From a virus, in the IMG/VR virus record IMGVR_UViG_3300025141_000432, positions 1 to 32,548 of that record: 32,548 nt of DNA. One strand, 5' to 3'. Made by a program: the position numbers and the translations under genes. Positions 1 through 32,548 of the stretch are shown in pieces. The notes below the pieces were generated by a model. That model saw only the letters and a list, made by a program, of their open reading frames with translations, had not been told where the DNA came from and made no database searches. The stretch's first letter is position 1; each line of letters begins with the position of its first letter.

Positions 1-138
1 CGATGGGTTGACTTGGTTGGCATTGTTCTCCGTCAAATACCTGGGACCGATGAAGTACAGATTGTTAGGTGGAACCACAGCTACCCTACCATGGGACACA
101 AAAAAAGAAATTTAGAGGTCGTAAGTGAAGGTCGGTGA
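1..138 (+). CDS. Array paralogue, 5'-truncated by window edge
   Basis: The reading frame is open from base 1 and ends with N-L-E-V-V-S-E-G-R then TGA, the array's standard C-terminus. The visible part has the family core (D-L-V-G-I-V-L near the start, V-R-W in the middle). The start codon lies outside the window. The last 14 nt are also the first codons of the next gene. Function unknown; an SH3-like fold is inferred. Confidence 0.75.
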   Translation, partial: RWVDLVGIVLRQIPGTDEVQIVRWNHSYPTMGHKKRNLEVVSEGR

Positions 139-304
139 CTTGGTAACAACAACAACATTCTCCCATGAAGGTAGGGATGAGTATATAGACCTTGGAATCG
201 TCGTTGAAAAACGTGGGTCACAAGTGTGGGTGCGGTGGGTTAGTGATAATCTTCTGCAATGGACTCCCAAGCAATATCTGGAGGTGGTCAGTGAAAGTCG
301 GTGA
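125..304 (+). CDS. Array paralogue (MKVGDLVTTTT), GTG start
   Basis: A 59-codon gene starting at GTG, with the Shine-Dalgarno in 'tagaggtc' inside the preceding gene. The protein reads M-K-V-G-D-L-V at the N-terminus, L-G-I-V-V-E then V-W-V-R-W in the middle, and Y-L-E-V-V-S-E-S-R at the end. It overlaps both neighbours by exactly 14 nt. Of all starts in the frame, only this one preserves the family N-terminus. Function unknown. Confidence 0.8.
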   Translation: MKVGDLVTTTTFSHEGRDEYIDLGIVVEKRGSQVWVRWVSDNLLQWTPKQYLEVVSESR

Positions 305-458
305 TTTGGTAAGAGATAGACGATGTGGAACTCTTTGTGTTGTCAAGGAGATGTACGACCCGGACTTGTGCCCTTATGCTGTCGTTTGGTCATTTTCAGG
401 AAATGAGGAAGTTGAAATAAATGCTTGGCATTTGGAGGTGATAAATGAAAGTCGATGA
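291..458 (+). CDS. Array paralogue (MKVGDLVRDRR), GTG start
   Basis: 55 residues. A longer frame is open upstream, but the GTG preceded by ggaggtg and coding for M-K-V-G-D-L-V is clearly the start. The middle carries G-T-L-C-V-V and A-V-V-W-S-F; the end is H-L-E-V-I-N-E-S-R. It has 14-nt overlaps on both sides, which points to translational coupling. Function unknown. Confidence 0.8.
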   Translation: MKVGDLVRDRRCGTLCVVKEMYDPDLCPYAVVWSFSGNEEVEINAWHLEVINESR

Positions 459-627
459 TTGGGTGCGGTTGAAGCACGTTCGACGCTATGGGATCGTGAT
501 TGAAGTAGACGGACGAGCAGTGCGCGTGTTATGGCAGGGCATGGCATGTGCAATGACTTGGACGCCGGAATGGGATCTGGTTGGAGGGGTTGAGGACGAA
601 CTAGTGAGTTTCAGAGGTAGTAAATGA
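445..627 (+). CDS. Array paralogue (MKVDDWVRLK), ATG start
   Basis: 60 residues with the variant N-terminus M-K-V-D-D-W-V and the family core Y-G-I-V-I-E then V-R-V-L-W. The Shine-Dalgarno is ttggaggtg, inside the previous gene's L-E-V codons. Unlike most members its C-terminus is G-S-K, and it joins the next gene through a 4-nt ATGA overlap, so it ends a run of 14-nt junctions. Function unknown. Confidence 0.8.
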   Translation: MKVDDWVRLKHVRRYGIVIEVDGRAVRVLWQGMACAMTWTPEWDLVGGVEDELVSFRGSK

Positions 628-830
628 ACATCGGTGATTTAGTGAAAATTGCAAGAGCATCCATCGGTGTTCCGAAAGGCAGCATCGGACTTATTGTGGG
701 CACGAGAATATCAAACCCCGATGCTAAGGGTGCAGCATATTTTATTCACGAGGTTCAAATGTGTGGAATGCCCAAACGTCAAGGTGGCAATCGGCAATAC
801 CTCGAAAGGGACTTGGAGCCTGTAAAGTGA
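624..830 (+). CDS. Array paralogue (MNIGDLVKIARAS), ATG start
   Basis: 68 residues. The N-terminus is M-N-I-G-D-L-V. The segment G-V-P-K-G-S-I-G-L-I-V closely matches G-A-P-K-G-S-I-G-L-I-T in the member at 1515-1709, so these two form a subgroup. The Shine-Dalgarno is agaggtag. The C-terminus is L-E-P-V-K and overlaps the next start by 4 nt (GTGA). Function unknown. Confidence 0.8.
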   Translation: MNIGDLVKIARASIGVPKGSIGLIVGTRISNPDAKGAAYFIHEVQMCGMPKRQGGNRQYLERDLEPVK

Positions 831-940
831 AAATGAAAATGAAAACAAGTGAAGTAATATTATTTATTTTATGTCTCGCACTAATGGGGATATCCATATA
901 TGGATTGTGTGTGTTCCCCTGTCATGGAGTGGGTTGGTAA
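827..940 (+). CDS. Small single-span membrane peptide
   Basis: 37 residues from a GTG that overlaps the preceding stop as GTGA. The sequence starts with basic M-K-M-K-M-K-T, continues as a hydrophobic stretch (about residues 10-30, V-I-L-F-I-L-C-L-A-L-M-G-I-S-I-Y) and ends C-V-F-P-C-H-G-V-G-W. It is unrelated to the array proteins around it. It could be a small inner-membrane peptide or an uncleaved signal anchor. It ends two bases before the next ATG. The frame, overlap and composition support a real gene; function unknown. Confidence 0.55.
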   Translation: MKMKMKTSEVILFILCLALMGISIYGLCVFPCHGVGW

Positions 941-941
941 A

Positions 942-1124
942 ATGAAAATCGGTGACTTGGTAAAACGAAAATGGGACAAGACTAGAGCCACAACAGGGCT
1001 TGTCGTCGGGTTCAAGGATTATCGTGGCAGCAACGCTGGTTGGGTTGTAGTGCTGTGGGCCAAGGGGTCAAATAATTATATGTACCACCCAGACAATCTG
1101 GAGGTTCTCAATGAAAGTCGGTGA
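942..1124 (+). CDS. Array paralogue (MKIGDLVKRKWDK), ATG start
   Basis: 60 residues. The frame is open further upstream, but that part runs through the membrane-peptide gene in another frame, so the ATG coding for M-K-I-G-D-L-V is chosen. The core reads T-G-L-V-V-G then W-V-V-V-L-W; the end is N-L-E-V-L-N-E-S-R. The last 14 nt start the next gene. Function unknown. Confidence 0.8.
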   Translation: MKIGDLVKRKWDKTRATTGLVVGFKDYRGSNAGWVVVLWAKGSNNYMYHPDNLEVLNESR

Positions 1125-1281
1125 TTTGGTAACAGTAGCTCCGGCGCGGCGTAGCACATATGTAATCATTGGACGATTAAGCCACGAGGGTGAACGGTTG
1201 TCTCTCTGGCTGCTCCACGATGGGGAAGTGTCCCTTCCGATGACACAGCGGTTTATGGAGATTATCAGTGAAAGCAACTAG
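1111..1281 (+). CDS. Array paralogue (MKVGDLVTVAPARR), ATG start
   Basis: 56 residues. The protein has M-K-V-G-D-L-V, then Y-V-I-I-G-R-L and L-S-L-W-L-L-H-D in place of the usual V-x-W core, and ends M-E-I-I-S-E-S-N. The C-terminus is altered from S-E-S-R because the next gene is the GIY-YIG nuclease, which starts gtgaaagcaactag; the 14-nt overlap is nevertheless kept. Function unknown. Confidence 0.75.
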   Translation: MKVGDLVTVAPARRSTYVIIGRLSHEGERLSLWLLHDGEVSLPMTQRFMEIISESN

Positions 1282-1528
1282 TTGGCACTTTTATGTTCTA
1301 CTCTGCTCGGACGGTTCTTATTATGCTGGCGTGACGACAGATATAGACAGAAGGCTACACGAGCATAACAACACCAAACGCGGTGCGAAATACACCAGAG
1401 CCAGAAGACCAGTTGAATTGATCATCTCAGAAAGATGCCAGACTCGTTCACTAGCTCAGAAAGCTGAGATGTATTTCAAGACGCTCACACGCAGGGAGAA
1501 AGAGGTTGTCATAAGTGAAAATCGGTGA
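1268..1528 (+). CDS. GIY-YIG domain endonuclease (UPF0213/YhbQ-like)
   Basis: 86 residues, GTG start. The sequence has the GIY-YIG signature Y-V-L-L-C-S-D-G-S-Y-Y-A-G-V-T-T-D-I-D-R-R-L-x-E-H-N in residues 9-34, followed by G-A-K-Y-T-R-A-R-R-P-V and a distal E in Q-K-A-E-M-Y-F-K, matching stand-alone single-domain members. The family makes nicks or breaks in DNA with a catalytic Arg and Glu. It sits inside the small-protein array with 14-nt overlaps on both sides, and its own ends copy the array junctions (GTGAAAG start; V-V-I-S-E-N-R end). It could be a domesticated nuclease or a selfish element using the array as a home. Confidence 0.85.
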   Translation: MKATSWHFYVLLCSDGSYYAGVTTDIDRRLHEHNNTKRGAKYTRARRPVELIISERCQTRSLAQKAEMYFKTLTRREKEVVISENR

Positions 1529-1709
1529 TTTGGTAATCACAAAACGTGACAGACTCGGAGCGCCCAAAGGTTCGATTGGCCTGATAACCAATATGCACCG
1601 GGTGAGATATGACAAGGTTCATTCTCTTTGTGAGATTTACTTGTGCGAAGGTGGGAGACAAATAAGAGTTACTGATGAAAATCTGGAGGTTATAAGTGAA
1701 AGTCGGTGA
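1515..1709 (+). CDS. Array paralogue (MKIGDLVITKRDRLG), GTG start
   Basis: 64 residues. M-K-I-G-D-L-V at the N-terminus, G-A-P-K-G-S-I-G-L-I-T in the middle (shared with the 624-830 gene), and N-L-E-V-I-S-E-S-R at the end. The Shine-Dalgarno agaggttg lies inside the GIY-YIG gene's last codons. The overlaps are 14 nt on both sides. Function unknown. Confidence 0.8.
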   Translation: MKIGDLVITKRDRLGAPKGSIGLITNMHRVRYDKVHSLCEIYLCEGGRQIRVTDENLEVISESR

Positions 1710-1926
1710 TTTAATCATCTGGAAAAAGAAGGATGGCTTTTACGGAAAAGCAAAGGGCGATATGGTTTTGGTTGTACAAGATATGCCGCCGCGACCTGAT
1801 GTCGATGTCAGATACGTAAAGCTCCTCCCCCTGAACCACAAAGTAGAATTTGCGTGTGATAACTTTGCTGTACCTAAAGACTTTTATAAAGTTTCAAGAA
1901 CAAAAGTAAAAATATGTAAAGCATAG
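1696..1926 (+). CDS. Array paralogue (MKVGDLIIWKKKDG), GTG start
   Basis: 76 residues, a longer member. The N-terminal M-K-V-G-D-L-I-I and G-D-M-V-L-V-V follow the family. The C-terminus departs from it: F-Y-K-V-S-R-T-K-V-K-I-C-K-A, basic and without the S-E-S-R junction. The next gene is not a paralogue and is separated by a short gap. Function unknown. Confidence 0.8.
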   Translation: MKVGDLIIWKKKDGFYGKAKGDMVLVVQDMPPRPDVDVRYVKLLPLNHKVEFACDNFAVPKDFYKVSRTKVKICKA

Positions 1927-1934
1927 GAGCTATG

Positions 1935-2159
1935 ATGAAAACAGAAAATTTATTGTTATCCAAAATGAAAAAAACATTTGACAAACATGATATAGAAATA
2001 GTAAAATTGAATGAGGAAGAGGAGACTATCTCTGTCGATGGAAAAAAAATAGAGCTATGGTGGATGCCACACTCCTCAGAACTAGCAGAAGATTTGGTTG
2101 AAGTGTTGATTGAAGATTGCAAAACAGAAATTAAAAAAACTTTGGCAGGTGACAAGTGA
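1935..2159 (+). CDS. Small acidic/lysine-rich protein, unknown
   Basis: 74 residues, not related to the array family. A Shine-Dalgarno aggagct precedes two adjacent ATG codons; the second (1935) has the better spacing. The protein is charged: M-K-T-E-N-L-L-L-S-K-M-K-K-T-F near the start, V-K-L-N-E-E-E-E-T-I-S in the middle, and a probable C-terminal helix with D-L-V-E-V-L-I-E-D-C-K. Its stop overlaps the next start by 4 nt. No function recognised. Confidence 0.65.
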   Translation: MKTENLLLSKMKKTFDKHDIEIVKLNEEEETISVDGKKIELWWMPHSSELAEDLVEVLIEDCKTEIKKTLAGDK

Positions 2160-2329
2160 AAGAAGGCGATAAAGTAAAGTTTACTCTATGTGACAAAGAG
2201 TATACTGGTTCAATTTTAAAAATCCATAGAAAAGAAGGTTGGAAAGGGTATGTCAATGTCATGCTAGAAGACAAAGACAAGATTGAAATACCAGCAACCT
2301 ACTTGGAGGTTATCAGTGAAAGTCGGTGA
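2156..2329 (+). CDS. Array paralogue (MKEGDKVKFTLCD), GTG start
   Basis: 57 residues. A divergent N-terminus (M-K-E-G-D-K-V-K-F) keeps the G-D-x-V pattern, and the C-terminus has the full Y-L-E-V-I-S-E-S-R. The middle has Y-T-G-S-I-L-K-I and V-N-V-M-L-E. It overlaps the upstream gene by 4 nt and the downstream one by 14 nt. Function unknown. Confidence 0.75.
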   Translation: MKEGDKVKFTLCDKEYTGSILKIHRKEGWKGYVNVMLEDKDKIEIPATYLEVISESR

Positions 2330-2510
2330 CTTGGTAAGGCACAATCGCCCCACTACTCGCGATGAGAACAAGGTATTCTTAGTCTTGGAAGTATCTGACC
2401 GAGGACTAGAATCTCCAAACTGGTGGGCGCGATTAGAGGGTGATTGGAAGGGGGCCATGGCTGGATGGTCTTCTACTAGAGACTTGGAGTTGGTAAGTGA
2501 AAGTCGGTGA
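2316..2510 (+). CDS. Array paralogue (MKVGDLVRHNRPTT), GTG start
   Basis: 64 residues. GTG start preceded by ttggaggtta. The core reads K-V-F-L-V-L-E-V then W-W-A-R-L; the end is D-L-E-L-V-S-E-S-R. It is rich in Trp (four residues), in keeping with a compact beta fold. There are 14-nt overlaps on both sides. Function unknown. Confidence 0.8.
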   Translation: MKVGDLVRHNRPTTRDENKVFLVLEVSDRGLESPNWWARLEGDWKGAMAGWSSTRDLELVSESR

Positions 2511-2685
2511 TTTAGTGCGCTTTGTCAGAGGAAACTTGGCCAAGTTTCCAGGAAACTTGGATAGGGTGTGTGGTGTTGTAATGAAGGACGCACACCCAGA
2601 CCAAACAGGCATACGCGTGATGTTCCCTGATTGCCCTAGAGTCATCCATCGTGATTTTTTGGAGGTCATCAGTGAAAGTCGGTGA
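2497..2685 (+). CDS. Array paralogue (MKVGDLVRFVRGN), GTG start
   Basis: 62 residues, M-K-V-G-D-L-V at the start and F-L-E-V-I-S-E-S-R at the end, with C-G-V-V-M-K and I-R-V-M-F in the core. Residues 12-22 (G-N-L-A-K-F-P-G-N-L-D) are encoded by a perfect 20-bp palindrome plus a third half-site, see 2530-2560. There are 14-nt overlaps on both sides. Function unknown. Confidence 0.8.
   Translation: MKVGDLVRFVRGNLAKFPGNLDRVCGVVMKDAHPDQTGIRVMFPDCPRVIHRDFLEVISESR
2530..2560. repeat. 20-bp perfect palindrome plus third direct half-site
   Basis: GGAAACTTGG at 2530-2539 is followed directly by its reverse complement CCAAGTTTCC at 2540-2549, and GGAAACTTGG recurs at 2551-2560 after one base. The element lies inside a coding sequence. 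It could be an operator for a dimeric protein or a compact hairpin; the sequence alone does not decide. Confidence 0.8.
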
Positions 2686-2842
2686 CTTGGTAAAAGATAA
2701 GCTATGGGGAGAGTTGGGCATAGTAGTATGTGTGCCTCCAAAGCCATCTATGATAGAAGTTTTCTGGTCTGGAGAAAACCCCAGAAGACAAAAGCATCTC
2801 TTGGGAGATTTAGAAGTGTTGGACAAAAAGGTTGACACCTAG
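2672..2842 (+). CDS. Array paralogue (MKVGDLVKDKLWG), GTG start
   Basis: 56 residues; GTG start preceded by ttggaggtc. The core is L-G-I-V-V-C-V then I-E-V-F-W-S-G; the C-terminus is D-L-E-V-L-D-K-K-V-D-T, without S-E-S-R. It ends a run of coupled genes: a promoter-like sequence and a tRNA fragment follow. The -35 box of that promoter overlaps its last codons. Function unknown. Confidence 0.8.
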   Translation: MKVGDLVKDKLWGELGIVVCVPPKPSMIEVFWSGENPRRQKHLLGDLEVLDKKVDT

Positions 2843-2860
2843 CGCCAGATGGAGTAGAAT
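2832..2860 (+). promoter_or_regulatory. Near-consensus sigma70 promoter before the tRNA fragment
   Basis: TTGACA at 2832-2837, a 17-nt spacer and TAGAAT at 2855-2860. The expected transcription start is near 2867, about 13 nt upstream of the tRNA-like 5' end. It would drive the tRNA-like RNA and possibly the genes from 3002 onward. Confidence 0.6.
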
Positions 2861-2879
2861 TGTCTCAAATGAAGTTACC

Positions 2880-2911
2880 CCGCTCGTAGCTCAGTTGGAT
2901 AGAGCAACGGC
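2880..2911 (+). pseudogene. 5' half of a tRNA gene (tRNA-Arg-like), 3' half missing
   Basis: The segment holds a possible acceptor 5' strand (ccgctcg), T8-A9, a D-arm with paired gctc/gagc around cagttggata, and the 5' anticodon-stem strand acggc, all with canonical spacing. It resembles the 5' half of bacterial tRNA-Arg genes. After 2911 neither the matching 3' anticodon strand nor a T-arm (ggttcgaatcc type) appears before the next gene. It is therefore a truncated tRNA, a recombination or attachment relic, or a tRNA-derived small RNA. The tRNA-Arg identity is a recollection-based guess; the half structure is visible. Confidence 0.6.
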
Positions 2912-3001
2912 AATTGAGAACAAGGAGTGAGGCGATATTACAGAGTTGGTTGGAGAATAGAATGAAAACAACTATTTACTGTAGTTATTAGGAGAACTAA
3001 A

Positions 3002-3211
3002 ATGAAAATCACAAAAACACAACTTAAGCAGATTGTTAAAGAAGAGTTGGAGACTGTTTTAAACGATCCTCGTACTGACGAACTCAAAGCCGCTTTAGAA
3101 GTATCGTATAATACAAACCTCGATCCACAAGAAGCAGCGGCTGATATATTAACAGTGGTTGAGGAGTTCCTGTCTGCCAAGCTCGGTATGCCCATAGAAT
3201 TGAGATATTAG
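3002..3211 (+). CDS. Small protein with MKITKTQLKQIVKEEL N-terminus, unknown
   Basis: 69 residues with a good Shine-Dalgarno (ttaggagaac). The N-terminal basic/amphipathic helix M-K-I-T-K-T-Q-L-K-Q-I-V-K-E-E-L is of a kind I recall at the N-termini of many unrelated marine-phage proteins. The rest is a predicted alpha-helical domain (V-V-E-E-F-L-S-A-K-L-G). It is not an array paralogue although it lies among them. It may be a virion-targeted protein (compare the tag in the 5326-11527 group), but nothing in the rest identifies a function. Confidence 0.7.
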   Translation: MKITKTQLKQIVKEELETVLNDPRTDELKAALEVSYNTNLDPQEAAADILTVVEEFLSAKLGMPIELRY

Positions 3212-3223
3212 AACAGAGGCTAA

Positions 3224-3394
3224 ATGAAAGTCGGTGACTTGGTGAAACATAAAGGGCAACCACAGTTAGGCGTGGTCCTAAAGCTGGAAGGCCCACTAAA
3301 ACAACGGGTGGTCTTTGCATGGCTTCATCGCTTGGAACCTGGCATGACCTGGACACACATCGCAAACCTGGAGGTGGTCAGTGAAAGTCGGTGA
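3224..3394 (+). CDS. Array paralogue (MKVGDLVKHKGQP), ATG start
   Basis: 56 residues: M-K-V-G-D-L-V, then L-G-V-V-L-K-L and V-V-F-A-W-L, ending N-L-E-V-V-S-E-S-R. It resumes the array after the promoter/tRNA-fragment gap. The start is preceded by agaggctaa. It has a 14-nt overlap with the next gene. Function unknown. Confidence 0.8.
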   Translation: MKVGDLVKHKGQPQLGVVLKLEGPLKQRVVFAWLHRLEPGMTWTHIANLEVVSESR

Positions 3395-3590
3395 TTTGAT
3401 ACAGCTATCAGCATATGGTAAAAAACTAGAATACTATAAGACCACTGCAATCTGGCCTGATGGCGTGGGGGTACTAGTCAAAGTTAGTCCCCCCCACTAC
3501 ACTGCACTTTGGAAAGGTGGGAGATTGAAAGAGAGCCACATCCGCAAAGATATTAAGTTGGTAAAAACCAAAAAGGAAAATCAAAAATGA
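3381..3590 (+). CDS. Array paralogue (MKVGDLIQLSAYGK), GTG start
   Basis: 69 residues. M-K-V-G-D-L-I at the start, G-V-G-V-L-V-K-V and Y-T-A-L-W-K-G in the core, and a basic C-terminus ending K-T-K-K-E-N-Q-K in place of S-E-S-R. Start preceded by ctggaggtg. It joins the next gene by a 4-nt ATGA overlap. Function unknown. Confidence 0.8.
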   Translation: MKVGDLIQLSAYGKKLEYYKTTAIWPDGVGVLVKVSPPHYTALWKGGRLKESHIRKDIKLVKTKKENQK

Positions 3591-3781
3591 AAACTGGCGA
3601 CGTCGTAGAGGTGATGGAAAGTAAAAACTTCTTTCGTTCTCGACCAAAAACACAAGGTGTGATAATAGAAGAAGATATGCACAACAATCCTTGGGTAGAT
3701 AACTGGTTCAAGTGGCACAAAGTAAAAATAGAAAAAGAAATTATTGTCGTGCAAGAAAATAAGTTGAGATTAAAAAAATGA
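3587..3781 (+). CDS. Array paralogue (MKTGDVVEVMESK), ATG start
   Basis: 64 residues, a divergent member with M-K-T-G-D-V-V, a core T-Q-G-V-I-I-E-E then W-F-K-W-H-K-V-K-I, and a basic end N-K-L-R-L-K-K. It overlaps both neighbours by 4 nt, leading directly into the nuclease-like gene. Function unknown. Confidence 0.7.
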   Translation: MKTGDVVEVMESKNFFRSRPKTQGVIIEEDMHNNPWVDNWFKWHKVKIEKEIIVVQENKLRLKK

Positions 3782-4278
3782 TAAACACAGAAATCAAACT
3801 TAATGAAGTCGAACAAAACATATGCAAAGCTATAGCCAAATTGCGTTTCAACAACAACAGAAAAAGCAATGTTAAAAATAGCAAAATAGGAAAGCAAAGC
3901 AACCGATTTACAGACCTTGAAGGATTCGGGGCAGAGTTTGCATTTTGTAAATTACACAACGTCTTTCCAGACTTTTCCATACAACCAAGATCAGCGCAGG
4001 ACGATCAAGGCGATGCCCTCTTGCCAACTGGGCAAAGCGTCGATGTTAAAACCACAAAATACCCAACGGGAAAACTATTAGCAGTGCCATGGAAAAAGGA
4101 TAACGTGGACCTATACGCTTTAATGGTTGGCCAATTTCCCACATATATATTTAAAGGTTTTATGATACAAGATGAGCTTCTAAAAGAAGAAAGAATCGGA
4201 TCCTTGGGATATGGTGAAACCTACATCGCTCGACAATCCGAGCTTTTAGAATTGGAGTCCATTAATGCAGGTGGGTGA
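3778..4278 (+). CDS. PD-(D/E)XK-like nuclease, predicted
   Basis: 166 residues. The middle has G-F-G-A-E-F-A-F (acidic residue on a helix), then G-D-A-L-L-P-T-G-Q-S-V-D-V-K-T-T, giving the E...D-x-K arrangement of PD-(D/E)XK nucleases. I recall similar proteins in other marine phages, usually annotated as hypothetical. It sits in the small-protein array, with a 4-nt overlap upstream and the array's exact 14-nt overlap downstream. Possible roles are host-DNA degradation or recombination; the substrate is not deducible. A resolvase-like or restriction-like fold is an alternative. Confidence 0.6.
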   Translation: MINTEIKLNEVEQNICKAIAKLRFNNNRKSNVKNSKIGKQSNRFTDLEGFGAEFAFCKLHNVFPDFSIQPRSAQDDQGDALLPTGQSVDVKTTKYPTGKLLAVPWKKDNVDLYALMVGQFPTYIFKGFMIQDELLKEERIGSLGYGETYIARQSELLELESINAGG

Positions 4279-4474
4279 CTTAGTAAAATACAGATTAGAG
4301 CCGCATTGTATGGGGATTGTTACCAAAATGTGGGATGAAAGCAAGCATAGGGCGCGGGAGACACTATATAGTGTAATATGGTTCTCAAAGACAGAGAGAA
4401 AGATCAGCGAACCATATCTAAATAAAAAAGGAGACTTAAATCTTGTTTCAAGTAGGCGACCTAGTAAAATATAA
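4265..4474 (+). CDS. Array paralogue (MQVGDLVKYRLEP), ATG start
   Basis: 69 residues beginning M-Q-V-G-D-L-V-K-Y, with M-G-I-V-T-K-M and Y-S-V-I-W-F in the core, and ending L-V-S-S-R-R-P-S-K-I, a variant of the L-E-V-S-E-S-R end. It overlaps the nuclease gene by 14 nt and the last array gene by 32 nt. Function unknown. Confidence 0.75.
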   Translation: MQVGDLVKYRLEPHCMGIVTKMWDESKHRARETLYSVIWFSKTERKISEPYLNKKGDLNLVSSRRPSKI

Positions 4475-4646
4475 TATTAAAAATAAATGGTACGGAGTTA
4501 GGACCACAAATCTAAAAAAAGAAGGGCTTGGTGTGATTACAGAAATAGTTAAAGCTGGAAATGGATCCACGATTCATGTACACTGGAATGATGGCGACAA
4601 GAATATTTACCTTGAAGAAGAATTAGTGTCTCCAATCACCAGTTAA
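4443..4646 (+). CDS. Last array paralogue (MFQVGDLVKYNIK), TTG start
   Basis: 67 residues. TTG start preceded by aggagacttaaatc. The N-terminus M-F-Q-V-G-D-L-V-K-Y resembles the preceding gene, suggesting a recent duplication. The core is G-L-G-V-I-T-E-I then I-H-V-H-W-N-D-G; it ends E-L-V-S-P-I-T-S. It is the last + strand gene: its stop is 4 nt from the stop of the first - strand gene. Function unknown. Confidence 0.75.
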   Translation: MFQVGDLVKYNIKNKWYGVRTTNLKKEGLGVITEIVKAGNGSTIHVHWNDGDKNIYLEEELVSPITS

Positions 4647-4650
4647 AAAA

Positions 4651-4812
4651 TTATTCTAAATTCTCAAGATGTTCTAATATGATCTCTAGCACATGCAGCT
4701 GGCCCTCATAATATTTATAGTCTAGTTCCTTAGAAGAGCCGGCCATCCTTTCCTCTGCCTCTGCCAACCTCCTTTCAACCACCTTATGTAATTCTTCGAT
4801 AGACACACTCAC
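4651..4812 (-). CDS. Small acidic helical protein, unknown
   Basis: 53 residues from a GTG start preceded by ggaggtgtctag. The protein is almost all predicted helix and charged: V-E-R-R-L-A-E-A-E-E-R-M then Y-K-Y-Y-E-G-Q-L-H-V-L-E-I-I-L-E-H-L-E. The Shine-Dalgarno, the heptad-like spacing and the compact convergent junction support a real gene. Possibly a coiled-coil adaptor; function unknown. Confidence 0.55.
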   Translation of the reverse strand: MSVSIEELHKVVERRLAEAEERMAGSSKELDYKYYEGQLHVLEIILEHLENLE

Positions 4813-4837
4813 CTAGACACCTCCAATTCATTATTTC

Positions 4838-4865
4838 CATATATAGTGATATAAGAATGTTTCAA
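4838..4865 (-). promoter_or_regulatory. Possible sigma70 promoter for the 4651-4812 gene
   Basis: On the - strand TTGAAA (4860-4865), a 16-nt spacer and TATATG (4838-4843). The -10 is weak and the spacer a little short, so this is tentative. Confidence 0.3.
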
Positions 4866-5017
4866 CCTTGGTCCATGGGCTTTTTGTGATACTTTTTACT
4901 GGGGGTGGATCCCCGGGGGCCGCCACCTCTGTTGCCCCACTTAATTAACTTACCATTTCCAGTGGAAATCTTTTTGGTATTATTACCATACCTTTTGCCC
5001 CTCTTTGTCTTTGTCAT
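4862..5017 (-). CDS. Small Gly/Lys/Thr-rich basic protein
   Basis: 51 residues starting M-T-K-T-K-R-G-K-R-Y-G-N-N-T-K-K and ending K-K-Y-H-K-K-P-M-D-Q-G. The ATG at 5017 is preceded by gctggagggctactgg, and it overlaps the upstream membrane-peptide stop as ATGA; a longer frame exists upstream but lacks support. It is highly basic and low in hydrophobics, so it may bind nucleic acid or be a DNA-condensing virion peptide. Function unknown. Confidence 0.55.
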   Translation of the reverse strand: MTKTKRGKRYGNNTKKISTGNGKLIKWGNRGGGPRGSTPSKKYHKKPMDQG

Positions 5018-5127
5018 CCCAGTAGCCCTCCAGCAGTAGTAAAAAAGCAAAAAAAAAGCGTCCAGGGAAACGCTGTCAACAAAACTATAATTTCTACAGT
5101 ATCAAGAGTAATATCGCCAAACGTCAT
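5014..5127 (-). CDS. Small membrane peptide, 37 residues
   Basis: ATG at 5127 lies 3 nt after the previous stop, and the stop overlaps the next gene's ATG by 4 nt (ATGA). The protein is M-T-F-G-D-I-T-L-D-T-V-E then a hydrophobic span (I-I-V-L-L-T-A-F-P-W-T-L-F-F-C-F-F) ending G-G-L-L-G. The coupling on both sides makes it convincing despite its length. The coding sequence contains a hairpin plus T-run (5049-5074) that looks like a terminator. A small holin- or spanin-like peptide is possible but not shown. Confidence 0.5.
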   Translation of the reverse strand: MTFGDITLDTVEIIVLLTAFPWTLFFCFFTTAGGLLG

Positions 5128-5130
5128 TTT

Positions 5131-5295
5131 TCAATCCTCGCTCACCTTTCTGGTACTTCTCAGTCTCAAAATCTCTTTTTTCACTTCTTCTAGTAGTCCA
5201 CAGGTCTCTAGGTCAATACTATATACGTTCCCAACTTTAATTTTAAGCAAAGCTTCTTCGATTCTTTTAATAAGATCTTCTTCTTGACATGCCAT
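5131..5295 (-). CDS. Small helical protein (MACQEEDLIKRIEE), unknown
   Basis: 54 residues from ATG 5295; a TTG at 5319 would add 8 residues but neither start has a clear Shine-Dalgarno. The sequence is charged and helical (L-I-K-R-I-E-E-A-L-L-K-I-K, later L-L-E-E-V-K-K-E-I-L-R-L-R-S), with two Cys. It is followed directly by the membrane-peptide gene. Function unknown. Confidence 0.5.
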   Translation of the reverse strand: MACQEEDLIKRIEEALLKIKVGNVYSIDLETCGLLEEVKKEILRLRSTRKVSED

Positions 5296-5325
5296 ACAAT
5301 AACTAGTTGCTAGCAACAAGTAAAA

Positions 5326-5889
5326 TTATTCATCTTCCAAGTTTAAAGCCATCTTAACAATTTTAATTGAGTTGGGAGTGTGATCCGCATCTTCTAGTTC
5401 CTCCACAGATAACCATTCCCACTCGCTGTTCTCTGAAAGGTCTAGTTTAAAATCACCGCTGTGTTTCTTTGCTTGAAAAAACGTCAGACGACCATCCACC
5501 TTTAGCTTGACCAGATCATCAATGTCCAAATTGGTTTCCTCTTTGGTTTCCCTTTTAGCTGCATCCTCTTCTGACTCACCTATTTTAAGGTGGCCACCCG
5601 GTAAGTCCCAACAGCCGGGTTTCCACTTAGAATCGTCATTCCTTTTCAACACCAACACCTTATTGTCATCATTTAATATAACAACCTTAGTTACTTCATC
5701 GGCATCGCCATCGCCACCTTCCATTATTCTGCCCTCCTCACCAGTTGCATAGTAAATAGCTTTGGCGTAGCCGTGCATCCTAATTGGAGGTGGATTTGTT
5801 TCTTTTTCGTACTTAGATTGTTGGTGGCCTGGACCCGGCCTTTGTTGTTCCTGAAGATATCTTCGCCAATTTTCAAATAGTAATTTCAA
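5326..5889 (-). CDS. NUDIX hydrolase with N-terminal capsid-tag-like peptide
   Basis: 187 residues from a TTG that overlaps the upstream stop by 4 nt. Residues 1-14 (M-K-L-L-F-E-N-W-R-R-Y-L-Q-E) are shared with the next gene upstream. After a Pro/Gly-rich linker, the NUDIX box G-x5-E-x7-R-E-x2-E-E is at about 99-118; the usual glycine after E-E-x is Asn. NUDIX enzymes cleave nucleoside diphosphates linked to other groups, such as oxidised nucleotides, ADP-ribose or capped RNA; the substrate cannot be read here. If the N-terminal peptide is a head-targeting signal, the enzyme would be packaged and injected. Confidence 0.85.
   Translation of the reverse strand: MKLLFENWRRYLQEQQRPGPGHQQSKYEKETNPPPIRMHGYAKAIYYATGEEGRIMEGGDGDADEVTKVVILNDDNKVLVLKRNDDSKWKPGCWDLPGGHLKIGESEEDAAKRETKEETNLDIDDLVKLKVDGRLTFFQAKKHSGDFKLDLSENSEWEWLSVEELEDADHTPNSIKIVKMALNLEDE
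5858..5888. repeat. 31-nt repeat, copy 1 (second copy 6784-6814)
   Basis: 29 of 31 bases match the segment at 6784-6814. On the - strand it encodes the start of the NUDIX protein, K-L-L-F-E-N-W-R-R-Y. The rest of the two genes is unrelated, so the 5' end has been copied or exchanged on its own. Confidence 0.85.
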
Positions 5890-6815
5890 CGTAATTCAAA
5901 CCCCGGGTCTATTATAACTAGCTGCTTCTTTCCGCCCTTAATAACATAGCCGACGTTCCCAGGACGAATATCCCATGATGGAAGATTAAACTTTGCTAAA
6001 GAATCCCTTATCATTTTAAACATTGGATCGTTAATCAATTGATTAATAATAATCTCATCTTCTTTTCCCATGATCGGCTCAGTCAATCGCTCCCCATGCT
6101 CTGACCATTCTGGGCCTTCCCAACCATACGGATCAGGCTTGTCTAGAAGAGCAAAAATAACAATTTCTCTAGCTTTTTTATATTCATTCGACTGGACATC
6201 TTCAATGTTTCGATTAATCAGCATTTCAAACAAGTCGGAAAATTCAGAACCAGACTCTTTAAATATACCCCTTTCCACCAAAGCCAGCCAAGCAGGAAAA
6301 AACTCTTCTAATTCAGGCCAAGTGTTAATAACCGCAACTTTTTCGGATATAATCCAAAGATAATCTTTTGCTGCTGCATAAACTTTTGGCACCAAGTCGG
6401 ATGCTGTTTGATAAGAGGCTTGTGCCTCTTTCTCGTTCATACGCATATTTCTCTCCATTTCATCATGGCTGGAAAAGTGCGTAGTTTTTAATATTAGTTC
6501 TGGATGACCTGGCACGTCAAATGTTGCTCTATATGATCCTGCTCCTAAAAAATTAAATCCAGCATCTATGAGACAATTGATTAATGGTAGACGTAAGTCG
6601 CCCTTAAAAAACCCGGGTGGGGTCGATGAAAAAAAGCGCTCGCGATCAGGCTTTTCTCCACTCCACAGCTTCATCCCGACAGTATACGGCACGTCTAAAG
6701 CTTTCCTTAAATTAATTATACAAGGTATATTATCTGGATTCGGGCCAAAGTATCTTTCTTCTGAAGAGCTAGCTTCTTTTAGGTATCTTCGCCAATTTTC
6801 AAATAGAAGTTTCAT
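5886..6815 (-). CDS. Protein-kinase-like protein with N-terminal capsid-tag-like peptide
   Basis: 309 residues. The N-terminal 14 residues, M-K-L-L-F-E-N-W-R-R-Y-L-K-E, match the NUDIX neighbour. The kinase-like core has a glycine-rich loop G-A-G-S-Y-R (91-96), a lysine near 110 (E-L-I-L-K-T), a catalytic-loop-like W-D-I-R-P-G-N (D282, N287; compare D-x-K-P-x-N) and a D-P-G near 303 in place of D-F-G. The HRD histidine is absent. By family it would phosphorylate a protein or small molecule; an aminoglycoside-phosphotransferase-type fold is an alternative. It overlaps the NUDIX gene by 4 nt, so both are probably co-expressed. Confidence 0.7.
   Translation of the reverse strand: MKLLFENWRRYLKEASSSEERYFGPNPDNIPCIINLRKALDVPYTVGMKLWSGEKPDRERFFSSTPPGFFKGDLRLPLINCLIDAGFNFLGAGSYRATFDVPGHPELILKTTHFSSHDEMERNMRMNEKEAQASYQTASDLVPKVYAAAKDYLWIISEKVAVINTWPELEEFFPAWLALVERGIFKESGSEFSDLFEMLINRNIEDVQSNEYKKAREIVIFALLDKPDPYGWEGPEWSEHGERLTEPIMGKEDEIIINQLINDPMFKMIRDSLAKFNLPSWDIRPGNVGYVIKGGKKQLVIIDPGFELR
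6784..6814. repeat. 31-nt repeat, copy 2 (first copy 5858-5888)
   Basis: 29 of 31 bases match 5858-5888. On the - strand it encodes the start of the kinase-like protein. The match covers only the shared tag. Confidence 0.85.
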
Positions 6816-6839
6816 ACGTATAAATAGTATATAATTTCC

Positions 6840-9203
6840 TTAATTACATGCTGTCTCGTCAAGGATTTCCATGAGGCTATTGTACAGCACAGAAGGATCA
6901 ACCGCTAGTGGGAACCACTTGCCACCACTAACCACGGTCATTGGTTCCCACGAACTCTTGATAACAAAATTCGGTGGAGTGAAGGAGTACATCCTAAAAT
7001 CATCTGCTGTCACAAACATGCTGGACAAATCAGCCGTAGTGACCTTGGGAATCAGGAAAGACATGCCAGCTTCATCAGAGAACAAAATGATCACATGATG
7101 TGCATTTGGCCTCCAATTGACAACAAATTTGTCGACCTGTGGTTCGGAGAAAATCTGTACTGAGTTCCAAAGGTCATCCCACACAAAGTCAGACACGTTG
7201 TATGGAGCAGATGGAGTCAGGTTGTATAACGCAAGATAAATTGCATCAAACAACATCTCAGCACCAGTCTGGCTAGCCTCCACTAAAGGCTTAAGCCCCG
7301 CAAAAGCGCTTATGAAGTCCGAGAATGGACTCAAGTTTTTATATAAGTACAAGAACTCATCATAATTAAAGCAATCGTTGTTTAAGTCAAACACCGCACA
7401 GTGATCTGCTGACATCGGACCTGTAACAATGCCCCATTGAATGACCTTTTCATCACTATAATAATTTGCAAACATGCCCAAAGCATCCAGCACAGCTTTG
7501 ATCTCAAGATTCATGGAGCCAGAGGAATCAACAATAAAGAGAATATCTGTATCCTCCATCTCTTTGCCGTCATCGATGATACCGTCACAATCGCCATCAA
7601 TGCCATCACAACTATCTTTAGCTTTGGGTAACTGCTGATCCTTGCAGAAGCCAGGAATAAAAGTAGCTGGAGTTATTTGATTGCCTTTGCTGTGCCCCCA
7701 CGATCCCTTATAACAAACAGCTTCTCCTGCATGACATATACCAACGTCCAATGTTTCTTCTGGGCCTGTGTAACACTCTTTATAAAGATATTCATCCACC
7801 TTGCTATCACAATCATCATCCCAATTGTTGCAAACCTCTTCTACCGGTTCTCCGACAACCTTCATACAATCCGGATCGTTTAAACCCAAAGCCCAACAGT
7901 GGCTAGTACACTCTGTAACCGCAGACTTGATACACTCCTCTTTGCCTGTCCAATTAAGTTTGGTTTCGACACAAACGCAAGTCTTATACCCGGATCCACA
8001 GATAAGAGGTTTCTCACTACATGGCAACATTATTCCAAAGAAAGCACACTGGCAGTCCAATCCCTCATCAACTTGCCCGTCACAGTCATTGTCCAAACCA
8101 TCACAGATTTCTTCTGTCGGTTGCAGCGCAGTACAAGTCCACTCCCCGTTTAAACAAAAAGAAAGGTTCTCTTCACACTCTGTTTCACATATATCAACCA
8201 AGTCTTCGTCAATGTCTCCATTGCAATTATTATCGACGCCATCACATATTTCTACAGGCACAAAACCACACTCATCACACGCATTGGTTTGCCCCTCGTC
8301 AATTTCGCCATCACAATCATTGTCAATGTAATCACAGATTTCTTCTAAAGGATCTGGAGCATTGCAGACTTCAACGCCAGCAATACAAAGCTGTGGTCCT
8401 ACACCACACTCGTTTTCACATTCCCATTCTCCTTCGTCAACAATTCCATCACAATCGTCATCAATATTGTTGCAGATCTCATCTTGTGGGCTAGAACCAA
8501 CACATTGCATCTTGCCGTCTATACAAACCAAGTCACCAATGCCACACTCAGCCTCGCAGAGACCGCCCTCTATATCTTCATCTGTGTCGCCGTCACAGTC
8601 ATCATCTAAAGAGTTGCACAACTCATCACGAGGTGTCTTGCCCATACAAACAAGCTCTGCATTTGTACAAATTAATTCACCAACACCACAATCATCTTCG
8701 CACTCCAAAGGATCAATGTCTTCATCAACCTTTTCGTCGCAATCATTATCTATTCCATCGCATATCTCTGGTATACACGGCACACATGCGTCTGAAACAA
8801 ACTCACCCTTCTCACACCAAGTATCTTTGAAGCCAGCCGTACCATTCTCATCTTCACACGGCTCTTTGCTGACTGCCTTATCAACAGGATTACATTCAAA
8901 CTTCTCTTGACATTCACCTATCTCGATGATTTCAGGTGGGTCCACACAAATGTTTTTAATAACTGGCACCTGCCAGATGGCATCCAAAGGTGGGCAAAAG
9001 AACCACTCCTCCACTAAACAATCTTCTGGAATTTTATCCACGATATCTTCGCCAACGTCGTTGACAACCACATCTGTTAAATCTACAATGTCAATATAAT
9101 CTTTTGCATCTGGAAGGCTATAGCCGCCGCCAGGGGCCGTAGTTTCGCTACAGGAGAGAGTGAAGAGGAAGGAAATTAGTAGAATAATATTGTTATTTTT
9201 CAT
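6840..9203 (-). CDS. Lipoprotein with MopE-like acidic repeats and a C-terminal VWA domain
   Basis: About 787 residues. From ATG 9203 the N-terminus is a classic lipoprotein signal (K-N-N-N-I-I-L-L-I-S-F-L-F-T-L-S-C), with Cys18 in an L-x-S-C lipobox; a GTG at 9215 is an alternative. The middle has eight repeats of the E-x-C-D-x-x-D-N-D-C-D-G-x-x-D-E-x type, the Cys-rich putative metal-binding motif found in secreted and surface proteins of Myxococcota-like bacteria. The C-terminal VWA domain begins D-I-L-F-I-V-D-S-S-G-S-M, an intact MIDAS D-x-S-x-S. It is probably anchored in a host membrane and may bind ligands or Ca/Mg. Its presence here is odd; possible roles are altering the host surface, superinfection exclusion, or unexpressed cargo of host origin. 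It has its own promoter. Confidence 0.8.
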   Translation of the reverse strand: MKNNNIILLISFLFTLSCSETTAPGGGYSLPDAKDYIDIVDLTDVVVNDVGEDIVDKIPEDCLVEEWFFCPPLDAIWQVPVIKNICVDPPEIIEIGECQEKFECNPVDKAVSKEPCEDENGTAGFKDTWCEKGEFVSDACVPCIPEICDGIDNDCDEKVDEDIDPLECEDDCGVGELICTNAELVCMGKTPRDELCNSLDDDCDGDTDEDIEGGLCEAECGIGDLVCIDGKMQCVGSSPQDEICNNIDDDCDGIVDEGEWECENECGVGPQLCIAGVEVCNAPDPLEEICDYIDNDCDGEIDEGQTNACDECGFVPVEICDGVDNNCNGDIDEDLVDICETECEENLSFCLNGEWTCTALQPTEEICDGLDNDCDGQVDEGLDCQCAFFGIMLPCSEKPLICGSGYKTCVCVETKLNWTGKEECIKSAVTECTSHCWALGLNDPDCMKVVGEPVEEVCNNWDDDCDSKVDEYLYKECYTGPEETLDVGICHAGEAVCYKGSWGHSKGNQITPATFIPGFCKDQQLPKAKDSCDGIDGDCDGIIDDGKEMEDTDILFIVDSSGSMNLEIKAVLDALGMFANYYSDEKVIQWGIVTGPMSADHCAVFDLNNDCFNYDEFLYLYKNLSPFSDFISAFAGLKPLVEASQTGAEMLFDAIYLALYNLTPSAPYNVSDFVWDDLWNSVQIFSEPQVDKFVVNWRPNAHHVIILFSDEAGMSFLIPKVTTADLSSMFVTADDFRMYSFTPPNFVIKSSWEPMTVVSGGKWFPLAVDPSVLYNSLMEILDETACN

Positions 9204-9231
9204 ATTTTGGCTCACTTGTTGTTATATTATA

Positions 9232-9260
9232 ATTATATACAACTTGAGTGTTTTGTTCAA
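9232..9260 (-). promoter_or_regulatory. Near-consensus sigma70 promoter for the VWA lipoprotein
   Basis: On the - strand TTGAAC (9255-9260), a 17-nt spacer and TATAAT (9232-9237). The -35 overlaps the stop region of the 9257-9487 gene, so the lipoprotein can be transcribed separately from its upstream neighbours. Confidence 0.6.
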
Positions 9261-9487
9261 TTAAAATATTGGTAACAATACCAACCAACTGTAACACCTG
9301 CGCCGAATGCCAGTGTGTTGAAAAATGCCAGAACTTTATAAAAAGAATTTGGAGCTTTGCCTGTTAAAACTATTTTGCAAACGTGATATAAAGTTTTAAA
9401 ACTCAGCTTGTCACCTTCAAACTGTACGGCTCTAAACTTTCTCCTCTGCTTCATTCGCATAGTTTTCTTTTTGGCACTCTCTCTCAT
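9257..9487 (-). CDS. Small basic protein with C-terminal membrane segment
   Basis: 76 residues. The N-terminal half is very basic (A-K-K-K-T-M-R-M-K-Q-R-R-K-F-R). The C-terminal part is hydrophobic (L-A-F-F-N-T-L-A-F-G-A-G-V-T-V-G-W-Y), probably one membrane span. The start overlaps the transglycosylase stop as ATGA, so the two may be translated together. A lysis accessory or holin-like role is possible but unproven. Confidence 0.7.
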   Translation of the reverse strand: MRESAKKKTMRMKQRRKFRAVQFEGDKLSFKTLYHVCKIVLTGKAPNSFYKVLAFFNTLAFGAGVTVGWYCYQYFN

Positions 9488-10755
9488 GCTCCATGTTCCC
9501 TAAGCACGTTCATGATTCCTTTATAAATCATTTCTTGCAACGTTGTTTTTGATCGATTCTTCCTGTACCAACTTTGTCCTGCGCGAGCCTTGGTGGCATA
9601 AGACGCGCCAGAACGTTTAGTTTCTATGTCAGGCATACCCGTACTTGGATTGACCCACTTGTCAACGTCTGGTGATCCAGAAGCTTCAATACGTGGGAGA
9701 ATGATATCACCAAACCCGCCCCTATTACCTCTGTGGTATGTTATTAGTGCATAATCCTCTATGTTTGACGGAGTTACATTATAAGGAGCTAGCCCCCTAC
9801 GCACTCTATCCTCATTGACCCTAGCCATTCTTTTTGCAGCATATTCTTTTTTCTCAGCTAACTTTTTTGCTGCGGCGTATATGCTAGACTCAGGATCAAA
9901 GGGTGACTTGCTTAAACGTTCATAATCAGCTTCATACCCAGGGGGTGGTGCTTTTCGTATTGCTTTCTCAAAAGACAACGGATGGCCTGGGGGTCGAACT
10001 CTTTTTGGTTTTCCTTTTCTGAGCACATTCGCATTGTACTTGTCGATGGCTTCTGTCGAGAGTATCTGCATCAAGCCAACTGCACCGGCATGACTCACAG
10101 CATCTGGATTTCCGCCACTTTCAACACGTGCAAGGCCACGCAAAAAATCTGGGTCTAGACCAAAAGCTTTACCCCACTTATCAAAGTGTTGATCATATTT
10201 TTCCAAACGCTTTGCATGTCTTGCGGTACCGCTTTCCCATCTGTCAATTCTTTTATCAACCTCTGGCTTGCTACGATCATAATTTTTAAAGTAATCAGTG
10301 CTTGGTTCGGGTGTCTCCGGTAATTCTTCGACCTCTTTTTCGTATGTTGGTGGCGGCTCAATTTCAGGCTCTGGGGTGTCACCGTGTACTGCGCCCAATA
10401 TCGCTTCTAACTCGGCCTGATCTTCCTGCGGAACAAGTGTACCCGGCACTGTCGCAGGTTCAGGGGTCTCAGGTTGCCATGGGGCATTAATCGACTCTGA
10501 ATCTAACTGTGTGGAATCATCAATGAATTCGATCCGGTCCCCCGATCCTCCCGGTTGGTATTGCACACGTTCTAACTCACCAATATCAAACTCTCCAACT
10601 GGTGGAAGCTCCAACGCTCTTACTTCGACTCCTGGAAGCAAATTTGGCGCTCTAAGATATGCATGACCTGGAGGCACCCACAGTACCTCCTTGCCAGTTT
10701 CTGGATCATAAGTTTCTTTTAAATATTTTCTCCAGCCTTTAAAATATTTTTCCAT
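9484..10755 (-). CDS. Virion-type lytic transglycosylase (SLT domain) with N-terminal capsid-tag-like peptide
   Basis: 423 residues. The N-terminus M-E-K-Y-F-K-G-W-R-K-Y-L-K-E has the same F-x-x-W-R-x-Y-L-x-E pattern as the kinase-like and NUDIX proteins. A long Pro/Glu-rich linker follows (about 80-160). The SLT domain has D-F-L-R-G-L-A-R-V-E-S-G-G-N-P near 203-216, with E212 as catalytic glutamate, followed by A-V-G-L-M-Q-I. It cleaves the glycan strands of peptidoglycan. The tag and linker suggest a virion-associated enzyme acting at infection or maturation, not a free endolysin. It is translationally coupled to the downstream membrane protein. Confidence 0.8.
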   Translation of the reverse strand: MEKYFKGWRKYLKETYDPETGKEVLWVPPGHAYLRAPNLLPGVEVRALELPPVGEFDIGELERVQYQPGGSGDRIEFIDDSTQLDSESINAPWQPETPEPATVPGTLVPQEDQAELEAILGAVHGDTPEPEIEPPPTYEKEVEELPETPEPSTDYFKNYDRSKPEVDKRIDRWESGTARHAKRLEKYDQHFDKWGKAFGLDPDFLRGLARVESGGNPDAVSHAGAVGLMQILSTEAIDKYNANVLRKGKPKRVRPPGHPLSFEKAIRKAPPPGYEADYERLSKSPFDPESSIYAAAKKLAEKKEYAAKRMARVNEDRVRRGLAPYNVTPSNIEDYALITYHRGNRGGFGDIILPRIEASGSPDVDKWVNPSTGMPDIETKRSGASYATKARAGQSWYRKNRSKTTLQEMIYKGIMNVLREHGA

Positions 10756-10756
10756 T

Positions 10757-11527
10757 TTAACTTCCTATTGACATCATCTTGTCGTAAGATGATACTTTTA
10801 AACTGCTCAACTTATCTAAATAGTCACTTCTTCTTAATAATTTAAATGCTAGATTCTCTGTAGAATACTGGCCACCATGTTCTAGACCACACCTGCGGAG
10901 CTTGCGTATCTTGTCTTTAAGTTTGATTGAGGCTCGATAAGAATCTCGATATTTGCCGTGTTTAAACAATTCAAATACTTCACCTACCCTTCTAGCCACG
11001 AACTTCGCCTTTCGTCTAACCTCTCCCCAATCAACATCCAACTCTTCTGGCCTAGGCTTAAGAACCCAGGTATCTTTCATTACAGAATAAACCCCTGTTG
11101 ATATGTGTGGCTCGTTCCTATCTTGTACATAGATTTCGACTTCATATCCAAAGACACGAATATCGTGTGTACGATTCCACTCTGCCCTTTTGGCATCAAT
11201 AAGCTCTCTCATAAGCTCTCTGCTACTGTCAGTAGCGTTAAAATCTATAATTATATGTAAATCGATATCTGAATATTCTGACCAATTATAATTGGCCAAG
11301 GATCCAGTTAGCGTGACGTCGTATGGGTACAAGTGATTTAGCTCAAGCTTATCCATAAAATCTTGTGCTATTTTCAACAGACGTTTTCGTATGTTGGAGT
11401 GAAGGTGTTTATTTTTCATCCAAATTTCTGGATTAAGTTCTCTCTTCATCTTTAACGTAGAAGTGCTGGCCATTTTTGGGTCATTTTCTTCCACAAATTC
11501 ATCGAACTTTTCAAACAGTTTGCTCAT
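10757..11527 (-). CDS. Nucleotidyltransferase-fold protein (pol beta superfamily-like)
   Basis: About 256 residues from ATG 11527 (an upstream TTG would add three). The signature L-T-G-S-L-A-N-Y-N-W-S-E-Y-S-D-I-D-L-H-I has the G-S...D-x-D catalytic pattern of nucleotidyltransferases, with further beta-strand E-V-E-I-Y-V. Its substrate (nucleotide, protein or RNA) is unknown. The N-terminal M-S-K-L-F-E-K-F-D-E-F-V-E-E partly resembles the neighbouring capsid-tag-like peptides. The gene ends one base before the tagged transglycosylase. Confidence 0.7.
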   Translation of the reverse strand: MSKLFEKFDEFVEENDPKMASTSTLKMKRELNPEIWMKNKHLHSNIRKRLLKIAQDFMDKLELNHLYPYDVTLTGSLANYNWSEYSDIDLHIIIDFNATDSSRELMRELIDAKRAEWNRTHDIRVFGYEVEIYVQDRNEPHISTGVYSVMKDTWVLKPRPEELDVDWGEVRRKAKFVARRVGEVFELFKHGKYRDSYRASIKLKDKIRKLRRCGLEHGGQYSTENLAFKLLRRSDYLDKLSSLKVSSYDKMMSIGS

Positions 11528-11538
11528 TTTATTCAACC

Positions 11539-11778
11539 TTATCTAAATGCCGGTTCCTTAGCGCTTTCTAACATTTTTGGTATGAAAGATTTCTTGAGCT
11601 TAAGTAACCTACCGAATCTAACCTTTTGTCTAGAATCAGTATAGAGTGCTGTGGGCTTTTTAATCTCTCCATTAATAACCTGATCACTAAAGTCGTAGAA
11701 CTTTGAGTTTTGAGGCGGATCCGCAAAAGCCACAGAAGATACAAACAAACAGCTTATAAAAAACATTACGAATTTCAT
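11539..11778 (-). CDS. Small exported protein, unknown
   Basis: 79 residues. A signal peptide at the N-terminus (M-K-F-V-M-F-F-I-S-C-L-F-V-S-S-V-A-F-A, cleavage after A19) leaves a mature part with F-Y-D-F-S-D-Q-V-I-N-G-E-I-K-K-P-T and a basic tail. I recall similar small proteins in large marine phages, without known function. It probably acts in the host periplasm. A promoter lies just upstream. Confidence 0.7.
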   Translation of the reverse strand: MKFVMFFISCLFVSSVAFADPPQNSKFYDFSDQVINGEIKKPTALYTDSRQKVRFGRLLKLKKSFIPKMLESAKEPAFR

Positions 11779-11801
11779 GCATGGGGTACTCCGTGTAAAC
11801 C

Positions 11802-11829
11802 TATATAAAATAATTAGTTCTCTTCACAA
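11802..11829 (-). promoter_or_regulatory. Probable sigma70 promoter for the exported protein
   Basis: On the - strand TTGTGA (11824-11829), a 16-nt spacer and TATATA (11802-11807). It lies right after the hsp20 terminator, which fits a new transcription unit. Confidence 0.45.
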
Positions 11830-11831
11830 CC

Positions 11832-11866
11832 AAAAGAAAAGGCGCCAAGATAATTTCTTGGCGCCC
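11832..11866 (-). terminator. Rho-independent terminator downstream of hsp20
   Basis: A perfect stem GGCGCCAAG...CTTGGCGCC (arms 11841-11849 and 11857-11865; one more A-T pair may form) with a short AT loop, followed on the - strand by TTTTCTTTT. It lies about 30 nt past the hsp20 stop. Confidence 0.9.
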
Positions 11867-11897
11867 TCTCCCTTGCTAGAATTAAATTTTAATTAAG

Positions 11898-12332
11898 CTA
11901 GCTAACTTTAATGGTTGCCGCCTCAACCTGCTGAGAATCCGGCTTGCTAACCACCACTTTCAGAATACCGGCATCGTATTTAGCCGTAACATCTTCTTGC
12001 GCCACACCCTGCGGAGCCTCCCAGCTATGTTTAAAAGCGCTTTGAGACAGGACGTGCGCGTCCTCTGGCTTATTTTCGTAAGATACAGAGAGAAGGCTAT
12101 CCTCCAGTGTAACGTTAAAATCTGTCTTCTTTAGACCCGGAGCGACAACAGAAATTTCATACCCAGCTTCTGTTTCACTAACATTCGTTGCAGGGCCTTT
12201 CCTGCTAACTCTCGTTCGTGTCCGGGTTGGTGCGTATAGTGCAAAATCCCCCAGAACATCCTCAAAAAGCCGATCCAATCCATTCCGACTTGTGCCAGAA
12301 CTGTTCCCAAAATAAGGTGTAAGTGTACTCAT
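11898..12332 (-). CDS. hsp20: Small heat-shock protein Hsp20/alpha-crystallin family
   Basis: 144 residues. The ATG at 12332 is preceded by ggagga at good spacing; an ATG five codons upstream is poorer. The alpha-crystallin domain covers about 45-130, with Y-E-I-S-V-V-A-P-G-L-K-K-T-D-F-N-V-T-L and the C-terminal strand G-I-L-K-V-V-V-S-K-P; the tail ends T-I-K-V-S. Family members hold unfolding proteins for refolding by other chaperones. Large T4-like phages carry Hsp20. It has its own promoter and terminator and so is a monocistronic unit, likely strongly expressed. Confidence 0.9.
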   Translation of the reverse strand: MSTLTPYFGNSSGTSRNGLDRLFEDVLGDFALYAPTRTRTRVSRKGPATNVSETEAGYEISVVAPGLKKTDFNVTLEDSLLSVSYENKPEDAHVLSQSAFKHSWEAPQGVAQEDVTAKYDAGILKVVVSKPDSQQVEAATIKVS

Positions 12333-12382
12333 AGTTAAATCCTCCATGTGTTGTGACAGTCTCCTGCCTCTTTGTTACTAAC

Positions 12383-12410
12383 AATATAACATTTTTTGGA
12401 AAATTGTCAA
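12383..12410 (-). promoter_or_regulatory. Extended -10 sigma70 promoter for hsp20
   Basis: On the - strand TTGACA (12405-12410), a 16-nt spacer and TATATT (12383-12388) with an upstream TG at the extended -10 position. This is a strong host-type promoter; no heat-shock (sigma32-type) sequence was seen. Confidence 0.65.
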
Positions 12411-12423
12411 GACTTTTTTTTAA

Positions 12424-12780
12424 CTATTTGTCGTCTTCTTTCTCTTTAGACTTGTCGTCGCCAAAAGTTAATTGTTCACCATCTTGAAAAGTGATTATGG
12501 TATTGTTGGAAGGATGAGGGCCGATGTGGACCTTGATAAAATCGCCCATAGACTCAAATATTGCGACCCCACCTCGCGGTGGTGGATATAGCCAGTGAAT
12601 TATGCACTGACCCGTAGCCAATTCAACACCCTCAATTACCACCCCATCACCAGAAACGCCAGATTCGTCACTTTGGCGGAAAACCGTAAAAGCTCTGAGG
12701 CCACGTGGCGCAAGCTTTGGCGGTGCTTTTGGGATTAAGTGTTCTGTATTAGCCTCGGCTAACGCGATTTCTTCTTTCAC
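12424..12780 (-). CDS. Conserved phage-type hypothetical protein with DESGVSGDG motif
   Basis: 118 residues from GTG 12780, preceded by ttggaggtaaaaac; a longer TTG start at 12822 has no Shine-Dalgarno. The middle has F-R-Q-S-D-E-S-G-V-S-G-D-G-V-V-I-E-G-V then I-I-H-W, A-I-F-E-S-M-G-D-F-I-K-V-H-I-G and T-I-I-T-F. I recall this pattern from small conserved proteins of actinobacteria and phages, with no known function. The C-terminus is acidic (K-S-K-E-K-E-D-D-K). Confidence 0.6.
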   Translation of the reverse strand: MKEEIALAEANTEHLIPKAPPKLAPRGLRAFTVFRQSDESGVSGDGVVIEGVELATGQCIIHWLYPPPRGGVAIFESMGDFIKVHIGPHPSNNTIITFQDGEQLTFGDDKSKEKEDDK

Positions 12781-12808
12781 CGTTTTTACCTCCAACAGTA
12801 AATAGTTC

Positions 12809-13189
12809 TCAATGCATTGCAAAAGAGATATTATGTGATATTAATTCTTTTTCGCATGCATACATAGAATTCATAAGTTGAGCTATTAATTTCACATCAA
12901 TAGGTGTTAGCACGTAACATTCTATACCATCTTCCAGTATCTCCACATCGCCCGATTCTATGAGACCCTTCATCAATTGAGTCAAACTAGTGGAGATAGT
13001 ATAATGTTCACATAACAACGCTACGGAGCTATGGTAATTGTCCCACAAGCTGTCATATTCTTCACCACTCCGCTCGCGTATCAAAACACTAGACAGAGTA
13101 CTTATCCTGGTAGCATCTTCTAAAACGGTATGAATAACCTCTTTAGGGCAACCAAATTTAGATTCTGTGGGTATATCATTATCGTCCAT
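12809..13189 (-). CDS. Hypothetical protein
   Basis: 126 residues, ATG start overlapping the metallopeptidase-like gene's stop by 11 nt. Helical and acidic (L-I-E-S-G-D-V-E-I-L-E-D-G-I-E) with no recognisable motif. It is followed by the DESGVSGDG gene after 28 nt. Function unknown. Confidence 0.6.
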   Translation of the reverse strand: MDDNDIPTESKFGCPKEVIHTVLEDATRISTLSSVLIRERSGEEYDSLWDNYHSSVALLCEHYTISTSLTQLMKGLIESGDVEILEDGIECYVLTPIDVKLIAQLMNSMYACEKELISHNISFAMH

Positions 13190-13622
13190 CTACAACCCAC
13201 CCAACATAATCATATATACATTTTTCACTATGTTTTTTCCACCAACCTTCATTTAACACAATCCCCAGTTTTAAAGCTAATTTATAACCCTGCTCCCATG
13301 CCATAATCTCCTCCTTTAACACCCCAAGTTTATAGCTCTTGCTGCTCTTCCTTTTTGAATACATGGAAAAACTTTTTTCATACTTCTTCTTATTATTCCG
13401 TAAAAGAGCATGCCCAGCTTCATGAAGTAGAGTGTGAAGCTGATAACGTAGATTTTGCCGGGTGTTAATTGTTATCAACTTGTTGCCATAAGAGTTATTC
13501 TCATCCTGGCCAAAAGCAACAGCAATACCCTTATCATCTAACAAATACAGTTCTACATCCTCGATTTGATCTCTTAGTATTTGTTTATCTTTTGTGTCTT
13601 CCTGTGACAATACTTCCCTCAC
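13179..13622 (-). CDS. Zinc metallopeptidase-like protein with HEAGH motif
   Basis: 147 residues. The centre has T-L-L-H-E-A-G-H-A-L-L (HExxH) followed by K-E-E-I-M-A-W-E, whose glutamate could be the third ligand; this arrangement resembles ImmA/IrrE-type (M78) peptidases. Such proteins are common in phages and mobile elements, where they may cleave repressors; here the target is unknown. The start is uncertain: GTG 13622 or a TTG at 13610 with a better Shine-Dalgarno (gaggg). It overlaps the upstream gene. Confidence 0.65.
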   Translation of the reverse strand: MREVLSQEDTKDKQILRDQIEDVELYLLDDKGIAVAFGQDENNSYGNKLITINTRQNLRYQLHTLLHEAGHALLRNNKKKYEKSFSMYSKRKSSKSYKLGVLKEEIMAWEQGYKLALKLGIVLNEGWWKKHSEKCIYDYVGWVVDGR

Positions 13623-14016
13623 TCCAAAAATGTTTATTTTTTCTAACGTCGGTTATGAGCATCGCAAACAGATACTTCTTTTCACCTTCTTCTCTAAGCT
13701 CCACTCTGTAAGGTTTTAAATACCCATACAGAGGTTTCTTTTTCTTCTTTGTTTTTCTCTTTCTAATGGGTAACTCATTCAAATAATCGACACACCCCTC
13801 CAGAATGTCCTGAATACTGTGGCCTTCGGATATTAGTTGATCAAGATTGTTTGGTACAATATCTGTCATGATCACCCATGCCTTACTACCATACCCTTCA
13901 ACATTCCAGAAATGAGAACGATGATACTTTCCCAACTTTTTTCTTTTACCTTGGCTTGGCAATTTTAACACTTCAAACTCTGCTCTAGGAATTAATTCAC
14001 ACTCTATCTTTTCCAA
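13585..14016 (-). CDS. Hypothetical basic protein
   Basis: About 143 residues from TTG 14016, preceded by gggagaaaacg and overlapping the glutaredoxin stop by 20 nt; a TTG at 14058 would add 14 residues. It has a lysine/arginine-rich segment (R-K-R-K-T-K-K-K-K-K-P) and aromatic stretches (H-F-W-N-V-E-G-Y-G). No family recognised. It may bind nucleic acid. Confidence 0.55.
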   Translation of the reverse strand: MEKIECELIPRAEFEVLKLPSQGKRKKLGKYHRSHFWNVEGYGSKAWVIMTDIVPNNLDQLISEGHSIQDILEGCVDYLNELPIRKRKTKKKKKPLYGYLKPYRVELREEGEKKYLFAMLITDVRKNKHFWSEGSIVTGRHKR

Positions 14017-14269
14017 CGTTTTCTCCCAAGTGTTCTTTGAGGTCAGTATAACCTCCAATTAAACGCACTCCATGGACTTGTGAAAGCTCCAGTACAATCG
14101 GTACAGTTTTCCAATTATATTTACCCTTGACTTCACTCAAAAGCTCCTCATTCTTGTCTACCATTGTGACAGTATACGGCAACCCGTACTCTTCTAGAAG
14201 CTTCATGGCTTCTTGACAAAACGGGCATGCGCGCTTAATATAGAGATGATACGGTCTTGAGCTTATCAT
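13997..14269 (-). CDS. Glutaredoxin
   Basis: 90 residues with the redox motif C-P-F-C (R-A-C-P-F-C-Q-E-A near residues 13-21), the cis-proline T-V-P-I-V and the C-terminal G-G-Y-T-D-L, all typical of glutaredoxins. It would use glutathione to reduce disulfides, possibly serving the class II ribonucleotide reductase in this window. It overlaps the upstream gene's stop by 4 nt. Confidence 0.85.
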   Translation of the reverse strand: MISSRPYHLYIKRACPFCQEAMKLLEEYGLPYTVTMVDKNEELLSEVKGKYNWKTVPIVLELSQVHGVRLIGGYTDLKEHLGENVGKDRV

Positions 14270-14577
14270 CCCTTTAAAACCTCCTTTTTGTCGCCTCTCA
14301 GCTTCTCTTCAACAGCATCCATATCCCCAACAACAGTGATTTGGACCCCCGAATTGCCACGGTTCATATATATTGTAGTATATTTTTGATCAGGATGCAA
14401 GTCTTTAGGCAATTTAATGTCAGAATTATTCATCACTTTATTGTTGGGGCGCAACATTATAACATGTTCCAGATTAACACTAACCTCTCTAAGCCCGTAT
14501 TCCTTGGTCGGGATAGCCGAGCTTTGTGAAAAAGAATTCATTTTGTTTTCATATATTTCTACTAACCTAGTAATCAT
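14266..14577 (-). CDS. Small conserved hypothetical protein
   Basis: 103 residues from ATG 14577, which has tgaggtcgcaa upstream; an ATG at 14589 overlaps the upstream stop but has no Shine-Dalgarno. The middle has V-N-L-E-H-V-I-M-L-R-P and the end I-Y-M-N-R-G-N-S-G-V-Q-I-T-V-V-G. The pattern suggests a small beta domain. Function unknown; it is coupled to glutaredoxin (4-nt overlap). Confidence 0.6.
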   Translation of the reverse strand: MITRLVEIYENKMNSFSQSSAIPTKEYGLREVSVNLEHVIMLRPNNKVMNNSDIKLPKDLHPDQKYTTIYMNRGNSGVQITVVGDMDAVEEKLRGDKKEVLKG

Positions 14578-14585
14578 TTGCGACC

Positions 14586-15236
14586 TCATTTTTTACTGTT
14601 AATGGGCAAATCAATCTCACCCTTCATCATCTTTTCCATCATCACTTTCATCACGTCAGCTTGTCCAGATAAATTCGGGTCTCCGTTCACCGGCACATCC
14701 GGTACACCCACCCCCAAATTCTGGGCATTGATCATACTCTGTATGTTGGGGGGCAGCTGTTCCATGGCCTGTTGGTGTGACTCATCGATACTATCACCCG
14801 TAGCTTTCCAGCTATTAGTGACATCTTGCATCTGCTGATTGAAGTCCGACATCACCTCACTAGTGATTCGCTCTTTTATCTGCTCACGGAACCTATCATC
14901 ATAAGGCTCCCGCTCTTCCTCGTGAGGCTCAAAAGCCGTTTCCTCTTCTTCGGGCGGCCCCAAACTAGCTCTCTGATACCCACGGAGCATCTGTGAACAA
15001 TCCCCCATCCTCATATCGATCTGGAAAAGGGCATGCCGAAGCCCCTCTATATCTTCCAAAATGGCTGATATATTCTCCGACCCTCTAATCGACAAGTTTT
15101 TTGTCGATTCCAAAATCTTCTCGTGTTTTTCAGTACAATCCTCTGTTACCTCCCTTATGTCCTCCAATAAGGAAAGGATCTTCTTTGGCACTTCTTCCAT
15201 ATCAATTGAGTAACGAATCTTAACATATTGCTGCAT
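14586..15236 (-). CDS. Coiled-coil protein, unknown
   Basis: 216 residues. The first 90 form a long predicted helix (L-L-E-D-I-R-E-V-T-E-D-C-T-E-K-H-E-K-I-L-E), followed by an acidic region and a second helical region with Q/M-rich stretches (D-F-N-Q-Q-M-Q-D-V-T-N-S-W). No catalytic motif. It could be structural (tail or head) or regulatory. A consensus promoter and a good Shine-Dalgarno (aaaggaga) sit just upstream. Confidence 0.65.
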   Translation of the reverse strand: MQQYVKIRYSIDMEEVPKKILSLLEDIREVTEDCTEKHEKILESTKNLSIRGSENISAILEDIEGLRHALFQIDMRMGDCSQMLRGYQRASLGPPEEEETAFEPHEEEREPYDDRFREQIKERITSEVMSDFNQQMQDVTNSWKATGDSIDESHQQAMEQLPPNIQSMINAQNLGVGVPDVPVNGDPNLSGQADVMKVMMEKMMKGEIDLPINSKK

Positions 15237-15264
15237 TACAAATGTCTCCTTTGCGATTATATAT

Positions 15265-15293
15265 ATTATACTAAATTTATTTTATGTTTTCAA
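15265..15293 (-). promoter_or_regulatory. Consensus-like sigma70 promoter upstream of the coiled-coil gene
   Basis: On the - strand TTGAAA (15288-15293), a 17-nt spacer and TATAAT (15265-15270). It is one of the best matches in the window and heads the unit running down to 12424. Confidence 0.7.
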
Positions 15294-15302
15294 GCTTTTT
15301 TT

Positions 15303-15572
15303 TTAGGAAGGTATGATCAAGTTCCAAATAGCACCTGTTGTCAGTACAACAATACTTGTGATAATTATCCATTGAAGTCTAGAGTGGGTTTGTTTCCAAT
15401 TTTCCAACTCTCTAAGTCTGGCATACAAACCTCGATCTGGATGATAAACAGCGTCTTTAATTTTGGCAATGTTCTCTGCCATTTCGTCCTGTTTCTCTAG
15501 CAAAACTTCTATCTTAGAGCTAAGTTCTGTTATGACAATAGTTAAATTGTTATTGATCTGGTCTGTCTGCAA
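15303..15572 (-). CDS. XhlA-like coiled-coil membrane protein (possible lysis accessory)
   Basis: 89 residues from a TTG with taggag upstream. A coiled-coil region (E-V-L-L-E-K-Q-D-E-M-A-E-N-I-A-K-I) leads to D-R-G-L-Y-A-R-L-R-E-L-E-N-W-K, then a C-terminal membrane span (W-I-I-I-T-S-I-V-V-L-T-T-G-A-I-W). This layout resembles XhlA-type phage lysis accessory proteins; the family match is by pattern only. It follows groEL after 12 nt. Confidence 0.55.
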   Translation of the reverse strand: MQTDQINNNLTIVITELSSKIEVLLEKQDEMAENIAKIKDAVYHPDRGLYARLRELENWKQTHSRLQWIIITSIVVLTTGAIWNLIIPS

Positions 15573-15584
15573 GACATAGTACTC

Positions 15585-17156
15585 CTACTGTTCGATGATG
15601 GCATGATCAGTAGTAATTAGTACTGATGAGGCAGAAGCAGCATTAATTAACGCATTTTTGGTTACTTTTACTGGATCAATAATACCCGCTTCAAACATAT
15701 CAACAATATCATTGCGAACAAAATCATAGCCGTAGTTTTTGTGAGTCTGGTTTTCAACCAAGTCTAACATCATATCCATAGATCTGCCGGCGTTCTTAGC
15801 CATCTGTCTGATAGGCTCTTTAACGGAATTCACAACTATATCAACACCCAATTTCTGATCTTCACTATCAGTCTCTACCACCAGATCTTTAATCGCACGA
15901 ATCAAGGCAACACCGCCACCTGGGACTATACCCTCTTCCTGTGCAGACTTGACTGCCTCCAAGGCATCTTCAATTCTATGTTTTCTCTCAATCATCTCAA
16001 CCTCAGTAACCCCCCCAACATAAATAACCGCTACACCACTAGCCAACCTCGTGATTCTCTCTTGAATCTTCTCACACTCATATAAAGAATCGGTCTGGAG
16101 TATTAACTCCTTCAAGGATTCAATTTTCTCCTCTATCTTTTCATGATCACCCTTTCCACCAACAATGGTGGTGAAGTTTTTTAGAGATTCGATTGTTTTT
16201 GCTGTACCCAAATTTGGTAGTTTGACGTCTTTCATCCTCATTCCAGATTCTCTCGAAACAAAAGTTGCCCCAACCGACAGGGCCAAATCCTCCAATATAT
16301 TCCTTCTTTCTTCTCCATATCTTGGAGCTTTAATCGCGGCCACTTTCATTGTGCCACGCATGGCATTCATTATCATTGCCGCCAGAGCTTGCCCCTCAAC
16401 ATTCTCCGCAACAACAATAAGGGGTCGGTTTTCTCTAGCCACAACTTCCAGTACTGGCAGGATATCCTCGACAGTCTCAATCAAGTGATCCGTCACAAGT
16501 ATGTAAGGATTGTCATACTTTAAGGATCCTCTGCGTTCGTCTGTAACAAACGCTGTCGCCAAGTAACCAGAATCAAACCTAAAGCCTTCCATGACGTCTA
16601 GGCTGGTCTCAATTGAACGTGCCTCTTCGATGCTAATCGCACCATCCTTGCCGACCTTATCTACTGCCATGGCGATCAGATCACCGATAGTTTTGTCGTT
16701 GTTTGCTGAAATAGTTGCAATATGTGCGATATCTTCTGCAGAGCTAATTGGCCTAGACTGTTCATTTAAATTCTTAACAATCTCACCAACAGCCTTGTCA
16801 ATCCCTCTCTTGAGTTCAATGGAAGATGCGCCAGCTGTCAAATATTTTTGTGAGTTTTCTAGAATGGAGCGAGCAATTACAGTAGCAGTGGTTGTGCCAT
16901 CCCCAGCAACTTGGTTTGTTTGCGAAGAAGCTTGCTTGATTATTTGTGCCCCAGCGTTTTCAAATGGATCTTCGAATTCAACAAACCTAGCTACAGTCAC
17001 CCCGTCTTTGGTAATAAAAGGGTTTTTCCCCTTCTGGTGGATTATGACATTTCTTCCACGCGGTCCCAGTGTAGACGCTACATTATCAGCCAAAACACCA
17101 ACACCCCTAAGAATTTTCTCTCTTAAAGAACGACCATCATCATACTCACGTGACAT
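15585..17156 (-). CDS. groEL: GroEL-type chaperonin
   Basis: 523 residues. It has the GroEL ATPase signature G-D-G-T-T-T (about 85-90, D86 equivalent to E. coli D87) and the conserved region around E. coli D398 (H-R-I-E-D-A-L-E-A-V-K-S-A-Q-E-E-G-I-V-P-G-G-G). It lacks the GGM-rich C-terminal tail. GroEL folds proteins inside a closed ring, usually capped by GroES. No groES is adjacent; a GroES/gp31-like candidate is at 30199-30495. Phages such as EL use their own GroEL for capsid folding. It has its own promoter. Confidence 0.95.
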   Translation of the reverse strand: MSREYDDGRSLREKILRGVGVLADNVASTLGPRGRNVIIHQKGKNPFITKDGVTVARFVEFEDPFENAGAQIIKQASSQTNQVAGDGTTTATVIARSILENSQKYLTAGASSIELKRGIDKAVGEIVKNLNEQSRPISSAEDIAHIATISANNDKTIGDLIAMAVDKVGKDGAISIEEARSIETSLDVMEGFRFDSGYLATAFVTDERRGSLKYDNPYILVTDHLIETVEDILPVLEVVARENRPLIVVAENVEGQALAAMIMNAMRGTMKVAAIKAPRYGEERRNILEDLALSVGATFVSRESGMRMKDVKLPNLGTAKTIESLKNFTTIVGGKGDHEKIEEKIESLKELILQTDSLYECEKIQERITRLASGVAVIYVGGVTEVEMIERKHRIEDALEAVKSAQEEGIVPGGGVALIRAIKDLVVETDSEDQKLGVDIVVNSVKEPIRQMAKNAGRSMDMMLDLVENQTHKNYGYDFVRNDIVDMFEAGIIDPVKVTKNALINAASASSVLITTDHAIIEQ

Positions 17157-17178
17157 ACGTACCTCTCTTGTTTTTTAT

Positions 17179-17207
17179 ATAATAATATTTTATGTGAATT
17201 TTGTAAA
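17179..17207 (-). promoter_or_regulatory. Probable sigma70 promoter for groEL
   Basis: On the - strand TTTACA (17202-17207), a 17-nt spacer and TATTAT (17179-17184). No CIRCE-type inverted repeat was seen upstream. Confidence 0.5.
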
Positions 17208-17217
17208 GAACTTAATT

Positions 17218-18759
17218 CTATTCTGCAGCAAATTTTGCTTTTTCTGCTGGATCTTCTGTTCCAATTAATTTTTCCGACTCATCCTTGACCGATTCAGCGT
17301 TCCCTATTGCAGCCATACCCGCTGCCTTATCGCTAGCCAAAAAGTACTTATTAATGTTAATCGACAGATCAGCCAACGAATTATAAAGATTGACCAAACT
17401 CTCACCTAGGTTCGACGCATATGCTTCAAAAACATCTTTTAGCTTTTGGCTGGATAAATCTAATTCACCAATCAATTCCCCCATCTCCCTGTAGTATCTA
17501 GGAGAGATATGCCATTGTTTATTCTGAGCATACCCGGGTATCAATTCTGGGTTGTTTATAAGCATATCCCAATCTGCAATGACGTCACCATATAATTTTC
17601 CGTGCCCAGTACTTCTTTCCCCTGTCCGGACATAGTTTTTACCTCCCGTATCTAACGTTACTTCATATGTTCTGTCCATTAGTATAACGTCCCCCGCAGT
17701 TAGTCGATGACCTTCTAAAGACATGCCTAGCCCATAATCAGACTTTTTGCCGGAAATCGAAGGATCTTTCAGAGCATAGCTCGCAGGATAAAACACATTT
17801 ATTTCCTCTACCGGGATTTCATCATATGCCGCCCTCGTCTGCAAATTTGCTTTGGTGTTGGGAGCTTTAACAAACCCATCTTCTGTCATTTTGCCGGTCC
17901 TAGGATTGCCCCCAATAACTAAATCGCCCAACTTAAGCCTATTGCCGTCGACCGTGCCATCAACAGACGGCGTGAACTCAACAGTATCTAGAACTCTATC
18001 GGCGGTGATTGTTTCGTGCCCAATCCAATCAAAAAAGTTTTCCTCATTGATTGTAAACTCGTAAAACAACAATCTTCCGACCGGCCCAGTTCCACCCTCT
18101 TTTGTCACTGCTAAATACGTAACGCTGCCTGGTTTTTTTGGGTCTCTAAAAAAGTTTACAAGATTTACAAAACTTCCTTTGAGGTCAGTGTTTGGACTAA
18201 GAACCTTCAAGCTGTAATCTACAATTTCTTCTGTTTCCCCAAAGCCCCTTTGAACAAACTGAGGGATTTCTACATCTGTAATCGGCAGTGAGCCGCCTTC
18301 CGGATCTGCAATTTGCACTCCTCTGAACAACCCTGCCAGAAAAGCTTCAAACAAAAAGCCGGCAGTTGAAGGATTAAATTCTTCTAATATGTTCGAGAAA
18401 ATTTCAACGAACATCATGTTGGAGAGAATCTCTGCAACCGTCAAGCCCTCTTTGTGATTCAGAAACTCAGCCACATTAGCTAGCTTTTCTTGTACTGTTT
18501 TGCCGTACACATTGCTCATCATGGTTTCAAAGATCTCTCTATCTTCGTTATGCTTTTCGCCCCATTTCTCAGTAATTTTAATCTTCGGAAACCTAATGAC
18601 TCTTTCTTCAACTTGTTCCATGAGAGTCCTAAGTCTACTATCAGCCGATAGCTCACCCATAACCTCTTGAATCATCTCAAGCAGCAGATTAGGCCCAAGC
18701 TTCTTAGCTTTATCTTTTTTATAATGTTCTACCAACAAAGAGTCTAGATCTTTCTTCAT
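17218..18759 (-). CDS. 513-residue phage protein, unknown (possible nuclease-like core)
   Basis: The N-terminal third is helical. Then G-F-L-F-E-A-F-L-A-G-L-F-R-G (acidic residue on a helix) and E-I-V-D-Y-S-L-K-V-L form an E...D-x-x-K-like pattern that may be a PD-(D/E)XK remnant; this is weak. The remainder has beta-rich stretches (E-V-T-L-D-T-G-G-K-N-Y-V-R-T-G) and a helical C-terminus. It could instead be a structural protein. It lies between groEL and the endolysin. Confidence 0.45.
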   Translation of the reverse strand: MKKDLDSLLVEHYKKDKAKKLGPNLLLEMIQEVMGELSADSRLRTLMEQVEERVIRFPKIKITEKWGEKHNEDREIFETMMSNVYGKTVQEKLANVAEFLNHKEGLTVAEILSNMMFVEIFSNILEEFNPSTAGFLFEAFLAGLFRGVQIADPEGGSLPITDVEIPQFVQRGFGETEEIVDYSLKVLSPNTDLKGSFVNLVNFFRDPKKPGSVTYLAVTKEGGTGPVGRLLFYEFTINEENFFDWIGHETITADRVLDTVEFTPSVDGTVDGNRLKLGDLVIGGNPRTGKMTEDGFVKAPNTKANLQTRAAYDEIPVEEINVFYPASYALKDPSISGKKSDYGLGMSLEGHRLTAGDVILMDRTYEVTLDTGGKNYVRTGERSTGHGKLYGDVIADWDMLINNPELIPGYAQNKQWHISPRYYREMGELIGELDLSSQKLKDVFEAYASNLGESLVNLYNSLADLSININKYFLASDKAAGMAAIGNAESVKDESEKLIGTEDPAEKAKFAAE

Positions 18760-18766
18760 ATGTTAA

Positions 18767-19678
18767 TTAGTTCCTTATGTCTTTAAGTATCTCATCTAAT
18801 GGAAGTCCAGCACAATCAATTTTCTTATGAGTTAGGTGGTAGTGACAAACCACCCCTTCGTATTTAGCGCTTTCAGATAACGAGTGTTTCGCAGTAAAAA
18901 GCTTTCCATTTCCTGTCATTGGGCAGCATAATTTAATTCCATAATGTTCATGTAAACACTTCAACAAAGCTTTATAAGCTTCAATCTGAACTGGATAATA
19001 TCCCAAATGATCCTTGAGCTTTCTACCGTTAACCATACTATTGGAAAGAACCGGCCTTGGGCCATAACCTTTCTTTTCATAATACTTCTGATATTTTGTG
19101 TAGTATGCATTACTAAAGTCAATGCCAATGGAAGCATTATTGACTCTCCTATTACCAGCATGCCACGCAATATGTTTGGTATCCACCATCTGGTAAATTG
19201 TACCGTCGTTGTCAATAACAAAATGGCTAGATATATTTCTCTTTTGCAAAATATTGTAGCAAGATTTAGCTGATAATGCAGCATCCCAGTGAGTAACAAC
19301 CATGGTTGGTTTTCGATCTTCAGCGTGCATCCTAAAACAATTCGTGGGAAGTGCCAAGCCGTCTTCTGCCGTTAGATTAACAACTTTATCCCACCCTATT
19401 TTTATCCCTCTACCATTGCAGATAATTCTGTTACCATCTTCCAAATCAGCGATCTTCTGACTATATTTCTCATATGCCATCTCCATAGCTGCTTTTCGTG
19501 AAGTGACAATACGTCTATAAGTCAAAGGGCCACAAAGCCCATCGGGATCAAGCTCGTGTTCTTTCTGAAACTTCATGATACCCTTAATCAAATTATCATC
19601 GAAATCCAGGGCGCCGAACCAAACTGGCTCCCACCCCAACTTTGCTGCGCTAGCAGAATTATAAAAGTCCTTATCCAT
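18767..19678 (-). CDS. N-acetylmuramoyl-L-alanine amidase endolysin with peptidoglycan-binding domain
   Basis: 303 residues from ATG 19678, with ggag at better spacing than for the ATG six bases upstream. The N-terminal peptidoglycan-binding domain has F-Q-K-E-H-E-L-D-P-D-G-L-C-G-P-L-T-Y (about 37-54). The amidase_2 domain has V-V-T-H-W-D-A-A-L (H130), S-H-F-V-I-D-N-D-G-T and I-A-W-H-A-G-N-R; H130 and distal H/C residues in C-H-Y-H-L-T-H-K-K-I-D-C would hold zinc. It cuts the amide bond between the glycan and the peptide. There is no signal peptide, so it needs a holin. Confidence 0.9.
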   Translation of the reverse strand: MDKDFYNSASAAKLGWEPVWFGALDFDDNLIKGIMKFQKEHELDPDGLCGPLTYRRIVTSRKAAMEMAYEKYSQKIADLEDGNRIICNGRGIKIGWDKVVNLTAEDGLALPTNCFRMHAEDRKPTMVVTHWDAALSAKSCYNILQKRNISSHFVIDNDGTIYQMVDTKHIAWHAGNRRVNNASIGIDFSNAYYTKYQKYYEKKGYGPRPVLSNSMVNGRKLKDHLGYYPVQIEAYKALLKCLHEHYGIKLCCPMTGNGKLFTAKHSLSESAKYEGVVCHYHLTHKKIDCAGLPLDEILKDIRN

Positions 19679-19689
19679 CTTCATTTCTC

Positions 19690-20367
19690 CTAAATTATTT
19701 CATCAGCTATACCAAGCTCTACGGCCTGTTCAGCGGTCAAGTAAACATTTACTTTTCTTGCCAACAACTTTTTAACATAACCCTTTGTCATGTCAGTCTC
19801 TTCTATCAAAGAGTCAATGTACCTTTCTTGGATCCACTTAACCTCCTCCATTTCGTTCTCAAGGTTAAAAACTGGACCATGTTGGCCACCTATAACACTA
19901 TGGATCATAACGCGACAATTTTTGCCAATTCTGCGTTTGCCTTTTGTGCCGGCAGCGAGCAGCAAAACGCCAGCCGACATCACTTTACCTAGGCCCAAAG
20001 TTTGTATTTCATTTTCCTGCCGGATCATTCTCATGACGTCATAAATTGCGAACATCTCCAGAGCAGCGCCGCCATACGTAGAAACGATCACCTCTATTGG
20101 CTGCTTAGTTTCATTCCCTTCCTCATCCACCAATTTATCAGATGCATCCAAATGCCACATGGAATACAAAATATCAGGAGTCTTTTCTTCGTCCAGTTCA
20201 CCGATAATATTGATCTTACGAAGCTTAATTTCCTCATCTGGGGGGGCTGGTGCCTCAAGCATAATAATTTGAGACGCCAGCCCTTCCTCTTCTTCCATCT
20301 CACCCACCTCATCCACCACTTCGTCTTTTTCGTTTTCTTCAATTTTTGTTGATTTCTTCTTGCTCAT
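19690..20367 (-). CDS. ClpP-like serine protease, catalytic Asp position is Asn
   Basis: 225 residues. A 40-residue acidic N-terminal extension precedes the ClpP fold. Active Ser131 is in G-K-V-M-S-A-G-V-L-L-L and His156 in V-M-I-H-S-V-I-G-G. The region aligned with the catalytic Asp (E. coli D-R-F-L-S-A) reads N-V-Y-L-T-A, so Asp is replaced by Asn207. A Ser-His dyad may still work; alternatively this is a prohead-protease-type variant or a regulator. It overlaps the upstream gene by 4 nt (ATGA) and precedes the endolysin. Confidence 0.8.
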   Translation of the reverse strand: MSKKKSTKIEENEKDEVVDEVGEMEEEEGLASQIIMLEAPAPPDEEIKLRKINIIGELDEEKTPDILYSMWHLDASDKLVDEEGNETKQPIEVIVSTYGGAALEMFAIYDVMRMIRQENEIQTLGLGKVMSAGVLLLAAGTKGKRRIGKNCRVMIHSVIGGQHGPVFNLENEMEEVKWIQERYIDSLIEETDMTKGYVKKLLARKVNVYLTAEQAVELGIADEII

Positions 20368-20672
20368 TTTGCCTCTTTGGGGTTGTAACTAGTTTTAATT
20401 TTTTTGACTCTCTCACGCGGAGTTTTCTCATGTAGTTCGTAGGGAAACGTTTTAGCCCATTCCAACATAGCACGCTTGTCATTGAAAGAACGTGCAAATA
20501 TCAGAGAAGTCTCTTTCTTATTCGTGTAATAACCATATCCAGCCTCTTCCCAACCCTTGAGTGCCTTTTTTACTCTATTTTCGACCCTTTTACCAGGAAT
20601 TCGCTCTACTTGCAGCTTATACCTGAATTCATCTTCTTTTTCTGTCAAAACTTTCCAAATCGTTGCTTTCAT
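20364..20672 (-). CDS. Hypothetical basic protein
   Basis: 102 residues with an excellent Shine-Dalgarno (aaggaggt) upstream. Rich in Lys/Arg and Trp, with G-W-E-E-A-G-Y-G-Y-Y near the middle and R-V-K-K-I-K-T-S-Y at the end. No family recognised. Its stop overlaps the ClpP-like gene's start, so they are co-translated. Function unknown. Confidence 0.65.
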   Translation of the reverse strand: MKATIWKVLTEKEDEFRYKLQVERIPGKRVENRVKKALKGWEEAGYGYYTNKKETSLIFARSFNDKRAMLEWAKTFPYELHEKTPRERVKKIKTSYNPKEAK

Positions 20673-20684
20673 ATAGAAACCTCC

Positions 20685-20981
20685 TTATTTGTGTTCTTTC
20701 ATATACAGTATACCATCTTCCCAAAAAAGGTCAACCTCTTTTTTTAGATATTTTTGAAGCATGAGCATGTGAGATTTAAACTGTTCATAAGTCATGGTGC
20801 CGTGATCACGTTTTTCGGTACACCAGTTAATAACAGAATTGATAAAAAAAACGCTTTCAGCGCAAATCATGTTATCTATTGTAACAAAATTGGGATCATA
20901 TTTCAAGATTAAATACAACAAAGGTCTCTTAAGCCTTAGCTCCTCAAAGCCTTCCAGTTCTTTTTCAATTTCCATAATCAT
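20685..20981 (-). CDS. Hypothetical small protein
   Basis: 98 residues from ATG 20981, just past the upstream stop; an earlier frame opening is unsupported. Helical and charged (E-K-E-L-E-G-F-E-E-L-R-L-K-R), with a C-terminal W-E-D-G-I-L-Y-M-K-E-H-K. No function recognised. Confidence 0.55.
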   Translation of the reverse strand: MIMEIEKELEGFEELRLKRPLLYLILKYDPNFVTIDNMICAESVFFINSVINWCTEKRDHGTMTYEQFKSHMLMLQKYLKKEVDLFWEDGILYMKEHK

Positions 20982-20991
20982 AACTATCAGT

Positions 20992-21372
20992 CTACTTCCA
21001 AATTTCTTCTTTATACTTGCTAGCGACTGCATCCATTATCTCGTTCCAGTCACCATGGCTTATATCTTTCTGAAATCGTTTAGGCCAAACACTCACAAAT
21101 CTATTAATGGAGGTTTGTTTCCAACTCTCGATCATCTGCTCATCCATAAGCCTCAAGAGTTTAATCTCTTCCTCCCCAACACTACTTGTTTGTTGTAACA
21201 CTTTATACTTCAACTTTTTAACTGATAACATGTCTTCAATAGTCGCTGATAAGAACACTATTCCAAGAAGATACACCTCCTGCACATATGGTGATAGGCT
21301 GTTATATCCAGATATGGCCGAAAAGATGCGGTAGACCATAACACCGAGAATACACCACATTAATTCATACAT
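20992..21372 (-). CDS. Small membrane protein with cytosolic tail
   Basis: 126 residues. The first about 50 are hydrophobic, with two probable membrane segments (L-M-W-C-I-L-G-V-M-V-Y and Y-L-L-G-I-V-F-L-S-A-T). The rest is a charged helical tail. The start lies just past the terminator of the acidic-protein gene, so it begins a new unit or is reached by readthrough. Function unknown. Confidence 0.6.
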   Translation of the reverse strand: MYELMWCILGVMVYRIFSAISGYNSLSPYVQEVYLLGIVFLSATIEDMLSVKKLKYKVLQQTSSVGEEEIKLLRLMDEQMIESWKQTSINRFVSVWPKRFQKDISHGDWNEIMDAVASKYKEEIWK

Positions 21373-21384
21373 TCATTACCTCAC

Positions 21385-21417
21385 AAAAAAAGCCACGCAG
21401 TTTGAAGCTGCGTGGCT
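21385..21417 (-). terminator. Strong rho-independent terminator after the acidic protein gene
   Basis: A perfect 10-bp stem AGCCACGCAG / CTGCGTGGCT (arms 21391-21400 and 21408-21417) with a 7-nt loop, followed on the - strand by a run of seven T (21385-21390 and adjoining). It closes the acidic-protein unit. Confidence 0.9.
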
Positions 21418-21450
21418 TAATGATAATTCATCTTACAAGAAATGTTCAAT

Positions 21451-22104
21451 CTATTTTTTTTGACTTTTCAAAATTCGCGAAGCAACTCGACGCTGGACCT
21501 CATCGCTAAAAGCATTAAGTTTTGATTCCTTGATCACATCAGCGCGTGATTGATCGTAAACTTTTTTAGCGATGCTTTGCATTCGAGCTTTATAGAGATC
21601 TACTGCGCGTTCGTCAACAGCAGAAGGTGCTTGCTGCGACTTTTTCTCTTGCAACAGTGCTTGTCGGACGCGCTGGCGGATATAATTTTCCATCATCGCT
21701 TCTTCGGGCATTTCTCCCATACCCCCCAAGTCTTCCAAACCCTCCAAGTCTTCCATGTCTTCTTCTTCGTCTGCGTCCGTCACATCAACATCAACTCCAT
21801 CGATGTGCTTTTCCATTTCAGCAGCGATTCCTTGTGCAAGAGCCATGGGATCAACTTCCACAGTGACCGCCTCTGTTGCCTCTTCGCCACCAAGATCCTC
21901 CATGTCTTCTGCAGGCTCTTCGGCAGGCATGTCAGCCATAACCGCATCATCACCCATTTCAAAATCTTCTTCGTCTTCGTCTTCTAACATCCCTTCTTGT
22001 TCATTAAGCTTTTGAGTAAAACCCTGACCAATAGTTCCAATATTAGCCAATGTCATAAAACGACGAATGGTATTCTCATTTAGCAAATTCTTCTCTTCTT
22101 TCAT
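21451..22104 (-). CDS. Highly acidic scaffold-like protein, predicted
   Basis: 217 residues with a strong Shine-Dalgarno (aggagaggaaatt). It starts M-K-E-E-K-N-L-L-N-E-N-T-I-R-R-F-M-T-L-A-N-I, a motif I recall at the N-terminus of a marine-phage protein family. The centre is very acidic and Met-rich (E-D-E-D-E-E-D-F-E-M-G-D-D, then M-E-D-L-E-G-L-E-D-L-G-G-M), and the C-terminus is a basic helical segment. An acidic centre with a basic tail suits a scaffold or head-assembly protein. A strong terminator right after suggests an abundant product. Unproven. Confidence 0.5.
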   Translation of the reverse strand: MKEEKNLLNENTIRRFMTLANIGTIGQGFTQKLNEQEGMLEDEDEEDFEMGDDAVMADMPAEEPAEDMEDLGGEEATEAVTVEVDPMALAQGIAAEMEKHIDGVDVDVTDADEEEDMEDLEGLEDLGGMGEMPEEAMMENYIRQRVRQALLQEKKSQQAPSAVDERAVDLYKARMQSIAKKVYDQSRADVIKESKLNAFSDEVQRRVASRILKSQKK

Positions 22105-22184
22105 AATTTCCTCTCCTGTAAAATGAATTACTATGAATTAACTACAAGTAAATAGTAGCTTATACGCGAAAGTACCATATTAAA

Positions 22185-22430
22185 TTATATGTCAACGTTC
22201 CTGTTTTTTATAGTTTTTATAAGCTTCCCTACCGCCTGATCCTGAATCTGCTTCACCCTAACAAAACTTATACCCATTCTATCTGAAATTTCCCTCAAAG
22301 TTAGTGATCCATGTTTTTCCACAGTTATCAAAGCACAATTTAAATCCTCTTCATAATCCAGCCATTGCCTACAGTCCCCATCATCACACGATTTTTCTTC
22401 ATCTATACATTTTAACATACACTTTCTCAT
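22185..22430 (-). CDS. Mini sigma-factor-like protein (sigma70 region 4 only)
   Basis: 81 residues. The N-terminus has Cys pairs (K-C-M-L-K-C, later S-C-D-D-G-D-C) that may bind a metal. Residues about 32-72 read A-L-I-T-V-E-K-H-G-S-L-T-L-R-E-I-S-D-R-M-G-I-S-F-V-R-V-K-Q-I-Q, the helix-turn-helix of sigma70 region 4 that binds the -35 box. There is no region 2, so it may cooperate with another protein or regulate transcription. Overlaps the upstream gene's stop by 4 nt. Confidence 0.75.
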   Translation of the reverse strand: MRKCMLKCIDEEKSCDDGDCRQWLDYEEDLNCALITVEKHGSLTLREISDRMGISFVRVKQIQDQAVGKLIKTIKNRNVDI

Positions 22431-22780
22431 ATATCTGTTAGTTCCTCCTCCAATATATCGAATATGTTTTCTACCTCTTCTTCCGATAAAGCGAATTTGT
22501 CTTTGTTTTCCAAACCTTTGTTAAAAAGTTTTTTTGAATCTGCCAATCTCTTCTTACCATGTTTGCTAAACTCTTTCGCCAACTTGTCTATAAACGGCCT
22601 GAAAAGCTCGTCTTTTTCCAAATATCCGGTAACTACGCCCTTGAAAAAATCTGTTTGGGTCAAACCATCATAGTGCAAACGTATTTTCAAATCCGCATGT
22701 CTCTTTTCAGTATCTAAAAATATAACCCTTTTTGTCTCGTCCACGTTATTTTCTCTGTAATATGTGTGTGTTACTCTCAC
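22427..22780 (-). CDS. Hypothetical protein coupled to the sigma-like gene
   Basis: 117 residues from GTG 22780, overlapping the IMPDH-like stop by 35 nt; the start is uncertain and has no clear Shine-Dalgarno. The sequence has an R-L-H-Y-D-G-L-T-Q-T-D-F-F-K-G-V-V-T-G-Y region and a charged helical C-terminus (E-E-E-V-E-N-I-F-D-I-L-E-E-E-L). The ATGA overlap with the sigma-like gene suggests a shared role, perhaps in transcription. Function unknown. Confidence 0.55.
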   Translation of the reverse strand: MRVTHTYYRENNVDETKRVIFLDTEKRHADLKIRLHYDGLTQTDFFKGVVTGYLEKDELFRPFIDKLAKEFSKHGKKRLADSKKLFNKGLENKDKFALSEEEVENIFDILEEELTDI

Positions 22781-23753
22781 TTTGGCCAGCCGAAGTTTGC
22801 TTGATGAAACCACGATTAAACCAAAGCTCTTGTATATTTCTAGACCCACTATAAGAAAATCCGCTTTGAATATTTCCAACCATATCAAGCAATATTTGCT
22901 TAACAGACCCCTTGTAAGGTATGGTTGTAGATATGCCCTCTGGTGCTGACGTCTTCCCTCGCCAATCTTTTTGTGCATTAGAAGACGCCATCCCGCGATA
23001 AACTTTATATTTCTTTTTATTGTTAGTAAAAACTTCCCCAGGTGACTCATCAGTACCAGCTAATATTGAACCAACCATAACAAAGTCTGCACCTGCTGCT
23101 AAAGCCTTAACGATGTCTCCATTGGTGCGGATACCACCATCAGCAATCAATTTTGCATCCCTGTCGGATTTGGCGCAATCTAATATTGATTGAAATGTCG
23201 GCACGCCATGGCCAGTTTGAATTCTCGTGGAACAGATGGAACCACCTCCAATGCCCACTCTGATACTATCAGCACCCCAATCTGCCAAATCGTTAAACCC
23301 CTCAAGCGTTGCAACGTTTCCGGCCATGATGTGGATATCAGGGTCTAACGTTTCCCTCAAAGCTTTTAAAGCGCTCTTCATGAGTATGTGGTGCCCATGG
23401 GCCACGTCAATACAAATGACATTGACACCCGCCTTTACAAGAGCATCGGCTCTTTCCAAAAAATCTCCCGATGCGCCAACAGCAGCACCCACATTTTGTA
23501 TACAGACAGAAGACGCCAGGGACACCTGCTCGTCAATTGTATTGTATCTGTGGATAATCCCAAGCCCACCGTTTAAGCTCATTTCAAGCGCCATTGCAGT
23601 CTCAGTAACAGTGTCCATAGGACTCGAAACAACTGGAAGCGCTAACCTCACTCGCTCAGAAAGATCGTTGCCAATATCAATTACCCCCCGCCTTTCAACA
23701 TCCGAACGTTTGGGCACCAACAACACATCATCAAAACTCAATGCTTCTCTCAT
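22746..23753 (-). CDS. IMP dehydrogenase/GMP reductase family enzyme without CBS domains
   Basis: 335 residues. It has the TIM-barrel pattern: [17 protein letters not shown], and the catalytic loop [12 protein letters not shown] with the active-site Cys. The C-terminal flap has Y-R-G-M-A-S-S-N and ends [11 protein letters not shown], closer to IMPDH (T-S-A-G-x-x-E-S) than GMPR. There are no CBS domains, as in some short IMPDHs and in GMPR. It would raise guanine nucleotide supply. The loop reads G-G-G-S, not G-P-G-S. It overlaps the Zn-ribbon gene by 4 nt. Confidence 0.8.
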
Positions 23754-24067
23754 TTTTCCCTCTTTTTTTCCAAGTTATACCTCCAAGTGCCATAGCCCGG
23801 GCTTGCGCTGTCGCCGGCGAGCGGCTCTTGTTGTTTAGCTACATACTCCGTTAATGATCTAGCGTTATCCCAACATTTAGGGCAATACAATCTGACTACC
23901 GCTGGTTCTTCTTTTACTATGACCCTCCATTCCTTGGCCATTTTTTTGCTCTTTTTGTCAAAATCCAAACTACAAACCATGCACTTGCTAGGCAGCTTTC
24001 CAAACATATCAACTTTTTTTGAAAGCTCTTCTTCCGCCTTTTTTTGTTCGCTCTCTTCTTTACTCAT
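23750..24067 (-). CDS. Zinc-ribbon-like small protein
   Basis: 105 residues, ATG overlapping the dUTPase stop (TAATG) with gggaggtgg upstream. Two Cys pairs, C-M-V-C (about 31-34) and C-P-K-C (about 64-67), would bind zinc. The N-terminus is charged ([15 protein letters not shown]). A nucleic-acid-binding role is likely but not shown. It lies between dUTPase and IMPDH-like genes. Confidence 0.65.
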
Positions 24068-24540
24068 TACCACCTCCCTGTTGAGCCAAAACCGCCAGAT
24101 CCACGCTCACTGTCGCCATTCAGCATATGGGCATCAAAGACTTCAGCAATTGCACAATGAACCACCGGAATTAAAACTGCCTGTGCGATTTTCTCCCCAG
24201 GCTTAACCACCTGTGTTTCAGTACCCAAGTTATGCAAGTTAATGTAAACCTCCCCGTCATATCCCGGGTCAATAACACACGCACCAACTAAAAGCTGTCG
24301 CTTCGATGCGACACCGGACTTGTTCTTAATTTCCAACATATACCCCTCTGGCACCTCTACCCTCAGACCCGTTGGAAGTACTCTAGATTCACGAGGTGGA
24401 ATCCAAAAGTCGTCTGAATCACACAACTCATCGCCCTTCTCATCGCTTGGGCAATAAAATACGTCCATACCAGCATCCGTTGGATGTGCCCTGTGAGGTA
24501 ACTTAGTCCCCTGTCTCATTCTAAAGAATTTAATATGCAT
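24067..24540 (-). CDS. dut: dUTP pyrophosphatase (dUTPase)
   Basis: 157 residues with all five motifs: A-H-P-T-D-A-G-M-D (1), K-N-K-S-G-V-A-S-K-R (2), I-D-P-G-Y-D-G-E-V-Y-I (3), K-I-A-Q-A-V-L-I-P (4) and R-G-S-G-G-F-G-S-T-G (5). It converts dUTP to dUMP and pyrophosphate, keeping uracil out of DNA and feeding dTMP synthesis. It follows the polymerase by 11 nt with a good Shine-Dalgarno (aaaggag). Confidence 0.93.
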   Translation of the reverse strand: MHIKFFRMRQGTKLPHRAHPTDAGMDVFYCPSDEKGDELCDSDDFWIPPRESRVLPTGLRVEVPEGYMLEIKNKSGVASKRQLLVGACVIDPGYDGEVYINLHNLGTETQVVKPGEKIAQAVLIPVVHCAIAEVFDAHMLNGDSERGSGGFGSTGRW

Positions 24541-24551
24541 TTTTACTCCTT

Positions 24552-27500
24552 TTATCCCAATAATCTAAATGTATATCTAATCGAACGTGTACTGAAGCCC
24601 CACTGCTCATCATGCTGAAGCTTCGCAAGATAAGGTCTATTAATATGAATTATATCTTTTTCTGGCTTTACACCCCAACATTTGATAGATGTCAAAGCGC
24701 TGTTAGAATCAGTCACCTCCATCAAATAATAATTCTTACCATTTTTTGTTTTTTTCACAATAACATTTCTTGGAATGAACCACACCAATTCAAGATCTGG
24801 ATCGTACTCCGAAATTGGAGGCACAAACTTTTCTTCTAGGTTCTTCCGTATGTCGTCAGTCAAGACCAAACTAATGGGGAATATTCCAGTTAAATCCGTA
24901 AGATGTTCTATCGTCTCTTCTGCGTTGAACTCTCCTTCAGGGGCATATGCCTCGATATTGTCCAGCAAATTCTTTTCTTTTCTTGGCCGATCAACAGCAA
25001 TTGCAGACCAAAAATGTTTACTACCAGTAAATCTGTCGTCCATCAAACAACTTAAAGCACCACTTCTACACAAAACATCCAACACTCTCTTGTTGAGCTT
25101 GCTATATATGATGTTCTCATTAAACAGAAAATCCTCTATCTTGTTGAATGGACGGTTGTCAATTATCTGTTGCATGGCAGCCTCACCCATACCCTTAATC
25201 GAAGTCAGAGGTTGGATCAACGTATTGCCGTCATCGGAGATCTCCCAGACTCTTCCAGACTGGTTTATGTTCAAAGGCTGTATCATAAAACCCTGGCCCT
25301 TTGCAATTCCAATGGCCTTTTCTTTCCTACCCTCTGGCTCTTTGTCTAGAAAAGCTGCTGTCCACTCAGCAGGATAGTAGTTAAGAAGCCAAGCGCATTG
25401 ATAGCTAAGAACACTATAGCTAACGGCATGCGACTTATTGAATCCATAGCCAGAAAAATATTCAAAAGTTGACCACATTTCCTCGGCTTCCCCCCTGCTG
25501 AGACCTTTTGTTTTTGACCCTTCAACGAACCTTCTCTTGATATCTTCCTTCTTATCATTTTTCTCTCCTGCTCCCTTTTTCACTAAAAGTTTTCTCAGAG
25601 CGTTACCTTCATCAAGCGTAATGTTTGTACCAAGCTTATGAGCTAACATAGCAATCTGTTCTTGAAAAATTAGAAAACCATATGTTTCCTCGGTAACACT
25701 CCTAACTAGCTTATTAAGATATTCAACACCATCAGGATCATTTTTTGCTTTTACATACATCTTATCGACACCAGCACTCAATGGCCCAGGACGATAAATA
25801 CTAGTAATGGCAGCAAGATCAATAATACTTCTAGGCTTTGCTTTCTGACAAAAGCTTTGCGCACCTTTTTCTGTAAATTGGAAGACACCCGTCCACTTAC
25901 CTTTGTGAAATATATTTTCATAAACTTCTTTATTGTTAAAATCGATGGAATCAGGATGCAAATTATTATTATAATAATCCTGCACATCTTCAAACGTTGG
26001 GTTTGGGTTATTGTGGTGCCTCTTCAAAACATGGCGCACACATGTTTCAATCATGCGAAGACTAGCTAGTCCCAGAACATCAAACTTAATAAAACCCATT
26101 GGCTCCAAATGCCTGACATTTTGTCCCTCCGACCATGGCGTCTGTGTCACGCCGCCACTAGTAATGAGAGGCATGTACTTGTTCAGATCCTCGCCAACAA
26201 CAACGCCGCCGGCATGCCGACTAGTAGAACGTACTTGACCGTAAAGAACATTAACGTGATCTTTGATGTTCGGATATTTTTCCAGAAATTTCTTGAGGGT
26301 GTCGGAATATTCCATAACCTCCTCAAAAGTTGGCACATAGACACCAGCCTTAATACCGTGAGCCTTCTTTGCCAAAGGTGTAGCCTCCTTCATCATTCTA
26401 GAAGTCACAGCGTTAACCTCAGAAAAAGGAACATCATAGAATTTTGAAATATCTTTAACAAGAGATCTCAATTGCAAAGTATTATAGTTAGATATGGGTA
26501 CAACTGTAGTTTTACCCCACTTATCAATTAAAGCTTCTTTGAGTTGCATGGGATCCGAAACATCATAATCAATATCTGGATAATCTTTCGCATCTTTTCT
26601 AAGAAACCTAGAGAACAAAAGCTTATACTTGATGGGGTCTACTTGTGTAATTCCCAAAACATAAGCGGCCAAAGAACCAGCAGCACTACCTCGGCCTGGA
26701 CCTGTCAGCTGACCCCCCATAGCCTCATCGGATATAGCCTTCATTGTCAAAAAATACTTACTAAATCCCCTCTCCGCGATGACATCAACCTCATGTCGCA
26801 ACCTGTCAACATATTCCTTATCCAAGAGGTTTTTATCTTTAAGGCCCTGTATGGTTAACTTAGTCAACGCAGCGTCTGCCGTAAATCCACTCGGTACCAC
26901 AAACTCTGGTAATCTAACCGTGTTATCTGGCATAAACTTTTCAATACGATTGTGTGCAATGTCGTGAGTTCTCTCAATTGAACTCGCGATAAGCTTATCA
27001 TCATATGAAACTCCCACCTTTTCTGAATAGTACTTGTATGATTGCCACATCTCATCGCCATTCTTTGGATAAAGTTCATATCCGACCTCATCAACATCGA
27101 TGGGCAATTCCATGTTAAGCCAATCCGGTCGACCCTTGCCTAGCCACCCCAGTCTTTTATAAAGTTCTCTATCTTTCCATGCGTCCTTGTTGGGATAGTG
27201 GCTATCGGCAGTAGATATCAGTTCAATACCGAACTCTTTATGCATCTGAATAATATATTGATTCAACTCATGTTGTTCTGGTGACGAATGCCATTGCAAT
27301 TCCCCATACCAACGGTCATCATAAATCTCCAACATCTTTCGAGTGGTTTCTCGCATAGCCTTAAGCACAGTATCTCTGCCTGCATCCCTATTCTCCCAAT
27401 AATCGCCGGCATAAACACCGCCCAAACAAGCGCTGGAAGCAATAACCCCCTCACTGTGTTGACCAAGCAGATCGTAATCCATCCTGGGAAATCTGTAAAA

Positions 27501-27971
27501 GTTCTCTTCAGACTGTGATTTGGAGACCATCGAAAATATGTTATTCAAACCTTTCTGATTTTGAGCCAACAAAATTAAATGGCGGCGCCTGTTTAGCATA
27601 TTTTTAACAGCTTGTTTTGAAGCGCCCTCGTTCTCAAACGACATACCCTTTTGTTTCGCTATTTCCTTTTGCCGTTTTTTATCTTCTTTAGCTTTTTGGT
27701 ATTCCAGCCTCCACTCTTCCACGCTGGGCAGGAAATAAGCCTCCACACCAAAAATGGGTTTAAAATTCTTTCCCTCTTTCTCCATCTTCTTTGTATGCAA
27801 CACCTGATATGCGAAACCGTTCATGTTACCATGATCAGTTAAAGCCAGAGCATCTGATCCGTTTTCAAACGCAAAGTCCATGTGCTCTTGGGGATATCCC
27901 AAACCATCAAACGGGGATCCAGCAACAGAATGTGCATGAAGTCCAACGAAAGGCAAGCTAGATTTTTTCAT
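24552..27971 (-). CDS. dnaE: DNA polymerase III alpha subunit (DnaE type) with intact PHP domain
   Basis: 1139 residues. The PHP domain keeps all expected metal ligands: H12-x-H14, D22, T-D46-H47-G, E77, C182 and D256-x-H258; E. coli DnaE has lost several of these. The palm has P-D466-I-D468-Y-D and F-D631-V-L-G-L, which are the catalytic Asp residues, plus G-P-G-R-G-S-A-A-G. The C-terminus has a possible OB-type region and no long tau-binding tail. It would be the phage replicase, with the PHP probably proofreading since no epsilon subunit is in the window. Strong promoter upstream and Shine-Dalgarno aggagag. Confidence 0.93.
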   Translation of the reverse strand: MKKSSLPFVGLHAHSVAGSPFDGLGYPQEHMDFAFENGSDALALTDHGNMNGFAYQVLHTKKMEKEGKNFKPIFGVEAYFLPSVEEWRLEYQKAKEDKKRQKEIAKQKGMSFENEGASKQAVKNMLNRRRHLILLAQNQKGLNNIFSMVSKSQSEENFYRFPRMDYDLLGQHSEGVIASSACLGGVYAGDYWENRDAGRDTVLKAMRETTRKMLEIYDDRWYGELQWHSSPEQHELNQYIIQMHKEFGIELISTADSHYPNKDAWKDRELYKRLGWLGKGRPDWLNMELPIDVDEVGYELYPKNGDEMWQSYKYYSEKVGVSYDDKLIASSIERTHDIAHNRIEKFMPDNTVRLPEFVVPSGFTADAALTKLTIQGLKDKNLLDKEYVDRLRHEVDVIAERGFSKYFLTMKAISDEAMGGQLTGPGRGSAAGSLAAYVLGITQVDPIKYKLLFSRFLRKDAKDYPDIDYDVSDPMQLKEALIDKWGKTTVVPISNYNTLQLRSLVKDISKFYDVPFSEVNAVTSRMMKEATPLAKKAHGIKAGVYVPTFEEVMEYSDTLKKFLEKYPNIKDHVNVLYGQVRSTSRHAGGVVVGEDLNKYMPLITSGGVTQTPWSEGQNVRHLEPMGFIKFDVLGLASLRMIETCVRHVLKRHHNNPNPTFEDVQDYYNNNLHPDSIDFNNKEVYENIFHKGKWTGVFQFTEKGAQSFCQKAKPRSIIDLAAITSIYRPGPLSAGVDKMYVKAKNDPDGVEYLNKLVRSVTEETYGFLIFQEQIAMLAHKLGTNITLDEGNALRKLLVKKGAGEKNDKKEDIKRRFVEGSKTKGLSRGEAEEMWSTFEYFSGYGFNKSHAVSYSVLSYQCAWLLNYYPAEWTAAFLDKEPEGRKEKAIGIAKGQGFMIQPLNINQSGRVWEISDDGNTLIQPLTSIKGMGEAAMQQIIDNRPFNKIEDFLFNENIIYSKLNKRVLDVLCRSGALSCLMDDRFTGSKHFWSAIAVDRPRKEKNLLDNIEAYAPEGEFNAEETIEHLTDLTGIFPISLVLTDDIRKNLEEKFVPPISEYDPDLELVWFIPRNVIVKKTKNGKNYYLMEVTDSNSALTSIKCWGVKPEKDIIHINRPYLAKLQHDEQWGFSTRSIRYTFRLLG

Positions 27972-27988
27972 GTCTCTCCTTTTTTATA

Positions 27989-28017
27989 ATAATATCAAAT
28001 ACCTTCATCATTGTCAA
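27989..28017 (-). promoter_or_regulatory. Near-consensus sigma70 promoter for dnaE
   Basis: On the - strand TTGACA (28012-28017), a 17-nt spacer and TATTAT (27989-27994). The -35 lies in the last codons of the upstream gene. The expected start leaves a leader of about 10 nt with the Shine-Dalgarno. Confidence 0.55.
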
Positions 28018-28885
28018 CACCTATCTCATTAAACTCGCTATAAGATATGAGGTGTTTGGAAGGTCTCTTCATATCCTTCTCAACCCCCATATAATAACAG
28101 TAATTATCCCAGCTGTCAATGTTATAATAACAATTAAGTTCGATAATTTTGCAATTTTCTGTACTAGCGTTACCGAAAACATCCTCTAAAGTAAAGTTTC
28201 TTGCTGACCACCTCTCCTCTATGGACAATTTCTTAGTTGGACCCCTTCCGTTTGTATAACTTTGACCGGCGACATACATGCCCGTACCATCCCTTATTAC
28301 TTTCTTATATTTTTTGTATTCCAACTCATCGAAAGTAAAACCCAAGTATTCCCCATCTCTCACCGTCTTGCCGTCGTATGACAAGAAAAACCCTCGCGAG
28401 CTTGATATATCCTTTCTATTTGGCCTCAATACTTCTGGCGAATACACAGAATAAGGAAATGCTACATAATATCTTTTCGGCTTAAGCCATTTGCTTATTT
28501 GATTGCTTATGTGGTAGGCCGACAACGCCCCATGCAATATACTATTAGATAGGCAATCCCTTTTCCCCCTGTCTTTTGGGTGTGTGGGTACATAAAATAT
28601 AGGAATTTCCCTGGTTTCATTTTTTGGCACAGTGCTGTATTTCGAGCGATTAAAACAAACAGGATCCTTAGTGTAGTCACCTATCCGGTATCTTATCAAA
28701 GGCTCTACGTCGTCACTGCAAACTATCCATATGGTTTTGCACCCAGCATATGCACATTCAACAACTGCGCGTTCGACTGCCAGATAGTCTGGAGCTATTG
28801 GCATTAACGAACTGTGCCATGGTAAATTAAAATCAGACTTTTGACCATCGATTGGTATGATCCCCGCCAAATGAAAAGCTGTCAT
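27995..28885 (-). CDS. Nucleotidyltransferase-like (GT-A fold?) protein
   Basis: 296 residues. The N-terminal H-L-A-G-I-I-P-I-D-G-Q, N-L-P-W-H-S-S-L-M-P-I, A-V-E-R-A-V-V-E-C-A-Y-A-G-C and I-W-I-V-C-S-D-D-V-E-P-L-I resemble NDP-sugar nucleotidyltransferase patterns, and I recall a marine-phage family with this start. The substrate is unknown. It overlaps the next upstream gene's stop by 4 nt (ATGA). Possible role in DNA or host-surface modification; inference only. Confidence 0.5.
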   Translation of the reverse strand: MTAFHLAGIIPIDGQKSDFNLPWHSSLMPIAPDYLAVERAVVECAYAGCKTIWIVCSDDVEPLIRYRIGDYTKDPVCFNRSKYSTVPKNETREIPIFYVPTHPKDRGKRDCLSNSILHGALSAYHISNQISKWLKPKRYYVAFPYSVYSPEVLRPNRKDISSSRGFFLSYDGKTVRDGEYLGFTFDELEYKKYKKVIRDGTGMYVAGQSYTNGRGPTKKLSIEERWSARNFTLEDVFGNASTENCKIIELNCYYNIDSWDNYCYYMGVEKDMKRPSKHLISYSEFNEIGVDNDEGI

Positions 28886-29652
28886 ATCAAACTCTCTATT
28901 TTTTTATTAACAATGCCCAAAACATCTTTATAAGCAACAGAGCAAAATTTAATACCGTTCTCCTCTTTGTATTTATTTTTTGACTTACCCTTAACTTGCC
29001 TCTTAGAATGCTCAATTTGAAGCGCATAGTGCTTTCCTTGCCCATTGCTATTACCGCGTATACCGTTTTCTCTCATCAAACTCAAAGTCTTTAACCTGAC
29101 GTAAGAGTCCGAGTACTCCACATCTCTCAACTCTTCATCACTCATATATGAAGTGGCAACCAAATCCTTTTTATCCAGATGTACACCATCTAACCTTTCT
29201 GTCGGGTAAAAATTAATCTCTTTCACAAAATCAGTATCTGTCTCTATCCTGTCTACATTGTGTGACATCCCGCTTTTTACGTCAAACCAGTCTAGCACTT
29301 CTTTTTTTGTCTCTCTGCTCTCCAGCAAAGTTAAGCCCTGAATATTGCAATCATCATACACTATTAGTTCTTCATATGCTAGTATTATAGCTTTGTTATT
29401 TTCTGTGCTAACCAACAATCGTCCACCTTCATCGATCCTTACAAGCCGCACCTCATTAAATACGGGCAACCTAGCTTTCAAGGATAAAGAAAACAAAATC
29501 TGATTCCATAATAACATTTCTTGCTTTTCATATACTAAGGGGGGGTTGTGATAACTTTTAATAAAAGCCGTGTCGTTAGCTAACGCATATGCTGCAGCAT
29601 CTAAATCACCACCAAGCACTATCTTATCATAATAGTATACGTGTTTTTTCAC
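28882..29652 (-). CDS. Hypothetical protein, possible Rossmann-like N-terminus
   Basis: 256 residues from GTG 29652, overlapping the previous stop by one base. The N-terminus Y-D-K-I-V-L-G-G-D-L-D-A-A-A-Y-A-L resembles a beta-turn-alpha dinucleotide-binding start, but the G-x-G-x-x-G pattern is incomplete. The C-terminal part is basic. It is paired with the nucleotidyltransferase-like gene. Function unknown. Confidence 0.55.
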   Translation of the reverse strand: MKKHVYYYDKIVLGGDLDAAAYALANDTAFIKSYHNPPLVYEKQEMLLWNQILFSLSLKARLPVFNEVRLVRIDEGGRLLVSTENNKAIILAYEELIVYDDCNIQGLTLLESRETKKEVLDWFDVKSGMSHNVDRIETDTDFVKEINFYPTERLDGVHLDKKDLVATSYMSDEELRDVEYSDSYVRLKTLSLMRENGIRGNSNGQGKHYALQIEHSKRQVKGKSKNKYKEENGIKFCSVAYKDVLGIVNKKIESLI

Positions 29653-30206
29653 TATTCAATTATTGTTGGATGGTCTTTCTGAATTTCATGTAAGAGGTCG
29701 ATACCTTCGCCACAATCATCGCGAATTTCAACCACATCTTTTTTTACATTCTTAAATTCCCTCAAAATGCGGGAAGCATGGCGTAATACACTAGAGGCGT
29801 ATCCCATGCCACGCTTATTTTTCTCTTCACCTTTGCAACGAAACCCTTTGTTGTATCCGCACAATCCCGTCCTTTCTCGACCTCTTCCGTACTTGTATAT
29901 CCAATAATTTAGCTTTTTAGCGCCTGTCCAAATACTAGTCTCAGGATCCTTCAAGTCTTCACATGATAGTTTTGGCTTTCTAGTGTATTTTGGCAACACC
30001 TGTGTTAACCCGCATGCGTTACTCTTGCTGACTGCAGTGTGGCTCCAACGACTTTCCACGTGAATCATGGCTATAAGAAGTTCGGGACGTATCTCATACT
30101 CCTCTGCAGCTTCCACGACAGTTTGCATATGACTACACGCATATTCTGCGCGAGGCATGCTTAAATTAAAGAGAGCTAGACAAAATATGTGAGCTATACT
30201 AGACAT
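29652..30206 (-). CDS. Exported lytic transglycosylase (SLT domain)
   Basis: 184 residues from ATG 30206 (gaggaaaca upstream; a longer frame lacks support). A signal peptide (A-H-I-F-C-L-A-L-F-N-L-S-M-P-R-A-E-Y-A) precedes the SLT domain with E-L-L-I-A-M-I-H-V-E51-S-R-W, where E51 is catalytic, and N-A-C-G-L-T-Q-V. It cuts peptidoglycan glycan strands, in the periplasm. It is the third cell-wall hydrolase in the window. It overlaps the GroES-like gene by 8 nt. Confidence 0.85.
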   Translation of the reverse strand: MSSIAHIFCLALFNLSMPRAEYACSHMQTVVEAAEEYEIRPELLIAMIHVESRWSHTAVSKSNACGLTQVLPKYTRKPKLSCEDLKDPETSIWTGAKKLNYWIYKYGRGRERTGLCGYNKGFRCKGEEKNKRGMGYASSVLRHASRILREFKNVKKDVVEIRDDCGEGIDLLHEIQKDHPTIIE

Positions 30207-30495
30207 TTGTTTCCTCTTCGTAATAAACACCTACAACATAATTTTCTAAAACAATCATATGCTGCCCCCCTTCAATGTCTAGCGTCTCAATCATAGAATT
30301 CTGAACAACAATATTATCATCAACCAACACACCAATGCTACAATCTTCAGAAAAATCCAAAACCCTGTAACATCCATACAAAGGCTCCACCTTATAGTCA
30401 TCCGGCACAAGAACACAAACTTTGTCCTCTTCTCCCTCACTTCTGAGATCCACCTCTTCAATCAAAATATAACGATTACATGGTGTAAAGTTCAT
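30199..30495 (-). CDS. GroES/gp31-like co-chaperonin candidate
   Basis: 98 residues from ATG 30495, preceded by aaaggagag. The layout matches GroES: N-R-Y-I-L-I-E-E-V near the start (compare D-R-V-L-V-K-R-V), a variable acidic loop, V-L-V-P-D-D-Y-K-V-E-P-L-Y-G-C-Y-R-V-L, then V-L-V-D-D-N-I-V-V (compare V-K-V-G-D-x-V) and H-M-I-V-L-E-N-Y-V-V-G-V-Y. Like T4 gp31 it is divergent. It would cap the GroEL encoded at 15585-17156 or the host's. A pattern-level call only; another small beta-barrel protein is the alternative. Confidence 0.5.
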   Translation of the reverse strand: MNFTPCNRYILIEEVDLRSEGEEDKVCVLVPDDYKVEPLYGCYRVLDFSEDCSIGVLVDDNIVVQNSMIETLDIEGGQHMIVLENYVVGVYYEEETNV

Positions 30496-30506
30496 ACTAC
30501 TCTCCT

Positions 30507-32378
30507 TTATTTTATTTCGCAGACTCCACCAGCACATGCTAGTTCGCCCTGCAAATTTGTGTCGTCTTCCACTTCTATGACTTTTGTCAAATCCACTTTT
30601 GTCAAAGTATCAAGTGATGCTTCGTATGTCTCTTTTGAGCAATTCTCAAAAGGAGCTTGAACATATGTCCCACCATCGTATGGCAAAACAGAAAGCCCAT
30701 TGTAAATTGTTCTGTTTTCCCACATCCACTCTCCGACGTCATTCCACTCAGCCTCTTTGACCGATATTGTCGCGGAGACATTGTGAGTATTCTGTCCCTT
30801 TCTATGCCCAGGTTTAACCCATTCCTGACTCACCGAGGCTACCCTCTTAAGAAGCTGGAGAGCGCTCTCAGTCCTCATTATGGCGCTCTCAGGGGCCTTT
30901 TGAGGCACAGAAATGACCGCTGTATCATAAGGTCGAAAATACTCGTCTTCCACTAGTTCTGGATGATTGACCAACAAGTGGTGATAAATTGCTTCGTTTT
31001 TACCAACCCTAACCCTTCTGATGTAATAATCATTATGCCATGCATGAATGCCACTTGAAGTGCCCAAGGTTAAAGATGTTGTTCCAGCCGGCTTGACTGT
31101 AGTGCATCTAGCTGCTGGCTTAATTCCGATTATCTCCGCCACTCTAGTATTTTCTTCTTTGACGACGTTGGCTGCAGCCTTAGCATCCAACTTCAATACA
31201 TTGCCAGAGGCAATCCCCGTCATACTAACGCCTATCAAAGCATCTTTTTCAGTGGTCCTTGTCCAAATGTCCCTAAGATAGTGGAAATCTGTGTATCCAG
31301 CTTGCAGCGTGCCAACAAAAGCAGCTGTCTTAACTCTAGTTTCCAACTCTTCTTGTGTTTCCACATCACTCACATTAACTTCGGTAAGATTACAGAACTG
31401 ATAAGGTCTCAGGGCAATTTCGCAACAAGGATTCGTACCCCAATCCTTATCGTTTGAAAAATAAAAACCCGGCTCACCTGCACCAGAAGCTTTAATTCTT
31501 TCCCACAAGTCTAAAAAGAATTCTTTCGTCACTCTATGTCTCAATAAAACGACAGAATTATTAGCTCGACCTCTCTGGGGGTTTTTCTCCCACCAATTAC
31601 CAGCCTTTGCTGCAATCATCTCGTCATCATCCGCACTAAACAGAGATATCAAAGCTGCGCGCCTAATACCACCAGCCAGAACAGCATCAGCTATATGGCA
31701 AACCATATCGTGAACTTGCACGGGGCGTAGTTTGTCGCCGGTATCCATATCCTCCAAGATACCCTCTAGTTTAACCAGACATTCTTTAAGAGGCTGTGGC
31801 CCCGGAGCTTTGCCTCCAGAAGTAACCAACCTAGACCCCTTTGGGCGAATATCTGAATAATCAAATCTAAGTTTAGAACCACCAAAGAAATAGGTACGGA
31901 ATAAAGCTCTAATAGCGTCTGCCCAACCTTCAATTGAATCGTTGACCAAGAACCTCCTGCTCCTCTTCTTGTTTGGTTTTTGTATTTCTGGCAATCCCTC
32001 AACATGATGGAACTGCACACTATAACCCACGCCGGTGCCCCCTAAGAGCAAAAACATCAACTCAGAAAATGAACGCCAATCATCAATGGGTAAATAAGCA
32101 CAATTATAAATTCGGTTTGGTGCAACCTCAATGGGTTTACCACCAAACTGCATTGACCGCATAGAAGGCAAAATCTTTTTGTCTAAAACAAATTCATAAG
32201 CATCTTCTATATCATTTTTTAAAAATGGGTACTTCTTGATGTGCATCTTTTTATTTCTTGTAACAATCTCTTTCCAACTTTCACGGCGTTGCTTTTCTAA
32301 AAGGTATCGTGCATATTTCATGTGTACGGTAATATCTGACAATATGTCTTTTGCTATATCGGCTTTATTTTTCTGCAT
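30507..32378 (-). CDS. Class II (adenosylcobalamin-dependent) ribonucleotide reductase
   Basis: 623 residues, Shine-Dalgarno ggagggcagg. It has N-C-A-Y-L-P-I-D-D (first redox Cys region), G-G-T-G-V-G-Y-S-V-Q, N-P-C-C-E-I-A-L-R-P-Y-Q-F-C-N-L-T-E-V-N with the thiyl-radical Cys, P-A-G-T-T-S-L-T-L-G-T-S-S-G-I, and C-terminal C-A-G-G-V-C-E-I-K redox cysteines. It resembles monomeric B12-dependent ribonucleoside-triphosphate reductases, shorter than the Lactobacillus enzyme. It converts NTPs to dNTPs for phage DNA. Host B12 is needed. No NrdB/NrdD partner is in the window. Confidence 0.88.
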   Translation of the reverse strand: MQKNKADIAKDILSDITVHMKYARYLLEKQRRESWKEIVTRNKKMHIKKYPFLKNDIEDAYEFVLDKKILPSMRSMQFGGKPIEVAPNRIYNCAYLPIDDWRSFSELMFLLLGGTGVGYSVQFHHVEGLPEIQKPNKKRSRRFLVNDSIEGWADAIRALFRTYFFGGSKLRFDYSDIRPKGSRLVTSGGKAPGPQPLKECLVKLEGILEDMDTGDKLRPVQVHDMVCHIADAVLAGGIRRAALISLFSADDDEMIAAKAGNWWEKNPQRGRANNSVVLLRHRVTKEFFLDLWERIKASGAGEPGFYFSNDKDWGTNPCCEIALRPYQFCNLTEVNVSDVETQEELETRVKTAAFVGTLQAGYTDFHYLRDIWTRTTEKDALIGVSMTGIASGNVLKLDAKAAANVVKEENTRVAEIIGIKPAARCTTVKPAGTTSLTLGTSSGIHAWHNDYYIRRVRVGKNEAIYHHLLVNHPELVEDEYFRPYDTAVISVPQKAPESAIMRTESALQLLKRVASVSQEWVKPGHRKGQNTHNVSATISVKEAEWNDVGEWMWENRTIYNGLSVLPYDGGTYVQAPFENCSKETYEASLDTLTKVDLTKVIEVEDDTNLQGELACAGGVCEIK

Positions 32379-32548
32379 TTTTCCTGCCCTCCTTTTTCTT
32401 TACTTCCTTGAATTTCTTATACCTTTCTTTCAATAATTCCGCTTGCTCTTTTGACGTCTTGGCAATTAAACTTCCAGGTGTCTCCCCATTCGATTTTAAA
32501 ATTTTAATCGCCACTTTCGAAGTGTCCATAAAGACAGGGAATACTAAG
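32365..32548 (-). CDS. Small basic protein, 5' end cut by window edge
   Basis: The frame ends in TAA overlapping the RNR start by 14 nt and is open to the window edge; an internal ATG at 32529 has no Shine-Dalgarno, so the true start is probably upstream. It is Lys-rich (Y-K-K-F-K-E-V-K-K-K-E-G-R-K-N-A-E-K) with a helical S-L-I-A-K-T-S-K-E-Q-A-E-L-L-K-E-R. Function unknown. Confidence 0.5.
   Translation of the reverse strand, partial: LVFPVFMDTSKVAIKILKSNGETPGSLIAKTSKEQAELLKERYKKFKEVKKKEGRKNAEK

Follow-up and report, generated by a model that had tools for sequence, protein, structure and literature searches.

A dual-coding boundary between small-protein genes of a marine phage lineage as a probable site of gene shuffling

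Small-protein genes in an uncultured marine phage lineage are joined by a short dual-coding boundary, and we consider it likely that general recombination shuffles the genes at this boundary while their translatability is kept. We describe the boundary from a 32,548-nucleotide stretch of viral DNA (IMG/VR record IMGVR_UViG_3300025141_000432; hereafter the window), in which positions 1–4646 hold the gene array listed below. Translation of every start in the array gives exactly 12 junctions at which neighbours overlap by exactly 14 nt, in agreement with an earlier note made from the sequence alone. The description of the array as a chain of paralogues holds at nine of the 12 junctions and fails at three, which involve a non-paralogue (a GIY-YIG protein gene on both of its sides, and a DUF5843 protein gene). 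Other neighbours overlap by 4 nt (starts 445 to 624, 1932 to 2156, 3381 to 3587, and 3587 to 3778) or are spaced (624 to 942, 1696 to 1932, 2672 to 3002, and 3002 to 3224). Genes were read by translation, and junctions by translation together with a match to the 14-mer GTGAAAGTCGGTGA except where stated.

1..138, + strand: family gene, 3' part, cut by the window's left end; in frame from base 1, ends ...NLEVVSEGR
125..138, + strand: junction 1, 14 nt, GTGAAGGTCGGTGA; overlap of the 1..138 gene with the gene at 125
125..304, + strand: family gene, 59 aa, C-terminus LEVVSESR
291..304, + strand: junction 2, 14 nt, exact GTGAAAGTCGGTGA
291..458, + strand: family gene, 55 aa, C-terminus LEVINESR
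445..458, + strand: junction 3, 14 nt, ATGAAAGTCGATGA
445..627, + strand: family gene, 60 aa, without SESR tail, 4-nt overlap with next gene
624..830, + strand: family gene, 68 aa, C-terminus DLEPVK, then no overlap
942..1124, + strand: family gene, 60 aa, C-terminus LEVLNESR
1111..1124, + strand: junction 4, 14 nt, ATGAAAGTCGGTGA
1111..1281, + strand: family gene, 56 aa, C-terminus MEIISESN
1268..1281, + strand: junction 5, 14 nt, GTGAAAGCAACTAG, TAG stop, leads into a non-paralogue (translation only)
1268..1528, + strand: GIY-YIG protein gene (cargo), 86 aa, C-terminus VISENR; Pfam PF01541, E 2.4e-17
1515..1528, + strand: junction 6, 14 nt, GTGAAAATCGGTGA
1515..1709, + strand: family gene, 64 aa, C-terminus LEVISESR
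1696..1709, + strand: junction 7, 14 nt, exact
1696..1926, + strand: family gene, 76 aa, without SESR tail
2156..2329, + strand: family gene, 57 aa, C-terminus LEVISESR
2316..2329, + strand: junction 8, 14 nt, exact
2316..2510, + strand: family gene, 64 aa, C-terminus LELVSESR
2497..2510, + strand: junction 9, 14 nt, exact
2497..2685, + strand: family gene, 62 aa, C-terminus LEVISESR
2672..2685, + strand: junction 10, 14 nt, exact
2672..2842, + strand: family gene, 56 aa, closes a run, C-terminus LEVLDKKVDT (translation and relatives)
3224..3394, + strand: family gene, 56 aa, C-terminus LEVVSESR; predicted five-strand SH3/KOW barrel (structure prediction)
3381..3394, + strand: junction 11, 14 nt, exact
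3381..3590, + strand: family gene, 69 aa, without SESR tail, 4-nt overlap with next gene
3587..3781, + strand: family-like gene, 64 aa, 4-nt overlap with next gene
3778..4278, + strand: DUF5843 protein gene, 166 aa, non-paralogue, upstream of junction 12; PF19161, E 2.2e-8
4265..4278, + strand: junction 12, diverged letters ATGCAGGTGGGTGA, length and phase unchanged (translation only)
4265..4474, + strand: family gene, 69 aa, N-terminus MQVGDLVKY...
4443..4646, + strand: last family gene, 67 aa, C-terminus EELVSPITS; PHROG 18715, E 1.1e-8

The junctions had been called exact, which is right for their length of 14 nt; their sequence is a constrained consensus, with the 14-mer exact at six places only. 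Allowing up to three mismatches, the 14-mer occurs at 15 sites in the window, 14 of them inside the array, and shuffles contain 2.3 ± 1.6 sites and reach 15 in 0/100 cases. Array variants include an ATG start, AAG, AAA-ATC, and Q for K, and the 14-nt length is kept despite different letters both at 1268, where a TAG stop lies within GTGAAAGCAACTAG, and at 4265. The boundary consensus, TTGGAGGTnnTcA[G/A]TGAAAGTCGGTGAYTTrGT, extends from about −12 to +20 relative to each start codon. On a single strand the boundary takes in the upstream L-E-V, the next gene's Shine-Dalgarno (within the Leu-Glu-Val codons), the next start, and MKVGDLV; the other frame supplies the S-E-S-R tail and TGA stop of the upstream gene. 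The GGAGGT Shine-Dalgarno sits in the junction before starts of different families, including cargo genes. The 14-nt overlaps in the window contained no promoter-like or terminator-like sites, and an Rfam search returned nothing at gathering scores.

Conservation of the DNA itself is pronounced. Random pairs of junctions share 76% identity from −12 to +20 and 28–29% on either side; conservation of the junction thus far exceeds that of its flanks, and the refuting case of a junction no more conserved than the interiors was not encountered. Within the junction the Glu codon is GAG rather than GAA (449:7; GAG 46% in interiors), the Gly codon is GGT in 543/543 (29% in interiors), and Val3 is GTC in 405/468 (23% in interiors), while codon choice is free at Val7, directly outside the overlap. 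Third positions of homologous neighbours differ at 0.026 in the overlap versus 0.21 directly outside it, which is the expected direction, although the 13 pairs are too few to stand alone.

The earlier suggestion that conserved protein ends are a by-product of conserved DNA is borne out for the S-E-S-R tail, which occurs in 0/42 genes of the 4-nt class and is lost where no family gene follows. The same module ends in LEVISESR before a junction and in LEVLDKKVDT, LEVLAEIK, or LEVLR without one, as in the 2672..2842 gene, whose relatives carrying the overlap end in LEVISESR. Unrelated genes at junctions (ClpP, GIY-YIG) acquire the tail too, and every SESR-ended paralogue seen has a family start overlapping it. 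The suggestion does not extend to L-E-V, a predicted last beta-strand that is retained in modules without the overlap; here the DNA constrains the choice of codon. The conserved tail is thus explained by DNA layout, a warning against reading conserved termini as functional motifs. With the overlap and a Shine-Dalgarno shortly 5' of the start, the anatomy of the junctions makes it plausible that they couple translation of adjoining genes.

The layout is widespread in the 113 IMG/VR stretches that we found by pattern and in those added by later scans. Neighbours overlap by exactly 14 nt in 875 of 1,067 close family pairs (within 60 nt; 82%), with minorities at 4 nt (n = 89) and 1 nt (n = 16). 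Because most loci were fetched through a junction match, these figures overstate prevalence; of the DnaE-bearing records chosen independently of the junction, many of them fragments, 13/42 carry the motif. The long carriers belong to a single lineage of uncultured marine phages, most of them about 185–204 kb in size. We found no junction in isolates, and among GenBank phages the best DnaE match was about 30% identical and the paralogues had no match. Exact junction matches of 19 nt in Kuttervirus Det7 and 17 nt in SF02 lie on the opposite strand of annotated genes and were taken as chance. In bacterial and archaeal genomes the junction occurs on two contigs only, both in marine genome bins of another collection and probably binned phage. 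A 309-aa neighbour protein used as bait for orthologous array sites retrieved distant relatives only, and we found no paper with the motifs MKVGDLV or VKVGDLV or the 14-mer.

The proposal that each gene is an exchangeable module received strong support from the related genomes, in which the junction is found with other interiors. Neighbours are unrelated in 61/86 comparisons of modules 90–98% identical in DNA and in 156/177 at 80–90% identity; at ≥98% identity the neighbour is retained in 214/239, some of which may be contigs of the same sample or population. DNA identity drops at −12 on the left or +20 on the right of the start codon, and 55–66% of the ends of high-identity alignments fall within −30 to +40 of a junction, versus 20% if uniform, with few inside modules. 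Whole-module events were seen in 21 pairs whose flanks are homologous and whose intervening modules differ in number or kind. In 11 insertions or deletions, which are scarless at the junctions, the crossover maps within −12 to +24, and three narrow to +1 to +17 or +6 to +14. Sequence comparison thus shows that insertion, deletion, and re-ordering affect entire modules, with the change-over inside the −12 to +20 stretch. Neighbour conservation at 4-nt borders, examined as a control, gave three same and two different, too few cases to serve as one.

The modules are real genes under purifying selection, as shown by a dN/dS of 0.16 over 227 module pairs, with pN<pS in 223. They are predicted to encode KOW/SH3-like barrels: the AF2 model of the 3224..3394 protein has five strands (pLDDT 88), and its top Foldseek matches are Spt5/NusG (best E 1.4e-3; TM-score 0.82 to an archaeal Spt4/5 structure). 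Pfam KOWx_SPT5 is reached by 2/96 family members (best E 1.8e-4). The predicted fold resembles KOW and NusG C-terminal SH3-like domains, but the array proteins are stand-alone, of 55–76 aa, and have no significant sequence-profile match to KOW (best PDB profile E 0.055). With 633 clusters in 1,025 proteins, the arrays expose a large unnamed pool of phage accessory proteins, which probably act on host machinery; RNA polymerase, the ribosome, or Lon may be guessed as partners from the likeness of the fold to NusG and HspQ.

In the mechanism we favour, general homologous or short-homology recombination would act between junctions as direct repeats, within and between co-infecting phages, through the phage's RecA-like recombinase. 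A crossover in register would automatically leave both genes complete and stopped, equipped with a ribosome site, and linked in their translation. The array would be read as operons whose starts are used by initiating and/or re-initiating ribosomes, and its payload would be the highly varied set of predicted KOW/SH3-like barrels. A RecA family gene is present in 15/15 long genomes, in which tyrosine and serine recombinases (0/15) and an ERF-type annealing protein (0/15) were not found. The exact run common to unrelated junctions has a median of 10 nt and reaches ≥20 nt in 5.5%. The enzyme step is uncertain because such a run is short for efficient RecA-type recombination.

This shortness of exact homology also fits random illegitimate recombination followed by selection, in which only joints at gene borders survive and the junction sequence has no role. 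Most phage mosaicism is commonly explained in this way, as cited in PMC3029335. We nevertheless think it unlikely here, since random joints predict many spacings and an overlap of exactly 14 nt is restored in 82% of close family pairs, and since recombinants switch parent inside the shared stretch, in register, event by event.

An enzyme that recognises the junction and moves cassettes as an integron integrase does, for example the GIY-YIG protein of the array, seems improbable. In the window and in locus L097 a GIY-YIG module is flanked by two junctions, and in locus L119 a GIY-YIG gene lies upstream of a family gene. However, GIY-YIG genes occur in only 4/15 long array genomes, and tyrosine and serine recombinases in none; silent letters past the overlap (+17, +20) vary, which argues against a long fixed site.

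That assemblers joined different viruses at a repeated junction is very improbable, even though every array is a metagenome assembly from a mixed community and no module was found with two alternative right neighbours each in ≥2 non-identical sequences. Exact runs of ≥33 nt occur in only 0.04% of unrelated junction pairs, and of ≥40 nt in 2/287,241. Runs of that length fall below the final k-mers of the usual assemblers. Modules ≥98% identical mostly keep their neighbour, two contigs come from another collection's genome bins, and many parental copies differ by 5–15% from the recombinant, so these events are old and not mixtures within a sample. Equally remote is tandem duplication and divergence by unequal crossing-over, with the junction fixed by dual coding and no exchange: fold and N-terminus are common to the proteins and the 14 nt are indeed constrained by dual coding, but homologous modules almost never lie within one locus (8/900 directed links, or four pairs, versus about 446 pairs between loci), so recent tandem duplication is not their source, non-family genes take part, and near-identical modules adjoin unrelated neighbours in other viruses, which refutes it as a full account.

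We suggest only tentatively, and with some doubt, that the junction might be maintained as an evolvability device, by which recombination confined to junctions re-assorts a population-wide library into new linked operons. If true, hundreds of KOW/SH3-like small proteins would be re-assorted in a manner integron-like in effect, with neither an integrase nor non-coding sites.

The idea that phages swap modules at boundary sequences is decades old, but most mosaic borders have no such sequence that can be found (PMC3029335). The array boundary is unmistakable, at every gene, wholly in coding DNA, and accompanied by many scarless single-gene exchanges, which makes the question of targeted versus random recombination testable here. 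Lambdoid phages, as cited in PMC3029335 and PMC4546147, have short conserved linkers at which modules swap by homologous recombination. The array shares with them a short sequence at module borders with mosaic breakpoints inside, but its boundary is coding on either side, recurs at intervals of about 170 nt within one genome, and serves hundreds of modules of one family plus unrelated cargo. Promoter early stem-loops (PeSLs) of T4-type phages are described in PMC4503421, citing Arbiol 2010 and Comeau 2014, as promoter-terminator motifs repeated between small accessory genes whose shuffling they mediate. The likeness is a small repeat tied to shuffling of small accessory genes, whereas the array has no intergenic DNA at the 12 junctions and its dual-coding repeat serves as stop, ribosome site, and start together. 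Campylobacter group II phages (CP21, CP220), with genomes of about 180 kb, carry repeats that have a 13-nt core and are associated with rearrangement of modules (PMC4546147), but theirs form long blocks separating large modules, and here single-gene modules meet in a coding overlap. Start Associated Sequences of cluster K mycobacteriophages are 13-bp repeats with a Shine-Dalgarno, sometimes holding the upstream stop codon, placed before starts, often in gaps >50 bp, at 11–19 per genome, and their genes have no common protein family or demonstrated exchange (PMC3203893). Both systems place a Shine-Dalgarno-bearing repeat before genes of different families, but the array junction has a consensus different from the fixed 13-bp 5'-GGGATAGGAGCCC. 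Integron cassettes offer the likeness of an open pool of small genes held in arrays and exchanged singly, whereas no tyrosine recombinase was found in the 15 long array genomes and the junctions, being coding throughout, leave no non-coding space for attC.

Exact 14-nt overlaps were found at 12 neighbouring gene pairs when all start codons were read in the array of small paralogous genes at positions 1–4646 of this linear IMG/VR virus record (32,548 bases), matching the 12 junctions of exactly that length claimed in the earlier note. Other borders in the array include four with a 4-nt overlap and several that are spaced. The 14-mer GTGAAAGTCGGTGA occurs 15 times in the window with up to three mismatches, compared with 2.3 times in shuffled sequences. 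Two non-paralogues also sit at window junctions, a GIY-YIG gene (with a junction on each side) and a DUF5843 gene. The opposite strand carries genes for DnaE polymerase, ribonucleotide reductase, and GroEL.

Features of the window and of one array-carrying locus
Window 6840–9215, minus strand: 791-aa protein with repeats of a Cu-binding MopE-type motif (PF11617), unusual in phage
Window 15585–17156, minus strand: phage-borne GroEL
Window 22746–23753, minus strand: phage-borne IMP dehydrogenase/GMP reductase
Window 30507–32378, minus strand: ribonucleotide reductase with a B12-dependent insertion-domain match
Carrier locus L050 9993–10613: ClpP protease (PF00574, E 1.6e-85), with a 14-nt overlap into the downstream family gene

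Counting the first base of the downstream start as 0, the junction places GGAGGT at −11 to −6 and the upstream stop codon at +11 to +13, a layout from which the next start could be used by coupled or direct initiation. Codon usage was tallied over 543 distinct overlap junctions and compared with module interiors. The Glu of the upstream L-E-V is GAG in 449 junctions and GAA in seven (46% GAG in interiors) because the Shine-Dalgarno demands it, and Gly is GGT in 543/543 (29% in interiors) because the upstream stop TGA, TAG, or TAA demands it. Val3 is GTC in 405/468 junctions versus 23% in interiors, and its third base (+8) is C or A, making the last upstream residue Arg, in 95% of junctions versus 70% of non-overlap family starts. 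Codon choice at Val7, beyond the overlap, is unconstrained. Silent positions are thus held within the overlap but vary freely immediately beyond its edge, and conservation therefore reflects dual coding and a ribosome site rather than a long fixed DNA site.

T or G at +8, which would give upstream Trp or Gly, is avoided in overlaps more than at free starts; the reason may be a preference for C-terminal Arg itself or an effect on termination. Replacement of GGT by GGC or a similar codon removes the stop, and the upstream reading frame then continues (SESRRRC, SESRRYGKN...), for example at carrier loci L066 (minus strand, 2019) and L098 (minus strand, 2105), among others. Overlaps measuring 17, 23, and 29 nt probably arise from this loss.

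The conserved protein ends had been regarded in part as a by-product of the junction DNA, a view that holds for the S-E-S-R tail and needs correction for L-E-V. None of the 42 family genes with a 4-nt overlap downstream ends in E-S-R. Of the E-S-R endings initially classed as ‘other’, each one that was inspected proved to overlap a family-like start missed by the first filter, the one exception being a chance EGR ending in L101. About 80 other genes directly upstream of a family start share the same 14-nt overlap; some are family members that had been missed or that have a longer start, and many are unrelated, including ClpP (L050), a SWIM zinc finger (L045), GIY-YIG, and membrane and zinc-ribbon proteins. 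Among those read through to the C-terminus, nearly all end in E-S-R or something close to it. The family gene at 2672–2842 (gene 2672) is a natural experiment on the junction-dependent tail. It ends LEVLDKKVDT in the window, where it has no overlap, and its relatives lacking the overlap (82–96% identical) end LEVLAEIK, LEMLSI, LEVLR, or LEVLGIHEEEQSET, whereas those with the overlap end LEALEVISESR or LEVISESR. L-E-V or a near form is kept in all relatives whose end is covered, with the overlap or without.

Family proteins are 55–76 aa long and share MKVGDLV...G(I/V)V...W...LEV and little more, with a mean column identity of 23%. An AlphaFold2 model (pLDDT 88) predicts a five-strand barrel that resembles the KOW domains of Spt5 and NusG (TM 0.82), with L-E-V-V included in its last strand (49–53). 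Pfam and PHROG gave weak matches. Module pairs have a dN/dS of 0.16, and grouping 1,025 distinct proteins at 50% identity yields 633 clusters, of which 480 are singletons.

A pattern scan returned 113 IMG/VR stretches, a set enlarged with two more patterns and a protein search and consisting throughout of metagenome assemblies. In the expanded set, 1,067 family neighbours lie no more than 60 nt apart, and 875 of them overlap by exactly 14 nt; the next largest class is the 4-nt overlap (n = 89). These prevalence figures are biased, as the junction itself was the bait for most loci. The motif is present in 13 of 42 DnaE-bearing records picked without regard to the junction, a sample that includes many fragments. 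All 25 searched carrier records of at least 100 kb encode a relative of the window’s DnaE (41–70% identity), so the carriers form one broad lineage. Most long carrier records are about 185–204 kb, and the junctions of each long genome all lie on one strand. In a scan of 84,980 genomes the only matches were two contigs, each belonging to a marine genome bin, and the junction was found in none of the isolate phage sequences searched.

The central inference of the earlier note, that modules are exchangeable, is largely borne out by changed neighbours, whole-module events, and crossovers at the junction. Across different contigs, modules 90–98% identical in DNA have unrelated neighbours across the 14-nt junction in 61/86 comparisons, as do modules 80–90% identical in 156/177, although not all comparisons are mutually independent. 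Upstream neighbours of gene 2672, for instance, differ among the window, L257, L025/L259, and L070. Arrays seldom contain two close homologues: 8 of 900 directed links, representing four pairs, fall within a single array. Averaged over pairs with a changed left neighbour, identity stays at background to −13 and jumps at −12; with a changed right neighbour it remains high to about +19 and reaches background by +25. Of the ends of high-identity alignments, 55% on the right and 66% on the left lie between −30 and +40 of a junction, versus 20% expected, and few lie inside modules, a clustering partly aided by the conserved junction extending alignments. For that reason the event-level test weighs more. 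Flanking modules are homologous and the contents between them different in 21 locus pairs, a few of which, with one module on each side, may represent diverged homologues rather than swaps. The best crossover fell within −12 to +24 of the start codon in 11 insertion/deletion cases, and in three was narrowed to +1 to +17 or +6 to +14, inside or just past the overlap.

All 15 long genomes tested encode a RecA-family gene and four a GIY-YIG protein; tyrosine recombinases, serine recombinases, and ERF proteins were found in none of the 15. Unrelated junctions share a median exact run of 10 nt, reaching at least 20 nt in 5.5% of pairs. Given the RecA-family genes, the missing recombinase and ERF matches, and these short shared runs, the most likely route would be exchange between directly repeated junctions, either by general recombination or by annealing at short homologies. 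Selection would then retain in-register products, in each of which the stop, the ribosome site, the start, and the two proteins would be restored. Assembler chimeras at the junction are an unlikely source of the varied gene orders: exact sharing of at least 33 nt occurs in just 0.04% of unrelated junction pairs, and many parental copies differ by several percent from the recombinant. In no case, however, did two alternative orders each recur in independent sequences that were not identical.

Promoter-like sites in the array are overall no more numerous than expected by chance. A strong one at the end of gene 2672 (2832–2860) is near-consensus and sigma-70-like (TTGACA-17-TAGAAT), and is followed at about 2881–2911 by an apparent 5′ half of a tRNA, GTAGCTCAGTTGGATAGAGC; ARAGORN and Rfam detected no tRNA in this stretch. 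In L257 the same module continues directly into DNA matching the window from near 2932, which suggests that the stretch past gene 2672 is an insertion or tRNA remnant. Intact tRNA genes occur in array-bearing loci L024, L028, L034, L044, L049, L075, L079, L098, and L099, often tRNA-Arg (tct) and also Ile, Pro, Met, Leu, and Lys. A family gene end in L098 runs into tRNA-like sequence, GGTAGCTCAGTCGGATAGAGC.

The junction system is real and striking. Our literature search found no paper with these motifs. The nearest repeats described in the portions of the literature searched are the promoter early stem-loops (PeSLs) of T4-type phages (PMC4503421) and the Start Associated Sequences of cluster K mycobacteriophages (PMC3203893). 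Within those portions, neither is reported to have what characterizes the junction here, an overlapping coding sequence that joins an array of one protein family.
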